NCBI GenBank assembly: GCA_016125385.1
Contig: WGLV01000033.1
Span: 1-64,000 of the forward strand
Source of the DNA: a bacterium
GTDB lineage: Bacteria > Hinthialibacterota > Hinthialibacteria > Hinthialibacterales > Hinthialibacteraceae
Direction: 5' to 3'
DNA length: 64,000 nt
Part shown: piece after piece, positions 1-64,000 of the stretch
How positions within the stretch are numbered: position 1 is the first letter of the stretch
How the letters are laid out: each line of letters starts with the position of its first letter
Program-made: the position numbers and the translations under genes
The notes under the pieces: model-generated
Told to the model about the DNA's origin: nothing
Database searches by the model: none
The model's input: only the letters and a program-made list of their open reading frames with translations

Positions 1-11
1 CACGAGTCCCT

Positions 12-70
12 TGGACAAGCCTCCGGTTTGTCCACAGCCGCTTGAGGAAACGAGCGCGCTCGTTTCCTCA
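12..70. repeat. Tandem inverted repeats with a 28-bp perfect palindrome
   Basis: Two inverted repeats lie side by side. The first pairs TGGACAA (12-18) with TTGTCCA (28-34). The second (43-70) is a perfect 28-bp palindrome with arms TGAGGAAACGAGCG and CGCTCGTTTCCTCA and no loop. They lie downstream of the minus-strand ribbon-helix-helix gene and could end its transcript, but no run of T follows on either strand. A protein-binding or cruciform site is equally possible. Confidence 0.6.
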
Positions 71-105
71 CAGGATTCACAAGCATAAGAACAACGCAAA
101 AACTC

Positions 106-306
106 TCACTTCAACTGGATCAAAAAAACGGGGCTAGACACGCTATCTCTGCACATTTTGTGTTCGTGTTCGGCGATGACGGCTTCCGCCATGCGCCGGA
201 CGCTCTGGCGAACAAACTTGCTTTTGTCCAGATTCAGGTAGGCACGCGCCTGTTCCATCAGCGCAAAGGTATCCGGATCAATGCAAACTTTGAGCGAGTA
301 ATCCAT
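106..306 (-). CDS. Small ribbon-helix-helix-like protein
   Basis: A 66-residue protein. It opens with a short strand-like stretch (MDYSLKVCIDPDTF), then two predicted helices (about residues 15-27 and 31-48, with DKSKFVRQSVRRMAEAV between and through them). This is the general pattern of CopG/Arc-type ribbon-helix-helix DNA-binding proteins or antitoxins. The start at 306 fits the strand-first fold; upstream ATGs at 318 and 324 are also possible and no strong ribosome site separates them. No toxin gene is adjacent. The A+T-rich upstream DNA (about 345-400) contains overlapping ATGATT/AATCAT elements that could be an autoregulatory operator. It could instead be a spurious short frame. Confidence 0.45.
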   Translation of the reverse strand: MDYSLKVCIDPDTFALMEQARAYLNLDKSKFVRQSVRRMAEAVIAEHEHKMCRDSVSSPVFLIQLK

Positions 307-616
307 TCTATTTCTCATCAGCATTCACCATCTTTTACGCATGCGATGATTCGCATTATATTCACAATCATAATCATGCGTCAATTCGGGATTTCACATT
401 CTTTTCCGCTTCGCCGCTCAACTCTTGTTTTTTCGTGACGATAAATAAATCGACGGACTGAATTGGCTGTAAACTATGCCTGTGGAACAGGGTTGAGCGA
501 CTATGGCTGGGGCCAGCGAACCGATTCGAACCATCACCCCCGGCGCGGACGACGCGCCGCGGGACATCGCCGTTGACGCGGATTCCAATCCGCCCGGCGG
601 CGGCGGGAGCCAGGAC

Positions 617-1801
617 ATGCCGTTGAAAAAACTCGCTCATATTCATCCACGCGGCGCCGGCGCCCCCGGCGAACTCGACCAGATCCCCGTATTCCGCCCC
701 TCGATCACGCAGGAAGAGATCGACGCGGTGACGGAGGTCATGCGTTCGGGCTGGCTCGGGCTGGGGCCGGTCACGGAAAAATTTGAAAACGAACTGGCCG
801 AGTTTCTCGGCGTGGATCACGTCATCGCGCTCAACTCAGGCACCGCCGCGCTGCATCTGGCGATCCGCCTGCTCGATCTCAACCCCGGCGACGAAGTCAT
901 CGTTCCTTCGATCACCTTTATCTCGACCGCCCACGCCGTCGAATATTGCGGCGCGCGGGCGGTGTTCGCCGACGTGTGCGAAGACACCCTCTGCATCAGC
1001 CCCGACGACGTCCGCCGCAAGATCACCAAAAAGACGCGCGCGATTCTGCCAGTGCATTACGGCGGTCACCCCGCCGACCTCGACGCGTTACGCGCGGCCA
1101 TCGCCGACAGACCCATCACCCTCGTCGAAGACGCGGCGCACGCCTGCGGCGCGTATTACAAGGGCAAGCGTGTGGGCGGCCTCTCGCCCATGACCTGCTT
1201 CTCGTTCCACGCGGTGAAAAACCTCACCTGCGGCGAAGGCGGCGCCATCTCGACTCACAACGCCGCCTGGGCGAAAAAACTGCGCGAGCTGCGCTGGATG
1301 GGCATCTCGAAAGACACCTACGAACGCACCGCCAAAGAAAGCGTCTACGCCTGGCAGTATTGGGTGCATGACCTGGGCTTCAAGTATCACATGCACGATC
1401 TGGCCGCCGCGATGGGCCGCGTGCAGCTGCGCCGCCTCGATGAAAACAACGCCAAACGCCGCCGCATCGCCGAGCGCTATAACGACGCCTTCAGCGGCGC
1501 CGCCTGGATCGAAACGCCGCCTGAACACGACGACGTCTTCTCCTCATGGCATATCTACCCGATCAAGACGCTGGAACGCGACCGCCTGATCGCCCACCTG
1601 AAGGCGAACGGAATCGCCCCCGGCGTACATTACTACCCGCTGCACATGCACCCGTATTACGCCGATCGCGGCGCCAAGTGCCCCATCGCCGAAGAGCTGT
1701 GGAAGCGCATGATCAGCCTGCCCATGTTCCCCGACATGAGCGACGCGCAGGTCGACCGCGTCATCCAGACCGTGCTGGCGTTCGACGCGGCCGGTTCGTA
1801 A
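617..1801 (+). CDS. DegT/DnrJ/EryC1/StrS family PLP-dependent aminotransferase
   Basis: A 394-residue sugar aminotransferase of the type that puts an amino group on nucleotide-linked keto-sugars. The PLP lysine is K201 in FSFHAVKNLTCGEGG, and the pyridine-binding Asp is in VEDAAHACG. The start at 617 has GGGAG seven bases upstream; an upstream ATG at 503 in the same frame would add 38 Gly/Pro/Asp-rich residues with no family similarity. The next gene is a GNAT acetyltransferase 18 bp away, so the pair resembles PseC/PseH-type or perosamine-type amino-sugar steps (inference). The substrate cannot be read from sequence. Confidence 0.9.
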   Translation: MPLKKLAHIHPRGAGAPGELDQIPVFRPSITQEEIDAVTEVMRSGWLGLGPVTEKFENELAEFLGVDHVIALNSGTAALHLAIRLLDLNPGDEVIVPSITFISTAHAVEYCGARAVFADVCEDTLCISPDDVRRKITKKTRAILPVHYGGHPADLDALRAAIADRPITLVEDAAHACGAYYKGKRVGGLSPMTCFSFHAVKNLTCGEGGAISTHNAAWAKKLRELRWMGISKDTYERTAKESVYAWQYWVHDLGFKYHMHDLAAAMGRVQLRRLDENNAKRRRIAERYNDAFSGAAWIETPPEHDDVFSSWHIYPIKTLERDRLIAHLKANGIAPGVHYYPLHMHPYYADRGAKCPIAEELWKRMISLPMFPDMSDAQVDRVIQTVLAFDAAGS

Positions 1802-1819
1802 CTGAAGCGAGGCGTCATC

Positions 1820-2338
1820 ATGATCTGCGGAGAACGCGTCACCCTGCGCGCCCTGGAAGAACGCGACGTTGAACTGTTGCGCGGCTGGCGCAATCATCCC
1901 GAGTTGTTCGGACTGCATTTCGGCGTGCTGCCGCTCTCTCAGACCGAACAACGCCGCTGGTACGATTCATACAGCGGCCAGAGCGCGACAAAAGTATTCA
2001 TCATCGATAACGAAGAGGCCGAACCCGTCGGTTATACCCTGCTCAAGGATCTCGACCACAAAAACCGCCAGGCTGAGATCGGCATCCACCTCGATCCGCA
2101 CGCCCAGGGCCAGGGTTATGGCAAAGACGCCTTTCTCACCCTGATCCGCTTCTGTTTTCAAGAACTCAACCTGCATCGCGTCTACTTACAGGTCTTCGAC
2201 TTCAACGAGCGCGCCGCCGCGCTCTACCGCAAACTGGGTTTTGTGGAAGAAGGCCGCCTGCGTGAGTGTTTCTTCACTCAAAACGCCTACCATGACGTCA
2301 TCCAGATGTCGCTGCTCGAAAACGAATTCAAACGCTGA
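1820..2338 (+). CDS. GNAT family N-acetyltransferase (RimJ/RimL/PseH-like)
   Basis: A 172-residue acetyl-CoA-dependent N-acetyltransferase. The acetyl-CoA pyrophosphate loop is visible as HAQGQGYGKDA at about residues 94-104, followed by the family's NERAAALYRKLGF segment. This layout is shared by ribosomal-protein acetylases and by PseH-type enzymes that acetylate UDP-4-amino-sugars. Its position 18 bp after a DegT-type aminotransferase favours an amino-sugar substrate (inference from neighbourhood). The frame ends just before a terminator hairpin shared with the convergent gene. Confidence 0.85.
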   Translation: MICGERVTLRALEERDVELLRGWRNHPELFGLHFGVLPLSQTEQRRWYDSYSGQSATKVFIIDNEEAEPVGYTLLKDLDHKNRQAEIGIHLDPHAQGQGYGKDAFLTLIRFCFQELNLHRVYLQVFDFNERAAALYRKLGFVEEGRLRECFFTQNAYHDVIQMSLLENEFKR

Positions 2339-2360
2339 GTTTTCATTTTCACGGTTCAAT

Positions 2361-2399
2361 AAAAAAAAACGGCGCGATGATTAAACTCACCGCGCCGTT
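2361..2399 (-). terminator. Rho-independent terminator between convergent genes
   Basis: A 9-bp perfect stem (AACGGCGCG at 2368-2376 with CGCGCCGTT at 2391-2399). Read on the minus strand it is followed by nine U from the A tract 2361-2369, so it ends the LVIVD-repeat gene transcript. The same stem may also serve the plus-strand acetyltransferase, though the T-run on that side is interrupted. Confidence 0.8.
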
Positions 2400-2420
2400 C
2401 GTCATTTTATGGTTTTCGCG

Positions 2421-4238
2421 TCAGGGTCTGGAGCGCAGATACTCAGCCGGCACGCTGACGCCGGACGGGACGCGATACACCTCAACGCGATCGATAAAGA
2501 CGGTCACGTCGCCCGCGCTCCCGAGGTTGGCCGCCTGGAGGAGCGGGTCAATCGTCGCGCCCTGATCGGGCTCGTATAACACGGTTACCCAGCGGGCTTC
2601 GTCCTGCAAAAACGCCGTCGTCTGGGGAAAATTCAACCCGATAGAGCCATCGGCGGTTCCATTGAGAAAACCGCCGCGCACCGCGCCCACCGCCAGCGAC
2701 GCGGTGGAGCCGTCGGCGCGAACGCGCGCCCGGATAATCGCCGGGTCGCCGCCCGTGTCGATCGGCTGAGTGATGAACATAAACGCCACCTGCCCCGGCG
2801 AGATCAGCGCGGCGAAGCCCTTGCGGTCGAGCGTGCCAGGCATGAACGACTCCGTGAGAATGGTCGGCGCGAACAGCCCGGCCTCGGCGCCGCCGAAGCC
2901 GCCCGGCAGCTCAGTCCAGCCGTTGGCGGCGAGCGATGACTGGTCGAAATTATATTCCTTTAACAGGGTCACGCCCGCGCCCGCAGGTACGGTCGGGGTC
3001 GGCGTTTTCGCCGCAACGACGGTCGGCGTCGGAGTGGGCATCGATGGAGGCGTCGTCGGAGTCGAAGTCGCCGGAGCTAATGGAGTCGGGGACAATGTCG
3101 GGGTCGAAGTGGGGCGCGGCGTGGCGGTGGCCAGCGGGGTGGGCGTGTTGACCGGGCCGATCACCGGTGGCGTGTTGGTGGGCGTCGGCGTGACGGTCGG
3201 CGTCCGTGTGGCGGTAGGCTGAATCGGCGTCGAGGTGGGCCTGACGCCTGCCGGTCCGTGTTTAAACACGCGCACTGAACCGTTGCAAGCCAGGTAGACG
3301 TACCCATCAAAGGCGATCACATCCCATGCTTCTCGCGCCTGATCGTCGGAAAGGATCAGGTTGATATTCGACAGGTTCTCAAAGTCGTACACTCGCAGGC
3401 CGCCGTTAAAATCAAGAAACTGCCCTACGCCGGGGTCGTACAGCAGCGCCGCGTAACAGAAGCCCTCGCGCAGATCGACCGACCAGGTTTCGTTTTCGTG
3501 ACGGCCGAACTTGCTGACCACATGCACGGGATTATCGGGATCGGAAACGTCGAAGAAATCGATGCCGGTTACGCCCACCGCGATCGCCATCAGGTTTCCA
3601 TAAACCGATACGCCGTTGTTGAAATCAACGTCGTTGATAACGTTGAGAAATGATTTGATCCGCGTGGGATGAGCCGCGTCGCTGATGTCGAGAATCTGGA
3701 TATCGGAAGCCGTGGTGACGTACGCCCGATCGTTGACGATCTCGACGTCGGTTACATCATCGCCCGTGTTAAAAGAGCCCACCAATTCAATATTGGTTCC
3801 ACTCAGCGAGAGAATCAGAACACTGCGGTTTTCGCCGACATATAAATAATTTCCCACCGGCTTGACGAACGTGATGATGCCCGCGTCGGGAGTCCGGCGT
3901 TCGATGGGCGAGACTGACGAAGGATTGCTGACGTCAGCCACAAGAAGATTATTTTCACCGCTGCGGTCCATCCCGACCACTAAAATATTCCCCAGGTTGG
4001 CGAGGCCCGCCACCGGAAACGGCGTACTGAACGCGCCTGATACGCTGGGGTTGGCCGGATCGGCGATATTCAATATCGTCACCGAATCGGTTCCACCAAC
4101 GAACATTCTTGAACCGTCCAGATGAAGCGCCAGCGCCCCGACCGGCAGTTCTTTCACCGGCGAAATCGATTCCTGCGCCAGCACGGCGGAAGCGGCGATC
4201 GCCGCGAACCATAGTATTACCGCGAATTGTCTGATCAT
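2421..4238 (-). CDS. Secreted LVIVD-repeat beta-propeller protein with Thr/Pro-rich linker
   Basis: A 605-residue exported protein. Residues 1-21 are a signal peptide ending ASAVLA. Residues about 25-330 hold repeated blades of the LVIVD type (VTILNIADPANPSV, IQILDISDAAHPT, IDFFDVSDPDNPV), which fold as a beta-propeller in known families. Residues about 335-420 are a low-complexity TPTPT/NTPTP linker, seen in DNA as repeated GTCGGNGT units at about 2985-3240. A C-terminal domain of about 160 residues resembles a carbohydrate-binding or jelly-roll module (weak inference). No catalytic residues are recognised. It is probably a surface or periplasmic binding protein. Confidence 0.8.
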   Translation of the reverse strand: MIRQFAVILWFAAIAASAVLAQESISPVKELPVGALALHLDGSRMFVGGTDSVTILNIADPANPSVSGAFSTPFPVAGLANLGNILVVGMDRSGENNLLVADVSNPSSVSPIERRTPDAGIITFVKPVGNYLYVGENRSVLILSLSGTNIELVGSFNTGDDVTDVEIVNDRAYVTTASDIQILDISDAAHPTRIKSFLNVINDVDFNNGVSVYGNLMAIAVGVTGIDFFDVSDPDNPVHVVSKFGRHENETWSVDLREGFCYAALLYDPGVGQFLDFNGGLRVYDFENLSNINLILSDDQAREAWDVIAFDGYVYLACNGSVRVFKHGPAGVRPTSTPIQPTATRTPTVTPTPTNTPPVIGPVNTPTPLATATPRPTSTPTLSPTPLAPATSTPTTPPSMPTPTPTVVAAKTPTPTVPAGAGVTLLKEYNFDQSSLAANGWTELPGGFGGAEAGLFAPTILTESFMPGTLDRKGFAALISPGQVAFMFITQPIDTGGDPAIIRARVRADGSTASLAVGAVRGGFLNGTADGSIGLNFPQTTAFLQDEARWVTVLYEPDQGATIDPLLQAANLGSAGDVTVFIDRVEVYRVPSGVSVPAEYLRSRP

Positions 4239-4268
4239 TCTCTCCCTCCTGATTCCGTCAAACCCGCA

Positions 4269-4844
4269 TTATCGAGCGAGCACGTCTTGCGTCATTTTCA
4301 GAATTTGTTCGTAAGGCAGGTCCAGCTTGTCGCCTTTATTGATTCCATGCGATTCAAACCAGCCCTGATTCATCTCGAGCGCATACTGACATTGATACGT
4401 CGATCGGTAATGCGTTTCCGGATCGAACGGTCCGGTATGCGGCGTCATTTTCAACACGTCGCTGACGATTCCGTCCTGGCGGATGAAAGCGATAGAGAGT
4501 GGGATCCGGGTGTTTTTCATCCAGAACGACATGAAATGGGGTTCGGCGTATACGAACAGCATCCCGCGATTTTCTGGCAGGGCTTCCCGGTACATCAATC
4601 CCTGTTCCTGTTCGCGCTGAGTGATCGCGACTTCGAGCGTAACGCGTTCATAGGCGAGATCGACATCCAGCGTGCGCAACTCGCCCAGCGCGCCCTCTGG
4701 CGGAAAATCGGGATCGAGCGCAACCGGCTTTTCACACCCCGCCAGGCCCAGCGCGGCGGCGAACAAAACACAGACGGTCAGCTTCAAAGACCGGTTAACC
4801 AGCCGAATCAATCGCGCGGAGAATTTCGTGCGCGCGATGCGCAT
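4269..4844 (-). CDS. DUF192 family lipoprotein
   Basis: A 191-residue protein with a lipoprotein-like export signal (hydrophobic LTVCVLFAAALGLAGC, Cys as the lipid site) followed by a DUF192 (COG1430) domain: REQEQGLMYREALPENRGML and the hallmark FWMKNTRIPLSIAFI. The biochemical function of the family is not established. The start at 4844 puts the signal near the N terminus and leaves a 50-bp overlap with the 3' end of the upstream glycosyltransferase gene, so the two are probably co-transcribed. An ATG at 4907 would give a longer overlap and an unlikely leader. Confidence 0.85.
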   Translation of the reverse strand: MRIARTKFSARLIRLVNRSLKLTVCVLFAAALGLAGCEKPVALDPDFPPEGALGELRTLDVDLAYERVTLEVAITQREQEQGLMYREALPENRGMLFVYAEPHFMSFWMKNTRIPLSIAFIRQDGIVSDVLKMTPHTGPFDPETHYRSTYQCQYALEMNQGWFESHGINKGDKLDLPYEQILKMTQDVLAR

Positions 4845-6612
4845 AGGCGCATCGTTCAAACACGCGGCGCTGTCCAGCGCGGGCGATCGCTTCTCTTTCC
4901 CCATCATGGCTCAGATAATACTCCGTCAGTTCACGCAATTCGTCTTCGTTCCGATAACAGACCAGATGTTCACCCGGGATGAATTCATCTTCGATGGCGG
5001 GCCGGTACTCGGTCAGAAGAAAGCCGCCCGCCGCAAGCACGTCATAGACGCGCGGATTGGTGGAGTCGGCGCACTGCGCGTGAAACACATTCACGTTCAC
5101 CTTGGTATGATAATACACCGAAGGCAAATCTTCACGGTATTTCGGCGCGAAGCCGGCGTAACAGGGCGTGAGCTCACAAGCCCACTCCTCACGCCCCCAC
5201 TCCGGCGCACCGTAGGTTTTGAGACCCAGATCCACGACGCGCCGTAAAGCGTTAAGGCGTTTAAGGTAGGTTACACGCTCTTCGAGATACAGTGTGACAA
5301 AACCTTCATACGGCGGCCGTTCGTCTCCCGCCTCCGCGAGATAACGCGCCTCAAGCGTCACGCTCTCATCCGCCATGTACGCTTCGACCACGCCATCCAG
5401 CAGATCGACGAAAGCCGGATCGCGCTCCTGCCAGAATGCGCGGACGTCCTGATAACGCTGCACCGCCAGCGCGCCCATAAAGCCCACGTCCGGGCCCTCG
5501 CGGCGCGGCCAGTCTTTTTCAGGTTCGCATTCAGGCATTGGCTGAATTCCCGCGGCGGTGGGCAGATAGAGACAGGGTTTGCCGCTCAATTCACTTAAAT
5601 ACCCGACATAACTTTTATCGAACGAAAAAATCGCGTCGATGCCCGCCAGCTCTTCCCGCGTGGTTTTCACCCGCTTAGGGCTGTCGAGAAACCAGAGCGC
5701 CTTTTTGATCGGCAATGCGGAGAGCGTTTCAGCGCCTTCGGGAGACAACGTGTTGCGGTTCATCCACAACATCACGTCGGGAAAGTTTTCACGAGTATAT
5801 ACCAGCCACACGTAGGGGTTCAGAAAACTCACCAGGCGGGGATTCGCCTTGAACGACGCGGTCTCGCAGCCTTCCGCGATAAAGCCTTCGCTCATCGAAT
5901 CCGCCAGATAGTCGTGTTCCGGCTCGACGAACAGGACGCGCCGTTTATGCGCGGGATCGCCGCCCGCGCGGCGGTAATGCTGGTGAAGGTCGTTCAGGTA
6001 TTGCCGTGACGCCGCGAATATCTGATCGGCCATCGGAGGAAAACGCTGTTGCAGGTCGCCGATAATGTGCTGTTCTTCATTCGTCCACTCGACGCCGCAT
6101 AACACCGAGATCGGCGTCAACGCCGCGGACGGGTTGGTCTGAAAGAAATTCATGGCCGCATCGGCGGGAAAACGATCGATCGAGAGGATGACGCGGTCCG
6201 ACCGCAACAGATCGGTCCAGTCAAACAGCTCCAGACCCAGCCGCAAAAGGCCGGTGCGGTCTTCGATAATCAGCATCCGTTGCGCGAAGCGCCCCTTGCG
6301 CATCCGGGAATACAGTTCGAGCGGCAGATACCCCAGCCCGGGCCGGAGAACGACGAACAGCCGCTGTTCTTCCCAGCGGGCGTGATGGAGCGCCGATCGC
6401 GCCGTCAACCACGGATCGGCGGGCCCGTGCAGCCACCGCTCGCCATCGGGCGCATCCGCCTTGCAGGTCCATGCGCCGCCTTCCACGGCGGCAAGGCGAT
6501 AGCCGCTCACGCTGGAGGAGGCGTTTTGTAATATGGGAACGTATTGAGGGTAGAGCCGTTCGATCAGCGCCAGATTGCGCGCGAATGTTTCGTTGCGTTT
6601 CGACTCATTCAT
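4795..6612 (-). CDS. Maf-like N-terminal domain fused to CgeB-like glycosyltransferase
   Basis: A 605-residue cytoplasmic protein. Residues about 1-200 resemble the N-terminal part of Maf/DUF115 flagellin glycosyltransferases (NLALIERLYPQY, then a DP.TARSA segment and LFVVLRPGLGYLPLELYSRM followed by RMLIIED). Residues about 215-600 resemble CgeB/YkvP-type GT-B glycosyltransferases: KRRVLFVEPEHDYL, KKALWFLDSPKR, FSFDKSYVGYL and the donor-site NPRVYDVLAAGGFLLTEY. The start at 6612 has only a modest GAGAG site; upstream in-frame ATGs to 6789 would enter the divergent promoter region. With the aminotransferase/GNAT pair nearby it may glycosylate a surface protein such as flagellin (inference). 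Confidence 0.7.
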   Translation of the reverse strand: MNESKRNETFARNLALIERLYPQYVPILQNASSSVSGYRLAAVEGGAWTCKADAPDGERWLHGPADPWLTARSALHHARWEEQRLFVVLRPGLGYLPLELYSRMRKGRFAQRMLIIEDRTGLLRLGLELFDWTDLLRSDRVILSIDRFPADAAMNFFQTNPSAALTPISVLCGVEWTNEEQHIIGDLQQRFPPMADQIFAASRQYLNDLHQHYRRAGGDPAHKRRVLFVEPEHDYLADSMSEGFIAEGCETASFKANPRLVSFLNPYVWLVYTRENFPDVMLWMNRNTLSPEGAETLSALPIKKALWFLDSPKRVKTTREELAGIDAIFSFDKSYVGYLSELSGKPCLYLPTAAGIQPMPECEPEKDWPRREGPDVGFMGALAVQRYQDVRAFWQERDPAFVDLLDGVVEAYMADESVTLEARYLAEAGDERPPYEGFVTLYLEERVTYLKRLNALRRVVDLGLKTYGAPEWGREEWACELTPCYAGFAPKYREDLPSVYYHTKVNVNVFHAQCADSTNPRVYDVLAAGGFLLTEYRPAIEDEFIPGEHLVCYRNEDELRELTEYYLSHDGEREAIARAGQRRVFERCAYAHRAHEILRAIDSAG

Positions 6613-6748
6613 GGGCTCTCGATGGAACGCGGCGGCGGATGGGCAAAACGGCCCTCGCGCGCTATCTTGTATAGGTGACGCGGCCGGGCGAACCTTCAGC
6701 CCACGACCGGCGTTTTGCATCATATCACGAATCAAACAGGGAACGAAC

Positions 6749-7738
6749 GTGAAACGGTATCTGATCGCTCTGCTTTTGTGCCTGACCATCCCCGCGCTGG
6801 CCGCCGAGCCGCCAGCCAGCGGTTACCCCGTTACGGAATGTCAATCGCCCGCCGAGGTTCAACAGGCGCGCGCCCAGGGAGCGGTGTTGATCAAAACCGG
6901 AGGGCGCTATTTCGTGCGCATCGGCGCCGATTACAAAGGCCCTTACGCCAGCCTCGAAACCGCCGTCAAGCTGCGCAAGGATTACGAGGCGAAAGCAAAA
7001 GCATCCGGCATGATTCTCCCTACCACCGGCGCGGGGGAGGATGCGTCGATGAGCGGCGCGTATTTCAACCCCGAGCTGATGCTGTTTCCCTTTGTGGACT
7101 TCAAGCCGAAAGAAGGCATGTATTTCACCGCGCCCGAGAACACGGTGGTGAAGACCTCGCAAGTCATGATTCATCCCGAGCCATTTCTGTTCGACTCGGT
7201 TTCGTTCGGCCGCATCGTTTTGCCCGTACCCGGTTCACGTCCGGCGGGCGCGCCCGTCAGCCCCACTCAGGCGTTGGACCCGCGCGTACGCATGCAGGGC
7301 AAGCCCTATTTCGCCGTAGCGGGCAACGTCGCGGCCAAGGCGAGCGTCGCATGGCCCTCCGGCGTGGAGATGTGGGTGGGCGCCGCCGTCATCGACAACA
7401 ACGGCGACACGCTCTGGCGTCAGTACGGGCCGGTCGACGCCCAGCGCGTCTTCAAGTGCATCGCCCCCATGCCCACGGCGCCCGGCCCCGCCGCCTTTCT
7501 GACGCTGTTCACCTGTGCGAAAGGGAGCATCCCTCAAACCATGCGCCCCAGCGCAAGTTTTCCGTCGATCGATTCAGCCACGTATGAGTACCACATTCTC
7601 TGTTCGGCTGGACTGGAAATGGGGGCGGACTGGTTTCCACCTATCGATCAGGCGACGCAGGAGGAATTCAACTCGATGCAGCAGGAACAGATGAAACAAC
7701 GCCAGGAGCGCCTCAAAGAGATCGAATCGCGGAAGTAA
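6749..7738 (+). CDS. Secreted protein of unknown function
   Basis: A 329-residue protein that begins with GTG after AGGGA six bases upstream and carries a clean signal peptide (VKRYLIALLLCLTIPALAA). Residues about 28-80 could be an SPOR-like small domain (ECQSPAEVQQARAQGAVLIK, then GRYFVRIGADYKGPY), but this is weak. The remainder holds no family I recognise; the C terminus is Gln/Glu/Lys-rich (MQQEQMKQRQERLKEIE) and probably helical. It is divergent from the glycosyltransferase gene with about 136 bp for two promoters. Confidence 0.75.
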   Translation: MKRYLIALLLCLTIPALAAEPPASGYPVTECQSPAEVQQARAQGAVLIKTGGRYFVRIGADYKGPYASLETAVKLRKDYEAKAKASGMILPTTGAGEDASMSGAYFNPELMLFPFVDFKPKEGMYFTAPENTVVKTSQVMIHPEPFLFDSVSFGRIVLPVPGSRPAGAPVSPTQALDPRVRMQGKPYFAVAGNVAAKASVAWPSGVEMWVGAAVIDNNGDTLWRQYGPVDAQRVFKCIAPMPTAPGPAAFLTLFTCAKGSIPQTMRPSASFPSIDSATYEYHILCSAGLEMGADWFPPIDQATQEEFNSMQQEQMKQRQERLKEIESRK

Positions 7739-7838
7739 GAGAAGGGCAGTACGGTGGCCCGTTGCTTTATTTATTTTAGTGACGGGTTTAAAAAGCCACA
7801 TCCAATCTGGCTGATTCGCAATAAACAAAACAAACCGG

Positions 7839-7854
7839 GCGGCTATATAGCCGC
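7839..7854. repeat. 16-bp perfect palindrome between convergent genes
   Basis: GCGGCTATATAGCCGC reads identically on both strands. It sits between two convergent secreted-protein genes and may act as a weak bidirectional terminator, but no U-run follows directly. A+T-rich DNA surrounds it. Confidence 0.4.
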
Positions 7855-7903
7855 TTGGGAATAAATACATGAAAAACAACGTGAAAAGCAGGTTGTCAAG
7901 AAA

Positions 7904-8602
7904 TTACTGATAATCCTTATAATTCTTCACCGCCGCCTCTTCATAAATTTTTTTCCACACATCTACATTATAAAGCAAGTAACCCTTATACTCATCGTTA
8001 TCATTAAAATTAGTGACTTTTTGCTCAATGACAGAGAGCAATTCTTTCCCTTTTTCATCCTGTGGTTGCAAAAGCGCTCCCATCGCAGCCTCGCGGAGAT
8101 CTTTGATTAATTGATTTTTATTCCCTGGTTTTAATACATTTACTCGAAAAGATTCCGGCCAGTTTTCAATCGGCTCCATCATCCCCAGCAGAAATTCAAT
8201 GGAGAGATCCGTTCGAGTGATTCCCAGCGAGTACATCGCGTGAAACAGGTTCCCGCCATCAACGAAGTAATCAAGCGACAGGGTTCGCGATTCGATTTCA
8301 TCGACGAAACGTTCGACTAGAATATGATCGAAATACGTTCGATGTTTGTCAGACATCCTATAAACCAGCTTACATCCGTTGAAGATATCCAAATCGGATG
8401 TCCCATTTTCAATTTTATTGGCGATGTAACTGATAATGGGGACGTCCTCAATGGCGTTGTTGAAGTCATTTTCCAGATACTCATCCAACATGCGTTGATC
8501 TTCCGGCGTATAAGTGATGACAATACTCGAAGCCTGCACACTTGAGGACAACACCAAACAGGCCAAAAGAAGCGAACCGACAACTTGAACGAAATATTTC
8601 AT
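7904..8602 (-). CDS. Secreted protein of unknown function
   Basis: A 232-residue exported protein with a signal peptide (MKYFVQVVGSLLLACLVLSSSVQA). The mature part is acidic and probably mostly helical (TPEDQRMLDEYLENDFN, ELLSVIEQKVTNF). It is visibly richer in A+T than its neighbours, which may indicate recent transfer. An AAAGGAG ribosome site lies about 10 bases before the ATG. I recognise no domain or catalytic motif. Confidence 0.7.
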   Translation of the reverse strand: MKYFVQVVGSLLLACLVLSSSVQASSIVITYTPEDQRMLDEYLENDFNNAIEDVPIISYIANKIENGTSDLDIFNGCKLVYRMSDKHRTYFDHILVERFVDEIESRTLSLDYFVDGGNLFHAMYSLGITRTDLSIEFLLGMMEPIENWPESFRVNVLKPGNKNQLIKDLREAAMGALLQPQDEKGKELLSVIEQKVTNFNDNDEYKGYLLYNVDVWKKIYEEAAVKNYKDYQ

Positions 8603-8897
8603 TTCAAGACACTCCTTTCCTCTCGCCAGAATTATCGTTCATATGCGATCTCATCATCTGACCTCAATAGCAGCGCGGGTCGCTTATTCGCCCCATCGAA
8701 GCGTTTCCATTGCTGCACATCAACAAACGCACCGGGAGCGGAGATTGATCATCACAAAAAATCTAAATAAATAGAGAAAAAACGTCAACAAAAAATCCAT
8801 CCAAAAGAAATGAGTTTCACAGGCAGGCTCAAAGTAATACGGGGAAGAGCGGCACGGGCGGAATGTTTGGATTTCACGATTACCGCGGTGGGTTGTT

Positions 8898-10298
8898 TTA
8901 TTCTCCGCGCAGGCCGTAGCGTTTCATCTTACGTTGCAGGGTGCGGCGGTCGATACCCAGCACGTCCGAGGCGCGCGACACGTTGCGCTCGACCATGCGC
9001 AGGGTGTTTTCGATGTGCTCCTTCTCGACGTCTTCCAGGCTGCGCAGGCGCGCGGGCGCCGGCCGCGCAGGCGCGCCTGCCGTTTCATGCGCGGGCGCAC
9101 CGGGCGCGCGTAACGGAAAACTCATCGACAACAGCGAGCGCACCGCCTCCGCGCTGATGACCGGATCGTTATTGAGCAGCACCGCGCGTTCGCAGATATT
9201 GAACAGTTCGCGAACGTTGCCCGGCCAGTGATAGGCCTCCAGCGCGCCGATCGCCTCAGGCGAGAAGCGCACGCCGCGCCGCCCGGCGGGCGAGCGTTTG
9301 AGATATTCCTCCACCAGCAGCGGGATGTCTTCGGCGTGATCGCGTAATGGGGGAGTGACGATGGTGATGACATTGAGCCGGTAATAAAGGTCCTCGCGGA
9401 AGCGCCCTTTGGCCACTTCGGCGCCGAGGTCGCGGTTGGCGGCGGCGATGACGCGCGTCTGGGTTGAGCGCACTTTCGTCGAACCGAGCGGGCGGTACTC
9501 GCCGGTCTCGATTACTCGCAGCAGGCTGGCCTGCACGTTGGGGTCCATGTCGGCGATTTCATCGATGAAGAGCGACCCCTTGTCGGCGACGCCGAAGAGG
9601 CCTTCTTTCTGGCTGACCGCACCGGTGAACGCGCCCGAAACGTGGCCGAACAGTTCGTTTTCAAGTAGTTCGGGTTTGAGGGTGGCGCAGTTGATGTCGA
9701 TAAACGGGTGTTCGCGCCGCTGGCTCTGAAAATGAAGCGCGCGCGCCACCAGTTCCTTCCCGGCGCCGCTCTCGCCGAGAATCAACGCGGGCGAGTCAGC
9801 GTCTTTGACGCGGCCGATGGTATCGAGCAGTTGCTGAATGGCGCGGCTTCCACCCACGATGCCGGGGTGATCCTGCGTGCGGCGCATGGCGTTGCGCAGG
9901 TGGATGTTTTCTTTCTGGATCTCGTTCTGTTCGACCGCCTTATTCAGATAAATTTCCAGTTCCTGAATGTCGCAAGGCTTGGTCATGTAATGAAAGGCGC
10001 CGCGTTTCATCGCTTCGATGGCGGTGGTAATGTCGCCGTGACCGGTCAGCATAATGACCGGCAGGCTGGGCAGGCGCTGATGGAGTTGGTTGAGCAGCTC
10101 AAGCCCGTCCATGCCGGGCATGCGCATATCGACCACGGCGGCCGAACACTCGGGCAACGCCATCAGATTCAGCGCTTCTTCTCCGCAGGAGGCGTCCAGC
10201 ACGGAGAAGCCGCGCCGCTGCAAGGCGCGCCCCGCCGTGCGGCGGAACACGTCGTCATCGTCAACGAATAAAATAGTGGATATCGGATTATCGTTCAT
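8898..10298 (-). CDS. NtrC-family sigma-54-dependent response regulator
   Basis: A 466-residue transcription activator. Residues 8-125 are a receiver domain with phospho-acceptor D57 (AAVVDMRMPGMDG). Residues about 147-375 are the AAA+ domain, with Walker A GESGAGKE (175-182) and the sigma-54 contact loop GAFTGA (222-227). Residues about 421-466 are a Fis-type helix-turn-helix. It overlaps its cognate histidine kinase gene by 11 bp, so the two are translated from one message. Family knowledge says it drives sigma-54 promoters after phosphorylation; its targets are not visible here. A zinc or envelope-stress type (ZraSR-like) pair is one possibility. Confidence 0.93.
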   Translation of the reverse strand: MNDNPISTILFVDDDDVFRRTAGRALQRRGFSVLDASCGEEALNLMALPECSAAVVDMRMPGMDGLELLNQLHQRLPSLPVIMLTGHGDITTAIEAMKRGAFHYMTKPCDIQELEIYLNKAVEQNEIQKENIHLRNAMRRTQDHPGIVGGSRAIQQLLDTIGRVKDADSPALILGESGAGKELVARALHFQSQRREHPFIDINCATLKPELLENELFGHVSGAFTGAVSQKEGLFGVADKGSLFIDEIADMDPNVQASLLRVIETGEYRPLGSTKVRSTQTRVIAAANRDLGAEVAKGRFREDLYYRLNVITIVTPPLRDHAEDIPLLVEEYLKRSPAGRRGVRFSPEAIGALEAYHWPGNVRELFNICERAVLLNNDPVISAEAVRSLLSMSFPLRAPGAPAHETAGAPARPAPARLRSLEDVEKEHIENTLRMVERNVSRASDVLGIDRRTLQRKMKRYGLRGE

Positions 10299-11988
10299 GC
10301 TGAATGGGCAGCGTAATCGTCGCCGCGGCCCCCTCGTCCGGTTGATTTTCGATCTCGAGACGGCCGCCCAGATCGCGGATCGCGCCGTAGGATATATATA
10401 ACCCCAGCCCGGTCCCCTTGCCTACCGGCTTGGTCGTGTAAAACGGTTCAAAAATATGCGGCAGGCTTTCCACCGGAACGCCCGGGCCGTTGTCGATCAC
10501 CCGGATGATCGCCACCCCGTTTTCATGGCGGGTCTCGACGCGAATGCACCCGCCGTCTTCACGCCCTTCCAGCGCATCGGCGGCGTTAATCAGCAGGTTG
10601 CACAGCGCCTGCTTGACCTGGTTGGGATCGGTGCGAATCACCGGCGATTCACTTTCAAAACACCGTTTGACTTCGATGCGCCCGATCTTTGGACGCACCA
10701 GCTCGATCGACTGCGCGGCCAGTTCATTGACCGAACACTCATCAAACGCGGGCCCGGGATTCCGTGAAAAATTCAACAATCCCTGCGTAATGTTTTTGCA
10801 TCGGGTGGTCTGTTCGTGAATCGTGCGCAACGATTCATCCAGATCGCCGCGCGACTCAGCCGAGGCGAGCGAGGCGTCATGATCGAGGATGTCGCGGGCT
10901 TCTTCAGCGAGAATGCGGATGGTGCCCAGCGGCGTATTGATCTCGTGAGCCACGCCCGCCGCCAGCTGACCGATGGCGGCGAGTTTTTCAGCCCGCGCCC
11001 ATTGATCGATGCGCCGCTTGTGATCGGTCACGTCGAGAATCAATTCGATCACCTGCAGCGGTTCGCCGCGTTCGCTGTAAATCGGCGAGACGATCACCTC
11101 AAAATCGCGCGTTCCGCTCGCCAGAGTCGGCAGCCGCGCCTCAATATAAGGCGTCGCGTCGGCGCGCTCGTTTTTTTCAAGCAGCCCGTCACGCTTGCCG
11201 CGCGCGGCGGCGGCGATACGGTAACAGGCGAGATCTTCGCGCTCTCCTTCGGGGCCAAACCAGTCTCGCACTCGGTCGTTAACCCATTCAAGCCGCCCTT
11301 CGCGATCGAAGACCACCAGACCCGTCTCCAGCCGCCGCAAAATATTGTCGAGTTTGTTGAGATCGAGTTCGGCGCGCTGGCGCGCGTCGCGAAGTTCTAA
11401 CTCACGCAGGCGAAGATCGCGCATGATCACGTGAACAAAGTACGCCGTGATCGCTGAGGTCGCGACGAAACTGATGGGCGCGCCGACGAAGTGAAACGGG
11501 ACGCGTCCCAGCGACAGCAGCCCCTCGTCGCTGATATCCATGTCGACGGGGATGACGTACGAAGCCCAACCCTGCAGCGCGAAGCACAGCGTGATAAAAC
11601 ACGCCATCGCGACGCTCTGGCGAGGCGGCAGCAGAATCCAGGCGAGTATGATCTGGAAGAAATAAAAAGTAAAAAATGGATTTTTGAATCCGCCGGTAAT
11701 GAACAGAATCAGCGTGAGCGAAAGGACGTCGAAAATCACCTGTCTCAGCGGCGCCCAGCGATCGAAGCGGATCGTCTTCAGGCGAATCGTTTCATAGGCG
11801 TTGAACGAGGCCATACAGGCGGCGACGGCCAGCAGCGCGGGAACCGAAAAATGAATCCCCAGAAGAAAGCGGCCGATCAGCGCGGAAAACACCAGGGCGC
11901 CTGTACCGTGCCAGCGCAGCCCGATCAGCCAGTTCAGGCGATGCCGTTGCAGTTCGATATCATCTTGTGGAAGTACGGGTCCCGCCAT
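10288..11988 (-). CDS. Membrane sensor histidine kinase with PAS domain
   Basis: A 566-residue kinase. The N-terminal 190 residues hold several membrane segments (about 32-70, 84-140 and 168-190). Residues about 212-325 form a PAS domain (TGLVVFDREGRLEWVNDRVRDWFG). The HisKA box has H348 in QLAAGVAHEINTP. The ATP-binding domain shows NLLINAADALEG, DNGPGVP and GKGTGLGLYISYG. It should autophosphorylate and pass phosphate to the overlapping NtrC-family regulator. The upstream neighbour on the same strand is a DUF4405 membrane protein, which may supply or modify the signal (inference). Confidence 0.92.
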   Translation of the reverse strand: MAGPVLPQDDIELQRHRLNWLIGLRWHGTGALVFSALIGRFLLGIHFSVPALLAVAACMASFNAYETIRLKTIRFDRWAPLRQVIFDVLSLTLILFITGGFKNPFFTFYFFQIILAWILLPPRQSVAMACFITLCFALQGWASYVIPVDMDISDEGLLSLGRVPFHFVGAPISFVATSAITAYFVHVIMRDLRLRELELRDARQRAELDLNKLDNILRRLETGLVVFDREGRLEWVNDRVRDWFGPEGEREDLACYRIAAAARGKRDGLLEKNERADATPYIEARLPTLASGTRDFEVIVSPIYSERGEPLQVIELILDVTDHKRRIDQWARAEKLAAIGQLAAGVAHEINTPLGTIRILAEEARDILDHDASLASAESRGDLDESLRTIHEQTTRCKNITQGLLNFSRNPGPAFDECSVNELAAQSIELVRPKIGRIEVKRCFESESPVIRTDPNQVKQALCNLLINAADALEGREDGGCIRVETRHENGVAIIRVIDNGPGVPVESLPHIFEPFYTTKPVGKGTGLGLYISYGAIRDLGGRLEIENQPDEGAAATITLPIQHER

Positions 11989-12010
11989 GCCTTCGCCTCG
12001 ATCCGTAAGA

Positions 12011-12047
12011 GCCGGGGTGGTTTACAGGATTATTGTACCATCCCGGC
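12011..12047 (-). other. Intercistronic hairpin upstream of the histidine kinase gene
   Basis: GCCGGGGTGGT (12011-12021) faces ACCATCCCGGC (12037-12047): 11 positions, with 10 Watson-Crick pairs and one mismatch. It lies between the DUF4405 gene and the kinase gene on the minus strand. There is no U-run, so it looks more like an RNA-processing or stability hairpin than a full terminator. Confidence 0.4.
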
Positions 12048-12068
12048 CCCGTCGGCGAGACACGCGCG

Positions 12069-12701
12069 TCACGATTGATTCTCCGCCTCATGAAGGCGCT
12101 TGACCGCCGCGCGCAGAGCGTCCATCTCGACTCCCAATTCCCGCAGGGCGCGGCCCGCGCGTTGCTGGTACAGCGCGGGATCAGGTTGAAGCCCCAGCTC
12201 ATTCATCAATACATCAAATGGAACGCCATACGCCGTCTCGATGTCGGCGAACGTCATATATCCTTTGATCTCGCTATCTTCCTGCTGTTGGGTGGTTGAA
12301 CCAGCATTCGCCTCAAACCGCCGTCCGCCGCGCGGACCGGATTCTTCCTCCACCCCTCGCTCAATCGGCGCGTAAAGTGGAAACGCCAGCGCCGCCACGC
12401 TGATGAGGGCGACCACACTCAGCGCAGCCGTATTGCGCGGCGTTATAAATCGGCGGAACGTCGAGAGAATCCATTCCCAATGCAGATAGAGGTGGAGTAA
12501 TAACGCCGTCATGAAACCCAGCGAAATATAAAAGTGAATATCGCCCCAGTCGTGCCGCGTCATCCCCCAAACCGCCATCCCCTGCCCTCCGCGCGAGCCG
12601 GGAAGCAGCGTGAATTCCATCAGCAAACCAGTTGAAATCAGGCCCAGTAACAAGACATACGCGGCCAGATTCAGATACAGATTGAGTTGAACCCGTTTCA
12701 T
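12069..12701 (-). CDS. DUF4405 domain membrane protein
   Basis: A 210-residue protein with two or three N-terminal membrane segments and conserved histidines in DWGDIHFYIS and HLYLHWEWI, the pattern of DUF4405, which resembles diheme cytochrome b subunits. A further membrane helix lies at about residues 91-107. The C-terminal part (IKGYMTFADIETAYGVPFDV) matches a small domain that often follows DUF4405. GGAGAG lies 8 bases before the ATG. It is first in an operon with the histidine kinase and NtrC regulator, so it may take part in redox sensing (inference). Confidence 0.75.
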   Translation of the reverse strand: MKRVQLNLYLNLAAYVLLLGLISTGLLMEFTLLPGSRGGQGMAVWGMTRHDWGDIHFYISLGFMTALLLHLYLHWEWILSTFRRFITPRNTAALSVVALISVAALAFPLYAPIERGVEEESGPRGGRRFEANAGSTTQQQEDSEIKGYMTFADIETAYGVPFDVLMNELGLQPDPALYQQRAGRALRELGVEMDALRAAVKRLHEAENQS

Positions 12702-12891
12702 AATGAACTCTCCGTTGATGTAAAACGCTCAAGGCGCGAGTTTGATATTCATCCTATTGGATTACTGCCATACGCTCATATCAAAAACGCCGATCCACTC
12801 CCGTTTATTGAATTTTTTTTACTTTGGCTTTTGAATGTATCGAATCTCGATCCATCCAAATGACGCCGGACTCTCCCGGCGCGGGGTTTGA

Positions 12892-13923
12892 ATGACTCAA
12901 GCATCTTCGAATTTTCACGTAGGCGTATTGGGCGCGGGTTCATGGGGCGGCGCTCTTTCCATCGTACTGGCGCGCAACAACGTCGATGTATCGCTGTGGT
13001 CGAACGATCCCGGCGAGATCGACAAAATCAAACGCACCCGGCGCCTGGTTCACAAACTGCCCGGCGTGGTGTTACCTGAAACGGTCACGCCGAGAGTCGA
13101 GCTCGATTCGTTTATCGAAGACGCCGACCTGCTGCTGGTCGCCGTCCCCTCCAAATTCATTCGGCCGTTCGCACGCGGCGTCGCCCCTCTATTGAAAGGG
13201 AAACCCAAAATCGTCGTCAGCGCGACCAAAGGTCTTGAAGCCGGCTCATTGAAAACCATGACCCAGGTTTTGGAAGAAGAATGGCGCGGTGCGATCGTGT
13301 CGGGCGTGGTGCGCGGCGTGGCGGCTCTTTCCGGCCCCAGTCACGCCGAGGAAGTCGCGGTGGGCATGCCGACAGCCATCGTGGCGGCGCACGCTGACGA
13401 AGCCATCGCTCACACCGTACAGGAAACGTTTCAGAATCCATCGTTTCGCGTATACCGCAACGCAGACCCATTCGGCGTCGAGATCGGCGCCGCGCTGAAG
13501 AACGTGCTGGCCATCGCGGTTGGCGTGTCGGATGGACTGGGCTTTGGCGATAACGCCCGCGCCGCGTTGATCTCGCGCGGGCTGAACGAACTGAGCGTGG
13601 CGGGGGTCCGCCTCGGCGCGCGTCAGGAAACCTTCATGGGCCTATCCGGTCTGGGCGATCTGGTGGTGACATGCACCAGCCGTCACAGCCGCAACCGGAA
13701 ATTCGGCGAACTCATCGCCCGGGGCTTCTCACCCGACGACGCGGAAGAAGAAATCGGCATGGTGGTTGAAGGCCGCACCACGGTGCGCGCCGTACCCGAT
13801 CTGAAAACGCGTTGCCAGTATGAGTTGCCTATCTCACAGGAAGTGTTCTCAATCGTGGAAGAAGGCCAGAATCCACAGCAGGCGGTCGAAAATCTGATGA
13901 TGCGCGAAATCAAGCCCGAATAA
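12892..13923 (+). CDS. gpsA: Glycerol-3-phosphate dehydrogenase [NAD(P)+]
   Basis: A 343-residue cytoplasmic enzyme that makes sn-glycerol 3-phosphate from dihydroxyacetone phosphate for phospholipid synthesis. The N-terminal Rossmann motif is GVLGAGSWGGALSIVLA. The family signatures ATKGLE, SGPSHAEEVA and the catalytic-domain segment GAALKNVLAIAVGVSDGLG with NARAALISRGLNE are all present. Length is normal. It ends two bases before ruvC, implying co-transcription with the Holliday-junction genes, an unusual but plausible operon. Confidence 0.97.
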   Translation: MTQASSNFHVGVLGAGSWGGALSIVLARNNVDVSLWSNDPGEIDKIKRTRRLVHKLPGVVLPETVTPRVELDSFIEDADLLLVAVPSKFIRPFARGVAPLLKGKPKIVVSATKGLEAGSLKTMTQVLEEEWRGAIVSGVVRGVAALSGPSHAEEVAVGMPTAIVAAHADEAIAHTVQETFQNPSFRVYRNADPFGVEIGAALKNVLAIAVGVSDGLGFGDNARAALISRGLNELSVAGVRLGARQETFMGLSGLGDLVVTCTSRHSRNRKFGELIARGFSPDDAEEEIGMVVEGRTTVRAVPDLKTRCQYELPISQEVFSIVEEGQNPQQAVENLMMREIKPE

Positions 13924-13924
13924 C

Positions 13925-14449
13925 ATGACGTCAACTCCTCAACGCATCCTGGGCGTCGACCCCGGTCTGCGGTTTACGGGCTTCGGCGTCGTCGAAACCG
14001 CCGGCGCGGGGCGACAGGCGCGTCTGATCGAGTGCGGCGAGATCAAAACCCGAGCCGAACAGTCGTTGCCCGAACGTCTGCAAATCATCCACGATGGAAT
14101 CGAAGCAGTCGTCATGCGCACTCATCCAGACCGTATGGCGTTCGAGCAGCTGGTGTACTGCAAAAACGTCCAGATCGCTCTCTTGCTCGGTCAGGCCCGC
14201 GCCGCCACCATACTGGCCGGCGCGAAGCTCGCCCTGCCCATGTCGGAATACACACCCGCCGAAATCAAACAGGCGGTGGTCGGCCGGGGCCGCGCCAGTA
14301 AAGATCAGGTGCAGAAGATGGTGCGGGTTCTGCTTGCGATGAACCAGCCGCCCGAGTCGGAACACGCTGCCGACGCGCTCGCCGCCGCGTTGACCTACAT
14401 TCACGCCAAACCGGTGCATGATCTCTTACGCGGAGCACTGAAGCGTTGA
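13925..14449 (+). CDS. ruvC: Crossover junction endodeoxyribonuclease RuvC
   Basis: A 174-residue Holliday junction resolvase. The RNase H-like fold opens with ILGVDPGLRFTGFGVVE (first catalytic Asp), has the second acid in MAFEQLVYCKN, and the C-terminal catalytic acids in EHAADALAAAL. Length is typical. It starts one base after the gpsA stop and is followed, after 133 bp, by ruvA; ruvB is not in the window. It acts with RuvAB to cut recombination intermediates. Confidence 0.97.
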   Translation: MTSTPQRILGVDPGLRFTGFGVVETAGAGRQARLIECGEIKTRAEQSLPERLQIIHDGIEAVVMRTHPDRMAFEQLVYCKNVQIALLLGQARAATILAGAKLALPMSEYTPAEIKQAVVGRGRASKDQVQKMVRVLLAMNQPPESEHAADALAAALTYIHAKPVHDLLRGALKR

Positions 14450-14582
14450 CATTCGATTGCGGCATACCGCTTTTCATTCCATCGCCGCCGGTTGCGCCGA
14501 AATCCGATCCGAACATAATCATCACCAATGGCGCGAACCAGCCACACAGGGCCCGATACATTACGGAAGGCGCGAACGACCG

Positions 14583-15191
14583 ATGATTCACCACCTGTCG
14601 GGTACGTTACAGGACAAGCGGGATAACTACGCCGTGATTGATGTGGGAGGCGTGGGGTTCCGCGTCAACATCCCGCTTTCCACCTACCGCGAGTTGCCAT
14701 CGCGCGGCGAAACGGCGTTTCTTCATACCGTGATGTTGTTGCGGGAAGACGACGTTCAGCTCTACGGCTTCGCGACCGAAGCCGAGCGCGATCTCTTCAA
14801 TCTCTTTCTCGGCCTGTCGGGCGTGGGGGGCAAGGTTGCGCTCGATATTCTCTCCCACCTCTCCGTATCACTCATCGTACAGGCGGTTCAGAAAGACGAG
14901 CCCGGCCTGCTCTGTCAGGCGCCAGGCATCGGTAAAAAACGGGCGGAAAAATTAATCTTCGAACTGAAGCGTGTAAAGAGTCCCCTGCTCACCGCGCCGG
15001 TTCGAGAAGGCAAAACGGCGGATGAGACAAGCGCGCCTCCGGCGCCCGCCGCTCAGGAAGCGCTGGACGCCCTGATGGCGCTTGGACTCAAGCCCGATGC
15101 CGCCCAGCGAGCCCTTAACAAGGCGCTTGACGCCGTCAGTGAAGAAGCGGACGCCTCAACCCTCATTAAAGAGGCTCTTAAACACCGCTGA
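14583..15191 (+). CDS. ruvA: Holliday junction branch migration protein RuvA
   Basis: A 202-residue DNA-binding subunit of RuvAB. Domain I is an OB fold (MIHHLSGTLQDKR). Domain II has the helix-hairpin-helix pair (GLSGVGGKVALDIL and APGIGKKRAEKLIFELK). A charged linker precedes domain III (AQEALDALMALGLKPDAAQ), which contacts RuvB. The family always begins near MI.x.G, which fixes the start at 14583 rather than the in-frame ATG at 14457. A compact terminator follows at once. Confidence 0.96.
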   Translation: MIHHLSGTLQDKRDNYAVIDVGGVGFRVNIPLSTYRELPSRGETAFLHTVMLLREDDVQLYGFATEAERDLFNLFLGLSGVGGKVALDILSHLSVSLIVQAVQKDEPGLLCQAPGIGKKRAEKLIFELKRVKSPLLTAPVREGKTADETSAPPAPAAQEALDALMALGLKPDAAQRALNKALDAVSEEADASTLIKEALKHR

Positions 15192-15204
15192 GCAGCGTTT
15201 TTTT
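15186..15204 (+). terminator. Short rho-independent terminator after ruvA
   Basis: CGCTG (15186-15190) pairs with CAGCG (15193-15197), followed by a run of seven T. The stop codon of ruvA lies inside the stem and loop. It should end the gpsA-ruvC-ruvA transcript. Confidence 0.7.
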
Positions 15205-15262
15205 ATACGCATGGTTCTCTCTATGGTAAAATGAAAGTAAAACCAATGGAGGAGCGCAAATC

Positions 15263-15439
15263 ATGAAATGCCAGCAATGTAATACGAAAAACGATCCATA
15301 CGCCATGTACTGCATCCGATGCGGGGCCGCGCTCGCGTGGCATTCAGATAATGAGTTGACCCCAGTTAATAGCCAGGAAACCATCTTCGGTCAGAATGCG
15401 GAGAATCTTCATATCGAAGAAGATGAAGATTCAGCTTGA
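15263..15439 (+). CDS. Small zinc-ribbon protein
   Basis: A 58-residue protein starting MKCQQCNTKNDPYAMYCIRCG. Two CxxC pairs (C3, C6 and C17, C20) form a standard zinc ribbon. The rest is acidic and ends EEDEDSA. A strong GGAGGAG site (15248-15254) lies 8 bases before the ATG, supporting real translation. Proteins of this size are often overlooked. No function can be assigned; zinc ribbons of this kind commonly mediate protein or nucleic-acid contacts. Confidence 0.8.
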   Translation: MKCQQCNTKNDPYAMYCIRCGAALAWHSDNELTPVNSQETIFGQNAENLHIEEDEDSA

Positions 15440-15570
15440 TCCAGAATCATAATTCAGTGGAATTCCAACCACAGCGACACCGATGCAATATTTATATGCA
15501 ATTCAGAAACGGATTGCTTTGTTTTTTATCTGTTCGCATTATGATAAATTAGTAAATCTCCTGCATGGGG

Positions 15571-15629
15571 CGGATTGCATTATGCACAATCCGGTAATCG
15601 GAAATGAGAAAAGTAGCATTTCCGATTAC
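15571..15629. repeat. Two back-to-back perfect hairpins upstream of the chemotaxis operon
   Basis: CGGATTG (571-577 of this kilobase) pairs with CAATCCG (587-593). Immediately next, GTAATCGGAAATG (15594-15606) pairs perfectly over 13 bp with CATTTCCGATTAC (15617-15629) around a 10-base loop. No T-run follows. The 421-bp gap (15440-15860) holds no gene that I can support; apart from these hairpins and a possible sigma-54 site it is unremarkable A+T-rich DNA. Confidence 0.65.
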
Positions 15630-15751
15630 ATCCTCCCTGAAACCTATCTAGCCTGAACCCACCAATCGAAACAAACACAACCACTTGATTTATTTGAAGA
15701 TACTAAAACAAATCTTTGAGTGGGCATTTTTTTATGTATCGAAAATCATGC

Positions 15752-15767
15752 TGGTACGAGATTTGAA
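15752..15767 (+). promoter_or_regulatory. Possible sigma-54 promoter for the cheY operon
   Basis: TGGTACG-AGAT-TTGAA resembles the sigma-54 consensus TGGCACG-N4-TTGCW with two mismatches. One of them is in the usually conserved -12 GC, so the call is tentative. It lies about 95 bp before the cheY start codon. Confidence 0.3.
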
Positions 15768-15860
15768 TATGAGTAGTGCGTGTCGAAACGGGAAACTGGT
15801 TCCCGGCCTGACGATTACCCAAAATGAAAACGTTTTCATCAGCAAGGAAGGAGTCTTACG

Positions 15861-16226
15861 GTGGGAAATTCCGTGATGATTGTAGATGACGCCGCGTTCA
15901 TGCGTGCGACCCTGAAGGATCTGATCACCAAGGGCGGCTACGAAGTCGTGGCCGAAGCGATCAATGGTCAGGAAGCCGTTGAAAAGTACAAAACGTTCAA
16001 ACCGGACGTGGTCACGATGGATATCACCATGCCGGAAATGGACGGTCTCGAATCGCTGAAACGCATTCGCGAGATCGAACCGGCCGCGAAAGTAATCATG
16101 TGCAGCGCGATCGGCCAGCAGGCCAACGTGCTCGAAGCCATCAAGTGCGGCGCGAAAGACTTTATCGTCAAACCGTTCCAGCCCGATCGAGTGTTGGAAG
16201 CGTTGAAAAAAGTCATCGCCGGCTGA
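15861..16226 (+). CDS. cheY: Chemotaxis response regulator CheY
   Basis: A 121-residue single-domain receiver. It shows the acidic pocket DD in VMIVDDAAFMRATLKDL, the phospho-acceptor Asp in PDVVTMDITMPEMDG, and the switch lysine in KDFIVKPFQPDRV. The GTG start has AAGGAAGGAG seven bases upstream. First gene of cheY-cheX-cheR-cheA-cheB. When phosphorylated by CheA it should bind the EIDALL motifs at the N termini of FliM and FliY, both encoded in this window. Confidence 0.95.
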   Translation: MGNSVMIVDDAAFMRATLKDLITKGGYEVVAEAINGQEAVEKYKTFKPDVVTMDITMPEMDGLESLKRIREIEPAAKVIMCSAIGQQANVLEAIKCGAKDFIVKPFQPDRVLEALKKVIAG

Positions 16227-16271
16227 TCGCAAAGTCCACCGCGCACCCAATGAAAAGGTAAGGAGACCCCG

Positions 16272-16742
16272 GTGAAAGTTGAATATATCAATCCATTTAT
16301 TGAATCGGCTTCTGAAGTTCTGGAGGAGATCGCCCAACTGCATTCCGATCGTGGCAATCTCCGCCTCAAACAGACCAACGAGCCGTTTCGCGACGTCTGC
16401 GCCATCATCGGCGTGGTCGGCGACATTCAGGGGCAGGTGATCTACGGATTTGACCAGTCAACCGCGCGCAACGTAGTGTCGCGCATGATGATGGGCGCCG
16501 AAGTCACCGAATTTGACGAAATGGCGCGCAGCGCCCTGGGCGAACTGGGAAACATCGTCTCTGGCCGCGCCTCGATCAAATTGGAAAAACTGGGCAAAAA
16601 CATCGACCTGTCTCCTCCCACGCTGGTCATGGCCACCAACGTTCATATCTCGTCATTGAAGATTGGTATGATCGTCGTCCCGCTTGGTACCGATTGCGGC
16701 GTGATCGATCTCTATGTCGGACTGGAAGAGTCAAAGAAATGA
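16272..16742 (+). CDS. cheX: CheY-P phosphatase CheX
   Basis: A 156-residue CheC/CheX-family protein. The catalytic E-x2-N pattern is intact at E91-L-G-N94 (ALGELGNIVSGRA), as in CheX, which has one active site per chain. The C-terminal LKIGMIVVPLGTDCGVIDLYV is typical. GTG start after AAGGAG. Its stop overlaps the cheR start (ATGA). CheX removes phosphate from CheY to end the signal. The FliY of this organism appears to lack this motif, so CheX may be the main phosphatase. Confidence 0.88.
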   Translation: MKVEYINPFIESASEVLEEIAQLHSDRGNLRLKQTNEPFRDVCAIIGVVGDIQGQVIYGFDQSTARNVVSRMMMGAEVTEFDEMARSALGELGNIVSGRASIKLEKLGKNIDLSPPTLVMATNVHISSLKIGMIVVPLGTDCGVIDLYVGLEESKK

Positions 16743-17650
16743 GCCTGGCGAATCTCATGTCCCGACAATCATCCACCAATTCGGGCGGCGATGCTCCCGG
16801 CCAGAAAACGACGATGTTCTTCACGCCGCCGATGACCGACCGCGAGTTTCAAGAACTGCGCCGCCGGATCTTTGATGAAATCGGCATTGAGATTCGTGAG
16901 CATAAAAAACATTTGTTGATCAATCGCCTGTCAAAGCGCTTGCGCCACCTGGGCTTGCAGACGTTTTCAGATTACCTGAAATTCATTGAGCAGAGCCCCC
17001 AGCGGCGCCAGGAGATGATTGAACTGGTCGACGCGGTTACGACCAACAAGACAGACTTTTTCCGCGAACCCAAGCATTTCGAGATTCTGGAACGGCAGGT
17101 ACTGCCCGACCTGATGTCAGACCGGCGGCGGAGTTCACGAACGCTCCGAGTTTGGTCCGCGGCTTCTTCGTCAGGAGAAGAACCCTATTCGCTCGCCATC
17201 TGCCTGGCGGAGTATCTAGCCCGTCAAGCAGGATGGAAATACGAACTGCTGGCGTCGGACATCTCCGAAACGATTTTGCGCGCTGCCGTAACGGGCATTT
17301 ATGCGGAAGAGAAGGTGCGCCCCGTTCCCGCGCCGCTACTGAGAAAATATTTTCTGAAGGGCGACGGGCGTTTCAAAGTCAAACCCGAGCTCGCCCAGAC
17401 AGTCACGTTTAAAAAGATCAACTTGAAACTGGATTTTCAACGGGCGTTGTCAGGCTTTGACGTCATCTTCTGCCGCAACGTTCTGATTTACTTTAACCGG
17501 GAATCGCAACACGAGATCATCGCCAAACACTGGCACGTCTTAAGGCCGGGAGGCTATCTGTTCCTCGGCCATAGCGAAACGCTGCACGGTTGCTCTATTC
17601 CCTTCGAATACATCGCGCCGTCGGTTTACCGCAAACCCGTAGACGCCTGA
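16739..17650 (+). CDS. cheR: Chemotaxis protein methyltransferase CheR
   Basis: A 303-residue SAM-dependent enzyme that methylates glutamates of chemoreceptors. The N-terminal helical domain (FQELRRRIFDEIGIEIREHK and LLINRLSKRLRHLG) precedes the SAM domain with TTNKTDFFREPKHFE, RVWSAASSSGEEPYSLA and FDVIFCRNVLIYFN. The start at 16739 overlaps the cheX stop by 4 bases and has GGAAGAG upstream; the longer in-frame start at 16694 would run well into cheX. A GC-rich hairpin follows before cheA. Confidence 0.95.
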   Translation: MSLANLMSRQSSTNSGGDAPGQKTTMFFTPPMTDREFQELRRRIFDEIGIEIREHKKHLLINRLSKRLRHLGLQTFSDYLKFIEQSPQRRQEMIELVDAVTTNKTDFFREPKHFEILERQVLPDLMSDRRRSSRTLRVWSAASSSGEEPYSLAICLAEYLARQAGWKYELLASDISETILRAAVTGIYAEEKVRPVPAPLLRKYFLKGDGRFKVKPELAQTVTFKKINLKLDFQRALSGFDVIFCRNVLIYFNRESQHEIIAKHWHVLRPGGYLFLGHSETLHGCSIPFEYIAPSVYRKPVDA

Positions 17651-17657
17651 CGCCGCC

Positions 17658-17674
17658 GCGCGGCCCGGCCGCGC
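17658..17674 (+). other. GC-rich intercistronic hairpin before cheA
   Basis: GCGCGG (17658-17663) pairs with CCGCGC (17669-17674) around a five-base loop, between cheR and cheA. There is no U-run, so it is more likely a message-processing or stability element than a terminator. Confidence 0.4.
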
Positions 17675-17717
17675 AACCTGAGTCGCCCCGCGCGACCCCA
17701 TAATCTGGAGGAAGACC

Positions 17718-19805
17718 ATGTCGTTCGACTCGCAAGCCTACATCGATCTGTTTTACCAGGACGCCGACGAACATCTTCAACTCATGAACGATTCGTTGCT
17801 CGATCTGGAAAAAAATCCCGCCAACCGTGAGGCGCTGGGCGCGCTGTTCCGGTCGGCTCATACGCTGAAATCGTCTTCCGCCATGGTCGGGTTCATGCAC
17901 GTCAGTGAATTCACGCACAAGATGGAAGACCTGATCGGGTTTCTGCGCGACAAAAACGCCGACATCGACAACGACACTTTCAACCTCCTGTTCCAGGCTT
18001 TTGACGTCCTCAAGGACATGTTGGCTCATCTTCAGGAATCGTCTTCCGAAGCGGAACGCAACCAGATCAAACATCGCTCGCAAGACCTGATCACTTCATT
18101 TCAGAAGATCGTGAAAGGCGAGGCCGCGGCCTCCGCGGCGAAAAAACCCGCCCCGCTTCGTCTGCGGTTGAACGAAGAACTGCGCAGCCGGGTTGAAGAG
18201 TTCCGCCTTTCAGGCGAAAAGATTTATGAGATCTACGTCGAATTCAACGACGACGTTCAAATGGCGATGACGCGCGCGTACCTGATCGCCTCCAACCTGG
18301 AAAAAGCGGGCAGCTCCATCACGACCTCTCCTTCGCTGGAAGAAGAAGTGGAAGATTTTGGCACCCAGTTCGCCGTGCTGTTCGCATCTCACGAAGACGC
18401 TGACGCGGTCAAAAAAGCCTGCGACACCACCGACGTCAAAGTGCTGAACGTGCGCGAAGTCACAGACATCGATCAATTTGAATGGCCTGACGCCAAGGCG
18501 CAGGCTCAAGCCGCCGCACTGGAAACCGCCTCCGCCAATCAAGACTCTTCAGAAAAATCAGGCGAGAAAGGCGTCGAGACCTCGTTTGAGCGCCGCGAAG
18601 ACCGTTCGAAAACCCAGACGGTGCGCGTCAATATCGAAAAACTGGATCGCCTGTTGAACCTCGCCGCCGAACTGGTGATTCAGCGTGGGCGCGCCTATGA
18701 ACTGAGCCAGCGCCTCGTCGGCAAGTACGGCAAAGGCGGGGTTGAAGAAGAACTGATGGACGTCATCACCCAACAGGGCATGTTCCTCTCTCAGCTGCAG
18801 GAAACCATCATGGATTCACGCATGGTCCCGATGGGCATGGTGTTCTCCCGTTTCCGCCGGGTCGTGCGAGATCTCGCGCAGACGCGCGGCAAGCAGGTCA
18901 ATCTGGTCATCGAAGGCGAGGAGACCGAACTCGACAAGAAAATCATCGACCAGATCGGCGATCCGCTCATGCACATGGTACGAAACTCGGTCGACCACGG
19001 CATCGAATCTCCGGAAGAACGCAAGGCGGCGGGTAAGCCTGAACAAGGCCTGCTCCATCTCAACGCGGTTCATCAGGGCAACAGCATCGTCGTCACCGTC
19101 AGAGATGATGGACATGGCCTCGACCCAGCTAAATTGAAGAACAAGGCGATCGAAAAAGGTTTGATCACCCCTGATGAAGCCGCCTCCATGAGCGACAAGG
19201 AAGCCTGGAAGCTGATCTTCAGGGCGGGCTTTTCCACTGCGGCGCAGGTCACCGATATCTCCGGACGCGGCGTTGGAATGGACGTGGTTCGCCGCTCTCT
19301 GGAACAACTGGGCGGTTCGGTCGATATCGAATCTCAGATCGGCGCGGGCACGACGTTCTTCCTCAAACTGCCTCTGACGCTCGCCATTATTCAGGCGCTG
19401 CTGGTTGAAACCAGCGATGAAATGTACGCGTTGCCGATTTCAAACGTGTCGGAAACCATCCGTATCACCCGAGACGATATTTTCTCGGTAAAGGGTCAGG
19501 GCAACGTCATTCGGCTTCGCGATCAGGTGGTTCCGCTCTTGAACCTGAAGACCGTCGTCGGAGGTCAGGCCCCGGAAAACGGCGACGACCGGTTTTACGT
19601 CGCGGTCATCCGCCAGGGGAACCATCACGTCGGTCTGATCGTCGACCGCATGGTGAATGAACAGGAAATCGTGATTAAATCGCTTAACGGAAACGTGTCG
19701 GGCGCGGGTTACATCGCGGGCGCCGCGATTCTGGGCGATGGGCGAGTCATTCTGATTCTCGACACCGCTTCATTGATTCAAACAACGCTCGGCACAGCCG
19801 CGTAA
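17718..19805 (+). CDS. cheA: Chemotaxis histidine kinase CheA
   Basis: A 695-residue kinase. P1 (Hpt) has phospho-acceptor H48 in RSAHTLKSSSAMVGF. A P2-like CheY/CheB-binding region spans about 150-255. P3 dimerisation starts at about residue 295 (RVNIEKLDRLLNLAAELVIQ). P4 holds the ATP site (HMVRNSVDHGIESPEER, RDDGHGLD, DISGRGVGMDVVR). P5 is the CheW-like domain from about 560. GGAGGAAG lies before the ATG. It takes its input through receptors and CheW, whose gene lies 4.6 kb downstream under a separate sigma-54 promoter. Confidence 0.97.
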   Translation: MSFDSQAYIDLFYQDADEHLQLMNDSLLDLEKNPANREALGALFRSAHTLKSSSAMVGFMHVSEFTHKMEDLIGFLRDKNADIDNDTFNLLFQAFDVLKDMLAHLQESSSEAERNQIKHRSQDLITSFQKIVKGEAAASAAKKPAPLRLRLNEELRSRVEEFRLSGEKIYEIYVEFNDDVQMAMTRAYLIASNLEKAGSSITTSPSLEEEVEDFGTQFAVLFASHEDADAVKKACDTTDVKVLNVREVTDIDQFEWPDAKAQAQAAALETASANQDSSEKSGEKGVETSFERREDRSKTQTVRVNIEKLDRLLNLAAELVIQRGRAYELSQRLVGKYGKGGVEEELMDVITQQGMFLSQLQETIMDSRMVPMGMVFSRFRRVVRDLAQTRGKQVNLVIEGEETELDKKIIDQIGDPLMHMVRNSVDHGIESPEERKAAGKPEQGLLHLNAVHQGNSIVVTVRDDGHGLDPAKLKNKAIEKGLITPDEAASMSDKEAWKLIFRAGFSTAAQVTDISGRGVGMDVVRRSLEQLGGSVDIESQIGAGTTFFLKLPLTLAIIQALLVETSDEMYALPISNVSETIRITRDDIFSVKGQGNVIRLRDQVVPLLNLKTVVGGQAPENGDDRFYVAVIRQGNHHVGLIVDRMVNEQEIVIKSLNGNVSGAGYIAGAAILGDGRVILILDTASLIQTTLGTAA

Positions 19806-19856
19806 TTCGATAGAAAAAATTGCTTTGTGAAAGCTCCACTCAGTGGAAGGGTTGAA

Positions 19857-20939
19857 ATGAATAGTAAAGTAAAAGTTCTTGTCGTAGACGATTCCGCCTT
19901 GATCCGCAAGATGCTGTCGGATCTGCTCAACCAGCATCCCGAGATCGAGGTCGTCGGCGCCGCGCCGGATGGCGCGTTCGTCGCCCGGAAAATCGAACAG
20001 CTTCAACCGGACGTGGTAACGCCGGACGTCGAAATGCCCAACAAAAGTGGACTCGACGTGTTACCCGAGATCGTTCAAAAATACAATCTGCCGGTCATCA
20101 TGGTCAGCGCTCACACCGATCAGGGCGCGCAGGCGACTCTGAAAGCGCTTGAGCTCGGCGCTGTCGATTTCGTAACGAAACCCCAGGCGGGCGGCTTCAG
20201 CGTGCAGGAGATCGTCGACGCGCTCGCCCAGAAAATCGTCGCGGTAGGCCGATCGAAACCACGCCGATTCGTTCCCCGGCCCGCCGCGCCCCGCACAACG
20301 CCCAAACCGACGGCGCCCCGGCCCATGATGATTCCCGCTTCGGGTCAGATCGACCTGATTGCGGTGGGCGCATCAACCGGCGGCCCGGAAGCGATCCGTG
20401 AGTTCCTGGTCAATCTGCCCGCCACATTACCAGGCATCGTCATCGTACAACACATGCCGGCCGGCTTCACCAAAGCGTTCAGCGATCGCCTTAACACCTT
20501 GTGCGACATTTATGTTAAAGAAGCCGAAGAGGGCGACCCCGTGTCGCCGGGTACGGCGCTGATCGCTCCCGGAAGCCTACACATGGAAGTCGTCCGCTCG
20601 GGCGCCGGATATCGCGTCCGGTTGCTCGATACGCCTCCGGTCAACCGGCACCGCCCATCGGTGGACGTCTTATTCGATTCGGTAGCCTCACGTGTGGGAC
20701 GCCGAGCGATCGGCGTCATCATGACCGGCATGGGTGGAGACGGTTCACGCGGCATGCTCGCCATGCATGAAACCGGCGCCCTGACCATCGCGCAGGATCA
20801 GGCTTCCTGCGTCGTCTTCGGAATGCCGAAAGAGGCGATCAAGCTGGGCGGCGCGTCTCACGTCATGCCCCTCGATCAGATCGCTCCATTTCTGGTGAGA
20901 TCGGTCGACCGCCCCCGAACCGTAGCCGCCGCACGGTAA
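19857..20939 (+). CDS. cheB: Chemotaxis response regulator protein-glutamate methylesterase CheB
   Basis: A 360-residue enzyme that removes methyl groups from receptors. The receiver domain has D57 in PDVVTPDVEMP; Pro56 before the Asp is unusual, since Leu, Met or Phe is normal. After a Pro-rich linker (about 140-165) the methylesterase domain shows the triad Ser in VGASTGGPEA, His in IVQHMPAGFT and Asp in MTGMGGDGSRGM. The start at 19857 has GGAAGG six bases upstream. It is the last gene of the chemotaxis operon, followed by a terminator. Confidence 0.95.
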   Translation: MNSKVKVLVVDDSALIRKMLSDLLNQHPEIEVVGAAPDGAFVARKIEQLQPDVVTPDVEMPNKSGLDVLPEIVQKYNLPVIMVSAHTDQGAQATLKALELGAVDFVTKPQAGGFSVQEIVDALAQKIVAVGRSKPRRFVPRPAAPRTTPKPTAPRPMMIPASGQIDLIAVGASTGGPEAIREFLVNLPATLPGIVIVQHMPAGFTKAFSDRLNTLCDIYVKEAEEGDPVSPGTALIAPGSLHMEVVRSGAGYRVRLLDTPPVNRHRPSVDVLFDSVASRVGRRAIGVIMTGMGGDGSRGMLAMHETGALTIAQDQASCVVFGMPKEAIKLGGASHVMPLDQIAPFLVRSVDRPRTVAAAR

Positions 20940-20996
20940 GAGAGAGACTGAACGTTCGGCCTGTTTTCACAAATCAAGACGAACCAACTGGTTAAA

Positions 20997-21043
20997 AAAT
21001 ATCCCCGCAGCGATGGACGTCCTGACGCAGCGGGGATATTTTT
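20997..21043 (+). terminator. Rho-independent terminator after cheB
   Basis: AAATATCCCCGC at about 20997-21008 pairs with GCGGGGATATTT at 21030-21041, followed by further T. It ends the cheY-X-R-A-B transcript. The DNA from 21044 to 21273 is A+T-rich and I see no gene in it. Confidence 0.85.
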
Positions 21044-21273
21044 GTGCGCGCTGTTTCTCTAACATAGTACGCACACATACTGTGCGACATCTGCAATATT
21101 CTCGCTTAAGTCTATAAAATCAATCATTAATGACTGGTTTAATATTTTTATATTTTTTTAATTATTTCTATTCAAAAACTCTTCACCTGTTCTGAAACTT
21201 ATGCTCTAATCCAAATCTAACAAATTAATACGAAACACCAGTAATACGGTTTCCCATTATTCCGATTCAATCT

Positions 21274-21322
21274 ATTCACCCCGATACGGGTGAATTCATT
21301 CCGCCTCCCCACACCGGGGAGG
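21274..21322 (+). promoter_or_regulatory. Two tandem hairpins in the leader of the secreted-protein gene
   Basis: ATTCACCC (21274-21281) pairs with GGGTGAAT (21288-21295), and CCTCCCC (21304-21310) pairs with GGGGAGG (21316-21322). Both sit between the presumed promoter and the GGAGG ribosome site (21334-21338). They may stabilise the message or control its translation. They do not match a riboswitch I know. Confidence 0.5.
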
Positions 21323-21342
21323 TATTTGCCTATGGAGGAAGA

Positions 21343-22608
21343 ATGATGTCAAGCAAACGTTTGTGCGCGAGTATCGCGGTGTTCGCCGCGCTGCTCATGG
21401 CCGCGCCGTCATGGTCGCAACAGGTAATCAGTTATCCTGTCGACCTCACGGCGTTCTGGAACGTGGATGGCTACAACGCCGGTAATGGCGATGACGCCGG
21501 CGACCCCATCCTCGGTACGATGTTTCTCGATGACGGCGGAAAGCGCATCCGCTCGTGGACGTTCCCGGACACGTTCGTGGACGGGCAGCCGAATTATACC
21601 GAAGATGGACTGACCCAGTTTCTGCTTGGCCCCGTTTATGAGCAGCAGGCGATGGACGCTTACCGGCCTGACGGCTCCACCATCCCGGCTCCGGAGCAAC
21701 GTTCTTACGATCGTCTGTATCTGGCTCTGATGTCAGGCAACGGCGAGTTTCCGGGAACGGCGTGGAAAGATAAAGACGTCATGACCGTGAATTACGCCGA
21801 CGGTTCTTCGGAATCAATCAGCATTGGCGTGGTAAACGACTGGTTCTGGAAGCCGCCGGAATGGTACAAACCCGCCAGCGGCAACCCCAGTGAAATACTC
21901 GCCGACATTCTCTGCCATGCGAGCGACCCCGATGAGTTCGATCTGTATCTATGGGACTGGTCAGGCACGGAACCGACCGCGCATGATTACGGCCAGTACC
22001 GCTGGGTCGACGGCGAAGGCGAATTTCTCACCTACCAGCTTCCTTACGCGGCTGGCGCGAAACTCTACATGGAAATGTGGGGTAACATTCAGGTTCTGGT
22101 CAGCACGGACGACCCGGCTTTCGATCCTGATTTCCCCATGACTGAAATTTACAACAGCGCCACCGCGGACCAGGTTTATCCCGGCGGCGGCGACGGCTAT
22201 ACGCCCAACCGCAAGAAATATGAATTCGATTTGTCGAGCGTTCTGCCTTCCGGCACGACGGAATTCTACCTTCGCTTTAAAGACGCGGCTCCCGGTCAGG
22301 CCACTGCGGTTGATAGCGGCAACTGGGGCGCTCGCATCCACCGCATCGGTCTCTTCACCGGCCCGGTCGTGCTCTCATCGGCTGGCGCTCGTCTGTTCTC
22401 CGGCCTGGTGCGCGACGGCGACGGCGCGGCTCCGTCCGGCGGTCTGATTCTCATCCGCAAAGCCTATGCGCTGAATGGCGACAAGGCGCTGAAATCGATC
22501 ACCATGCCCTCATTGCTTCCGAACGCGGCGCCGTTCCTGACCTGCTTCGGCATGACGCTGGGCGTGATTGGCGAAGGCACGGGTATCAGCGAGTTCAGCC
22601 TGTACTGA
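21343..22608 (+). CDS. Secreted protein of unknown function
   Basis: A 421-residue exported protein with a signal peptide (KRLCASIAVFAALLMAAPSWS). The mature part is acidic, rich in Asp, Gly, Trp and Tyr and probably beta-rich (YPVDLTAFWNVDGYNAGN, TEFYLRFKDAAPG), as in extracellular binding domains. No enzyme motif is recognised. A strong GGAGGAAG site precedes the ATG, the leader has two hairpins, and a strong terminator follows, all signs of high single-gene expression. It lies between the chemotaxis operon and the cheW locus. Confidence 0.8.
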   Translation: MMSSKRLCASIAVFAALLMAAPSWSQQVISYPVDLTAFWNVDGYNAGNGDDAGDPILGTMFLDDGGKRIRSWTFPDTFVDGQPNYTEDGLTQFLLGPVYEQQAMDAYRPDGSTIPAPEQRSYDRLYLALMSGNGEFPGTAWKDKDVMTVNYADGSSESISIGVVNDWFWKPPEWYKPASGNPSEILADILCHASDPDEFDLYLWDWSGTEPTAHDYGQYRWVDGEGEFLTYQLPYAAGAKLYMEMWGNIQVLVSTDDPAFDPDFPMTEIYNSATADQVYPGGGDGYTPNRKKYEFDLSSVLPSGTTEFYLRFKDAAPGQATAVDSGNWGARIHRIGLFTGPVVLSSAGARLFSGLVRDGDGAAPSGGLILIRKAYALNGDKALKSITMPSLLPNAAPFLTCFGMTLGVIGEGTGISEFSLY

Positions 22609-22643
22609 GTCCAAGTCGAATTCGATTTCCCTGAATACGAAAT

Positions 22644-22681
22644 TCCCGCTCTCTCATGGTGAGAGAGCGGGATATTTTTTT
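22644..22681 (+). terminator. Strong rho-independent terminator
   Basis: TCCCGCTCTCTCA (22644-22656) pairs perfectly over 13 bp with TGAGAGAGCGGGA (22660-22672) around a three-base loop, followed by seven T (22675-22681). It ends the secreted-protein transcript and may shield the convergent regulator gene. Confidence 0.92.
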
Positions 22682-22707
22682 CAAATCACGATCTTGCGTT
22701 GATACCG

Positions 22708-24135
22708 TCAGGAGTCGCGAAACTCGCTGGCGGAAAGATTGCATCGAGACATCACCCGATACATGGCCTCGCGGGTCAAACCGGCCTTTTGCGCGGCCAG
22801 ACGCACATCGCCATTGGTGGATTCAAGCAGCTGTTTTATGTACGCCGTCTCCGCTTGCAGAATCGCGTCGTCGCGAAACGATTTGAAATCCTGATCGACG
22901 TCAACCGCCGACTGAATCGAATCGGTCATCGAAACCGGCTCGTTCTCAATGGAGAGGTGTTCAGCGCCGATTTTCCCTTCGACCGTCTGGAAGAAGGCGG
23001 ATTCAACAACGAATCGAAGCTGGCGAATATTGCCCGGCCAGGCGTATTGAGCGATCACGCGTAACGCTTCCGGCGTAAAGTCGGCATCGGTGCGGTTATA
23101 TTCATTCGCGATCCGTGTCAGGAAAAACCGCGCCAGGACGGGAATATCGGCGGCGCGCTCGCGCAACGGCGGAATCACAATACGTTGAGCGGAAATCCGG
23201 TAAAACAGATCGGTACGAAACGAACCGGCTTTGGTTTCAGCCATCAGGTCGCGATTCGTCGCGCAGATGATACGAAAATCGCTGCCGGTTTCCTTTGTGC
23301 TTCCCACGGGCCGGAATCGTCCGGTTTCGAGGCAGCGCAACAGTTTGGGTTGAATGTCGATTTCGATCTCGCCCACTTCATCGAGAAAGATGCTGCCGCC
23401 GTCGGCCGCTTCGAGCAGCCCCTTACGCTCGACCGCGCCGGTAAATGCCCCTTTGGTCGAACCGAACAGCGTGGCTTCGATCAGCGAATTGGGCGTGGCG
23501 GTGCAATCCATAATGACGTAGGGCTTTTTTGAACGGGTGCTGTTGAGGTGAATCGCCTCGGCCAGATACTCTTTGCCTGAGCCGGTTTCGCCTTCAATCA
23601 ACACGGGCAGCGAACTCTGCGCCGCGCGTAAAACCGCCTCGTATATTGGCGTCATGACAGGCGAAGGACCGATCATGCCGGAATAAGCGAAATCACGATC
23701 GATTACTTTACGCCGAAAGTCCTGTTCACGCCGCAGCATGCAGATTTCTTCTATCCGGTCCAGTTTCTCAAACAGCATTCCCGACGTGACCGGCTTGGTG
23801 AGAAAATCCCACGCCCCCTGGTGCATGGCTTCAACCGCTTTTTCGATGGTGCCATACCCCGTGACGATAATGGTCATCACGCTGGGTACGATCTCACGCA
23901 ACCGGCCCATCAGCTCGATACCGTTTCCCTCTCCCAACATCAAATCAAGCATGGCGATATCGATCTGCTTTTTTGACGCCGCTTCAAGCGCGTCTTTTTC
24001 ATTCGATACGGCGATCGCGTCATAGCCTTTGCTTTTCAGCAATGAGTGAAGCGTCTTCAAAACCAATTCATCATCATCGACGACTAGTACAGAAAGACGC
24101 CTGGCTTCCGCATTCGGTTGAGATGATTGGTTCAT
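22708..24135 (-). CDS. NtrC-family sigma-54-dependent regulator next to cheW
   Basis: A 475-residue activator. The receiver domain has D64 in IAMLDLMLGEGNG. The AAA+ domain shows Walker A GETGSGKE, the sigma-54 loop GAFTGA (229-234) and Walker B GGSIFLDEVGE. The C terminus has a Fis-type helix-turn-helix (VRLAAQKAGLTREAMYRVM). No kinase gene is adjacent. It is transcribed away from cheW, whose upstream region holds a sigma-54 promoter, so it is the obvious candidate activator, comparable in role to FlrC/FleR (inference). Confidence 0.92.
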   Translation of the reverse strand: MNQSSQPNAEARRLSVLVVDDDELVLKTLHSLLKSKGYDAIAVSNEKDALEAASKKQIDIAMLDLMLGEGNGIELMGRLREIVPSVMTIIVTGYGTIEKAVEAMHQGAWDFLTKPVTSGMLFEKLDRIEEICMLRREQDFRRKVIDRDFAYSGMIGPSPVMTPIYEAVLRAAQSSLPVLIEGETGSGKEYLAEAIHLNSTRSKKPYVIMDCTATPNSLIEATLFGSTKGAFTGAVERKGLLEAADGGSIFLDEVGEIEIDIQPKLLRCLETGRFRPVGSTKETGSDFRIICATNRDLMAETKAGSFRTDLFYRISAQRIVIPPLRERAADIPVLARFFLTRIANEYNRTDADFTPEALRVIAQYAWPGNIRQLRFVVESAFFQTVEGKIGAEHLSIENEPVSMTDSIQSAVDVDQDFKSFRDDAILQAETAYIKQLLESTNGDVRLAAQKAGLTREAMYRVMSRCNLSASEFRDS

Positions 24136-24359
24136 TGCGCACCTGTTTGTGATTCAGATTGCATCAAAAAATGATCCTGTAACCGTAGCAGTTACACATT
24201 ATGAGAAATTATTCTCTCACCAATCCACAAACAATGCAAAACAATAAAAAGATCGATAAAGTGAGCATACATCCCAAATCAATAAATCCGAACACGTTAA
24301 GCAGTCCATTTCATTCGTTTCACATGCTGAAAACAAAAAACAAGACTCCTCCCCAAATT

Positions 24360-24375
24360 TGGTATCAAGTTTGCT
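24360..24375 (+). promoter_or_regulatory. Sigma-54 promoter of cheW
   Basis: TGGTATC-AAGT-TTGCT fits the sigma-54 -24/-12 pattern, with GG at 24361-24362 and GC at 24373-24374 exactly 10 bases apart. Expected transcription start is near 24386, about 32 bases before the cheW ATG. The 282-bp gap to the divergent NtrC-type gene leaves space for activator sites. Confidence 0.72.
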
Positions 24376-24417
24376 TTTGAAACAGACAACCAGATTGAAG
24401 ACTTAACGGAGATTATC

Positions 24418-24900
24418 ATGGCTGAACAGTCAACGCACGATATCCAGATTAATCAGTTCGTCAGTTTCGTCCTGCATGGTGAAGAGTACGGCGTTCCCAT
24501 TCTTTGCGTACAGGAAATCATCCGCTACGAAACGCTGACCCGCGTACCGCAGAGCCCCATTTTTGTTGACGGCGTGTTGAACCTGCGCGGCCAGGTGATC
24601 CCGGTTATCAATCTGCGCCGCAAGTTCGGCCTGCCCGAACAGGAAATCGACAAAGCCACCCGCATCGTCGTGGTGGAAGTCGGCGGCCGCGTGATGGGCA
24701 TTGTGGTTGATGAAGTGTCGGAAGTCTTGCAGGTCAACCCCGAAGACGTGTCGCCCGCGCCTCCGATGGGTACGCAACTCAAAACCGACTTCATCACCGG
24801 CATGGCCAAAATGAACGAATCGCTCGTCATCCTGCTCGACATCGACAAGATTCTTTCGTCGGAAGAAAAGGTTCTCGTCGAAGAAGCCGCGATCGCGTAA
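24418..24900 (+). CDS. cheW: Chemotaxis coupling protein CheW
   Basis: A 160-residue adaptor that links receptors to CheA. It shows the family segments FVLHGEEYGVPILCVQEII, FVDGVLNLRGQVIPVINLRRKFG and the C-terminal VILLDIDKILS. It is transcribed alone, from a sigma-54 promoter about 32 bases upstream of the start codon by prediction, and is followed by a strong terminator. Its separation from cheA suggests that CheW level is set by the adjacent NtrC-type regulator. Confidence 0.96.
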   Translation: MAEQSTHDIQINQFVSFVLHGEEYGVPILCVQEIIRYETLTRVPQSPIFVDGVLNLRGQVIPVINLRRKFGLPEQEIDKATRIVVVEVGGRVMGIVVDEVSEVLQVNPEDVSPAPPMGTQLKTDFITGMAKMNESLVILLDIDKILSSEEKVLVEEAAIA

Positions 24901-25008
24901 CGAAATCGATAATAAGATCGGCATCAACCCCGGCGCATTTCACGGATGAATCGCCGGGTTAACAACAGCCCAACCATCATGACGCAATCGTCATTTTCTC
25001 CTTCCAGC

Positions 25009-25038
25009 AGGAGGCGGCAACGCCTCCTCTTTTTTTTT
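25009..25038 (+). terminator. Strong rho-independent terminator after cheW
   Basis: AGGAGGCG pairs with CGCCTCCT (25021-25028) around a GCAA tetraloop, followed by a long T-run to about 25038. An additional weaker hairpin (AACCCCGGCG with CGCCGGGTT) lies at about 24930-24961. Confidence 0.92.
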
Positions 25039-25046
25039 GCACGCGA

Positions 25047-27650
25047 TCAGGGAGGCGTCATCGATGGACTCGCCGGTTGATTGACGATGCGGAAATCATC
25101 GGCGAGAATGTGCCCCCATGCGCCGCTGGACTGGTCTCGAATCACCAGACGTACGGTGCGCCCGCGCAATGACGAAATGTTCCACGTCACACGGCGAAGC
25201 GTTTCATCGCGCCGTCCCGCCGTTTTGATGACAAGATCGCCGCCAGCCAACAGCCCAACATATACCTGCTCCACATCGTCGCCGCCGCCAACCAGAAAAT
25301 TGATCGAATCGCCTTGAAGCGTGAATTCAGGAGACAGTAACGCGCCAGTCGCGGCGTCGCCGCCATGATAAAAACTGTTAATGAAATAATTGCCCTCGTA
25401 TCCTTTGACGGGCAATTGCGTTCCAAACGGACCACTCGCGGGAGCGTCGCCAAACGCCTCGCCTTCGGCGATCCAGTCACGATATGCTCCCCATTCAAAG
25501 TTCCAGTACAGCCCGGGGGGGCGCTTCCATTGCCGGATGTCATCAAGCCCCATGTTCGCTCGCGGATCGCGGTCAGCGGCCAGCCAGATCGCTTTGCTTC
25601 CGCGCCAGGGGTCGAGCGACCAGCCGATCATTTTCCAGCTTCCGTCGCCGCCGCCTTGCAGGGCTCTGACCACGCGCCAGCCCCGGATGGAGTTTTCCTC
25701 ATACCGTAATCCTTGCGGCCGAACGTAAACAAACTGGTTCATCAGGGATTCGTTCGGTTTGTGGTCGAACAAATGCTGAACCGGGGGCGCCGAACGCCCT
25801 TCGCTCCAGGGATAATCCGAATAAACCGCCAGAGCGAAAAACGACTGGGTCGAGTCTTGGGGGATGGAAGCGTAAAAGCGCAGGTCGTCGCCCTCTATCA
25901 CGAAGGGCTTCGATTCAAGCGCGCCGATCTCATTTTTCGTATCGGGAGAGGAAGACCCCGCCGCGCCCGCTCCCTGTGTGGGGCGAATGCCGCCGCCGTC
26001 TCCAAACGCCACGCCCAGTTGACCGTCGAAATCCTCTCGATCTTCAAATGTCCATCGCTCGCCGACGGGCTCTCCGATAATCGCGGATTCCAAAGCGATC
26101 GACGAATCAGCCGTTTGATCGGGAAGCGTTTCCCCCGGTTCAAGCCGCTCCCAGGTTTGCAGGTTGCGGCTCCAACTCACCTTGTATTCGGGCGCCAGCG
26201 ATCGCAATACCGGGTCCATATCTCCCGCCACGCGAACATCCACGTCGTCAAAAATCGCATAAAACGCCATCGCTTGAGGTGGATCGGCGAGCGGAGACGC
26301 GATACGCCCGCGCTGGTCTCCCTCCACCGAATGGAGACGCCCCAACGCCGCGTATTCAAATGGAATCACTGAATCGTCATCGGACAGGCATAAAAACAAC
26401 GAGGGCGAGAACTGAATAAAAACCGGGCTTATCCCCTCTCGGCGGTCGAGCCACTCTCGGGTGGTTTGATATAGCGTCTCGCGATAGAGGGCGCGTTCCA
26501 ACAGCGGTCTGAACTCAAAATACGCCGCACTGAGAAACATTACGCCCAGCGCCGTGATGAGACTCCAGGCCGTCGTTGTGGATTGAAACCGGCGCGCCGC
26601 CCACACCACGCCGTGTGCGGCGAAAAGCGTTTCAATCAATAAAACCGGAGCCGCCAAACGCCATGCGGTTTCAGGCGGTAAAAACGACGCGGTAAATACA
26701 AATTGGCCTGTGATCACCAGCAACAATACGCCGCGTTCGCGCATTTCGCGCGGGCTCTCTCTCATCCACTCCGCGACGCCGAGCAGAGCGAGAAATCCGA
26801 ACGCAACGAGTGGAAACGGGAGCGTCACGCCTTCGCCCATGCGCAGCAATAACGTCTGTGCGTTTCGCGTCCATTCGCCGTTCAGCAGGGGGATCCACGA
26901 GAACGGCTGCGCTACCGGGCCGCTTGCGTTCCATTGCACTCCCCCCAGAACACCCCATCGCCAGCTGAGCCCGGTGAAGAACACTACCGAAGGCGCCACG
27001 GCGAGCAGCGGTAGCAAAGCCTCAATTTGGCGTTCTTTGCGCGACAACAACACGGCGCCATATATAGAAACAATACAGGAAAGCGCCAGCCCCAGGGCGC
27101 CGCTCAGGCTGAGTGCAAACAGAGCGATCATCACCAACGCCCACCGGGGATGCGATTCAAACCGGACTCGTTCAATCGCCAGCATGGACTCAACCAACAA
27201 CCAGACGGTTAGCGTGACCGACGGCGCCCACAGCATCGACGCCCACCAGGCGGGCTGAACCAGCAACAGCGCAAAAAACCAACTCGCGTCTGATAACAAT
27301 CCAAAACGACGGCTCCACCGCACGGCGCGAAACAGCAGGACCGCGGCGAGCATGGATTGCGCCAGCCACCCGGCCACGTACCGCCATTCGCCCAACACGC
27401 CGGCGGCGCGCATCAACCCCGCCAACAGAAGGTTTATCTGAATAAAGGGCGTCATGCCATCGGAGACGACGCTGGAACTTGAGAAGAACCCCCGCGAGTA
27501 GAGCGCGCTCATCGCGGTCGAGTCATCCAGCGCGTGAATCCATCCCGGCCAGGCGGCCATCAACACCCCCAGAACAAGGGCGTAAACGAGCAACGCGGCG
27601 AGCGCCATTCGCGTTTCAAGCCGGGATGGTGAGGAAGGCTGTTGGTTCAT
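25047..27650 (-). CDS. Large membrane protein with extracytoplasmic C-terminal domain
   Basis: An 867-residue protein. The first 400 residues contain about ten membrane segments (for example MALAALLVYALVLGVLMAAW and WFFALLLVQPAWWASMLW), in the manner of GT-C type mannosyltransferases or dolichol/undecaprenyl-linked enzymes, but I find no clear catalytic motif. The last 450 residues are soluble and beta-rich, with a late jelly-roll-like part (VRLVIRDQSSGAWGHILADDF). The start at 27650 (MNQQPSS) is chosen because it lies just before the first membrane segment; ATG at 27719 is the alternative and neither has a strong ribosome site. Confidence 0.6.
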   Translation of the reverse strand: MNQQPSSPSRLETRMALAALLVYALVLGVLMAAWPGWIHALDDSTAMSALYSRGFFSSSSVVSDGMTPFIQINLLLAGLMRAAGVLGEWRYVAGWLAQSMLAAVLLFRAVRWSRRFGLLSDASWFFALLLVQPAWWASMLWAPSVTLTVWLLVESMLAIERVRFESHPRWALVMIALFALSLSGALGLALSCIVSIYGAVLLSRKERQIEALLPLLAVAPSVVFFTGLSWRWGVLGGVQWNASGPVAQPFSWIPLLNGEWTRNAQTLLLRMGEGVTLPFPLVAFGFLALLGVAEWMRESPREMRERGVLLLVITGQFVFTASFLPPETAWRLAAPVLLIETLFAAHGVVWAARRFQSTTTAWSLITALGVMFLSAAYFEFRPLLERALYRETLYQTTREWLDRREGISPVFIQFSPSLFLCLSDDDSVIPFEYAALGRLHSVEGDQRGRIASPLADPPQAMAFYAIFDDVDVRVAGDMDPVLRSLAPEYKVSWSRNLQTWERLEPGETLPDQTADSSIALESAIIGEPVGERWTFEDREDFDGQLGVAFGDGGGIRPTQGAGAAGSSSPDTKNEIGALESKPFVIEGDDLRFYASIPQDSTQSFFALAVYSDYPWSEGRSAPPVQHLFDHKPNESLMNQFVYVRPQGLRYEENSIRGWRVVRALQGGGDGSWKMIGWSLDPWRGSKAIWLAADRDPRANMGLDDIRQWKRPPGLYWNFEWGAYRDWIAEGEAFGDAPASGPFGTQLPVKGYEGNYFINSFYHGGDAATGALLSPEFTLQGDSINFLVGGGDDVEQVYVGLLAGGDLVIKTAGRRDETLRRVTWNISSLRGRTVRLVIRDQSSGAWGHILADDFRIVNQPASPSMTPP

Positions 27651-27857
27651 TGGATCAGGACCGTAGCGAAGCAATAAGATTCGCCGTGTTTTCGGCGGTT
27701 CGCTCGCGATCGACTTCATTGAATCGAAGGGGGCTTCTCTTGGCAAGCCAATGAGCCTTATGAATCGACAAGCCGGTGATTTATGCCTACTATACAACTC
27801 GACCGACTTGAAATCGCATCGCCGGCCTTGAAGCCCCCTCATGCAAAGGAATCATCC

Positions 27858-28469
27858 ATGCAGAACTTCGCCATAAACCGCCGATCGCTGCTTCGCCTGA
27901 CGCCGGGCCTCCTGCTTCCGGGCGCGCTGGGCTGCACCTCCGCAAAATTTTTTGAAGAAATGGGCACGATCGATGTAAACCAGAAAGCGCTGGCGGCGAG
28001 GCGAGCCGACTGGAAGGGGCCGGAGATGGCCTTCGCGGTGGTGTCGTACGGCGGCGGTTTTGTGATGGTCAAACATAACTCTCCGCTGGGCTGGGCGTTT
28101 CCCGGCGGTGACGTCGACCCCGCCCGCCACGGCAGCAACGTCGCCAACGGCGATCTGGTCTCGGCGGCGACCAATTACGCCCACTCTCAGGCGCTGTTGC
28201 CTATTCAGGTCAGCAAGACCACCCTGTTCGCCTACGGCTACGGCATCGACAAGACGCAGGATCGCATGGTGATGGCCTACTGGTTCCAGATCGGCCTGCC
28301 CACCGATTTCCCCCCCACGCCGCAAGCCAATCTGCAGGATTCGCTTGACGCCAAATGGGTCGCGCCCGATGATTCGAAGCTCTCGCCCTGTCTGGAAGAA
28401 CGCATACATGAATACGAAACCGCTGGAGAAGGCGGTACGACCATCATCGATACCTGCTCGATGATATAA
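27858..28469 (+). CDS. Lipoprotein with degenerate Nudix-like domain
   Basis: A 203-residue protein with an RR-containing export signal and lipobox-like GALGC (NRRSLLRLTPGLLLPGALGC), so it is probably lipid-anchored outside the cytoplasm. The core has a Nudix-like opening (GGGFVMVKHNSPLGWAFPGGDVD), but the catalytic REx2EEx(G) part of the Nudix box is absent. It is therefore either a non-catalytic relative or a chance similarity. AAAGGA lies 7 bases before the ATG. The next gene, 42 bp downstream, is a membrane protein. Confidence 0.6.
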   Translation: MQNFAINRRSLLRLTPGLLLPGALGCTSAKFFEEMGTIDVNQKALAARRADWKGPEMAFAVVSYGGGFVMVKHNSPLGWAFPGGDVDPARHGSNVANGDLVSAATNYAHSQALLPIQVSKTTLFAYGYGIDKTQDRMVMAYWFQIGLPTDFPPTPQANLQDSLDAKWVAPDDSKLSPCLEERIHEYETAGEGGTTIIDTCSMI

Positions 28470-28511
28470 CGGGCGCCGGGACACAATTCACAATGGACAT
28501 CGGCGAATACC

Positions 28512-28979
28512 ATGACCGATAACGCCCCTGATTTTTCACGGATCATGACGATCATGCGCGGCGTTTTGGCCGTGCTCGTCGGTTTCATGGTCATCAACAT
28601 CGCCGTGATGGCGTTTTTCGTCATCGCTTTTTACGATCAACTTGGGAAATCGGAGCCCCCCGACCCCTCGGCAATCAGCGCGGCCTTCATGGCGGGTAGC
28701 ATCGCATTTGGATTCATCGCGGCGGCGGTTGGCGGCTTTTTGACCGCCCTGATCGCAGGTCGCGACGAATGGAAATACGCCTGCGTCATCATTGGCGTGT
28801 TTCTGGCCCTTTCGATCATGAATATCTATTCGGCCAGGAGCCAGGAACCGCTCTGGGCGCAAATCGGCAACACCCTCGCTATGATCGGCGGAATCGGCCT
28901 CGGGACGTTTCTCCGCGTACGGTTCAAAGCGACCTCTCCAGAGAATGCTACCCTCTCGGACAAATCTTCTCCGCAATAA
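28512..28979 (+). CDS. Small integral membrane protein of unknown function
   Basis: A 155-residue protein with four predicted membrane segments (about residues 16-42, 57-82, 88-104 and 114-134). Both ends are polar and the C terminus is Ser/Thr/Lys-rich. It follows the Nudix-like lipoprotein gene by 42 bp, so co-transcription is likely. No family is recognised. Confidence 0.65.
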   Translation: MTDNAPDFSRIMTIMRGVLAVLVGFMVINIAVMAFFVIAFYDQLGKSEPPDPSAISAAFMAGSIAFGFIAAAVGGFLTALIAGRDEWKYACVIIGVFLALSIMNIYSARSQEPLWAQIGNTLAMIGGIGLGTFLRVRFKATSPENATLSDKSSPQ

Positions 28980-29050
28980 AAAAACGCCTCACCGGAGAAA
29001 CCATCCGATGCGGCGCCACGAATTCTATTTTCCGTTTTTTTCAAACACGG

Positions 29051-29596
29051 TCAGGGGCCGAAGCGAACCAGATCGCCCGCGCTGACGACGCCGTTGCTTA
29101 CGTCATACGGAAACTCGGCTTCATTGTCCCATTGGTCGGGCCCGTGGCTGAATGAAAACCACTCAACCGGGACGCTCGATCCTTCCGGTTTGTGGTTATA
29201 CGCATAATAGGTTTCCGTCACGATAACCGGACTCTGCTTTTTGTTGAAGTAATGATATTCGTGCTGTGGAGGAATACCCGCCGGCGCGTTTTGCGCGGGA
29301 AAGACCTCGTTAAACAACGAAGACAGATACGACACCGGCGTTGTCAACCGCAACGGCAGAAAATGAGGTTCGGGAACCAGGTCTTTCGGGTTGTTATACG
29401 AGGGATAATAGCCTCGGTCCGCGCGGTACATTTCCATGGCGGTTGAAATCGTACGTAACTCGGCCTCGACGCGCGCGACCTTGGCTTTCATCTGAGCGTT
29501 CAGAAAATTCGGCACGGCGATAGCCGCCAGAATTCCGATAATCGCGACGACGATCAACAATTCGATCAACGTAAATCCATACGGAGTTTTCCGCAT
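29051..29596 (-). CDS. GspG-like type II pseudopilin
   Basis: A 181-residue prepilin-type protein. The leader MRKTPYG is cut before Phe in G/FTLIELLIVVAIIGILAAIAV; the conserved Glu at position 5 of the mature chain is present. The start at 29596 gives a standard seven-residue leader and has AAAGGA upstream, so the longer frame to 29647 is less likely. The C-terminal half (PGQ-like SHGPDQWDNEAEFPYDVSNG) resembles pseudopilins of uncultured phyla. No other secretion genes are adjacent; it may be served by a system elsewhere. Confidence 0.85.
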   Translation of the reverse strand: MRKTPYGFTLIELLIVVAIIGILAAIAVPNFLNAQMKAKVARVEAELRTISTAMEMYRADRGYYPSYNNPKDLVPEPHFLPLRLTTPVSYLSSLFNEVFPAQNAPAGIPPQHEYHYFNKKQSPVIVTETYYAYNHKPEGSSVPVEWFSFSHGPDQWDNEAEFPYDVSNGVVSAGDLVRFGP

Positions 29597-29709
29597 TCTT
29601 TTTTTCCTTTCCATGACAAACAGGAATTCCCGCCGAGCGAACCGCACGGCGAGGCGATGGAGCGTGGCTCCATGAGATAAAACTCAGCGATTGATCTGGA
29701 GAGATTTCG

Positions 29710-30033
29710 TCAGGAAAAAAGCGGAGGCGCCCGGATGGATAACGCGCCCGGCGCGCGGTTTTGAAGACCTGTCTGAGCGACCGCCGAGCGGAGAACGCAT
29801 TGCGCGGGCTCCGAGCCGATGAACGCCTTGATCGCGGGCGAATTGCTTACGCGTTCAAAGTGACAGAGGACGCATTCTTCACGCGATTGCGTCCACGCGG
29901 CGTGAACCTGCTTGGAGTCTCGCTGGATCGATGGATCGGCGCCGGGATGAAAATGGACATGGGTATGCGCTCCGCCGAATATCGCGGCGAAGGCGTATAC
30001 CGCCAGAAACCATTTTCTCAAACACCGGTTCAT
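29710..30033 (-). CDS. Small exported His/Cys-rich protein
   Basis: A 107-residue protein with an N-terminal hydrophobic signal (KWFLAVYAFAAIFGG) and a cluster of possible metal ligands (AHTHVHFHPG, then ECVLCHFERV). The histidine and CxxC content suggests metal or heme contact, as in some small periplasmic proteins, but no defined family is recognised. The ribosome site is weak, so the frame is only moderately supported. Confidence 0.45.
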   Translation of the reverse strand: MNRCLRKWFLAVYAFAAIFGGAHTHVHFHPGADPSIQRDSKQVHAAWTQSREECVLCHFERVSNSPAIKAFIGSEPAQCVLRSAVAQTGLQNRAPGALSIRAPPLFS

Positions 30034-30101
30034 ATCAGCAGTGCCTTAGTATATCGAAGCCAAAAGACGACTTATTCTATCCATTTTTCTAATAATAAAA
30101 A

Positions 30102-30126
30102 GCCGCTTCGCGATTCACGAAGCGGC
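30102..30126 (-). terminator. Rho-independent terminator after the oxidoreductase gene
   Basis: GCCGCTTCG (30102-30110) pairs with CGAAGCGGC (30118-30126). Read on the minus strand it is followed by U-rich sequence from the A tract at 30091-30101. It ends the Gfo/Idh/MocA gene transcript. Confidence 0.8.
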
Positions 30127-30154
30127 GTCTGATATTTTATCGGCGATCGCCGGG

Positions 30155-31423
30155 TTACATCATGCTTTTCATCCACGCGTCCGTCGGACGAATGCGGCGA
30201 ACTTCAAGAAATTCCTCCTGCTCGGCGTCCCATTTCACGCGGCGGCCGGTGCGATACGAAATATTGCCCAGGTGAGCGGCGTTGATAACCTGATGTCCAA
30301 CCTCGACCGGCGAATTGGGTTCCTTGCGTGTTTTGACGCATTCGAGGAAGTTGGCGACGTGATCGCCGCCCTCGTAAGTGCGCGGCCATGAATCGATGGG
30401 CTCATCCATCTTTTCGCCCTGCGGAAATACGCGGAAACCGTTACGGTCATCAACCGTAAGTGATCCTTCCGAGCCGCAGAACATCGCGCCCACACTGTCA
30501 CGGTCGTTAATGAATTCAACGGTGAACAGCGTGGTGAAGTCGCCGTAATTCAGAATCGAGTGAACCACGTCGGGCGTTTCCCAATGAGGGAAATAGTGGT
30601 TGCCGCCGTTGGCCGCGACCGTTTTGGGGCCGGTGACGTCCATCAGCCACTGGTTTACGTCGAGCTGGTGAGCGCCGATATCGGTCATCAGGCCGCCGGC
30701 GTAATCCCAATACCAGCGCCAGGCGTAATAGCGGTATGGGTCGAAGGCGCGCTTGGGCGCCTTGCCAAGAAAGCGGTCCCAATCGAGCCGGCCTCGCACT
30801 TCCAGATTGGCGGCGAAGGGGTCGCCCGCCGACCAGTTGCGGGTATCCCAGACTTTTACCATGACCACCTTGCCCAGTTTGCCCGACTGAATCACTTCAC
30901 GGGCGCGTTTCCAGTGTTCGCCGCTGCGGCGATGGTTGCCCACCTGAACGACGCGATCGGTCGAGCGGACGGCTTTGATCATTTCCTGCCCCTCTTCGAT
31001 GGTGTGAGAGAAGGGTTTTTCGGTATAGGCGTCTTTGCCCGCGTTGACCGTGTCGATCAACACGTCGTGGTGCCAGTGATCGGGCGTGGCGATGTAGACC
31101 GCATCAATATCAGGGCGTTCGAGCAGTTTTTCATGCTCGTAGTACATATCCGCCAGTTTGCCGTCATCGGTTTCAGACAACGCGCGAGCCTGATTGAGGC
31201 GCTCTTCATAGACGTCGCAAACCGCCGCGATGCGCGCGCCGCGTTGTTTCGCTTCTCTCAGCCCCCACTGACCGCGTCCACCGGTTCCGATCACGCCCAT
31301 GCGGATGGTTTCATTCGCCCCCAGCACGCTCGCCGGAGCGATTCCATTCAGCGACGCCATCGCGACGCCGGCCGCAGCGCCTTTTAAAATCGTTCGTCTG
31401 GATTGATCCGTCTTCTCTTTCAT
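30155..31423 (-). CDS. Exported Gfo/Idh/MocA family oxidoreductase
   Basis: A 422-residue NAD(P)-type oxidoreductase with a twin-arginine signal (SRRTILKGAAAGVAMA). The Rossmann motif is MGVIGTGGRGQWGLREAK, the family EKP motif is in YTEKPFSHTIEEG, and the substrate-domain helix has GGLMTDIGAHQLDVNQWL. Such exported members are abundant in PVC-type bacteria and act on sugars or sugar derivatives; the substrate is not evident. AAAGGGG lies just upstream; ATG at 31426 is an equal alternative. Confidence 0.9.
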   Translation of the reverse strand: MKEKTDQSRRTILKGAAAGVAMASLNGIAPASVLGANETIRMGVIGTGGRGQWGLREAKQRGARIAAVCDVYEERLNQARALSETDDGKLADMYYEHEKLLERPDIDAVYIATPDHWHHDVLIDTVNAGKDAYTEKPFSHTIEEGQEMIKAVRSTDRVVQVGNHRRSGEHWKRAREVIQSGKLGKVVMVKVWDTRNWSAGDPFAANLEVRGRLDWDRFLGKAPKRAFDPYRYYAWRWYWDYAGGLMTDIGAHQLDVNQWLMDVTGPKTVAANGGNHYFPHWETPDVVHSILNYGDFTTLFTVEFINDRDSVGAMFCGSEGSLTVDDRNGFRVFPQGEKMDEPIDSWPRTYEGGDHVANFLECVKTRKEPNSPVEVGHQVINAAHLGNISYRTGRRVKWDAEQEEFLEVRRIRPTDAWMKSMM

Positions 31424-31709
31424 CATGATCCCCTTTACCGTTAGAGTGCTCAAAGAATCGATGCGGATTATTAACGCTATTTACTAACGAGTCTCTCAGA
31501 TTTTTCGTCTCGCTTCCAGTGTGATAAAGTGGAGAATCTCCTTTCACGCAGGTTTCGCGGCGCCATCCGAGCCGGTTTCTTTTCCTTGTTCACCGGGTAG
31601 CGCGCTGATACACTGGCAACGGTTTTGGACGCATGGGGCGTAAAACGCCGGCCCGGCGTGTAAAACCGGACAATTCATCCCATTGAGCCGCAAGCATAAA
31701 GGCCCAGGC

Positions 31710-32831
31710 ATGGCGTGGTATCATTTTTTTCTCCTGTTTTTTGAGGGGTTCTTACTCTCGCTGGTCTTGACGCGCGTCATGCGATCGATCGCGCCCCGGC
31801 TCGGCTATCTCGATCAGCCGGGACACCGCAAGGTTCATCACAATCCCAAGCCACTGCTGGGCGGCGCCGCGATTTATCTCTCATTCATCATCTGCGTTCT
31901 TGGCGACCTAGCCGTTCTATACTGGATCTTCACCGCCCGCCCCGATCTGCCCGGCGGGCTGGGCGAACACCTCGAACAGCTCGCGTTGTACGCGGCGGGC
32001 ATCCAGCGAGTGTGGGATCAGCTGGCCGGTCTGCTGGCGGGTTCAACGATGTTGTTCGTGCTCGGCCTGATCGACGACCGATTCGGCATGTCACCCTATA
32101 TCAAACTGGGCGGCCAGATATTCGCGACGTTGATTCTGTATGTGGTCGGCATCCGCATCGCGCTGTTCATCGATTACCCCATCGTCAATTTCGCCCTGAC
32201 GCTTTCATGGATCGTGTTGATCAGCAACTCGTTCAACCTGCTCGATAACATGGACGGTCTCTCGGGCGGCGTGGCCATGATCGCCCTGCTGCTGCTGGGT
32301 CTGGCGACGCACATGGTCAGCAATCAGGCGTTCATGTCGTCGATGTCGTTCGTGCTGGCGGGGTGCATCGCGGGCTTTTTGCGGTACAACCTCAACCCGT
32401 CCACCATCTTCATGGGCGACGCGGGCTCGCTTATTCTGGGCTATCTGGTTTCAGCCCTGACCATTCAGTCGACCTTTTATCAGACCGGCACTGAAAACGC
32501 CACCGCGTGGTCGGTTGTGATGCCGTTCGTGATTCTGGCGGTACCGATCTTCGACACGTTGTCGGTCATCTTTATCCGCCTGAAGAATGGAAAACCCATC
32601 TTTGAAGGCGACAAAAACCACTTTTCTCACCGGCTGGTGGCGCTGGGTATGAGCCATCGCCGCGCGGTGTTTTTTATTCATCTGCTGACGTTGTCGGTGG
32701 GGAGTTCAGCGTTGATTCTTCCGCTGATGCGCAAGCCGTTCGGCGCGTACGTCGTGTTTTCTCAAACCATCATCATCTTTATTCTGATCGCCATGTTGGA
32801 GGCGATCAGCATCCAGAACCGGAAAGACTGA
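31710..32831 (+). CDS. MraY/WecA-family undecaprenyl-phosphate glycosyl-1-phosphate transferase
   Basis: A 373-residue polytopic membrane enzyme that moves a sugar-1-phosphate to undecaprenyl phosphate, the first step of a surface polysaccharide. The family signatures HNPKPLLGGAAIYLS, GLIDDRFGMSPYIKL, NSFNLLDNMDGLSGG (catalytic Asp) and STIFMGDAGSLILGYL are present, with a WecA-type cytoplasmic loop DKNHFSHRLVALGMSHR. The ATG at 31710 is chosen; an in-frame TTG at 31683 is possible. No other polysaccharide genes are adjacent. Confidence 0.9.
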   Translation: MAWYHFFLLFFEGFLLSLVLTRVMRSIAPRLGYLDQPGHRKVHHNPKPLLGGAAIYLSFIICVLGDLAVLYWIFTARPDLPGGLGEHLEQLALYAAGIQRVWDQLAGLLAGSTMLFVLGLIDDRFGMSPYIKLGGQIFATLILYVVGIRIALFIDYPIVNFALTLSWIVLISNSFNLLDNMDGLSGGVAMIALLLLGLATHMVSNQAFMSSMSFVLAGCIAGFLRYNLNPSTIFMGDAGSLILGYLVSALTIQSTFYQTGTENATAWSVVMPFVILAVPIFDTLSVIFIRLKNGKPIFEGDKNHFSHRLVALGMSHRRAVFFIHLLTLSVGSSALILPLMRKPFGAYVVFSQTIIIFILIAMLEAISIQNRKD

Positions 32832-32843
32832 TTTCAACGGTCA

Positions 32844-33353
32844 TCACTCTTCATCGTCTCCACCTTCGTTATTTCTGTTTCTCAACTCATACCGCATTCC
32901 CTGTGCGATAAAGGCCAACAGCAGCGCCAGGCTGATCATCTGGTAGATGACGTGCACCAGCGGATCGCTCCACCCCCACTCGCCGAACCATAAAAAACGC
33001 AAGCCCGTCATAAAGAATACCGCGCCCACGATTAACCCGCCCTGAAACAGCAGCCGTTCCGAATCGTTCCACCCTCCGGTCTCCACGCCCTGTTGCAGAG
33101 CCGATCCGGCCGCCATGACGCAAGTGAGCCCCGCCAGGCAGTAGGTCGTCATACCGAAATTGTTGAAGAAATGGATGGAAGCCAGCGTGGACGAAGCGGC
33201 GGTTTGGCCCAGTTCAAAATAGACGCCCCATAAAAACGCGTCCGCCGCCGCCGCCCAGGCGGCGCAGGTCAGCCACGAAATCCGGCGCCACAAAGGCGGC
33301 CGAAGTCCGGAGGGATTATGGTTGTCATGCAGCTGCGTCATTGCATTACTCAT
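32844..33353 (-). CDS. Small integral membrane protein of unknown function
   Basis: A 169-residue protein with four likely membrane segments (about residues 24-48, 64-85, 104-122 and 134-152) and a Glu/Asp-rich C-terminal tail. It is convergent with the WecA/MraY-like gene, 12 bp apart. No family is recognised and the ribosome site is weak. Confidence 0.6.
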   Translation of the reverse strand: MSNAMTQLHDNHNPSGLRPPLWRRISWLTCAAWAAAADAFLWGVYFELGQTAASSTLASIHFFNNFGMTTYCLAGLTCVMAAGSALQQGVETGGWNDSERLLFQGGLIVGAVFFMTGLRFLWFGEWGWSDPLVHVIYQMISLALLLAFIAQGMRYELRNRNNEGGDDEE

Positions 33354-33540
33354 CCGATCAAGCTCGCTATACGATAGGCGCGAGTGAGTGGCAGACCAAG
33401 GCGGAAGATACCGCGCAAACGGTCGTCCATCAAACGCTTGCCTTATTTAAATCCGTACATTATCGTTCTTCAGATTCAGAAAATAAAAACGTTGGGATTT
33501 AATTTCATTCATGATATGGTAAACTTATAGGTTGACTCAA

Positions 33541-33717
33541 ATGCGTGTCACTCCCTTATATGAAGGGAAGCGATTTGAAATCGTCATGCTGGAGACAAAC
33601 CGGGACGACACATTGATCGCTTTTCTTGAACGCTTTAAAAAAATGACAAGAACGAAGCGGATCATTGAGACGTCTCAACAGTTTCGTTTGAAATATCTGC
33701 AGGAGCACGGGTCATGA
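33541..33717 (+). CDS. Small protein preceding an HTH gene, possible truncated HigB/RelE-like toxin
   Basis: A 58-residue basic protein (MRVTPLYEGKRFEIVML, later FLERFKKMTRTKRIIETSQQ). It overlaps the HTH gene by four bases (ATGA), which shows translational coupling. The toxin-before-antitoxin order and the size of the partner recall HigBA-type modules, but the chain is too short for a full RelE fold and key residues cannot be identified. It could also be a co-regulator of the HTH protein. Confidence 0.5.
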   Translation: MRVTPLYEGKRFEIVMLETNRDDTLIAFLERFKKMTRTKRIIETSQQFRLKYLQEHGS

Positions 33718-34154
33718 GCGATACCAGCAACGCAAAAGCCCTGTTTCAGGCGTTTTTATCTGCAGCCCGTCAGAATGATGAGTTTCACGTTGAAAAAGCA
33801 AAAATCCTGTTTTCCGATCTGGTTTCCTCGCTGATGGAAAATCAGGGAGTAAGCAACACGGAACTGGCGGAACGTCTGAACACGTCCAAACAATACATAT
33901 CAAAAGTCCTGAACGGGCACGCGAACGTAACCATCTCGACCATGGTTAAAATTTCACGCGCGCTCAACGCGGATTTTTCCATATCGATTCACCCCTCGAT
34001 GAATTCCTCTCAGGCGCGCGGGGAAAATATACATCGTGTGAATGGTCATGCTCAATATAAAACATCGAGCCTTCATCCTCAAAAGAGCAAAGCTCAGAAC
34101 AACGGACGAAAATCTCAGCCCTCAGTCGGGCGCGCTAAACAAAAATCCAAATAA
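33714..34154 (+). CDS. XRE-family helix-turn-helix protein
   Basis: A 146-residue DNA-binding protein. The HTH spans about residues 35-85 (NTELAERLNTSKQYISKVLNG followed by STMVKISRALNADFSISI), as in HigA-type antitoxins. The C-terminal 50 residues are Ser/Gln/Lys-rich and probably disordered. It overlaps the preceding small gene and lies 20 bp before the acetate kinase-like gene, so it may control its own operon. Confidence 0.8.
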   Translation: MSDTSNAKALFQAFLSAARQNDEFHVEKAKILFSDLVSSLMENQGVSNTELAERLNTSKQYISKVLNGHANVTISTMVKISRALNADFSISIHPSMNSSQARGENIHRVNGHAQYKTSSLHPQKSKAQNNGRKSQPSVGRAKQKSK

Positions 34155-34174
34155 CAATTCCAGGAGACATCGAC

Positions 34175-35362
34175 ATGCTCATTCTGGTCGCCAACGTGGG
34201 CAGCACCTCGTTCAAATACCGTCTGTTTCAATACCCCGGCGAGACGCTTGCCGCACAGGGCCGCATCGAACGCATCGGAGCCGGCGCGGGAACCGCTTCA
34301 TGGAAACACGGCGATTCAACAGGCGGCGCCGAGGCGGAGTTCCCCACCCATCGTGAAGCCATCCAGTTTACGCTCGCCCAGCTCGAACGCGACGGCGCGC
34401 TCGGTGGAGAGGGATTGGGATGCGTGGCCTTTAAAACCGTCATCGCGAAAGGCCTTGTCGGATGCGAACTGCTTGATGAACGCGTTCTCAAGGCGATGGA
34501 AGACTACGTCTTTCTGGCGCCAGCGCATAACCCGCCGTACATCGCCGCGATCCGCCTGTTTCGCGAGCTGCTTCCCGAAACGCCGCTGGTCGGTCTGTTC
34601 GAGCCCGCTTTTCATCTGACGATGCCCGATTACGCACGCGTCTATCCCATCCCGAAGGAGTGGCGCGAAAAACACGCCATTCAGCGATACGGCTTCCACG
34701 GCGCGTCGCATCGGTACGTGTCGCAACGCGTGCCGCAACTGATGAACCGCGAGCCGGATGAGATCAACATCATCTCCTGTCACCTGGGCGGCAGCTCATC
34801 GATGTGCGCCATTCAGAGCGGGCGCTCGATCGACACCACGATGGGCTTCACCCCTCAGACCGGGCTCTTTCACGCCACGCGCGTGGGCGACTTCGACCCG
34901 TTCGCCGTGTTGTACATGATGAAGGTGGAAGGGCTCAGCGTGGATGACGCCGTCGAGCAGTTGACGCGTGAAAGCGGCCTCAAGGGTTTGTCGGGCGGCT
35001 CAGACGACATGCGCGATATCGAAGAAGCGATGGACGCGGGCGACGATAACGCGCGTCTGGCTTTTGAAGCGCTCTGTTACGCCATCAAAAAATATATTGG
35101 CGCCTATGTAGCGGTTTTGGGCCGTGTCGATTGCGTCGCGTTCGCCGGCGGCATCGGCGAGCGGGGCTGGAGAGTAAGAGAAAAGGCCCTTTCCGGCCTG
35201 GAGCACTTGGGGATTTACCTGGACGAAGATAAAAATAAACAGTGCGTTGGCGACGAAGGCGCCATTCACGGCGTCACCGCCCCCACCGCCATCTGGGTGG
35301 TCCCCACCAATGAAGAGCTCATCGTGGCCCGAGCGGCGTATGAACGGCTTCAAACCGCCTGA
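34175..35362 (+). CDS. Divergent acetate kinase-like protein
   Basis: A 395-residue ASKHA-fold protein of the acetate/propionate kinase family. N7 (ANVGSTSFKYRLF), H175 (RYGFHGASHRYVS), R236 (HATRVGDFDP) and E380 (VPTNEE) match catalytic residues of known AckA. However the GHRVVHGG motif is replaced by VAFKTVIAKG, so the acyl-binding Arg is Lys87, the usual Asp of FDTAFH is Glu143 (LFEPAFH), and the CHLGNG loop reads CHLGGS. It may act on another acid or be altered in activity. CAGGAGA precedes the ATG. No pta gene is adjacent. Confidence 0.85.
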   Translation: MLILVANVGSTSFKYRLFQYPGETLAAQGRIERIGAGAGTASWKHGDSTGGAEAEFPTHREAIQFTLAQLERDGALGGEGLGCVAFKTVIAKGLVGCELLDERVLKAMEDYVFLAPAHNPPYIAAIRLFRELLPETPLVGLFEPAFHLTMPDYARVYPIPKEWREKHAIQRYGFHGASHRYVSQRVPQLMNREPDEINIISCHLGGSSSMCAIQSGRSIDTTMGFTPQTGLFHATRVGDFDPFAVLYMMKVEGLSVDDAVEQLTRESGLKGLSGGSDDMRDIEEAMDAGDDNARLAFEALCYAIKKYIGAYVAVLGRVDCVAFAGGIGERGWRVREKALSGLEHLGIYLDEDKNKQCVGDEGAIHGVTAPTAIWVVPTNEELIVARAAYERLQTA

Positions 35363-35434
35363 ATCCCGCCACGGCTGAAGCCCTGATCACGCGGCTTTCA
35401 AAGCCAGTGCAATTCCCTATCGGAAGGTACAACC

Positions 35435-36400
35435 GTGCGCGCGAATTATAAAATGCTGAAGGTCTTCGCCGGGCTCTCCAACCGGCCCCTCGCCCGTGAA
35501 ATCTGCCAGTTTCTCGATATCCCTCTCGGCGAAGTCGAAATCATCGAGTTTAAAAATGAAAACCTGTTCGTGAAGATCGCGGAGAACGTCCGCGAGTGCG
35601 ACGTGTTCGTCATTCAAACCTCGACCTCGCCGGTGAACACTCGGCTGATCGAGATGCTGTTGATGATCGACGCGCTCAAACACGCCTCCGCCGCGCGCAT
35701 CACCGCCGTTCTGCCGTATTTCCCCTACGTCCGATCCGATAAAAAAGACCAGCCGAGAATTTCCATCGCGGCGCGCCTCATGGCCGACCTGCTCGACGCC
35801 GCCGGGGCCGACCGCATTCTGACCATGAACCTGCACTCGTTTCAGATTCAGGGTTTTTTCCGCATGCCGGCCGATCACCTGCTGGCCACGCCCGTTCTGA
35901 TCGATTATTTCCGTAAAACCGACCTGGAAAACACCGTGGTGGTCGCCCCCGACGCGGGCAGCGCCAAGCGCGCCGAAAAATACGCCACGCTGCTCGACCT
36001 GCCGATGGCGATCGTCGACAAACGCCGCATCGGCAATCAGGATCACGCCGTCGCCAAACACATCATCGGCGAAGTCAAAGGCAAACGCGCCCTCATTTTC
36101 GACGATGAAATCAGCACCGGCGGCTCGCTGGTCAACACCGCCGACATTCTCGCGGAACAGGGCGTCACCGACATCCGCGCGGGCGTGATTCATCCCGTGT
36201 TGTGCGGCGAAGCCGTCGAGCGCATTCAAAACTCGAATATCAGCGAAGTAATCGTCACTAACACCATCCCGGTGGAGGGCGAAAAAAAGATCGACAAGAT
36301 CAAGGTGCTTTCGGTGGCCAAGATGTTCGCCAAGGCGATCAACCGCATCCACAACGGCGAGTCGGTCAGCGTCTTGTTCTCGCCCTTTGAAAACTTTTAA
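35435..36400 (+). CDS. prs: Ribose-phosphate pyrophosphokinase
   Basis: A 321-residue enzyme that makes PRPP from ribose 5-phosphate and ATP. The family motifs are present with changes: YFPYVRSDKKDQPRISIAAR (ATP loop), MNLHSFQIQGFF, VVAPDAGSAKRAEKYA and the PRPP loop FDDEISTGGSLVNTA. GTG start after GGAAGG. The differences from classical Prs (SDKKDQPR, DEISTGG) suggest a divergent or class II-like member. It is on the same strand as the kinase-like gene before and the small gene after. Confidence 0.88.
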   Translation: MRANYKMLKVFAGLSNRPLAREICQFLDIPLGEVEIIEFKNENLFVKIAENVRECDVFVIQTSTSPVNTRLIEMLLMIDALKHASAARITAVLPYFPYVRSDKKDQPRISIAARLMADLLDAAGADRILTMNLHSFQIQGFFRMPADHLLATPVLIDYFRKTDLENTVVVAPDAGSAKRAEKYATLLDLPMAIVDKRRIGNQDHAVAKHIIGEVKGKRALIFDDEISTGGSLVNTADILAEQGVTDIRAGVIHPVLCGEAVERIQNSNISEVIVTNTIPVEGEKKIDKIKVLSVAKMFAKAINRIHNGESVSVLFSPFENF

Positions 36401-36427
36401 CCCCGGCGTGTGGAGTCAGATTCATTC

Positions 36428-36796
36428 ATGAGTAAACGTAAACAGGAATACGAAGAGGGCTTTGAACGGTTGTGCGGCTTCATGGAAGAGCTCATGCGCA
36501 TCCGTATGCTGCCCGACCGGGGCGACATCGACGCCGAACTCAAGGCGATTCCCGCGGTACGCGCGGCGGGCGTCGATTACGTGTTGCGCGACGCCGCCAA
36601 AGACGCCTTTTTCGTCATTGTTGAAGAAACGTACAGGCGGCATGACGACGTCATGCCCGAACACGTTCATTTTGAATTGCTACCCTCCAGCATGGACGAA
36701 CCCAAGACGCTCGACCGCATGCTGACGATGGGATTGCCTCCTGAGGAGCCGAAAGAGGAATCCTCCACAAAACCCGCAACCCGCCGTAAAACCTGA
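36428..36796 (+). CDS. Hypothetical protein
   Basis: A 122-residue, acidic, probably cytoplasmic protein (YEEGFERLCGFMEELMRIR, then ELKAIPAVRAAGVDYVLRDAA), ending in a Lys/Arg-rich tail. It lies 27 bp after prs and is probably co-transcribed with it. No family is recognised. Confidence 0.65.
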   Translation: MSKRKQEYEEGFERLCGFMEELMRIRMLPDRGDIDAELKAIPAVRAAGVDYVLRDAAKDAFFVIVEETYRRHDDVMPEHVHFELLPSSMDEPKTLDRMLTMGLPPEEPKEESSTKPATRRKT

Positions 36797-36797
36797 C

Positions 36798-36831
36798 GGT
36801 TCCCTGAGCCTGCTCACCACATCAGGGAACC
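36798..36831. terminator. Hairpin between convergent genes, overlapping the bshC stop codon
   Basis: GGTTCCCTGA (36798-36807) pairs perfectly with TCAGGGAACC (36822-36831) around a 14-base loop. The stop codon of bshC on the minus strand is at 36822-36824 inside the stem. The U-runs on both sides are weak, so termination strength is uncertain. Confidence 0.55.
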
Positions 36832-38444
36832 AGCACGCAGGCATGCGCCCCCGCCGGCAGCGTCTCCAGCAGCGAAACCAGTTCACCAAACATCGCGGGG
36901 CCGTATTTCAGAAAGAGCGTAACGACTCCGTGGCAGCGTTCCTGCGGGGAATGTTCGGGCGCCAGCGCGGCCTGAACCGCTTCGATCTGTTCGCGCGCCT
37001 GGCTCTCCTTATCAGCCTGACGGCGCAATAGCAGGTTTTCGCTGTTTTCAATTTCTTTTTCAATTTTGCCGATGTTTTTTTCGAGCGGTTTGACGATGGT
37101 CGGGTCCGCTTCATTCGCGGCGGCTCGCAGGCTTTCAGCCCACTGGCGTAACGCCGCCCGCAGAGGCTCCGCATCGGGCGCGGCGCCCCGCTCTCCCACG
37201 ATCCGCTTGAGCAACGCGGCGGGATCACGCCCCAGATCGTCGAACGCGAGGTTGTATTTTTCGATGGCGCGGCGGTCGCGCGATTCGATCAGCGTCAGCC
37301 CCGTGCGAGGCGCCAGGGCTGGACGTTCGACGCCGTGGCGGCGATACAATCCGTCGAGCAGAAAATGATACGCGGTCTCGCCAGGCCCCAGCACGGATGC
37401 GGCGACGGGCAGAATCGCGTCCTGAACCACCGGCCGCAGAATAGCGGAAGGTGAAAACGCTCCGGGGGTTTGTTCGAGAAGATTCATCATCGTTTCCGCT
37501 TCAACGGCGCCATCGCCGGTTTCGAAACGCCCCTCGCGAAAATAAACCGCCAACCGGCGCGAATCGCGAATCAGAAAAAACGAGGTGCGGTCTTCGGCTT
37601 TGTGTAACTGCGGTTCCAGCCCGGCCTCTCGCACCCGTTCGGCGGCGGCTTCGACCTCCCGCGACGCGGCGGACGGTTCCCGCAACTCGCGGCGCATGAT
37701 CGGAACGGCGGCGCGGCGCATGAAGCCGTCTTCAGGCCTGAAGATCAGCAATCCTTCGTCCGCGAACAGCGTCCACAGCAGCGCGTCGAACGCGTCGGGA
37801 TACGGCGCTGCGCTGCTTGCGCATTCGCGGATCGTTTCCAGCAGCGGCGCCTTCCATTCGGAAGGATGCGTGCTTTGATCCAGTGAGCCGGTCAGATCGC
37901 CGAGCGGGAAATCAGCGGCGGGGATCGTGTACAGCGGTTGGCGGTCGTGTTCACGCGGCCAGGTATACGTCACCGGCGCACGGTCTTTCGACAGCCAGTG
38001 AATGCTTGCGATCTCCTCAAAATCATGGTCTTCGGAGGCGGTCCAGAATGCGGGAAGAAACACGCCGCGTCCCTCGTTCGTCCAGCGCCGGGCCAGCGCG
38101 ATCGCCTGCGCCGCCTTGTAAACGGTCAGCAGCGGCCCGCCCATCGCGCCGGGCTGCTGCCCCGCGATGACCAGCATGACGCCGGGCTCGCGCAGACGAT
38201 CCACGGCCTCCAGCGCCGAGGCGGGGGCGCGGCGGCGGCGCATGGATTCACTCAGTCCATCGGCCAGCGCGGCGCGATCGATCGAAGCGTCCGCGTAACG
38301 GCGCCGCGCGGCGATCGCGTCATCCAACCGGCTCATCGACGGCGGAGCGAGTTCGCGCAACGCCTCGGGCGGCTCGAGCAGCGCTTTATAATAAGGATAA
38401 ACCGACTCCGCCCTACGAAGCGGCCAGTTCGAATACAATTCCAT
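36822..38444 (-). CDS. bshC: Bacillithiol biosynthesis cysteine-adding enzyme BshC
   Basis: A 540-residue cytoplasmic enzyme that adds cysteine to glucosaminyl-malate in bacillithiol synthesis. The family signatures VIAGQQPGAMGGPLLTVYKA and FWTASEDHDFEEIASIHWL are clear, followed by the long helical and coiled-coil C-terminal part (IEKEIENSENLLLRRQADK). Length is normal. BshA and BshB are not in the window. It is divergent from the RlmI-like gene with only 17 bp between start codons, so the promoters must overlap coding DNA. Confidence 0.93.
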   Translation of the reverse strand: MELYSNWPLRRAESVYPYYKALLEPPEALRELAPPSMSRLDDAIAARRRYADASIDRAALADGLSESMRRRRAPASALEAVDRLREPGVMLVIAGQQPGAMGGPLLTVYKAAQAIALARRWTNEGRGVFLPAFWTASEDHDFEEIASIHWLSKDRAPVTYTWPREHDRQPLYTIPAADFPLGDLTGSLDQSTHPSEWKAPLLETIRECASSAAPYPDAFDALLWTLFADEGLLIFRPEDGFMRRAAVPIMRRELREPSAASREVEAAAERVREAGLEPQLHKAEDRTSFFLIRDSRRLAVYFREGRFETGDGAVEAETMMNLLEQTPGAFSPSAILRPVVQDAILPVAASVLGPGETAYHFLLDGLYRRHGVERPALAPRTGLTLIESRDRRAIEKYNLAFDDLGRDPAALLKRIVGERGAAPDAEPLRAALRQWAESLRAAANEADPTIVKPLEKNIGKIEKEIENSENLLLRRQADKESQAREQIEAVQAALAPEHSPQERCHGVVTLFLKYGPAMFGELVSLLETLPAGAHACVLVP

Positions 38445-38461
38445 AAAGAGACTCCAACGCC

Positions 38462-39661
38462 ATGACTGAAATACTGAGTGAAGCCATTCTGATTAAACCC
38501 CGTCAGGGCCGCCGCGCCAAGAGCGGACACCCCTGGCTGTTCAGTAACGAGATCGGTCACCCATCACCGCGCCCTGAAGCGGGGGTCATCGCCCCCGTCC
38601 GGGATGAATCGGGCCATTTCATCGGTTGGGGGACCTATAATCCGCACAGTCTGGTGGCGGTCAGGTTGCTCTCACGCGATGCGAACGACGAACCCGGAAG
38701 CGTCGAATGGTTCGCGCGGCGCATCGAACGCGCCGCCGCCCTGCGCGAGCGCGTGTATCCGAGCCGCGATTCATACCGGCTGGTTTATGGCGAATCGGAT
38801 GGCTTGCCCGGCGTGGTGATTGACCGCTATGGCGGCGCGCTCGCCGTCCAGACGCTGTCGGCGGGTATGGAACGCCTGATCGAGCCATTGATTGAAGCGC
38901 TGAAAAAGACGCTCTCTCCCAAAGTCATCGTATTACGCAACGATAACGACAAGCGCGAGCTCGAAAACCTGCCGTCATACGTCCGCGTGGCGCATGGCGA
39001 TATCGGCGGTCCCATCAAGTTTGATGAAAACGGTTCCATACTCGCCGCCGATCTATTGGGCGGACAGAAAACCGGACACTTTTTCGATCAGGCCGATAAC
39101 CGCGAAGCGCTGGCGGCCTTCGCCGAGGGCGCGCGCGTGCTGGACGTATTTTCTCATTCAGGAGCGTGGGCGATCCGAATGTTGAAGGCGGGAGCCCGAT
39201 CGGCGGTGGCGATCGATTCGTCTCAACCCGCTCTCGACCTCGCCCGGCTCAACGCCGAGCGCAACGGGTTTTCAGGCCGGTTATTGTGTGAACAGGGCGA
39301 CGCGTTCAAGTGGTTCACCGAGCAGCGGCGGGACGGAGAACCTTTCGATATCGTCATCACCGACCCGCCCGCCTTCGCCAGGAGCGCCAAACAGGCCAAC
39401 AAGGCGTTGCGCGGGTATGAAGACATCAACCGGCAGGCGATTCATGGCGTCCGTCCCGGCGGCATTCTCTGCGCGTGTTCGTGTTCGTATTTCGTCAACG
39501 AAGACATGTTCCTCAACGCTCTGTTCAGCGCCGCCGCGCGCGAACGGCGTCATCTCAAGATTCTTGAAATCCGGGGACAGGCCAAAGACCACCCGGTGTT
39601 GGCTTCGATGCCCGAATCGCGCTATCTCAAGTGCGTGATCGCGGTTGTGGAGCCGTGGTAA
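38462..39661 (+). CDS. RlmI-type class I SAM-dependent rRNA methyltransferase
   Basis: A 399-residue enzyme of the RlmI/RlmK family. The N-terminal PUA-like domain shows GRRAKSGHPWLFSNEIG. The central EEHAD-like domain contains YGESDGLPGVVIDRYGG. The catalytic domain has VLDVFSHSGAWAIRMLKAGA for SAM and TDPPAFARS at the active site. Known members methylate C5 of cytosine 1962 in 23S rRNA; exact target here is inferred. It is divergent from bshC. Confidence 0.9.
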   Translation: MTEILSEAILIKPRQGRRAKSGHPWLFSNEIGHPSPRPEAGVIAPVRDESGHFIGWGTYNPHSLVAVRLLSRDANDEPGSVEWFARRIERAAALRERVYPSRDSYRLVYGESDGLPGVVIDRYGGALAVQTLSAGMERLIEPLIEALKKTLSPKVIVLRNDNDKRELENLPSYVRVAHGDIGGPIKFDENGSILAADLLGGQKTGHFFDQADNREALAAFAEGARVLDVFSHSGAWAIRMLKAGARSAVAIDSSQPALDLARLNAERNGFSGRLLCEQGDAFKWFTEQRRDGEPFDIVITDPPAFARSAKQANKALRGYEDINRQAIHGVRPGGILCACSCSYFVNEDMFLNALFSAAARERRHLKILEIRGQAKDHPVLASMPESRYLKCVIAVVEPW

Positions 39662-39663
39662 GT

Positions 39664-40494
39664 TCACCAGCCGCCGCTGGCGCCGCCGCCGCCGGATGAG
39701 CCGCCTCCAAAACCGCCGAAGCCTCCGCCGCTGAAACCGCCTCCGCCGAACCCCCCGCCAAAGTGCGAGCCGCCGTCCCAGTGCGACCGGCGTCCGCCGC
39801 CATTCATCATCATCATGAGAATCAACAGGCGGGGATGACGGATGAACATATAGACGAAGAAGATCATCATCAGGATCCCGAAGATGCCGCCGAATGGATT
39901 TCCCCCGGCATGCGATCGGGATGACCGGCGTTGCGGTTGCGCCTGGCGCTCCACCGCAGCGGCGCCCTGGAAAGAGGAAAGGTCTATGCCACGCTCGGCG
40001 GCGATGGCGGAGATCGCCGCCTGAGAGAACGCCAGCAGTCCGCCGCCGAAGTCGCCCCGCCGAAACGCGGGGACCATGTTGTCTTCAGCCAGTTTGTAGG
40101 CGCGCAGGTCGGGCATGTCGCCTTCCATGCCATACCCCACCTCGACTCGCCAGCGCCGGTCCTGAACCGAAACCAGCACCAGCATCCCGTTATTTTTCCC
40201 CTTCTGTCCGATCCCCCACTGGGTAAACAGGTCGTTGGCGGCGTCCTCCACCGTCGCGAAGCCATATTCGCTCAGATTGTTGATGGTGACGAACGCTAAC
40301 TGATCGCTCGTCAGTTCCTGAAACCGCTTTGACATCGCGTTGATACGATTCTCGTTTTGCGGATCGATCGCATTCGCGAAATCGGAGACGTAATTCCCGG
40401 GTTTGGGCCACGGCTTTGACGCGGCGGCGGCGTACAGCGAGCCCAGTATGACCAGACTCGCAAGAAGCGTGGTTCTGATCGCGGCGCGCATCAT
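39664..40494 (-). CDS. TPM domain protein with Gly/Ser-rich tail
   Basis: A 276-residue exported protein. A signal peptide (TTLLASLVILGSLYAAAA) precedes a TPM (DUF477) domain of about 120 residues (YVSDFANAIDPQNENRI, WRVEVGYGMEGDMPD). A membrane helix lies at about 204-223, and the C terminus is a GGGGFSGGGFGG-type glycine-rich tail. Related proteins are named putative phosphatases or photosystem-repair factors, with uncertain activity. It overlaps the preceding minus-strand gene by four bases. Confidence 0.88.
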   Translation of the reverse strand: MMRAAIRTTLLASLVILGSLYAAAASKPWPKPGNYVSDFANAIDPQNENRINAMSKRFQELTSDQLAFVTINNLSEYGFATVEDAANDLFTQWGIGQKGKNNGMLVLVSVQDRRWRVEVGYGMEGDMPDLRAYKLAEDNMVPAFRRGDFGGGLLAFSQAAISAIAAERGIDLSSFQGAAAVERQAQPQRRSSRSHAGGNPFGGIFGILMMIFFVYMFIRHPRLLILMMMMNGGGRRSHWDGGSHFGGGFGGGGFSGGGFGGFGGGSSGGGGASGGW

Positions 40495-41240
40495 GCCGTC
40501 ACCCGATCGATCAACGCGGCCAGTTGCAGCAGCATGGCGACGTAATCGGCGTAGACGGCGGCCGCGTCGGCTTTCGCTATGGGCGCGCGCCCCGTAGCGT
40601 GGTCGAATACGCGAATCGCGGGCGCCAGGGTCACTCCATCATGCCCGTCGAGCGCTTTCAGCGCGTCCTCGCGGTTGACTGGGGGCTTCTCTTCCCCCAT
40701 AAACCGCAGCAGGTTGCGATAGACCGGCATGAGCTGCTTCTGCGCGTCCGTCAGGATGTCGAGCAGAGCGATCTGTTCGCTCTCCCGCTCGATGTACGCC
40801 TGGCGCATGCGAATCAGCTTGCCCTTGATCTGTTCTTCCAACTTGGTGCGCAGTTCGGGCAGGGGAATAACCAGCCCCGCCACGCGATCGGTCTCGCCAT
40901 ATACGAAACTGTGCTTGTCCTGAATCTCGATGAACTCAAGCGGAAAGGTGTCGGCGGAACGCTCAAAGGTCTCCACGCCCAGGCAGAGCGGGGCGATAAT
41001 GCGCCGTTTGAGCGCGCTTTTGACGGCGGGGTGAAGCCGCCGCGCCTTATCGAGGTCGAACGACTTGAACAGGATCAGCGAGTTCACGTCCGACGTTTTG
41101 GGATTGTAATCAGCGGTAATTACGCTGCCGTACAGGTAAATTGAATCGATTTCATCTCCGAACGTCTCGATGGCCCGATCGAAAAATGTTTTTATATGGG
41201 GCCTGATCGCTTCGTGCGCCGCGTCAACAGAAAAAGTCAT
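40491..41240 (-). CDS. Nucleotidyltransferase-fold protein with altered motif
   Basis: A 249-residue cytoplasmic protein. Residues about 28-55 (DSIYLYGSVITADYNPKTSD followed by VNSLILF) have the GS-x-D pattern of polymerase beta-type nucleotidyltransferases, but the usual DxD/DxE is DxN. The C-terminal half is helical. GGAG lies 8 bases upstream of the ATG. It overlaps the TPM gene by four bases, so the two are translated together. It may be an inactive or unusual family member. Confidence 0.65.
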   Translation of the reverse strand: MTFSVDAAHEAIRPHIKTFFDRAIETFGDEIDSIYLYGSVITADYNPKTSDVNSLILFKSFDLDKARRLHPAVKSALKRRIIAPLCLGVETFERSADTFPLEFIEIQDKHSFVYGETDRVAGLVIPLPELRTKLEEQIKGKLIRMRQAYIERESEQIALLDILTDAQKQLMPVYRNLLRFMGEEKPPVNREDALKALDGHDGVTLAPAIRVFDHATGRAPIAKADAAAVYADYVAMLLQLAALIDRVTA

Positions 41241-41410
41241 TCGCCATCTCCTGATTGAATGGATAAAACTACGGAACAATCCGGCGGAAAGTTGCGTCTT
41301 ACCTCTTATGCGCCGGATTTTTCATTCATTTCCCGGCTTAAAATGCCGAAACTACCAATTAGTAAAGCGTTTGTCAAAACCGGTTCGTTATGAACTCTGA
41401 CACAATTGGT

Positions 41411-41436
41411 GAAAATCACAAGGAAACGTGATTTTC
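41411..41436. other. Hairpin in the gap before the porin gene
   Basis: GAAAATCAC (41411-41419) pairs with GTGATTTTC (41428-41436). The 374-bp gap 41241-41614 holds no gene that I can support. A TATAAT at 41477-41482 could be a -10 box for the porin gene, with only a poor -35 upstream. Confidence 0.45.
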
Positions 41437-41614
41437 GCCACGGTGAATCCGAACATTACGTTGGCGTCAAAAATAATATAATCTTCAACCGCAGGGGAGT
41501 AAAATTTGCGAATGTTTTGTCGTTTAGCGCCTTCCTGAATACTATTCCAAATTAAAACCCTGCGTGTATCGATTTTGATTCCGCCCGTTCGGGCGTCTGA
41601 TAAGGATTACGAAT

Positions 41615-43006
41615 ATGACCCGGGGAATATTTCTCAGCCTGCTGATTGTTTTCGCCGCCACGTCTCCCGCATGGTCCGCCGATGAAAAACAAACCGTCGA
41701 ACAACGGTTGCAGAAGTTGGAAGAAGAGAACGCTCAGCTTCGTTCGATGATTGAAAAACTTCAGGAACGCCTGAATGGTTCCGCCAATCAGAACGAAAAA
41801 GCCGCGGATGAAAGCGGCAAGAAGAAAAAGAAAAAAGACGGCGCCCAAGAGGACGCGGATTCAGGCAAGAAGGATGACGCCTCGAAAAAAGACGAGCCAG
41901 CCAAAGACGAATCGAAGAAAGACGCGAAAGAAGAAGAACGCAAGGACTTTCCCTGGCTGCCCTCGCTCGATAACGAATATTTCCAACTCGGCGGACGCCT
42001 GCGCTTTGGTTATTTTGACGTGGAAAACGAAAAGCGCATCCCCTCCGCGATCCCCGAAAACCCCGGCGGAACCTTCGATCTCGACGAATTCCGCCTGGAG
42101 CTGGAAGCCGACTTTTCTGAAAAAATCCGGCTTTACACAAAATTCGACGCCGTGCATGAAAGCAGCGGCAGCGAATTAACCGAAGCGTACGTCGAATTCA
42201 GCGATCTGCCATTTTCATCAACCTTCACCGCCGGTCTTCAGGAACCGTTTTACCGGCCTTCACGCGATACGCGGTATTACCCGCTGGCGGGACGCGCCTT
42301 CTGGCGCGACCGCGACCTGGGCGTGATCTGGAAAAGCGAATTCGACCCCGTCTACGTATACGGTTCGTTCACCAACGGCCTCTCAATGGATGATCAGGAG
42401 CTCGGGCAAGATGATTCAGCCCCCATGATCAGCATCGACCGGAGCGATTATGACTTCGACAACAACCGCGAATTCAGCGGCGGCGTTGGAGTGAAGTGGG
42501 ACTTCGGCGACTGGGGCGACGTCGACCTGATGGGCTTCGGGGTATTCGGCCGCCTGGGACGCGACGATATCAGTTTTCTTCAAAACGAAGTGCCGGGGTA
42601 CGGCGTGTCACGCAACGCCAGCCGCCGCTGGGCCGGCGTCAATCTTGAATACGACATCAGCCATTGGGATTTCTTCGCGCAGGCCATTCATGGCCGTGAC
42701 GGCGAGTTGCAACGCTTCGCCTGGTACCTGGAAGGCTCATACAAATTCGACATCGAGAATATCAAATATCTGAAGTCGCTGCGCCCGCTGGTTCGCTACG
42801 GCGAATACGACACCAACCTGACGGCGTTGCCCTACGCCTTTACCGGCTCACTGACCTGGAACCGTCAGCAGTGGCTCTTCGCATTGATTACCGAAATTAC
42901 CAATGACGTCTACTTCCACACCGAATACGCATGGAATCTGGAAGATACCGGCGGACCGGACGTCGATAACAACGAAGTTCTCTTCCTGTTGGAGGTCGAG
43001 TTTTAG
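41615..43006 (+). CDS. Outer-membrane porin, OprO/OprP-like, with coiled-coil N terminus
   Basis: A 463-residue protein. A signal peptide (MTRGIFLSLLIVFAATSPAWS) is followed by a coiled coil (LEEENAQLRSMIEKLQERL, about 33-51), then a Lys/Asp/Glu-rich low-complexity stretch (about 62-112). The remainder is an aromatic-rich beta-barrel (FQLGGRLRFGYFDVEN, YTKFDAVHESSGSELTEAYV) resembling phosphate-selective or poly-anion porins, ending in Phe (LEVEF), as outer-membrane barrels do. The coiled coil may anchor to peptidoglycan, as S-layer-type domains do (inference). Ion preference is unknown. Confidence 0.8.
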   Translation: MTRGIFLSLLIVFAATSPAWSADEKQTVEQRLQKLEEENAQLRSMIEKLQERLNGSANQNEKAADESGKKKKKKDGAQEDADSGKKDDASKKDEPAKDESKKDAKEEERKDFPWLPSLDNEYFQLGGRLRFGYFDVENEKRIPSAIPENPGGTFDLDEFRLELEADFSEKIRLYTKFDAVHESSGSELTEAYVEFSDLPFSSTFTAGLQEPFYRPSRDTRYYPLAGRAFWRDRDLGVIWKSEFDPVYVYGSFTNGLSMDDQELGQDDSAPMISIDRSDYDFDNNREFSGGVGVKWDFGDWGDVDLMGFGVFGRLGRDDISFLQNEVPGYGVSRNASRRWAGVNLEYDISHWDFFAQAIHGRDGELQRFAWYLEGSYKFDIENIKYLKSLRPLVRYGEYDTNLTALPYAFTGSLTWNRQQWLFALITEITNDVYFHTEYAWNLEDTGGPDVDNNEVLFLLEVEF

Positions 43007-43103
43007 CGAGGCTTAACAAAAGTTGGATATTTGCTGACAATAGGTTGAGTTTGCCCTAATGTTAGAAAGGATCATTATCGACTGAGGTATTGTTGCTATC
43101 ACA

Positions 43104-43862
43104 ATGAGCGTTCACTCGTTTTTCAACCATCCGGTCATGGTCGCGGCTCAGTCCAGCGTATGGCAATGGATGCAGGATTTCGCTAATGGAGATTCTCCTC
43201 ACGTCGTCGGCCCCAAAGGCGGCGTCAATTACGCGGATACGTTTCCGAAACTTTTTCTGGCGATGAGCGTGGCCGCGCTTCTGGGGGCGATGCTTGCCTA
43301 TCACCCCAAGCGCAGACACGACCCCAATGGAGGCATTAGCGATACCGAAGTTAAAAAGACGCAAATTCTGATCTGCGTCGCGGGCGCCATCATTTTCCCT
43401 CTGATTCGCGGAGACCTGGCGCTGGCGTTCGGTCTGGCGGGCATGGGCGGCTTTGTCCGCTACCGCACCGCGCTCAGCAACCCGGTCGATCTGTCGATGC
43501 TGTTTATCCTGATCGGGCTGGGCATGGCCTGCGGGCTTCAATATTACCCCGTCGCCTTCGCCATTACGGCGTTTATCTACATGCTGTTGTATATACTCGA
43601 ACTGCCCAATGGCGCGCGTCAATACAAATGGGATCTGCGGATCTACACCAACGACCCCAAAGCGACTCAGGAAGCCTTCCTGAAAATGGCCAAACAGAGC
43701 AAATACAACGTCGTTAAAAAGCGCACCAGCGAAGAGCAGAATCGATTCATCTGCAAATTCATCACCAATTCCGCGCTCAACACCGAAGAAATCGCCAAAA
43801 AGTTACAAGCCAACCTCCCGGAAGGCGTCCAGATCACCAATATCGACTGGTCCAAGGGATAA
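43104..43862 (+). CDS. DUF4956 domain membrane protein
   Basis: A 252-residue protein with several membrane segments between about residues 48 and 175 and the family core GLAGMGGFVRYRTALSNPVD followed by LGMACGLQYY. The C-terminal 80 residues form a soluble domain (LRIYTNDPKATQEAFLKMA). DUF4956 proteins are linked by some to polyphosphate or MgtC-like functions, but their role is not established. The gene lies 97 bp after the porin gene on the same strand and is followed by a terminator. Confidence 0.8.
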   Translation: MSVHSFFNHPVMVAAQSSVWQWMQDFANGDSPHVVGPKGGVNYADTFPKLFLAMSVAALLGAMLAYHPKRRHDPNGGISDTEVKKTQILICVAGAIIFPLIRGDLALAFGLAGMGGFVRYRTALSNPVDLSMLFILIGLGMACGLQYYPVAFAITAFIYMLLYILELPNGARQYKWDLRIYTNDPKATQEAFLKMAKQSKYNVVKKRTSEEQNRFICKFITNSALNTEEIAKKLQANLPEGVQITNIDWSKG

Positions 43863-43897
43863 GGAATCTTTGAAGGATTTAACAGAGCCAAACGACC

Positions 43898-43925
43898 AGC
43901 GCCCCCTTGCGGGGCGCTTTTTTAT
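43898..43925 (+). terminator. Rho-independent terminator
   Basis: AGCGCCCC (43898-43905) pairs with GGGGCGCT (43911-43918) around a five-base loop and is followed by a T-run. The rest of the gap to 44179 contains no gene that I can support. Confidence 0.92.
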
Positions 43926-44179
43926 TTTGACTTTAATCCCACGGAATCAATCACCCGTGAATTGAGCGGCGGTTCTTCACACGCCGACGCCATGCGAACC
44001 ATCACGGCGTGTTACAAACATTTCTGATGTTCCACCACCGCGCGCCTGACAATAAGCGGCCATCAAGGCGGAAGATTCGTTCATCGGCCTCTTCCATCCT
44101 TCTGGAGTCGACCTACATTAAAAAGATCACCGGCGCCGGTTAATAACCGCGCCGTGAAGCCGTCTGGAGGACATCCGCC

Positions 44180-44887
44180 GTGAAATCGCCGCACTCGTCA
44201 GAATCGTCTCCCATCGTGTTGCATGAAGTGATTCCCTGGGGCCGGACGCTGAACGAATACCGCCGCATGTTCGCCTTGAGCGACGCCGATCTGAAAAAAC
44301 GCATCGCCGGTTGCGGAGACGGCCCCGCCAGTTTCAACGCAGAAGTCACCACGCTGGGCGGGCGCGTGGTTTCCATCGATCCGATCTACGTCCTATCGGC
44401 CGACGACATCAAACTTCGCTTCGAGCAGGTATATAGCCAGATCGTGGAAGGTGCGCGAGCCAATCTGGAGAAGTACGTGTGGACGGATATTGCTTCGCCG
44501 GATGAGATGGGCGAGCGCCGCCGCCGCGCGATCGAGATGTTTCTGCCCGATTACCCGGCCGGACTGAGCGAAGGCCGTTACGTCAGCGCATCGCTGCCCG
44601 ACCTGCCATTCGATGACGGCGCGTTCGAGCTGGCGCTATGTTCGCACCTGCTCTTCACCTACAGCCATCTGCTATCGACGGAGATGCACCTTGAGGCGGT
44701 CATCGAGATGATGCGCGTAGCGGATGAGACGCGCGTGTTTCCGCTTCTGACGTTGAACGGCCGACCTTCGCCGCATCTCGACCCCGTGCTCGACGGCCTG
44801 CGCCAACGCGGCTTCACCGCCGCGACGGAGCGCGTTCCCTACGAATTTCAGGCCGGTGGAAACGAAATGCTGCGGGTGACGAAATAA
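44180..44887 (+). CDS. SAM-dependent methyltransferase-like protein
   Basis: A 235-residue cytoplasmic protein. The segment RIAGCGDGPASFNAEVTTLG followed by VVSIDPIYVLSAD is a SAM-binding motif I region with its acidic end of strand 2, and LPDLPFDDGAFELALCSHLL is a motif IV-like region. GTG start with GGAGG upstream. Similar proteins are annotated only as methyltransferases; substrate unknown. It is convergent with the next gene. Confidence 0.75.
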   Translation: MKSPHSSESSPIVLHEVIPWGRTLNEYRRMFALSDADLKKRIAGCGDGPASFNAEVTTLGGRVVSIDPIYVLSADDIKLRFEQVYSQIVEGARANLEKYVWTDIASPDEMGERRRRAIEMFLPDYPAGLSEGRYVSASLPDLPFDDGAFELALCSHLLFTYSHLLSTEMHLEAVIEMMRVADETRVFPLLTLNGRPSPHLDPVLDGLRQRGFTAATERVPYEFQAGGNEMLRVTK

Positions 44888-44890
44888 GTT

Positions 44891-45865
44891 TCAAACGCCT
44901 CCCCACACCTTGTTGATGAACTCGTCCTTCGTCAGGTCTTCTCCGATTTCATAGACGTTTCTTCCGGGTTCACGCTCATCGCTGATTACGTCGCCATCCC
45001 GAATATCCGGGATGAAATCGTCTTGAGAGAATGTGGGATTCACGTCGATCGAATCGATCTCGAATGTCGTTGAACTTACGGCGTCATTCGCGCTCCGCAT
45101 CAATTTTTCCTGAACGAAACACGGGATTGAGATCTCGCCGAAATTTCGGTAATTCGCAAACGTGATTTCCATATACATGTCGCTATCGAAATTCTTGCGG
45201 CGAACGAAAACAAGTTGCTTGTTTGAGACATCGATCACGAACTCGTATGAGGCTTTGGCGTCTTCCATTTTGACGTTTAAAACGGATTCACCATCCAGCG
45301 TTTGATCGGTTTGCGAGATTAATTGAAGCGGGTTGTCATTACCCGCGGCGGATTCTCTCAACCGTTCGATGATCTTTGAAAGCATTGTGTCCCGGAATCC
45401 GATAAACTGATCGGGGCGGATGATTGAAGCGATGTCATTGCCATCAGACAATGAATATTCCTTGGTATGTTTTTCAGGATTTTTGCCCACTTCTTCTAGC
45501 TGCGCTCTGCCAGTCCAGTAGCTGTTCATTGCATTACCCAGCATCGCCGACGCAGCCTGATCGCCCGGATCTTCAAATTGAAAAACAGCGTCTTGCGAGA
45601 AATACATCCTGCCGTTGATTTCATATTTCCACGCCATCGTACCGCTTCGGATATAAGGTCCATTGAACTTCATCCCCATCGCTTTGGGGAAATCCGGCAT
45701 CTTGTCACCGTAATTCACAAAGCGAGACAGCGCGGAGGCGGAGTAGATATTCTCTTTAGCGATCTGCTGTAACCGGCTCGCCTGGATGAATTCATCGCGT
45801 AACGGCTCCGCCAACGCGGCGTTGACTCCCACGAATAAAGCCACCGCAACAGCAATCAATATCAT
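44891..45865 (-). CDS. Secreted protein, possibly LolA/LolB-like fold
   Basis: A 324-residue exported protein with a signal peptide (MILIAVAVALFVGVNAALA). The mature part is beta-rich (WKYEINGRMYFSQDAVFQFE, SYEFVIDVSNKQLVFVRRKN) with a layout reminiscent of the outer-membrane lipoprotein-sorting family, but I see no firm motif. GAGGG lies just before the ATG. A sigma-70-type promoter is visible 86-114 bp upstream. Function unknown. Confidence 0.65.
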   Translation of the reverse strand: MILIAVAVALFVGVNAALAEPLRDEFIQASRLQQIAKENIYSASALSRFVNYGDKMPDFPKAMGMKFNGPYIRSGTMAWKYEINGRMYFSQDAVFQFEDPGDQAASAMLGNAMNSYWTGRAQLEEVGKNPEKHTKEYSLSDGNDIASIIRPDQFIGFRDTMLSKIIERLRESAAGNDNPLQLISQTDQTLDGESVLNVKMEDAKASYEFVIDVSNKQLVFVRRKNFDSDMYMEITFANYRNFGEISIPCFVQEKLMRSANDAVSSTTFEIDSIDVNPTFSQDDFIPDIRDGDVISDEREPGRNVYEIGEDLTKDEFINKVWGGV

Positions 45866-45950
45866 GGTTCACCCTCGCCTTTTCCTGATCAGATCGTTTT
45901 CAAATCAATTTGGGCTAACCGGTTCGATTTGGACCGGTGATTCGGGAGCG

Positions 45951-45979
45951 ATTATCCCACGAAAATCAGTGCATGTAAA
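45951..45979 (-). promoter_or_regulatory. Sigma-70 type promoter of the secreted-protein gene
   Basis: Read on the minus strand: TTTACA (-35, plus-strand 45974-45979), a 17-bp spacer, and GATAAT (-10, plus-strand 45951-45956). Expected start near 45944. An inverted repeat TGTAAA/TTTACA (about 45974-45993) overlaps the -35 and could be an operator. Confidence 0.55.
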
Positions 45980-46019
45980 CAAAATTATTTACACGAAAAA
46001 TAAAGAAGTGGCGGAGGGA

Positions 46020-46049
46020 AAGACGCCCCTCACTGGGGAGGGGCGTCTT
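46020..46049 (-). terminator. Terminator hairpin containing the stop codon of the small ATPase-partner gene
   Basis: AAGACGCCCCTC (46020-46031) pairs perfectly with GAGGGGCGTCTT (46038-46049) over 12 bp with a six-base loop. The TGA stop (46030-46032) is within it. On the minus strand U- and C-rich sequence follows. Confidence 0.75.
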
Positions 46050-46281
46050 CCTTGCGGTTCAGTTCGAAGAGCAACGCCGTGCGGGCGCTGATATAACCGG
46101 AGAGGATTCCATCTTCAAAGTTAAAGCGGCCATTGTCGCGCAGGGCGTCGAAATCGTCTGAGTTGCGCGCGTCTTCCGGCGTTATGCCCGGCACGGACTT
46201 GCGGGCGATCTCAAGCACTTTCTTCTGCTGCTGCTCGATCATCCCGTCCAGCAGGGCGATGATCTCGTCCCGGTTCAGCAT
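46030..46281 (-). CDS. Small protein following the KAP-type ATPase gene
   Basis: An 83-residue, acidic, probably helical protein (MLNRDEIIALLDGMIEQQQK, then DALRDNGRFNFEDGILSGYI). The start at 46281 lies 8 bp after the ATPase stop, whereas a longer frame from 46332 would overlap the ATPase. The tight spacing and shared terminator imply that it works with the ATPase. No family is recognised. Confidence 0.65.
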   Translation of the reverse strand: MLNRDEIIALLDGMIEQQQKKVLEIARKSVPGITPEDARNSDDFDALRDNGRFNFEDGILSGYISARTALLFELNRKEDAPPQ

Positions 46282-46289
46282 CGCGACCG

Positions 46290-47783
46290 TCAGTTCAACA
46301 CGCGGCGCAGTACGCCGGAGCGATCGATCCACGAATTGCGGACGATATCGAACTGCGAGCGCGGGATGTTCCAGCGCGGGTCGTTCTCCGACAACTCGTT
46401 GGGCAGCGTCTTGACGTAATCGGAAAACATTTCCGAGAGAAAACCGAACGCATAGCGCGGCGTGCCAAGCGTGTTAAGCGTCTCTTTCAGGTAACCGATA
46501 TCGAAATCCTCGGCGAAAAAGTCGCTCAGCGCGACGGCCTTCGAGCCGGTCTTGATGCTCGACTGTAAGCGCTGGTTGGCGATTTCATACAGTTCCTGAC
46601 CCGACCATTTCAGTTCGGGGATGAGGTTCGATTTGTCGAGCCGCATACGCTTGAGCTGTTCGGGCGGCGCGTTGCGGTGAATCTTGTCGAGTTCGATGGG
46701 GAGAAACAGTTTCAGCCCCACGTTGGGGAACTGAAGCAGCTTGATATCGAGCAGTTTTTCAACGAAGGCGCGCATGGCGTCTTCGCGCGCGCTGATGAGG
46801 GTCGGCTCATCGATGCGATCCATCACGATGTAGACGCCTTCATAGCCGAATTCCTTGAGGATCTCCGTAAAGCGCTGGAGCAGCTGATAGCGCGGCGATT
46901 CATCCGACCCGCGCGGCAGGTTGTATTCTTTGCGTTCTTTCGGCGTCAGGCGATTTAACACCTCGCGCAACGCGGCGGTGTTTTTGGGCAGCGCCTTGAC
47001 CGCGCGGTCGGCGCGCGCCGCCATTGAGGCGGCGGTCATGGTGAACCACGCGAAGGGCAGCCATGTCCCCGCCAGAACGAGCCCGCCCAGCGCCAGCCAG
47101 AGCCATTTGGGCCCCGGCGCGGAGAACGACAACGGCAGCCAGGGCAACAGCATCAGCACCAGTCCGGCGAAACTCGCCACCGCGGCCGACGCCCAGCACA
47201 GGAACACGCGAAACTTGCCCAGCCCGAACTGTTTCATCAGGGTTTCGACGGTTTCAATCTGAGTGCGCTGGTTGGAGTTGTAATACATCGCGGCCAGCAG
47301 AATCAGATACACCTTTAATTTCTTGCTTAATCCGGAAGCGTTTTTCTTTCCATCGACGATCTGGTCGACCAGTTGAGACACGCCCAGCGAGAGGATGCAA
47401 TCGAGATGCTCGGCGATGCCCCAGCGCTGTATGACCTTGTCGGCGGCGTGGTCGTCGTTGCGCACGCCGATCGCGCGGCGGAACTGCGACATGTAGGGGT
47501 TGTAATCGATGTATTCAATCAGAAAGACGCGGTTGTCGGGGTTCTCCTGATTGTGCTGTTCCAGACGGCGGCGCATCATTAACCGCAAAGCGCTCTTTCC
47601 GCTGCCCTTCTCGCCGAAGATGATCGCCGGCGCCGGAATGCGCGGCGAACCGTACAACCGGTCAAAACTCCAGTGAACCGCCGTCGGCTTCAGGTCGCTC
47701 AGGATGCCGTCCTTGTCGGCGTCCTCGCAGGTGAACGGATCTTCTTGAAGGCCCCAAAAATCTCGCCAGGTTTGCGTAAACAT
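46290..47783 (-). CDS. KAP-type membrane P-loop ATPase
   Basis: A 497-residue protein. Walker A is GEKGSGKS (57-64). Two membrane helices (about 192-217 and 227-249) are inserted between Walker A and the Walker B-like VYIVMDRIDEP (317-327). That insertion is the hallmark of the KAP NTPase group, to which phage-exclusion protein PifA and animal Kidins220 belong. The N terminus (FWGLQEDPFTCED) and C terminus are otherwise unassigned. GAGGGAAT precedes the ATG. It is followed after 8 bp by a small gene. A defence or membrane-stress role is possible (inference), not shown. Confidence 0.75.
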   Translation of the reverse strand: MFTQTWRDFWGLQEDPFTCEDADKDGILSDLKPTAVHWSFDRLYGSPRIPAPAIIFGEKGSGKSALRLMMRRRLEQHNQENPDNRVFLIEYIDYNPYMSQFRRAIGVRNDDHAADKVIQRWGIAEHLDCILSLGVSQLVDQIVDGKKNASGLSKKLKVYLILLAAMYYNSNQRTQIETVETLMKQFGLGKFRVFLCWASAAVASFAGLVLMLLPWLPLSFSAPGPKWLWLALGGLVLAGTWLPFAWFTMTAASMAARADRAVKALPKNTAALREVLNRLTPKERKEYNLPRGSDESPRYQLLQRFTEILKEFGYEGVYIVMDRIDEPTLISAREDAMRAFVEKLLDIKLLQFPNVGLKLFLPIELDKIHRNAPPEQLKRMRLDKSNLIPELKWSGQELYEIANQRLQSSIKTGSKAVALSDFFAEDFDIGYLKETLNTLGTPRYAFGFLSEMFSDYVKTLPNELSENDPRWNIPRSQFDIVRNSWIDRSGVLRRVLN

Positions 47784-47850
47784 ATTCCCTCGTCTGTTTG
47801 CGTTGTATTGGCCGTATTCATGAACTCGCCGTGAATACTATATTGCGTTA

Positions 47851-48453
47851 TCACGGCATGGGAAGAAAGTCCCTCGGCGCGCCCGATCGAACCTGTTGCT
47901 CATATTCTCTCATCAGCGCCTGAGAGAGCAGCTGATCGTAATAGGCGGACAGGTTGCGTGAAAATTCTGATTCCGCGCCATAGTAGGTAAACGACCGCGT
48001 CTCCTTCCAGGAGAACGGTGCGCCGGGTATTCCCTGTTGGCTGGGGCCACGGCGAATCAATGAGGCGTGTCGGCTTATCCAGTTTCCATACGGGTCGTTT
48101 TCGGTAATCACGCCGCGCTGAAAAAATTCGATGTGCTCACGGTCTTCAACAGGAACCTCGGGCATCAGGATCGGCGTCAGCGATTCGCCATTCTCATCGC
48201 GCATTGATACCGGCTCGCCGTTGGTCATCAGGTTCCAATCGGTCAAATCTCCGTTTTCATCGAACTCATAATGCGCGACGGTGGTTCCATTCAACGCCAG
48301 CGTAAATTGATGGATAGGGCCTTTCAGGCCCAGCATCGCCAAATCGTTCGCGGGTGGATGCGGCTTATCGACGCGGCTGGCGGCGAAGGTGACGGCGGCT
48401 CCCACTACAAGAATCACTACGATCAGCTTCAGAAACGCAAAGGCTCGTCTCAT
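47851..48453 (-). CDS. Exported or membrane-anchored protein of unknown function
   Basis: A 200-residue protein with an N-terminal hydrophobic helix (AFLKLIVVILVVGAAVTFAA). The rest is soluble; HQFTLALNGTTVAHYEFDEN and ENDPYGNWISRHASLIRR resemble the short repeats of RHS/YD-type or MORN-like beta structures, but weakly. GGAG precedes the ATG at 48453. It lies upstream of the ATPase gene on the same strand with 67 bp between. Confidence 0.65.
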   Translation of the reverse strand: MRRAFAFLKLIVVILVVGAAVTFAASRVDKPHPPANDLAMLGLKGPIHQFTLALNGTTVAHYEFDENGDLTDWNLMTNGEPVSMRDENGESLTPILMPEVPVEDREHIEFFQRGVITENDPYGNWISRHASLIRRGPSQQGIPGAPFSWKETRSFTYYGAESEFSRNLSAYYDQLLSQALMREYEQQVRSGAPRDFLPMP

Positions 48454-48671
48454 GATTCCGCTCTCCCAGATGAACCGGCATGATTCCATCATACACAATC
48501 GGTATCCGATTATAAACGATTGATTTCCCGACAGGGAACGCCTGATTTTTACAACCGTGCATCCACGATGGATTTCATCAAGGTCACTTCGGCTTCAGCC
48601 ACCCGAACTATATACTACATGGTCTAACCCAATTCGGCGGTTGGAGACCGCCGGGCAGAGAGGAAAGCGTA

Positions 48672-50081
48672 ATGGCGAAAAACATCTACGAGAAAATCTG
48701 GGACGCCCACGCCGTCCATGAAGAGGAAGGCAAGGAATCGATCCTCTACATCGACCGGCACTATATTCATGAAGTCACCTCGCCGCAGGCCTTTGAAGGC
48801 CTTCGACTGGCGGGGCGCAAGGTTCGGCGCCCTGAACTGACCTTCGCGACCATGGATCACAACATTCCGACCACGGATCGCACCGTGCCGATTCAAGACC
48901 CGCTTTCCCGCCAGCAGGTGGAAACACTCAGCAAAAACTGCGCGGAAAACGGCATCGCCTGTTTCGACATGGCCGACCGCCGCAACGGCATCGTCCACAT
49001 CATCGGCCCCGAACTGGGGCTGACCCAGCCCGGCATGACCATCGTCTGCGGCGACTCGCATACCGCGACTCACGGCGCCTTCGGCGCGCTGGCCTTCGGC
49101 ATCGGCACCAGCGAGGTCGAACATGTGCTGGCCACCCAGACCCTGTTGCAGAAAAAATCGAAGACGATGCAGGTTCACGTCACCGGATCGCTGCCGGTGG
49201 GCATCACCGCCAAAGACGTCATCCTCGCCATCATCGGAAAAATCGGCACGGCGGGCGGTACGGGTTACGTCATCGAATACACCGGCGACGTGTTTCGCTC
49301 GATGTCGATGGAAGGCCGCATGACGGTCTGTAACATGACCATCGAAGCCGGCGCCCGGGCGGGTCTGATTTCGCCCGACGGCAAAACCGTCGAGTATCTC
49401 AAGGGCCGTCCTTACCTGCCCAAGGACGTTTCATTCGACGACCTGTCAAAACAGTGGTTGAGCTGGGCCTCTGATGAAGGCTGCCAGTATGACGCGCGCG
49501 TCGAGCTCAACGCCTCTGAAATCGAACCGCAGGTCACCTGGGGCACCTCGCCCGGCATGGTCACCCATATCAATGGCAAGACGCCGGCGCTGAATGAATT
49601 GAACGACGACAACGAACGCCTCTCCGCGGCCAAGGCTCTGGATTACATGGATCTGGCCGAGAGCCTGCCCATGACCGAGGTCAAAATCAATAAAGTCTTT
49701 ATCGGCTCCTGCACCAACGGGCGCATCGAAGACCTCCGCGAAGCGGCGAAAACGGTAAAAGGCTACAAGAAAAGCGCTTCCATCGAACAGGCGCTCATCG
49801 TGCCCGGCTCGATGGCGGTGAAAGAACAGGCCGAAGCGGAAGGCCTGCACAAAATTTTCGTGGAAGCGGGTTTTGAATGGCGCGAACCGGATTGCTCAAT
49901 GTGTCTCGCGATGAACGACGACATCTTGAACCCCGGCGACCGATGCGCCTCGACCTCAAACCGCAACTTTGAAGGACGACAGGGCAAGGGCGGACGTACC
50001 CACCTGGTCAGCCCCGCGATGGCCGCCGCCGCCGCCGTGACCGGTCATTTCGTCGATATCCGCCGATGGGAGTTTAAATAA
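48672..50081 (+). CDS. leuC: 3-isopropylmalate dehydratase large subunit
   Basis: A 469-residue aconitase-family enzyme for the second step of leucine synthesis (2- to 3-isopropylmalate). The 4Fe-4S ligands are C347 (FIGSCTNGR), C408 and C411 ([10 protein letters not shown]). [21 protein letters not shown] and the C-terminal [20 protein letters not shown] are typical. AGAGGAAAG lies before the ATG. The stop overlaps the leuD start by one base. leuA and leuB are not in the window. Confidence 0.98.
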
Positions 50082-50674
50082 TGGAACCTTTTGTCAAACA
50101 CACCGGCGTCGTCGCCCCGCTGGAAGCGTTGAACGTCGACACCGACCAGATCATTCCGAAACAGTTTCTCAAACGCATTGAGCGCACCGGCTACGGAGAC
50201 GTGCTGTTTTTCGACTGGCGTTATACCGCCGACGGCAAGCCCGATGCGAAATTCGAGATGAACGCGCCGCGCTATCAGGGCGCGAGCATCCTGCTCACCA
50301 AAGACAACTTCGGCTGCGGCTCATCGCGTGAACACGCCCCCTGGGCGCTGCATGATTACGGAATCCGCGCCATTCTCGCCATCTCATACGCCGACATCTT
50401 TTTCAACAACTGTTTCAACAACGGCATGTTGCCCATCGTGTTGCCGCGTGAGGTCATCGAGCAGTTGTTCGTTGAAACGCGGGCGACGGAGGGCTACTCG
50501 CTCACCATTGACCTGCCCGAACAGAAGATCATCAAACCCGATGGCTCAACGATTCCGTTCGAGGTTAACGACTTCAAAAAATACCGCCTGCTGAACGGGC
50601 TCGATCAGATCGGTTTGACGCTGCAGCATGAAGAGAAGATCTCCGCATACGAAACCAAGCGCGGCATCGCCTGA
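50081..50674 (+). CDS. leuD: 3-isopropylmalate dehydratase small subunit
   Basis: A 197-residue partner of LeuC. Family signatures include [16 protein letters not shown], the active-site loop [16 protein letters not shown] and [20 protein letters not shown]. It is translationally coupled to leuC by a TAATG junction and followed by a strong hairpin. Confidence 0.98.
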
Positions 50675-50688
50675 TATTCGCGTATACC

Positions 50689-50712
50689 GGGGGCGGACCA
50701 GGGTCCGCCCCC
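50689..50712 (+). terminator. Terminator after leuCD
   Basis: GGGGGCGGACC (50689-50699) pairs perfectly with GGTCCGCCCCC (50702-50712), an 11-bp GC-rich stem with a two-base gap between arms. The following T-run is short. Confidence 0.75.
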
Positions 50713-50884
50713 TTCTCATAACCCACCACCATCAAAAGTCATTCCCCATCGCCCGCATCAACGGTTTTCTTTTTGGCCTTTCCTCCGAATTCTGATATTC
50801 TCTCTCTACAATCCTCACCTTCGCTTTGACCGTGATTCAACGATTTCACACCATTTGAAGAATGGAATCAGGGAGGATGGAACG

Positions 50885-51679
50885 ATGACGTCACCGATTC
50901 TGTCTCGAAGAAACGCGCTTCGCCTTTGTGGATGCGCGGCGGCGGGTGCTCTGGCCGCGCGGGTTTCCACGCCGAAAACGGCTCACGCGCAAAGCGATCT
51001 CGTCTCACGCGTGCTGGGCGGGCTGACCTGGATCAAGCAATCGGGATTCCGCATTCAAAACGGTGAGCAGGTTATTTATATCGACCCGTATCAGGTTCCC
51101 AATTCGCCGCGCGACGGCGATCTGGTGCTGATTACACATCCACATAACGACCATTGCGAAGCCGCCAGTGTTTTGAAGGTCGCAAAAAACGGCGCCGCCA
51201 TCGCCGGGGAAGAAGACAGCGTGGCGAAGCTGGGCGCGGGCGTCTCAAACAAAACCGTCATTCGCCTTGGCGATGAAATGACCATCGGCGATCTTCACGT
51301 CTCCACAGTTCCGGCGTACAACCTGAACAAGTCCTACCATCCCCGAACAAACGAATGGTTGGGGTTTATTCTCACTTTGAAAGACGGCCGCGTGTTTTAT
51401 CACGCGGGCGATACCGATTTCATTCCCGAAATGAACGGTCTCCAGCCAGACGCCGCGTTTCTGCCGGCGGGAGGCACGTATACCATGGACGCGCAGGAAG
51501 CGGTACAGGCGGCGAAAGCGATGAATCCCAAAATCGCCGTCCTCATGCACTATTTCAGCGCCAGCGACGCGACGCGGTTCGAGCAAGGCCTTGCGGGAAG
51601 CGTCCCCGTGCTGGTAATGGCGAACGGTCAGTCGATTCCCCCCTCGGAAACAGCGATTGAACACTGGACGGAATCATAA
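50885..51679 (+). CDS. Exported MBL-fold metallo-hydrolase (UlaG/COG2220-like)
   Basis: A 264-residue protein with a twin-arginine-type signal (SRRNALRLCGCAAAGALAAR). The metallo-beta-lactamase metal site is LVLITHPHNDHCEAA, with the later YHAGDTDFIPEM supplying the bridging Asp and a His in VLMHYFSAS. GGGAGG precedes the ATG. Members of COG2220 include UlaG lactonase and unassigned hydrolases. The substrate cannot be predicted; the location is probably periplasmic. Confidence 0.88.
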   Translation: MTSPILSRRNALRLCGCAAAGALAARVSTPKTAHAQSDLVSRVLGGLTWIKQSGFRIQNGEQVIYIDPYQVPNSPRDGDLVLITHPHNDHCEAASVLKVAKNGAAIAGEEDSVAKLGAGVSNKTVIRLGDEMTIGDLHVSTVPAYNLNKSYHPRTNEWLGFILTLKDGRVFYHAGDTDFIPEMNGLQPDAAFLPAGGTYTMDAQEAVQAAKAMNPKIAVLMHYFSASDATRFEQGLAGSVPVLVMANGQSIPPSETAIEHWTES

Positions 51680-51692
51680 GCGGGCGGGGACT

Positions 51693-52478
51693 TTACTCCT
51701 CTATCGCCAGCGCCCAGCGTGGAGTAAACATACGGCGCACTTCAAGAAAGATCGCGATCTGACAGGCCAGCGAGACGGCCCCCGCCAGCATGTATACCAC
51801 GATAATCTGATAGCGCACCGCCTCCTCGGGTACGGCGCCCGCGATCAACTGCCCGGTCAAAATGCCCGGCAGTTGAACGATGCCCATCAGCATCATGCTG
51901 TTCATCATGGGTATCATCGCGTTGCGAAGCGTCAATGCAGCGTAAGGCTCCATCGCCCTGGATGGCGAAGCGCCCAGGGCCAGCGCCGCCTCAATCTCGC
52001 CACGGCGGCTTTTCAACTCGCCGCGCAACCGGTTGACCGCCAGCGCCGCGCCGCTGGCGCTGTTGCCGATCATCATCCCCATCAATGGAATAAACACGTT
52101 GGGCGCTTCCAGCGGATGAGCGCGCAGCACCACGTAGAAGAGAAACGCCGCGACCACGAGAATCGACGCGTGCAAAGCCAGCCACAATGAGACGATGACA
52201 CGCCACGAAAACGTCTCCTGCCGCTTGCCGGCGGTGTACGCTCCCGCACAGATCATAAACTCGACCACCAGCCCGTATACCCACCACGAATTCTGGTGAA
52301 ACAACCAGAGCAATACATACCCCACCAGCCACAACTGAACGAAACTTCGCGTCGCGCCCCAGAGAAAGGTTTTCTCCAGACCGCTGCGGCTCCACCAGAG
52401 CAACGCCACCGCGCTCAACACCAGCAGCGCGGATACGCCGACCTGCGCCAGACTGACGGACAGATAATCAGGCGTCAT
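51693..52478 (-). CDS. fetB: FetB-like ABC transporter permease
   Basis: A 261-residue membrane protein of the UPF0014/FetB family, which works with FetA in iron or metal efflux. Several membrane segments and the family signatures FIPLMGMMIGNSASGAALAV and EIEAALALGASPSRAMEPYA are present, then the loop IPMMNSMMLMGIVQLPGIL. The start at 52478 overlaps the fetA stop by 11 bases, while the longer frame to 52568 would overlap more. Confidence 0.88.
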   Translation of the reverse strand: MTPDYLSVSLAQVGVSALLVLSAVALLWWSRSGLEKTFLWGATRSFVQLWLVGYVLLWLFHQNSWWVYGLVVEFMICAGAYTAGKRQETFSWRVIVSLWLALHASILVVAAFLFYVVLRAHPLEAPNVFIPLMGMMIGNSASGAALAVNRLRGELKSRRGEIEAALALGASPSRAMEPYAALTLRNAMIPMMNSMMLMGIVQLPGILTGQLIAGAVPEEAVRYQIIVVYMLAGAVSLACQIAIFLEVRRMFTPRWALAIEE

Positions 52479-53211
52479 CGGCTTCCTCCGCGAGAATCTT
52501 GCGCAACGCGGGATGTCCCGCCGCCAGCAATTCATCAAGAGCGCCCTGCGCGCATACGCGGCCTTCATCCATCACCGCCACGCGCCCGCCCAGCCGCCGG
52601 GCGGCTTCGAACTGATGCGTCACGACGAGCATCGCGACGCCATCATCGCGATTGAGGCGTTCGATCGCGTCGAAGATGCGGCCCGCGCTGGCCCGGTCAA
52701 GCGAAGCGGTGGGTTCATCCAGCAGCAATAACTCCGGCTGATTGGCCAGGGCGCGCGCGAATGAAACGCGCATCTGCTGGCCTACCGAGAGTTCGCTGGC
52801 CGGCCGCGAGGCGAGTTCGGCTGACAATCCGGCGCGGGTGAGCAGATCGGCGGCGAAGCGAGGCGGGTCGGCGGGACGGCGGTGATGAAGCGTGGGACCA
52901 TAGAGCAGGTTATCCATCACCGTCCCGGTGAAAAGAAATGGGAGTTGCTGTACGAAACCAATGCGGCGGCGCAGGTCGTGAACGGCGAATTCAATCACAT
53001 CGCGGCCCTGAAACAGAATTCGCCCTTCGCTGATTTCATCGAGCCCCACGATACATCGAAGCAGAGTCGATTTTCCGCAGCCGGAGGGACCGATAACGCA
53101 TTGCACGCCGTTTTTTTCGAGCGTGAAGTCGAGCGAACGCAGAATTGGACGCGAACGTCCCTCGGCGCGTTTCAGGCAGGTGACCGATTCAAGGCGGAGA
53201 ATATCCGTCAT
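52468..53211 (-). CDS. fetA: FetA-like ABC transporter ATP-binding protein
   Basis: A 247-residue ATPase. Walker A is GPSGCGKST, the Q-loop is in RIGFVQQLPFLF, the signature motif is ELSVGQQMR (SVGQQ in place of SGGQ), Walker B is LLLLDEPTASLD and the H-loop is VVTHQFE. It pairs with the overlapping permease gene as a FetAB-type exporter. The gene lies downstream of the PAS/ATPase gene on the same strand. Confidence 0.92.
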   Translation of the reverse strand: MTDILRLESVTCLKRAEGRSRPILRSLDFTLEKNGVQCVIGPSGCGKSTLLRCIVGLDEISEGRILFQGRDVIEFAVHDLRRRIGFVQQLPFLFTGTVMDNLLYGPTLHHRRPADPPRFAADLLTRAGLSAELASRPASELSVGQQMRVSFARALANQPELLLLDEPTASLDRASAGRIFDAIERLNRDDGVAMLVVTHQFEAARRLGGRVAVMDEGRVCAQGALDELLAAGHPALRKILAEEADDA

Positions 53212-53270
53212 GCGCTCAACTCAGTGGGAGACTGGTCTATACCTTACACGTGATAAAACGCTCGCGCGTT

Positions 53271-54314
53271 TCAGGTCATGGGATGAAAAAACCAGAGCCG
53301 CCCGATCATCTTTTCATCATGATCGAGAATCGGCGCCGTTCGGCATTGCAGCCGGATGGCGGGGTCGGTGGAACGGAAATGATATTCAAATTCAGACTTG
53401 GGGTTTTGATCGAGTTCGTTACAGAGTTTCAACCAGGCGTTCGCGTCCGCTTCATCGCCATGCTTACCCAGCAAGCCCAGCCAGTCCGCCTTTCCAACGC
53501 CGACCACCTCATCTTCTTTCACCCCAAACCAGCAGAACAGCCTGGAATTGGCGTGCGTCACCACACCCGAGCGATCGGTGATCGCAACGCCCTCGGTCAT
53601 CTGTTTGAGAACGGCGGTGAACCGGCGGTTCTGCGATTCGAGTTCTGAAGTCCGGTCGCCGAGCGAGAGCAGCGCGTCCTGCAGTTCAGACGTGCGCTGC
53701 TGGAGTTCATCGTTCGATTTTTCGAGTTCCTGCTTGAGTTCAAGCAGTTTCTGATTGGTTTCCTGAAGCTCTTCGTTTTTTTCTTCGAATAATGAAAGGG
53801 TCTGAACGAGATTCTGGTTTTGAACGCGCAGTTCCTCCGAAATGGTCGGACTTTTTCGTGAGGAAAATTTTTTGTTAAAAAAACTGACGATGTTACGAGC
53901 CAGATTTTTGCTCGATTCCGGCTTCTTCTTGATCATCTTGATGGTGGTTCCGGAGCCGGGTTCGGTTTCGATCTCCACCTTGTCCATCATGCGTTTCATC
54001 GCGGCCACGCCGCGCAACGCGGTAGAAGAGGAAGGCGCGCTCAACAGCTCTTCCACCCGCTCATCCGACAGGCCGGGGCCTTCATCAACGCCAATCACTT
54101 CCAGCCAGAGCGAATCGTCATCGGTCTGGATCGCGAATGTGATCGAGCCGCCGCCGCCGTGTTCGAGAATATTTTTGCCCAGTTCGAACACCGCCGTAGT
54201 GATCTGCAATTGTTGCGTCACGCCATAGCCGGTTTCTTCACTGATAACCCGGGCCCGGTCGCGCGCGGCCAGAATGTCTTTTTCTTCACGAATCTCTTGT
54301 GTGAATATATCCAT
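53271..54314 (-). CDS. RsbT/RsbW-like ATPase fused to coiled coil and PAS domain
   Basis: A 347-residue cytoplasmic protein. Residues about 1-130 are a GHKL ATPase of the anti-sigma/serine-kinase type, with the N box ELGKNILEHGGGG and G1 DEGPGLSD; the usual G2 is altered (ALRGVAAMKRMMD). Residues about 155-235 are a long coiled coil (LELKQELEKSNDELQQRTSE). Residues about 238-345 are a PAS domain (RFTAVLKQMTEGVAITDRSG). There is no H-box, so it is not a classical histidine kinase. A partner STAS protein is not adjacent. It may be a sensor version of an anti-sigma kinase. Confidence 0.8.
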   Translation of the reverse strand: MDIFTQEIREEKDILAARDRARVISEETGYGVTQQLQITTAVFELGKNILEHGGGGSITFAIQTDDDSLWLEVIGVDEGPGLSDERVEELLSAPSSSTALRGVAAMKRMMDKVEIETEPGSGTTIKMIKKKPESSKNLARNIVSFFNKKFSSRKSPTISEELRVQNQNLVQTLSLFEEKNEELQETNQKLLELKQELEKSNDELQQRTSELQDALLSLGDRTSELESQNRRFTAVLKQMTEGVAITDRSGVVTHANSRLFCWFGVKEDEVVGVGKADWLGLLGKHGDEADANAWLKLCNELDQNPKSEFEYHFRSTDPAIRLQCRTAPILDHDEKMIGRLWFFHPMT

Positions 54315-54339
54315 GGATTTGGGCGTGGTTTACGCCGGA

Positions 54340-55089
54340 TCAGGGGTTGACCGTCGTGGATGGAGCCGCGCCGTTTACGGATTGCCCTGACAAAGACGCA
54401 GGAACAGGCGCGGGCGCGGGGACCGAATCCGCCGGGGCTGTATTCGCGCCGGTCGCGGCGGGGACGGAGGAAGCCGATTCCGGTTGCAGCGTTTCGGATG
54501 GAATCGCCTGAAGGTCCGGTGTGGCTTCCTGAATGTAGTTTGAATATTCGAGACTGTCGAGTTTTTTTAATTTTTCCAGTTCTTCCGCCTTGAGCAAAGA
54601 ATCCTCGCCCACGACGTAATACCCGGGGCCGCCCGCACCCTCCCCCTCTTTCTTTTCACCCAGCCAGAAGATGGCTCGGCCGATCGGGTCGCCGTCGCCC
54701 CAGATAAGAGCTTTCCACTTGCCTTCTCCGCCGAGATCCATCAGGCGATTCATGTCGAAATAAATACCCAGCGGATTGTTTTTCGGGCGGAAGCGTTCTT
54801 CGGTCATAACGATGTTGTTTTCGGGATTGATGACCTCATACACAATGTGTTTTTCGAGATCTTCTTTGGCGAAACGCGCCACTACAACGACGCGCGGATC
54901 TTTTTCCGGATCGAACACATCGGTCACGCCGATCCAGCGGTTGTCCTGAGCCAGCCCTTTGGCGGTAAACACGTCACGCGTCAGGTCGGTGGAGGGCTCC
55001 ATGGCGATCTTGTTCTTTGTTGAGGCGCACGTAAAGCCGATCAGCCCAACCACAATGGCCAAACAAACAATCTGAAGACGAGGAGTCAT
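54340..55089 (-). CDS. Exported protein with Pro/Ala/Ser-rich tail
   Basis: A 249-residue protein with a signal sequence (LQIVCLAIVVGLIGFTCAS), possibly a lipoprotein although the Cys context (GFTC) is not canonical. Residues 30-155 form a beta-rich domain (RWIGVTDVFDPEKDPRVVVV, KWKALIWGDGDPIGRAIFWL); the last 60 residues are a Pro/Ala/Ser linker. AAAGGA precedes the ATG. It is next to the PAS/ATPase gene on the same strand (25 bp apart). Function unknown. Confidence 0.7.
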   Translation of the reverse strand: MTPRLQIVCLAIVVGLIGFTCASTKNKIAMEPSTDLTRDVFTAKGLAQDNRWIGVTDVFDPEKDPRVVVVARFAKEDLEKHIVYEVINPENNIVMTEERFRPKNNPLGIYFDMNRLMDLGGEGKWKALIWGDGDPIGRAIFWLGEKKEGEGAGGPGYYVVGEDSLLKAEELEKLKKLDSLEYSNYIQEATPDLQAIPSETLQPESASSVPAATGANTAPADSVPAPAPVPASLSGQSVNGAAPSTTVNP

Positions 55090-55473
55090 GAACGGTCCTT
55101 TCTGCACAAAACGATATTTTACCTACCGGCTATCCCCACCGTCAAGCGAAGAACGCCTGACGGCCCGGCGCCGAAATTGCGATGTAATATCACTGTTAAC
55201 AGCCATTCCAGCGTAAAAACCGCTCTCACCGCGTCATCAGGCGAACATTTCAAACCGGAGAACGCCTTTTTCGCATATAAAACGCGTCAATTAGCGGCGC
55301 TGAAAGATGTTATCAATAAAACGGTTGAGCAAAGATCTCCGTTAGGCATCAGGAAGGGGCAATATCGCCGCAAAAAGAATATCTACGCAGATAGCAACAA
55401 CAAATATCTCACTGCTCAATCCGGCTTGGGCAAAAATTGCGTTACATCTTGGCTTCATTGAGGAAAAATCTGC

Positions 55474-55503
55474 TTGACAACCCGTTTTTTACACCGCTAT
55501 ACT
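55474..55503 (+). promoter_or_regulatory. Strong sigma-70 promoter of the flagellar operon
   Basis: TTGACA (55474-55479), an 18-bp spacer and TATACT (55498-55503) give a near-consensus housekeeping promoter about 50 bp before the fliL ATG. The 463-bp gap 55090-55552 holds no gene I can support; the short open frame at 55177-55461 lacks a ribosome site. Confidence 0.75.
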
Positions 55504-55552
55504 GACGTGAGATTATTACAGTTGAGAACAGTCTATTAAGGAGTTTTCTTAA

Positions 55553-56071
55553 ATGGCGGACGCACCCGAACAGCAAGAAGGGCAACAGGAGGAGCGGCCT
55601 AAAAGTAAATTGCCCTTTATAATCGCGGGATTCGTCGTGCTTCTCGCGGTGGTGGGCGGCGTAGCGTACATGCTGCTGGGTGGAAGCGGCTCCGACGAAG
55701 CCACGGTGATTGAAACCAGCGAAGAGCCGGGTTACATGCACACCTTCAAGGATCCGTTCGTCGGCAACCTGGCCCCGCCGGACGATCAATACATGTACAC
55801 CGCGTACGTCACGCTGGAGATTGTGCCGCGCGGCAAGGCGACTGAAGCGGAAGCGTTACAGGAAATCGGCGTTGGCGAGACCGACAGCACCAAAAATCTG
55901 ATGCCGCTGGTGATGCAGATTATTACCGACGAACTCGCGTCAAAGACGCGCGTTGAACTCACCAGCCTGGCCGGGCGCGAAAACATCCGCGCCATTATTA
56001 AAAACAAATTGAATCTGGCTCTGCGTAAGGCGGAGATTAAAGAAGTTTACCTTCGAACTTTAGTCAACTGA
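55553..56071 (+). CDS. fliL: Flagellar basal body-associated protein FliL
   Basis: A 172-residue inner-membrane protein with a charged cytoplasmic N terminus, one membrane helix (FIIAGFVVLLAVVGGVAYML, about 22-41) and a periplasmic FliL domain (DPFVGNLAPPDDQYMYTAYV, then IITDELASKTRVELTSLAGR). FliL surrounds the stator and supports torque. It is first in the operon, ahead of fliM. Confidence 0.9.
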   Translation: MADAPEQQEGQQEERPKSKLPFIIAGFVVLLAVVGGVAYMLLGGSGSDEATVIETSEEPGYMHTFKDPFVGNLAPPDDQYMYTAYVTLEIVPRGKATEAEALQEIGVGETDSTKNLMPLVMQIITDELASKTRVELTSLAGRENIRAIIKNKLNLALRKAEIKEVYLRTLVN

Positions 56072-56099
56072 CCGATGGGTTGGTTGAGGGGCGTCAGAA

Positions 56100-57098
56100 A
56101 TGGCGGACATACTGTCGCAAAACGAAATTGACGCGTTGCTGTCCGCGTTCGCCACCGGCGAAAGCGGGCCCGATCTGGGCGGCGACGACGGAGACGATCA
56201 GGTAAGAGAGGTTAAAGTCTATGACTTTAACCACCCCGACCGATTCTCCAAAGATCAGATTCGCACCATGCACAACCTGCATGATCATTTCGCGCGAATC
56301 TTCTCTATTTCTCTGTCCGCGTTTTTGCGAACCATCGTCGAGGTCAAACTCGTTTCCGTCGACCAGATCTCGTATGAAGAGTTCATCCGCTCGATTCCCA
56401 ACCCGACCTCGCTCAACATCATCAACATGGACCCGCTGGAAGGCAAGGCGCTGATCGAGCTCTCGCCGACGCTGTCGTTCCCCGTCGTGGACCGGCTGAT
56501 GGGCGGCGCGGGCAACGTGTTCAAAAAGAACCGCGAACTCACCGAGATCGAGCAGACCATCATCGAAAAAGTGTTGTACCGGGCGTTCGACTGTCTGCAT
56601 GAAGCCTGGGCGAATGTGCTTCCACTGAACCTTTCGCTCGAACAATCCGAAACCAATCCCCAGTTGCTGATGCAACTGTATCTGCCCTCGGAAATGGTCA
56701 TTCTGATGACGTTCGAAGTCACCATGGGCGACATTTCCGGCACGCTGTCATTCTGCATCCCTTATCCGACGCTTGAACCCATCGCGGGTCAATTGTCCAG
56801 TTCATCCTGGTTCGCCGCATCGAAAAAAGAGCTGTCCGAAGAACACGCCGAGGTATTATACGACCGGCTCAAACGCGTTCAGATTCCCATCGTCGCATAC
56901 ATTGGTTCCGCGACGATGAGTATGAGCGATCTGCTGGGTCTCAGCGAAGGCGACGTCGTTCAGCTCAACAACCGGACCGACGACGATTTTGTGTTGCAGA
57001 TTGGAACCGAACACCGCTATTTCGCCAAACCCGGCATTCACCGCGGCCATAACGCCGTACAGATCACCAAGATCATCACCGGGCCGGACGACGTTTAA
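56100..57098 (+). CDS. fliM: Flagellar motor switch protein FliM
   Basis: A 332-residue C-ring protein. The CheY-binding motif LSQNEIDALLSAF is at residues 5-17. The middle CheC-like domain (DHFARIFSISLSAFLRTIVE) joins FliG and other FliM copies, and the C-terminal SpoA domain begins near residue 255 (KRVQIPIVAYIGSATMSMSD). GAGGGG precedes the ATG. It lies between fliL and fliY. Confidence 0.97.
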   Translation: MADILSQNEIDALLSAFATGESGPDLGGDDGDDQVREVKVYDFNHPDRFSKDQIRTMHNLHDHFARIFSISLSAFLRTIVEVKLVSVDQISYEEFIRSIPNPTSLNIINMDPLEGKALIELSPTLSFPVVDRLMGGAGNVFKKNRELTEIEQTIIEKVLYRAFDCLHEAWANVLPLNLSLEQSETNPQLLMQLYLPSEMVILMTFEVTMGDISGTLSFCIPYPTLEPIAGQLSSSSWFAASKKELSEEHAEVLYDRLKRVQIPIVAYIGSATMSMSDLLGLSEGDVVQLNNRTDDDFVLQIGTEHRYFAKPGIHRGHNAVQITKIITGPDDV

Positions 57099-57119
57099 GA
57101 CGAACGCAAGGAACCAGGC

Positions 57120-58190
57120 ATGGCTGAAGCGTTAACTCAGGCTGAAATAGACGCGCTGCTCAGGGGCGAAGCCCCGCCGCCGCCCGCGGAAGATTCCGGC
57201 GGGCCGTCGACGCTTACGCCCGATGAAGAAGACGCGATCAAGATCATTCAGAAATTCATGTCCGAGGCGGGGGGAGACGTGTTTTCAACCCTGCTCGGCC
57301 ATGAATCGTCCATGACGGCCGGCGACTTTCAGGAAGTGGACGCGGCGGGCATCGCCGGTCAGCTCTACGGCGACATGGTTCTGGCCCAGATCAACTATAA
57401 AGGGTACGTACAAGGCCAGAGCGATCTTGTTTTCACCTTGGAAGACGCCGCAAAAATCGCCACCCAGATGACCGGCGGCGGAACGGAATCGGAATTCGGC
57501 GACCTGGAAGAAAGCGCGCTCGCCGAAGCCGTGCAATCAGTCTACAGCTCGGTCAACACAAAACTGGCTCAACGCGCCGGCGGCGAGATTCAACTCGATT
57601 CGCCCGACGTCTACACCAAGCCGCAAGACATCGTCGAGTTGTTGCCTGAAAGCCCCAGCAAGCACATTCTGATTCCATATCAGATGGAAGGCCCTTCGAT
57701 CAGCGGCACGGTTTACCAGGTGGTTCCTCGCAACCTGCTGCAATCGATCGCCAACGCGCTGGGCGGCGGCCCGTCTCCTCATCAGGACGAAGAGAGTTTT
57801 ATGCCGCGCGGCGCCAGCGGAGCGCCCGAGATTCTGTCTCAGCCAGCCCAGTTCATGCCCAGCATGGGCGGTATGGGCGGCGGCCAGGGTATGGGCATGA
57901 TGGATTTCGGCGGCGGCCCATCGGTCGACACCCGCAACCTCGAACTGATTCTCGATATCAAACTCGAGATCAAGGTCGAGCTGGGCCGCACCAAGCGCAA
58001 GATTCGCGACGTCCTTGAACTGGGCCCCGGCTCGGTCATTGAACTCGATAAACTCGCCGGCGAGCCGGTTGATATCCTGGTGAATGACAAACTGTTCGCC
58101 AAAGGCGAAGTGGTCGTCATCGACGAAAACTTCGGCGTGCGCATCACCGACATCCTGACCATTCAAGAGCGCATTGAAGCCTTGAAATAA
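57120..58190 (+). CDS. fliY: FliY-type flagellar motor switch protein (CheC-like plus FliN domain)
   Basis: A 356-residue protein. The N terminus has a second FliM-like motif, LTQAEIDALLRGE. Residues about 40-215 are CheC-like, but the two E-x2-N phosphatase patterns are missing: the helices read AIKIIQKFMSEAGGD and ESALAEAVQSVYSS. A Gly/Met-rich linker (about 245-265) precedes the FliN SpoA domain (LDIKLEIKVELGRTKRKIRD, FAKGEVVVIDENFGVRITDI). It should form the outer C-ring and may bind CheY-P without dephosphorylating it. Confidence 0.88.
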   Translation: MAEALTQAEIDALLRGEAPPPPAEDSGGPSTLTPDEEDAIKIIQKFMSEAGGDVFSTLLGHESSMTAGDFQEVDAAGIAGQLYGDMVLAQINYKGYVQGQSDLVFTLEDAAKIATQMTGGGTESEFGDLEESALAEAVQSVYSSVNTKLAQRAGGEIQLDSPDVYTKPQDIVELLPESPSKHILIPYQMEGPSISGTVYQVVPRNLLQSIANALGGGPSPHQDEESFMPRGASGAPEILSQPAQFMPSMGGMGGGQGMGMMDFGGGPSVDTRNLELILDIKLEIKVELGRTKRKIRDVLELGPGSVIELDKLAGEPVDILVNDKLFAKGEVVVIDENFGVRITDILTIQERIEALK

Positions 58191-58228
58191 CAACCGCGCG
58201 GCTTGATCGGCGCGGTGGAGACGGGCGC

Positions 58229-58651
58229 ATGAGCGAACGATCCGATTTGAAACTGATCGACCTGTTGTCGCTCAAACCGGGCGCGTTGCTTCAGATGCAC
58301 TCGGTTCGCGGGCAGGCGGAATGCGCCCAGCGCGAACGGATCACCACACGCGAGGCTTGGCGCAGCGAAGTTTCAAACGCGGTGATCCCCGCGGGAACCG
58401 CTCGGAACAAGGAAAACCTGTCTCAGTTGCTCGACGTTCCCATCGCGGCGCAGGTGATCGTCCGTCATGGCGACGGCAAGGTGCTGGAAATCTTGCGTCT
58501 GACCGCGAATAACTGGGACGCCCTGCTCAAACGCGAAGGGCATCAGGTCGACCTGATGGTCGACGGCCGTATTCTGGCGAGCGGCCAGGTAGTCAATAAC
58601 GAAGATGAATGCGGCGTTCGCATCGAACGCCTCGCCGGAAACCCGGATTGA
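58229..58651 (+). CDS. Second FliN-like SpoA-domain protein
   Basis: A 140-residue protein. Its C-terminal half is a divergent SpoA domain (LLDVPIAAQVIVRHGDGKVL, then VDLMVDGRILASGQVVNNED), like FliN. The N-terminal 70 residues have no clear similarity. The gene sits between fliY and fliO, exactly where fliN lies in many flagellar operons, so it is probably a second C-ring subunit or an export-dock partner of FliH. Confidence 0.8.
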   Translation: MSERSDLKLIDLLSLKPGALLQMHSVRGQAECAQRERITTREAWRSEVSNAVIPAGTARNKENLSQLLDVPIAAQVIVRHGDGKVLEILRLTANNWDALLKREGHQVDLMVDGRILASGQVVNNEDECGVRIERLAGNPD

Positions 58652-58737
58652 TTTTTCACGCCTGACGGTTTCGTTCGGGCGATATTCTTTTGGTTGAGGG
58701 AAGCCGGACGCCATTGGCGCTCCGGCATCATGGATCA

Positions 58738-59514
58738 ATGATCGGTATCTGGTTCGCGCGCAAGCGGGCGCTCATCCCGTTTTGCGTAGCCGTCCCGCTT
58801 GTCTTCGCCACGCTCGCATGGAGCGCCGAGCCCAAGGCGTCCATGCCCGCGCCCCCCGCGATCGGCGATGAAAGCCCCCTCGCCACGGCGAGCGCTTCAG
58901 CCGTCGAACACGCCTCTGACGCGTCGTTCGCCCGCCACGCCGTCGATCAAACGCTGGCGGCGATTCAAAACGCGATGAAGGGCGGCGGCGCAAGCCCCAC
59001 GCTCGGCGGCGATCCCTCTCCCCAGTTAATCAGCCAGACCGAAGGCCAATCGACCGCGCAGATGATCGGGCGCATGCTGGTCAGCCTGGCGCTGGTGATT
59101 TCGCTGGGCCTGACTCTCGCCTGGGCGGCGAAAAAATTCGTCATCAAAAAACACACGTTGGGCGGCGGCCGCATTGAACTGCTCGGTTCCTACGCCGTTT
59201 CAGCCAAGTCGAAAGTCCACCTCATCCGAGTTGGACGCGAACATTTTCTGGTCGGCGAAGGCGGCAACGCCCTGACGCTGATATCCGCGGTGGACGCGCC
59301 GGATGGCGCCGGCGCGCACGAATTACCCGAATATGAACCGGCGCCGCCCATTTATGACGATGCGCAGGAGGTAACGCCTTTTCAGGACCGCCTCTCTGAA
59401 TGGAAAGACCGCCTTGAAGGCCGCAATCTCAGCGATGAAGTCAAAACTCACCTGATGATGCTGCAGGGCCTGTCGCAACGCCTCAAAAGCAAGGGAGGCG
59501 AGAACGATGGCTAG
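58738..59514 (+). CDS. fliO: Flagellar biosynthetic protein FliO
   Basis: A 258-residue membrane protein. A signal-like helix at the N terminus is followed by an Ala/Pro/Ser-rich periplasmic stretch, a membrane helix (about 108-130, MLVSLALVISLGLTLAWAAK) and the FliO domain (GRIELLGSYAVSAKSKVHLI). It assists assembly of the FliP ring. The start at 58738 lacks a good ribosome site; it overlaps fliP by 8 bases at its end. Confidence 0.82.
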   Translation: MIGIWFARKRALIPFCVAVPLVFATLAWSAEPKASMPAPPAIGDESPLATASASAVEHASDASFARHAVDQTLAAIQNAMKGGGASPTLGGDPSPQLISQTEGQSTAQMIGRMLVSLALVISLGLTLAWAAKKFVIKKHTLGGGRIELLGSYAVSAKSKVHLIRVGREHFLVGEGGNALTLISAVDAPDGAGAHELPEYEPAPPIYDDAQEVTPFQDRLSEWKDRLEGRNLSDEVKTHLMMLQGLSQRLKSKGGENDG

Positions 59515-60358
59515 GCGGATCGCACGGCTGTGGCCCTGGCTGCTGGTGATTGGCGCGGTGTTTTTCTTCGCGGCGTCCGCTCACGCCCAGCAGCAGCCCG
59601 TTCTGCCCGACTTCGGTCTCGGCTCGGACGAAGGGCCTCATCCCGACGACGTCACCATCGCGTTGCAGATTCTTTTCGGGCTCACCATTCTTTCGCTGTT
59701 GCCCAGCATTCTGGTGATGACCACTTCGTTCATCCGCATTTCGATCGTGCTCGGTTTCGTGCGCCGCGCCATCGGCACTCAGCAGACGCCCTCCAATGAA
59801 ATCATCATCGGCCTCTCGCTCTTCATGACGTTTTACATCATGACGCCGGTGTTTCAGGACATGTACAACGACGCCCTGCAACCCTACCTGAGCGGAGAAA
59901 TGAAATCGCTGCAACCCGGCGATGAAGATCCGTTCGGTCGCCGCGTGGAAGAACACATCCCCAAGTTTTACGTCATGCTGATGCACGCCATCATTCCACT
60001 TCGGACGTTCATGTTCGAACAGATCGGCATCCCCGGCTCAAACGACGTCGCGGTATTGATGTCGATGGCGGGCATGGACAGCCCCAACGGGCCCAACGAC
60101 GTGCCTACTCACGTCCTGATTCCCGCGTTCATGATCAGCGAATTAAAAAAAGCCTTCATGATGGGCTTCATGATATTCATTCCATTTCTGATTCTGGATC
60201 TGGTCACATCATCCGTATTGATTTCGATGGGCATGTTTCAGTTGCCGCCCGCGTTCATCTCGCTTCCATTCAAGATTCTGCTTTTCGTCCTGGTGGATGG
60301 ATGGAGCGTACTGGTCAGAGCGCTGGGCGTCTCGTTCATGCAGAACATGCACTATTGA
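59507..60358 (+). CDS. fliP: Flagellar biosynthetic protein FliP
   Basis: A 283-residue core subunit of the export gate. A cleavable signal peptide ends near AHAQ, followed by the FliP family segments LTILSLLPSILVMTTSFIRI and the long AFMMGFMIFIPFLILDLVTS. GGGAGG precedes the ATG. It overlaps fliO and lies ahead of fliQ. Confidence 0.97.
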   Translation: MARRIARLWPWLLVIGAVFFFAASAHAQQQPVLPDFGLGSDEGPHPDDVTIALQILFGLTILSLLPSILVMTTSFIRISIVLGFVRRAIGTQQTPSNEIIIGLSLFMTFYIMTPVFQDMYNDALQPYLSGEMKSLQPGDEDPFGRRVEEHIPKFYVMLMHAIIPLRTFMFEQIGIPGSNDVAVLMSMAGMDSPNGPNDVPTHVLIPAFMISELKKAFMMGFMIFIPFLILDLVTSSVLISMGMFQLPPAFISLPFKILLFVLVDGWSVLVRALGVSFMQNMHY

Positions 60359-60392
60359 CGGATGAGCCCCTGGGCGAAGAAGGAACGTAGTT

Positions 60393-60671
60393 ATGACGGA
60401 AGAATACGTAATCAAACTGGGCGTCGAGATGATGTTCAACGCATTGGTCATCAGCTTGCCGTTGCTCGGCATCGGCTTGATCGTGGGCGTGATGATCAGC
60501 GTGTTTCAGGCCGCCACCCAGATTAACGAACAGACGTTGACCATCGTGCCCAAGCTGCTGGTGGTCGGCTTGACGGTCATGCTGCTCATGCCCTGGCTGG
60601 TCGAGCGCGTACTCGATCTCGCCTTGCGGCTGTTTAACGATCTGCCCAAGGTGGCGCGAAGCGTACAATGA
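60393..60671 (+). CDS. fliQ: Flagellar biosynthetic protein FliQ
   Basis: A 92-residue protein with two membrane helices and the family pattern GLIVGVMISVFQAATQINEQ, which forms part of the FliPQR export gate. AAGGA precedes the ATG. It overlaps fliR by four bases (ATGA). Confidence 0.96.
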   Translation: MTEEYVIKLGVEMMFNALVISLPLLGIGLIVGVMISVFQAATQINEQTLTIVPKLLVVGLTVMLLMPWLVERVLDLALRLFNDLPKVARSVQ

Positions 60672-61519
60672 CGATTTTGCCCGAACCGTGGGAGACGCAT
60701 TTTCTCACGTTCTTTTTCGTGTATGTACGGGTATCGGCGGCGTTGTGGAACACGCCGGTCATCAGCAATGACACCGTCCCCAGCCCGATTCGCGCGGGGC
60801 TGGCGTTTTGGGTGTCGGTGATCATTCTCGGCCCCATCTGGGGGCTGCACAGCGCGCCGCCCGACCATGTGATACCGATCGTGACCAATGATTACGACGG
60901 CATCGTCTCGTTTTCGCTCGCGGTGGCGGCGGAGGTTCTGATCGGATGGCTGCTCGGGTTCATCGCCGAAATGCTGGTACAGACCATCTCGCTTTCCGGC
61001 GAGATCATCGGACAGCAGGCGGGGTTTTCAGCCGCGTCGGTGTTCGACCCCATCACGGGTCAGGACATCTTTCTGGTGGCGCAGATCAAGACGCTTTTCG
61101 GCACCATGATCTTCTTCGCCATCGGCGGTCCTGAGACGGTGTTGCAGGTATTGGGAGACAGCTTCAGGCTGCTTCACCCCGGCGAGTTCATCAATCTGGC
61201 CGATTTCGCCAACGCCGGGTATCACACGCTGATTCTGAACGAAAGCCGCCAGCAAGCTCTGACGCTGATTCTGTACCGGGTGGGAATCCAGATCGCGGCG
61301 CCGATCATGACCACCATGTTTCTGGTCAGCCTGGCGGAAGCGTTCATCGCGAAGGTCTCGCCGCAGCTCAACATTCTCGCGGTGGGCTTCGCCATCCGGA
61401 TATTCATCAGCCTGGTGGTGCTTGCGAGCGCCATGCCGACCACCATGCTGGCGTACAAGCATCACCTGCAACGGTATACAACGTACGCTTACGCCGCGTT
61501 GAGCTGGTTGACGCCGTAG
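60668..61519 (+). CDS. fliR: Flagellar biosynthetic protein FliR
   Basis: A 283-residue polytopic export gate subunit. Family signatures include RVSAALWNTPVISNDTVPSP, GEIIGQQAGFSAASVFDPIT and the C-terminal FAIRIFISLVVLASAMPTTM. Length is usual. It overlaps fliQ at its start and precedes flhB by 28 bp. Confidence 0.96.
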   Translation: MTILPEPWETHFLTFFFVYVRVSAALWNTPVISNDTVPSPIRAGLAFWVSVIILGPIWGLHSAPPDHVIPIVTNDYDGIVSFSLAVAAEVLIGWLLGFIAEMLVQTISLSGEIIGQQAGFSAASVFDPITGQDIFLVAQIKTLFGTMIFFAIGGPETVLQVLGDSFRLLHPGEFINLADFANAGYHTLILNESRQQALTLILYRVGIQIAAPIMTTMFLVSLAEAFIAKVSPQLNILAVGFAIRIFISLVVLASAMPTTMLAYKHHLQRYTTYAYAALSWLTP

Positions 61520-61547
61520 ACGCGCTCTCTGAACGAAAGGCTTTGAC

Positions 61548-62630
61548 ATGGCTGAGAATGAAAACGGCCAGGAAAAGACGGAACAGCCCACCGGGCGGCG
61601 CATGCAGAAAGCCCGGGAAGAGGGCAACGTCCCCAAAAGCACCGAGATGAACAACGCGGTCATGCTCATGGCCGGCGTCACGACGTTTTATTACTTCGGG
61701 ATATATTTCGTAAGAGGAGTCGAGGATTGCATCGAGTATTTTTTCAACCTGTCCGCCACCTTCGTGATCAGCGAAGACAGTTATCACACGCTGATGCTGA
61801 ACGCGGGTACGCGGGTGCTGTATATTCTCGCGCCGTTTCTACTGATTTTCGTTCTGACGGCGATCGGGATCAACGTCGCCCAGGTGGGTTTCATGCTTAC
61901 CGGCGAGAGGCTCAAGCCCAATCTCGACAAACTCAACCCCGTCAAGGGGATCCAGAATCTGTTCAACACCCGCAGCCGGGTCGAACTGATCAAGTCGTGC
62001 GTAAAAATCTTCTTCATCACGCCGGTCATGATTTTCATCATCTACAAACGCATGCCCGAACTGATGAATCTGCCGCTGGAAGAGAATCTCGACATTCTCG
62101 AACACGTTGGCTGGAAAGCGCTGGAGGTCTCCGTTTACGCGCTGATCATCATGATGATTCTGGCGATTATCGACATGATCTATCAGCGCTGGCAGAACGT
62201 TCAGGACCTAAAGATGACGAAAGAAGAAGTCAAGCAGGAGATGAAAGACATGCAGGGCGATCCGCAGATCAAAAGCCGGATCCGCTCGATTCAGCAGGAA
62301 ATGGCGCGCAAGCGCATGATGGAGGAAGTACCCGAAGCGGAAGTGGTGGTGACCAACCCCACTGAATACGCGGTCGCGCTGAAATATGAGAGCGGCGACA
62401 TGGCGGCGCCCAAGGTCATCGCAAAAGGGCGCAACCACCTGGCGAAACGAATCCGCGAAATCGCCGTGGCCAACAACGTTCCCATCGTAGAGAACCGGCC
62501 GCTGGCGCAATCGCTATGGAAACTGGTCGATGTGGGGCAGTTCATTCCACCCGACTTTTATCAGGCGGTCGCCGAAGTTCTGGCTTACGTCTATCGCCTG
62601 ACGAAAAAGGCGAAGCAATATCAGGATTGA
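61548..62630 (+). CDS. flhB: Flagellar export switch protein FlhB, NPTE variant
   Basis: A 360-residue protein. Four membrane helices (about 33-210) follow the family opening KTEQPTGRRMQKAREEGNVP. The cytoplasmic domain has the autocleavage region VVVTNPTEYAVALKYESG, where the usual NPTH is NPTE (N270-P-T-E273). The codon GAA is unambiguous in the sequence. Cleavage at N-P normally switches export from hook to filament subunits; the effect of Glu here is untested. AAAGG lies before the ATG. Confidence 0.95.
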   Translation: MAENENGQEKTEQPTGRRMQKAREEGNVPKSTEMNNAVMLMAGVTTFYYFGIYFVRGVEDCIEYFFNLSATFVISEDSYHTLMLNAGTRVLYILAPFLLIFVLTAIGINVAQVGFMLTGERLKPNLDKLNPVKGIQNLFNTRSRVELIKSCVKIFFITPVMIFIIYKRMPELMNLPLEENLDILEHVGWKALEVSVYALIIMMILAIIDMIYQRWQNVQDLKMTKEEVKQEMKDMQGDPQIKSRIRSIQQEMARKRMMEEVPEAEVVVTNPTEYAVALKYESGDMAAPKVIAKGRNHLAKRIREIAVANNVPIVENRPLAQSLWKLVDVGQFIPPDFYQAVAEVLAYVYRLTKKAKQYQD

Positions 62631-62726
62631 CGACAAACCGCCCGCGTTTGACGCGCGGAAAGCGAAAACGAATTTAACAGGAACCGGCGCATCGACTTAA
62701 TGCGCTGACGAGATCGGCGAACAAAC

Positions 62727-64000
62727 ATGGCGGAAGGTTTTCTGTCAAAAATAAACGCCAAAAGCATTGCCAACGTGATGGCGGCGATCGGCTTCGTGCT
62801 GATTCTCGGCATCATGCTGGGATACGTGCCGCCGTTGATGCTTTCGTTCCTGCTGGCGGCCAACATCACCATCTCGCTGCTGGTGTTGATGATCGCGCTG
62901 TATCTTACCAATCCGCTAGAGTTCACCACTTTCCCGACGGTGTTGTTGATCCTGACCTTTTTCAGGCTCTCACTGAATCTGGCTTCGACCAAGCTGATTC
63001 TAACGCCTGGCGTCGGCGCGGAAGCCAAGGCCGGCGCGGTAATCGACTTTTTCGGCCAGGTCGTGGCGGGCAACAACCCGGTCATCGGCTTTGTGGTGTT
63101 TCTCATTCTGATCATCATTCAGTTCATCGTCATCACCAAAGGCTCGGGGCGTATCGCGGAAGTCGCGGCGCGCTTTACTCTCGACGCCATGCCCGGCAAG
63201 CAGATGGCCATCGACGCTGACCTGAACGCCGGTCTGATCGATGAAAACGAAGCCCGCAAACGCCGTCAGGAAATCTCGCAGGAAGCCGACTTTTACGGCG
63301 CAATGGACGGCGCCAGCAAGTTTGTGCGAGGCGACGCCACCGCCGGCATTATCATCACCGTGATCAACATTCTGGGCGGCATCGCGGTCGGTTTTATGGA
63401 AGGGATGCCCATCCTTACCATTCTGTACACCTATACCCTGCTGACCATCGGCGATGGTCTGGTGAGCCAGATACCCGCATTGCTCACATCGATCGCGGCG
63501 GGTGTGGTGGTGACGCGCGCCTCTGAAGAAGACGCCCTCGGCGAAAGCCTGCGGCGCCAGTTATTCGCCAAGCCCGAGGCGATGTTCGTCGCGTCGGCCG
63601 CGCTGTTGCTGATCGCGGCGATGGGCATGGCGTTTACGCCGGAAATCGTTTTCCCCTTCGTCACGCTCGCCTGCATTATCGGGGGCATCGCCTGGCAGAC
63701 GAACGTCGCGCAACAACGTGAAGTGGAAAAAGAGGAAGAAGAGAAGAAAGCGAAAACGGAAGAAAAACCGCCGCAGCCCGAAGAAGTCGAAACCCTGCTT
63801 GAAGTCGATCCGATGGAAATCGAGATCGGCTTCGGCCTGATCCCCATCGTCGACAGCAGCCAGGGCGGTACTCTTCTCGACCAGATCACCGTCATCCGGC
63901 GCCAGACCGCCGTCGAACTGGGCATCATCGTTCCTCCCATCCGAATCCGCGACAACATGCAGCTGGGGCCGCGTCAATATATGATCATGATCCGTGGAGT
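62727..64000 (+). CDS. flhA: Flagellar biosynthesis protein FlhA (partial)
   Basis: The first 424 codons of FlhA, cut by the window end. Eight membrane helices lie in the first 320 residues; the conserved FHIPEP-type loop shows GRIAEVAARFTLDAMPGKQM then AIDADLNAGLIDENEARKRR. The charged linker (EKEEEEKKAKTEEKPPQPEE) leads into the cytoplasmic ring domain (GFGLIPIVDSSQGGTLL). It works with FlhB and FliPQR in the export gate. The ATG follows a weak ribosome site. Confidence 0.96.
   Translation, partial: MAEGFLSKINAKSIANVMAAIGFVLILGIMLGYVPPLMLSFLLAANITISLLVLMIALYLTNPLEFTTFPTVLLILTFFRLSLNLASTKLILTPGVGAEAKAGAVIDFFGQVVAGNNPVIGFVVFLILIIIQFIVITKGSGRIAEVAARFTLDAMPGKQMAIDADLNAGLIDENEARKRRQEISQEADFYGAMDGASKFVRGDATAGIIITVINILGGIAVGFMEGMPILTILYTYTLLTIGDGLVSQIPALLTSIAAGVVVTRASEEDALGESLRRQLFAKPEAMFVASAALLLIAAMGMAFTPEIVFPFVTLACIIGGIAWQTNVAQQREVEKEEEEKKAKTEEKPPQPEEVETLLEVDPMEIEIGFGLIPIVDSSQGGTLLDQITVIRRQTAVELGIIVPPIRIRDNMQLGPRQYMIMIRG

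Follow-up and report, generated by a model that had tools for sequence, protein, structure and literature searches.

P0001, a 605-residue glycosyltransferase encoded in the window (the whole stretch of DNA that was analysed, 64,000 nucleotides), carries the N-terminal domain of Maf flagellin glycosyltransferases in front of a CgeB-like catalytic domain of GT-B type. This domain swap, which an earlier note had proposed from the sequence, is real and well supported, and the Maf-N/CgeB fusion is a widespread variant that is not peculiar to the window's genome. Coordinates of the gene, its domains and its neighbours are given in Table 1.

A Maf N-terminal domain joined to a GT-B catalytic domain

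The frame encoding P0001 is open on the minus strand, from 6612 to 4795, while stops are present in frame on the plus strand of the same interval. A longer frame of 664 aa, reaching position 6789, also exists; the orthologs begin close to the ATG at 6612, the start chosen in the earlier note. Matches to P0001 were detected in 9 of the 14 phylum genomes examined, its own included, with five orthologs from the same family at 56-60% identity and three from the same order at 45%. In the assembled sequence of one ortholog (genome G004; locus L010 on contig G004:C124), a single TAG interrupts the frame within the N-terminal part. We rejected the idea that P0001 is a lone chimera or an artefact of assembly, because eight other phylum genomes have orthologs and loci outside the phylum carry fusions. 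Used alone, P0001 gave no NCBIfam match over cut-off (two weak matches, E 0.049 and 0.2), no phmmer match among PDB sequences at E 1, and no relatives in a search of genome contigs.

Profile comparisons were made with alignments of eight orthologs (A1), 29 CgeB-like proteins including P0001 (A2) and 27 real Maf proteins from the same phylum (A3), and with a profile of the N-terminal parts alone (A4). All 27 members of A3 matched both the MptE-like and Maf_flag10_N families in Pfam. When A2 was compared to A3, the alignment was confined to residues 2-174 of P0001 (Prob 99.4, E 1e-21), and the orthologs in A1 alone also matched A3 (Prob 98.5, E 1.7e-15). Comparison of the N-terminal profile with the Maf N-terminal profile in hhalign gave Prob 99.9 and E 4.5e-34, while all 12 control runs gave Prob 0.6 or below (N-terminal part against Maf C-terminal part, CgeB C-terminal part against Maf N-terminal part, the two C-terminal parts against each other, the reversed N-terminal part, and eight column shuffles). 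In an hmmsearch of PDB sequences with A4, the best match was the Magnetospirillum Maf 5mu5 (E 0.0014); up to E 5, there was one other match, at E 1.6. The claim that the first 200 or so residues resemble the N-terminal region of Maf was thus borne out.

Stock family models were less sensitive. A Pfam search of P0001 alone gave nothing significant in the first 200 residues and did not reach the Maf_flag10_N model (PF20157). At E 0.1, 12 of the 29 A2 members matched this model, and no other Pfam family was detected in the N-terminal part of more than two of the 29. The G004 ortholog scored 19 bits against a cut-off of 23.5, or 26.6 bits only with neighbouring in-frame matches added. When the N-domain profiles were run against 4131 ORFs from 193 loci at E 1e-4, they matched Maf or CgeB-like ORFs with three exceptions (a contig-edge fragment and a 308-aa frame present twice), a count that includes the profiles' own members and comes from a non-random sample, since the loci had been selected by their content of Maf, CgeB or flagellin. 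The 308-aa frame (L049 and L068, contig G001:C1) encodes a Maf N-terminal domain and adjoins an MptE-like frame; an assembly frameshift may have divided one Maf into the two.

The AlphaFold model of whole P0001 had a mean pLDDT of 92.8. In a fold search with the whole protein, the GT-B part filled the results and 5mu5 was not among the matches listed. Because the GT-B part dominated this search, residues 1-215 were folded alone (mean pLDDT 92.2). The resulting model begins with two helices, continues with a small sheet of three strands (residues 38-62) and a four-stranded core (strands 85-89, 112-117, 141-145 and 168-172), and closes with a long helix. With this model, 5mu5 ranked first in Foldseek (E 4e-6) as the sole match under E 0.001, and the VIA-align superposition gave Z 15.2 with an rmsd of 3.6 over 194 of 215 residues, so that the comparison with Magnetospirillum Maf suggested in the earlier note agrees with the profiles. 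The runner-up was a methyltransferase with Z 9.1. Positions in the domain that are common to Maf include N13, P22, H62, P67, G92, L93, G94, E117 and D131. A generic Rossmann domain was considered as an explanation and rejected because 5mu5 led the next fold by 6 Z units, no rival Pfam family was detected and the profile controls were empty. In the accessible part of PMC11339370, the Maf N-terminal domain is described as Rossmann-like but degenerate, with a weak resemblance to methyltransferases, and its function as unclear; the model agrees with this description.

For the catalytic part, residues 221-605 aligned to PimA (2gej) with Z 22.5 and an rmsd of 3.7 over 301 residues in VIA-align and have a GT-B fold, the class to which GT4-type enzymes such as PimA belong. 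Pfam detected Glyco_trans_1_2 in all 29 members of A2. DUF3880 (PF12996), a family of the N-terminal half of the GT-B part in CgeB-like enzymes, was found at E 0.1 in 10 of the 29, P0001 not being one of them. The MptE-like family (PF01973) had no match in P0001 at E 1 or among the 29 A2 members at E 0.1, and the CgeB C-terminal profile did not match the Maf C-terminal part in hhalign (Prob 0.1). These data confirm that the catalytic part is CgeB-like and not the DUF115/MptE-like core of Maf, as had been proposed.

Table 1. Features of the P0001 locus in the window, with the evidence for each
Feature	Coordinates	Strand	Evidence
Gene for the 605-aa Maf-N/CgeB-like glycosyltransferase (P0001)	4795..6612	-	Translation, Pfam, orthologs
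Maf N-terminal domain, residues 1-215, Rossmann-like, long helix 178-214 at its end	5968..6612	-	Model, 5mu5 fold match, hhalign, hmmsearch
GT-B catalytic domain, residues 221-605	4798..5952	-	VIA-align Z up to 22.5 to GT4-type enzymes
Glyco_trans_1_2 (PF13524), residues 454-598, C-terminal half of the GT-B domain	4819..5253	-	Pfam E 2e-27
DUF192 protein, directly downstream of P0001	4269..4907	-	Pfam PF02643 E 2.8e-32; conserved neighbour
LVIVD-repeat protein with long Thr/Pro-rich linker	2421..4238	-	Pfam LVIVD E 7e-9; conserved neighbour, candidate rival substrate
Divergently transcribed protein, secreted by eye	6746..7738	+	Conserved neighbour, 4/5 same-family genomes
PseC-like aminotransferase (DegT family)	503..1801	+	NCBIfam TIGR03588 351 bits, below cut-off 423.5
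PseH-like GNAT acetyltransferase	1820..2338	+	TIGR03585 79.1 bits, below cut-off 93.1

Distribution and evolution of the fusion

A profile search of genome contigs with A2 returned 139 relatives, of which the best 80 were used. Eighteen of these (L086-L103) come from entries submitted under the name Candidatus Omnitrophota and are taken as relatives of the window. The remaining 62 loci (L104-L165) are labelled otherwise than the window's phylum, about eight of them without a named group, and 33 of the 62 contain at least one fused ORF. With ORFs called at E 1e-4 for the N-terminal and 1e-15 for the C-terminal profile, the 62 loci hold 44 fused ORFs (median 588 aa) and 54 unfused ORFs (median 403.5 aa), although 12 unfused ORFs over 520 aa may hide a divergent N-terminal region. 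Within the phylum, the label "fused" in the trees described below is partly by construction because the N-terminal profile was built from A2. By record title, the groups represented in these trees are Thermodesulfobacteriota, Nitrospirota, Myxococcota (which stands for 'Deltaproteobacteria' MAGs), Calditrichota, Zixiibacteriota and Bacillota, among others. Phage records gave one weak C-terminal match and nothing else.

Ten fused proteins from outside the phylum were scanned with Pfam, and all ten matched both Glyco_trans_1_2 and DUF3880. Maf_flag10_N was over its cut-off in five, just below it in two and without a match in three; a further fused protein, from L111, was over the cut-off. NCBIfam gave no match at E 0.01 for seven fused relatives. 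The earlier note had called the arrangement a new architecture. Our literature search, which left most subscription journals outside its scope, returned no paper on it among the matches listed; the fusion is nevertheless widespread, and since stock Pfam models detect it in half of the ten outside proteins, the combination is probably already listed in domain databases.

A tree of the N-terminal domain with 114 rows required four changes between fused proteins and Maf. A reduced tree of 94 rows, from which 20 rows with long branches or at least 260 residues were dropped (including that of P0001 itself and L009, with seven P0001 orthologs remaining), also required four, and a topology placing all fusions in one clade against Maf was not rejected (p-AU 0.851). 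In the catalytic-domain tree, fused and unfused rows were mixed, with 14 changes, which is an overcount because some "unfused" ORFs are cut by contig ends. Two histories are possible: either the fusion arose once, long ago, and was then lost in places, or domains were exchanged repeatedly.

Fused genes occur as pairs in the same order in seven loci (L111, L127, L130, L135, L146, L153 and L154). In the N-domain tree, the first and second copies belong to different clades at all seven loci. The catalytic tree separates them likewise at six, the second copy of L130 being absent from it. This separation suggests that the paired fusions carry out two sequential sugar-transfer steps.

Flagellar genes and the neighbourhood of P0001

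Several relatives of P0001 are encoded close to flagellins. Paralogs lie 0.7 kb from a large flagellin in G009, with FlaG between them, and in G008, with a small gene in between. In a Desulfobacca MAG (L111), the order is flagellin, FliD, FliS, a GT2 glycosyltransferase with TPR, fusion, GT9, fusion. In Thermincola, a Polysacc_synt_2 gene and a DegT gene stand between a Maf and the fusion. Within the fetched DNA, 3 of the 33 fusion loci contain a flagellin and 6 others a Maf, compared to 4 and 0 of the 29 loci with unfused genes alone. The N-terminal domain is therefore not needed for an association with flagellin, because unfused CgeB-like genes too occur near flagellins. Records in which they do so belong to Neomarinimicrobiota, Lachnospiraceae, Calditrichota and Acetatifactor (L134, L143, L156 and L158).

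Flagellin was present in all ten genomes of a hand-picked set, and it lay within about 10 kb of the fusion in six, three of which (L111, L145 and L148) had been chosen because a flagellin had already been seen nearby; in one of the six, G021, a partial flagellin lies at the end of a contig. PF01973 had no match at E 0.001 in nine of the ten, although most are MAGs, so an absent Maf may reflect absent sequence, and the set omits 'Deltaproteobacteria' MAG loci with a Maf beside the fusion (L117, L124, L150, L160 and L162). Thermincola was the sole hand-picked genome with an MptE-like Maf. When matches were paired by contig, strand and frame, 12 of the 13 Maf_flag10_N matches in these genomes fell in CgeB-like frames and one in a Maf.

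In the window's phylum, MptE-like and flagellin matches were detected in all 14 genomes, and a listed CgeB-like match lay within 10 kb of a listed flagellin in two of the nine genomes with relatives. The window's genome has seven Flagellin_N matches. Across nine genomes of its family and order (G000 and G002-G009), Maf is strongly expanded, with 7 to 11 MptE-like matches per genome; there are 4 to 9 Flagellin_N matches in each, and the flagellins are mostly very long frames of about 800-960 aa. The earlier note also assigned the fusion to protein glycosylation. Flagellin, FliD and FliS neighbourhoods support that assignment for the family; for P0001 itself, which has no flagellin gene beside it, it is a proposal.

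In the window, a flagellar motor and export cluster lies about 50 kb from P0001. It occupies 55553-62630 on the plus strand and includes FliL, FliM, a FliN-type protein, FliP, Bac_export_1 (FliR-type) and FlhB by Pfam, which also detected CheA and CheB, as well as BshC of bacillithiol biosynthesis (36822-38444, minus strand). The immediate neighbours of P0001 are of another kind. Genes for a DUF192 protein and an LVIVD-repeat protein adjoin its ortholog in all five same-family genomes. The DUF192 ORF overlaps that of the glycosyltransferase, so its true start may lie further in. The LVIVD protein has a start that looks signal-peptide-like by eye, and its orthologs in all five genomes keep a 60-residue stretch with 39-43 Thr, Pro or Ser; among the listed non-overlapping ORFs of the window, it alone reaches at least 40 Thr plus Pro per 60 residues, the next having 17. 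The three orthologs from the same order (L186-L188) were searched for this block without a match, and in L188, the one same-order locus scanned, a sulfatase-like gene follows instead. The PseC-like and PseH-like genes lie at the contig start and end 2.5 kb from P0001. The former is the top of 10 PseC matches in the genome, and at E 1e-10 its model also finds matches in 11 of 14 control genomes; the latter scored 80.6 bits against a spermidine acetyltransferase model whose cut-off is 218.

Proposed function and comparison with known systems

We infer that P0001 is, with fair probability, a protein O-glycosyltransferase of the flagellin type in which acceptor handling falls to the Maf domain and the chemistry to the GT-B domain. 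The enzyme would act in the cytoplasm as two modules. A nucleotide sugar would bind to the GT-B module, in the cleft that separates its two Rossmann halves, and the sugar would then be transferred, while the Maf domain would engage flagellin, or an exported substrate resembling it, ahead of export. Compared to the MptE-like core of Maf, the GT-B half would supply a different sugar or chemistry. The two domains, their separate relationships, the spread of the fusion and the flagellin neighbourhoods of some relatives are observations; what we infer in this scheme is the acceptor, the donor, the site in the cell and docking by the N-terminal domain. For P0001, the acceptor could be one of the genome's flagellins or the conserved Thr/Pro-rich neighbour.

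The distance to the flagellar export genes, the lack of an adjacent flagellin and the low number of phylum genomes with such proximity (two of nine) count against the flagellin-type reading, and the conserved neighbours of P0001 include a candidate for another substrate. The LVIVD protein, or other Thr/Pro-rich exported proteins, would then be the acceptor of a dedicated non-flagellar O-glycosyltransferase, in keeping with the retention of the gene block and its Thr/Pro/Ser-rich stretch in all five same-family relatives and with a Thr/Pro richness unmatched among the listed ORFs of the window. We consider this unlikely: the block was not detected next to the same-order orthologs, related fusions lie in flagellar clusters, and conservation of the linker may have another cause. 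A role in the synthesis of a surface polysaccharide or lipid-linked glycan, with the Maf-like domain an old structural appendage, also seems improbable. Fused genes occur near flagellin in several phyla, and the N-domain profiles matched, bar the three exceptions, Maf or CgeB-like ORFs alone in the fetched loci, which argues against such a role; on the other side are the unfused CgeB-like paralogs of four phylum genomes (L006 and L030-L032) and two papers on the outer-core locus of Acinetobacter lipooligosaccharide in which both family names, Glyco_trans_1_2 and DUF3880, are used (PMC10327509 and PMC4172580).

Another alternative concerns the N-terminal domain itself, which could be a nucleotide- or SAM-binding module and not a docking domain, with a ligand that could control or complete glycosylation. 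As in methyltransferases, the first core strand of the N-terminal domain is followed by a GxGLGY loop and the second ends in an acidic residue. The folds listed after 5mu5 were mainly SAM-dependent methyltransferases and spermidine synthases (Z 7.3-9.1). Glycines 90, 92 and 94 and Glu 117 are conserved in 100, 100, 98 and 98% of 42 outside fusions and in 97, 94, 88 and 100% of 33 Maf rows. However, Z scores of 7-9 are within the range given by common arrangements, and position 90 is Arg in P0001 and in 68% of 28 rows from its phylum, so the loop is degenerate in this lineage. Ligand binding in place of docking is, in our judgement, quite doubtful.

We tentatively propose, as a possibility short of an even chance, that protein glycosyltransferases recognize their acceptors through the Maf N-terminal domain, a portable module that has been mounted on two catalytic folds unrelated to each other. 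The flagellin O-glycosyltransferase of many Desulfobacterota, Nitrospirota and Calditrichota might then be a Maf-N/CgeB pair and not Maf, while the window's lineage would have kept and expanded both kinds. The same domain on another fold near flagellin in several phyla separates it from Maf chemistry and amounts to a natural experiment, in which the feature common to both enzyme classes should be the job of the N-terminal domain. For genomes with glycosyltransferase genes beside flagellin but no Maf, the fusion would be a likely class of flagellin glycosyltransferase.

Compared to known systems, P0001 shares its N-terminal domain with Maf (PF20157 plus PF01973; 5mu5) by profile, sequence and fold, and the two are of similar total length; Maf has an MptE-like core, whereas that of P0001 is GT-B/CgeB-like without a PF01973 match. 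Both kinds are present in the window's genome. Maf enzymes transfer nonulosonic acid to flagellin, and the PseC-like and PseH-like genes near P0001 score below the cut-offs of their models. With CgeB/YkvP-like proteins (PF13524 and DUF3880), P0001 shares the catalytic domain, including the conserved NPRVYDVLA-GGFLLTEY region, whereas the unfused members found here have no N-terminal domain and, for the most part, a length of about 390-415 aa. FlmG of Caulobacter is a flagellin O-glycosyltransferase that modifies flagellin in the cytoplasm and, like P0001, has an N-terminal domain ahead of a GT-B domain (PMC7591256, accessible part). The domains themselves differ, as FlmG binds flagellin by a TPR domain according to the same source and that of P0001 is a Rossmann-like Maf domain; Pfam gave no TPR family for P0001. 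The docking role proposed for the Maf domain is drawn by analogy with this TPR domain. As the N-terminal domain of FlmG is required and sufficient to bind flagellin, FlmG, as described in that part of PMC7591256, provides an experimental precedent for a plan that combines an acceptor domain with a GT-B enzyme.

Follow-up and report, generated by a model that had tools for sequence, protein, structure and literature searches.

A predicted membrane-anchored ATPase of the Hinthialibacteraceae with a KAP-like layout and kinship to the DS-41 and Sll1717 families

Membrane helices placed between the Walker A and Walker B motifs of a P-loop ATPase are characteristic of the KAP NTPases, such as PifA and Tmn, the latter being a KAP anti-phage NTPase with two membrane domains (PMC11846954). 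A helical insertion also precedes the Walker B strand in the AAA+ core of RdrA, where four soluble helices form a crown to which RdrB docks (PMC9994260). DS-41 is a validated E. coli anti-phage system (DefensePredictor, PMC13092281), and it has a curated NCBIfam model (DS41_1_antiphage, NF053860). A second NCBIfam family, ATPase_Sll1717 (NF047389), shows no hairpin between the two motifs in the members inspected here, which are patchily distributed and in some cases fused to other domains.

Here we compare these systems with a locus of the Hinthialibacteraceae (assembly GCA_016125385.1, contig WGLV01000033.1); the window that we analyzed is the whole stretch of 64,000 nucleotides from positions 1 to 64,000. 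Three genes on the minus strand, in the order P3, P1, and P2, are separated by gaps of 67 bp (P3 to P1) and 8 bp (P1 to P2). An earlier note had read P1 as a KAP-type ATPase and P2 as its coupled partner in a candidate membrane defense or stress module for which it knew no published system. With respect to the layout of P1 that last statement is too strong, since Tmn exists and is the defense protein nearest to P1 in this regard.

Architecture and kinship of the ATPase

P1 (46290-47783, minus strand) encodes a 497-amino-acid P-loop ATPase. Its Walker A motif, GEKGSGKS (residues 57-64, 47592-47615), shows no variation at G57, E58, G60, G62, and K63 across 27 orthologs, and the Walker B region (residues 316-326, 46806-46838) contains VMDRIDE at residues ∼320-326, with D322, R323, D325, and E326 of the DRIDE segment (322-326) likewise invariant. 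An RLDK motif and a sensor-2-like PR pair (P442/R443) are also invariant, so that Walker A, Walker B, and the sensor-2-like arginine are all conserved, as in AAA+ proteins of the ORC/Cdc6/RdrA-like kind. The AlphaFold2 model, built on the 27 orthologs (mean pLDDT 88.4, pTM 0.85), places two long helices, residues 190-215 (47139-47216) and 226-261 (47001-47108), between the Walker motifs. A hydropathy scan finds the first as a hydrophobic helix in all 27 orthologs and the second in most of them, which bears out this part of the earlier description. The two helices are joined by a short loop and their predicted cytoplasmic flanks are basic, a pattern that fits a membrane anchor lacking any external sensor domain. 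Conservation is lowest in the hairpin, with a mean column identity of 0.36 compared to 0.54-0.57 for the two ATPase halves.

Foldseek matched the model best to RdrA of RADAR (E 3.6e-3), followed by ORC, TnsC, and BrxC chains with TM-scores of ∼0.3; as no E value fell below 1e-3 and RdrA itself reached a TM-score of only 0.31, these matches back the AAA+ assignment only loosely. Searches of P1 against solved structures by sequence gave nothing significant, a viral fold library and PHROGs gave no match, and PADLOC returned marginal P-loop cross-matches only.

All 27 orthologs match both NF053860 (best E 3.9e-35) and NF047389 (best E 4.9e-21). The window P1 aligns to NF053860 across almost all of its ATPase (residues 11-458, E 1.3e-32), sharing with DS-41 an N-terminal PF...AD motif, a Walker A followed by LR, and a DxxDE Walker B region, and with the Sll1717 family the core and lid motifs. 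Its scores of 113 bits against a curated equivalog cutoff of 370 and 54 bits against a cutoff of 75, respectively, reach neither threshold, and we therefore regard it as a relative, and not a member, of either family as curated. The DS-41 model spans 351 positions compared to 448 residues of P1, consistent with an extra hairpin in the latter. Two relatives, one intact (L141) and one a broken copy (L144), align on both flanks of the hairpin with nothing that corresponds to it, and no membrane helix was found between Walker A and Walker B in the superfamily members inspected. Since the relatives appear soluble and hairpin-free, the KAP-like layout of P1 is best explained as an insertion in a non-KAP family, and by its sequence P1 would represent a membrane-anchored branch of the DS-41/Sll1717 superfamily.

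Other members of this superfamily, candidate defense or regulatory ATPases, are encoded at L134:1792-4206, L137:8102-10492, L133:2683-5378, and L141:5419-6846, and among them occur a TIR-like or nucleotide-hydrolase-like N-terminal fusion, a SIR2-like neighbor, or an OmpR-type winged helix. The broken DS-41-like gene (L144:4343-5200, genome G105), which lacks membrane helices, is flanked by a transposase on one side and a tyrosine integrase on the other.

Distribution and genomic context

P1 is present as one copy in all six genomes of its family, the other five genera each holding an ortholog of 55-64% identity, and was found in none of the eight remaining genomes of its class. Beyond that class, the P1 profile gave two matches among 276 further diverse genomes. 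The phylum of these two matches, a second phylum, carries P1 in 73 of 392 genomes, and in one of its classes 120 of 199 genomes have one copy each, the match in one of the 120 being split into two pieces of a single frame. This phylum is probably Planctomycetota, as two Planctomycetota contigs carry close P1 relatives (47-51% identity) and share a downstream dynamin-like gene with one of its families (f248). Within that class of 199 genomes the gene tracks taxonomic families, being present in most of f141, f280, f317, and f324, and none of the f319 and f320 genomes listed has it. Among comparable genomes of the same class, P1 occurs in 37 of 58, while true KAP proteins are patchy (8 of 59). 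No match was found in 72,556 plasmid and 50,697 phage records. The conservation of P1 thus has a housekeeping character in one class of the second phylum, but in its own phylum it was seen in one family only.

In a phylogeny of P1, rooted by midpoint only, the six family members group together (100/99), with deep-branching lineages of the second phylum as their neighbors. This position, together with the restriction of P1 to one family of its own class, suggests as the simplest account one old horizontal transfer into the family ancestor followed by retention. Such a transfer would be compatible with an origin as a selfish or defensive gene. Patchy presence, plasmid or phage copies, and, in the window, recognized defense neighbors, as would mark a mobile defense gene, were not found; P1 is a clade-wise fixed single-copy gene, and its distribution is not defense-like.

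In the window, P1 is accompanied by leuC and leuD (recognized by sequence), bshC, and genes for a SAM-dependent methyltransferase, a TPM-domain protein, a metallo-beta-lactamase-fold protein, and an ABC transporter pair. PADLOC recognized no defense genes among ten neighbors of P1; its matches comprised generic methyltransferase and ABC ATPase cross-matches and a marginal PDC-S09 match (E 4.7e-05). Other genera have pssA, ligA, or other metabolic genes beside P1. We considered a conserved neighborhood as a clue to function and set it aside, as the context varies among lineages and the links are local: pssA follows P1 in three of the family's genera, and in one deep lineage belonging to the second phylum (L008, L009, L053, L054, and L055) a gene for a dynamin-like GTPase (750-880 amino acids) lies downstream in convergent orientation. 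Seemingly conserved antisense open reading frames opposite P1 were discarded as shadows of the gene.

Possible roles of the ATPase

The KAP interpretation, under which P1 would be a membrane anti-phage effector of the PifA/Tmn kind, draws on the shared placement of membrane helices between the two Walker motifs and on the precedent of Tmn in KAP-based defense. KAP membership was nevertheless rejected, because the KAP_NTPase model (PF07693) matches neither P1 (E ≤ 1) nor its 27 orthologs (E ≤ 0.01) and an hhalign comparison of the P1 family with 11 true KAPs covered no more than 43 columns, around Walker A, with a probability of 45. A KAP search of the whole P1-bearing genome did not return the P1 locus, the Walker B of KAPs is of a DDLDRC type as opposed to DRxDE in the P1 family, and the distributions differ as described above. 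On these sequence comparisons the KAP interpretation is largely refuted, and we consider it very improbable. In a different form of defense, P1 would be an anti-phage gene of the DS-41 kind that is fixed on the chromosome, is inherited with it, and works through an effector step at the membrane. The homology to a validated defense system and the defense-like settings of superfamily relatives (TIR-like fusion, SIR2-like neighbor, transposase and integrase) fit this idea, and the kinship with DS-41 keeps inherited immunity among the candidate roles of P1. It is not favored given a distribution in which nearly every genome of several families holds a single copy and other families hold none, with no plasmid or phage copies and no recognized defense genes beside P1 in the window, and we regard it as rather doubtful. 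A distant link to anti-phage proteins does survive of the proposed defense module, and P1, while kin to a validated anti-phage family, is probably not itself a mobile defense gene.

A further reading would make P1 and P2 the two genes of a dedicated module, an ATPase with a cognate regulator or toxin. The 8-bp spacing and the adjacency kept in four of the six family genomes (8 bp in G000, about 187 bp in G001, 14 bp in G002, and about 14 bp in G003, comprising two sister pairs on the tree) are in line with such coupling, but the other two genomes (G004 and G005) carry P1 without P2. Furthermore, a P2 profile found matches in 13 genomes of a diverse set of 280, including 9 in which no P1 was detected and the neighbors of P2 varied (e.g., tadA and genes for an acyl-CoA synthetase or for methyltransferase or NUDIX-like proteins), and matched none of 23 searched genomes of the second phylum, all 23 of which carry P1. 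Co-occurrence thus holds in part of the family only, the role of P2 as a dedicated partner is unsupported, and a two-gene module is in our judgment distinctly unlikely.

We instead hold that P1 is probably a membrane-anchored AAA+ ATPase of the DS-41/Sll1717 branch with a chromosomally fixed lineage function, potentially envelope or stress surveillance and possibly built-in phage immunity, rather than part of a mobile cassette. We infer that it could act as an oligomerizing switch at the inner membrane. The two-helix hairpin, which follows the second core strand and precedes the Walker B strand, would tether the ATPase domain to the inner membrane on its cytoplasmic side; binding of ATP would drive assembly of a ring or other multimer, so that the hairpins meet at the membrane, and hydrolysis would reset the assembly. 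In the AAA+ core, the hairpin and the crown of RdrA occupy the same stretch ahead of Walker B, and by analogy the hairpin may stand in place of an RdrA-type docking crown, although the insertion is soluble in RdrA (PMC9994260) and no RdrB-like partner was seen. A more specific history is put forward tentatively: a defense-family ATPase may have gained the hairpin, become a core gene in much of one phylum, and been transferred a single time into the ancestral lineage of the family represented in the window, serving there as an inner-membrane surveillance switch for built-in immunity or envelope stress.

The occurrence of membrane helices ahead of Walker B in a P-loop ATPase outside the KAP family implies that this layout alone is no basis for calling a protein a KAP NTPase or a defense protein. 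It also brings into view a well-conserved single-copy membrane ATPase across one large class, for which a planctomycete amenable to genetics would be a suitable host of study, should the phylum assignment prove right.

Small protein P2 and other flanking features

P2 (46030-46281, minus strand), an 83-amino-acid protein, is a real gene, as the earlier note supposed: orthologs 55-71% identical lie downstream of P1 in three other genera, and independent homologs occur elsewhere. Its AlphaFold2 model is a two-helix hairpin (pLDDT 91.6). The window P2 had no match in Pfam, and a fold search with it returned nothing informative (best E 3.0). The family consensus reads Q..K....P.LT.ED...P.D...L....F.(F/Y)EDG.L.G, with loci at 46030-46281 of the window, L128:7872-8114, L131:7916-8194, and L124-L130. 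P2 defines a widespread, apparently undescribed family unrelated to P1, and would be an independent helical small protein that in some genera only sits directly behind the ATPase gene in the same direction of transcription. In two genomes that appear chlamydia-like by gene content, a P2 homolog beside rpsO-pnp overlaps a tadA-like gene at the end of the latter.

A stem-loop with a 14-bp stem (46018-46051, minus strand) starts within the last codons of the P2 reading frame and was proposed as a terminator shared by P1 and P2. It is strong (-28.1 kcal/mol for a 71-nucleotide segment, z -4.8, with 0 of 200 shuffles as stable), but its 3' tail is UUUCCC with no clear U-tract, and this tail and the overlap with the end of P2 account for its absence from the terminators listed by the terminator scan. 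The stem-loop is thus no more than a plausible terminator.

Upstream of P1, the preceding membrane-anchored protein noted earlier is confirmed as P3 (47851-48453, minus strand), a 200-amino-acid reading frame with an N-terminal hydrophobic helix. A weak homolog (27% identity) takes the corresponding position in a single other genus (G001, L011:10305-10964), and P3 is at most a putative member of one unit with the ATPase. The P3 family appears to consist of secreted or membrane-anchored proteins with a KGP...YDENG-like pattern. Downstream on the same strand, positions 44891-45865 encode a predicted secreted DUF4292-like protein (E 0.0011, a score below the cutoff).
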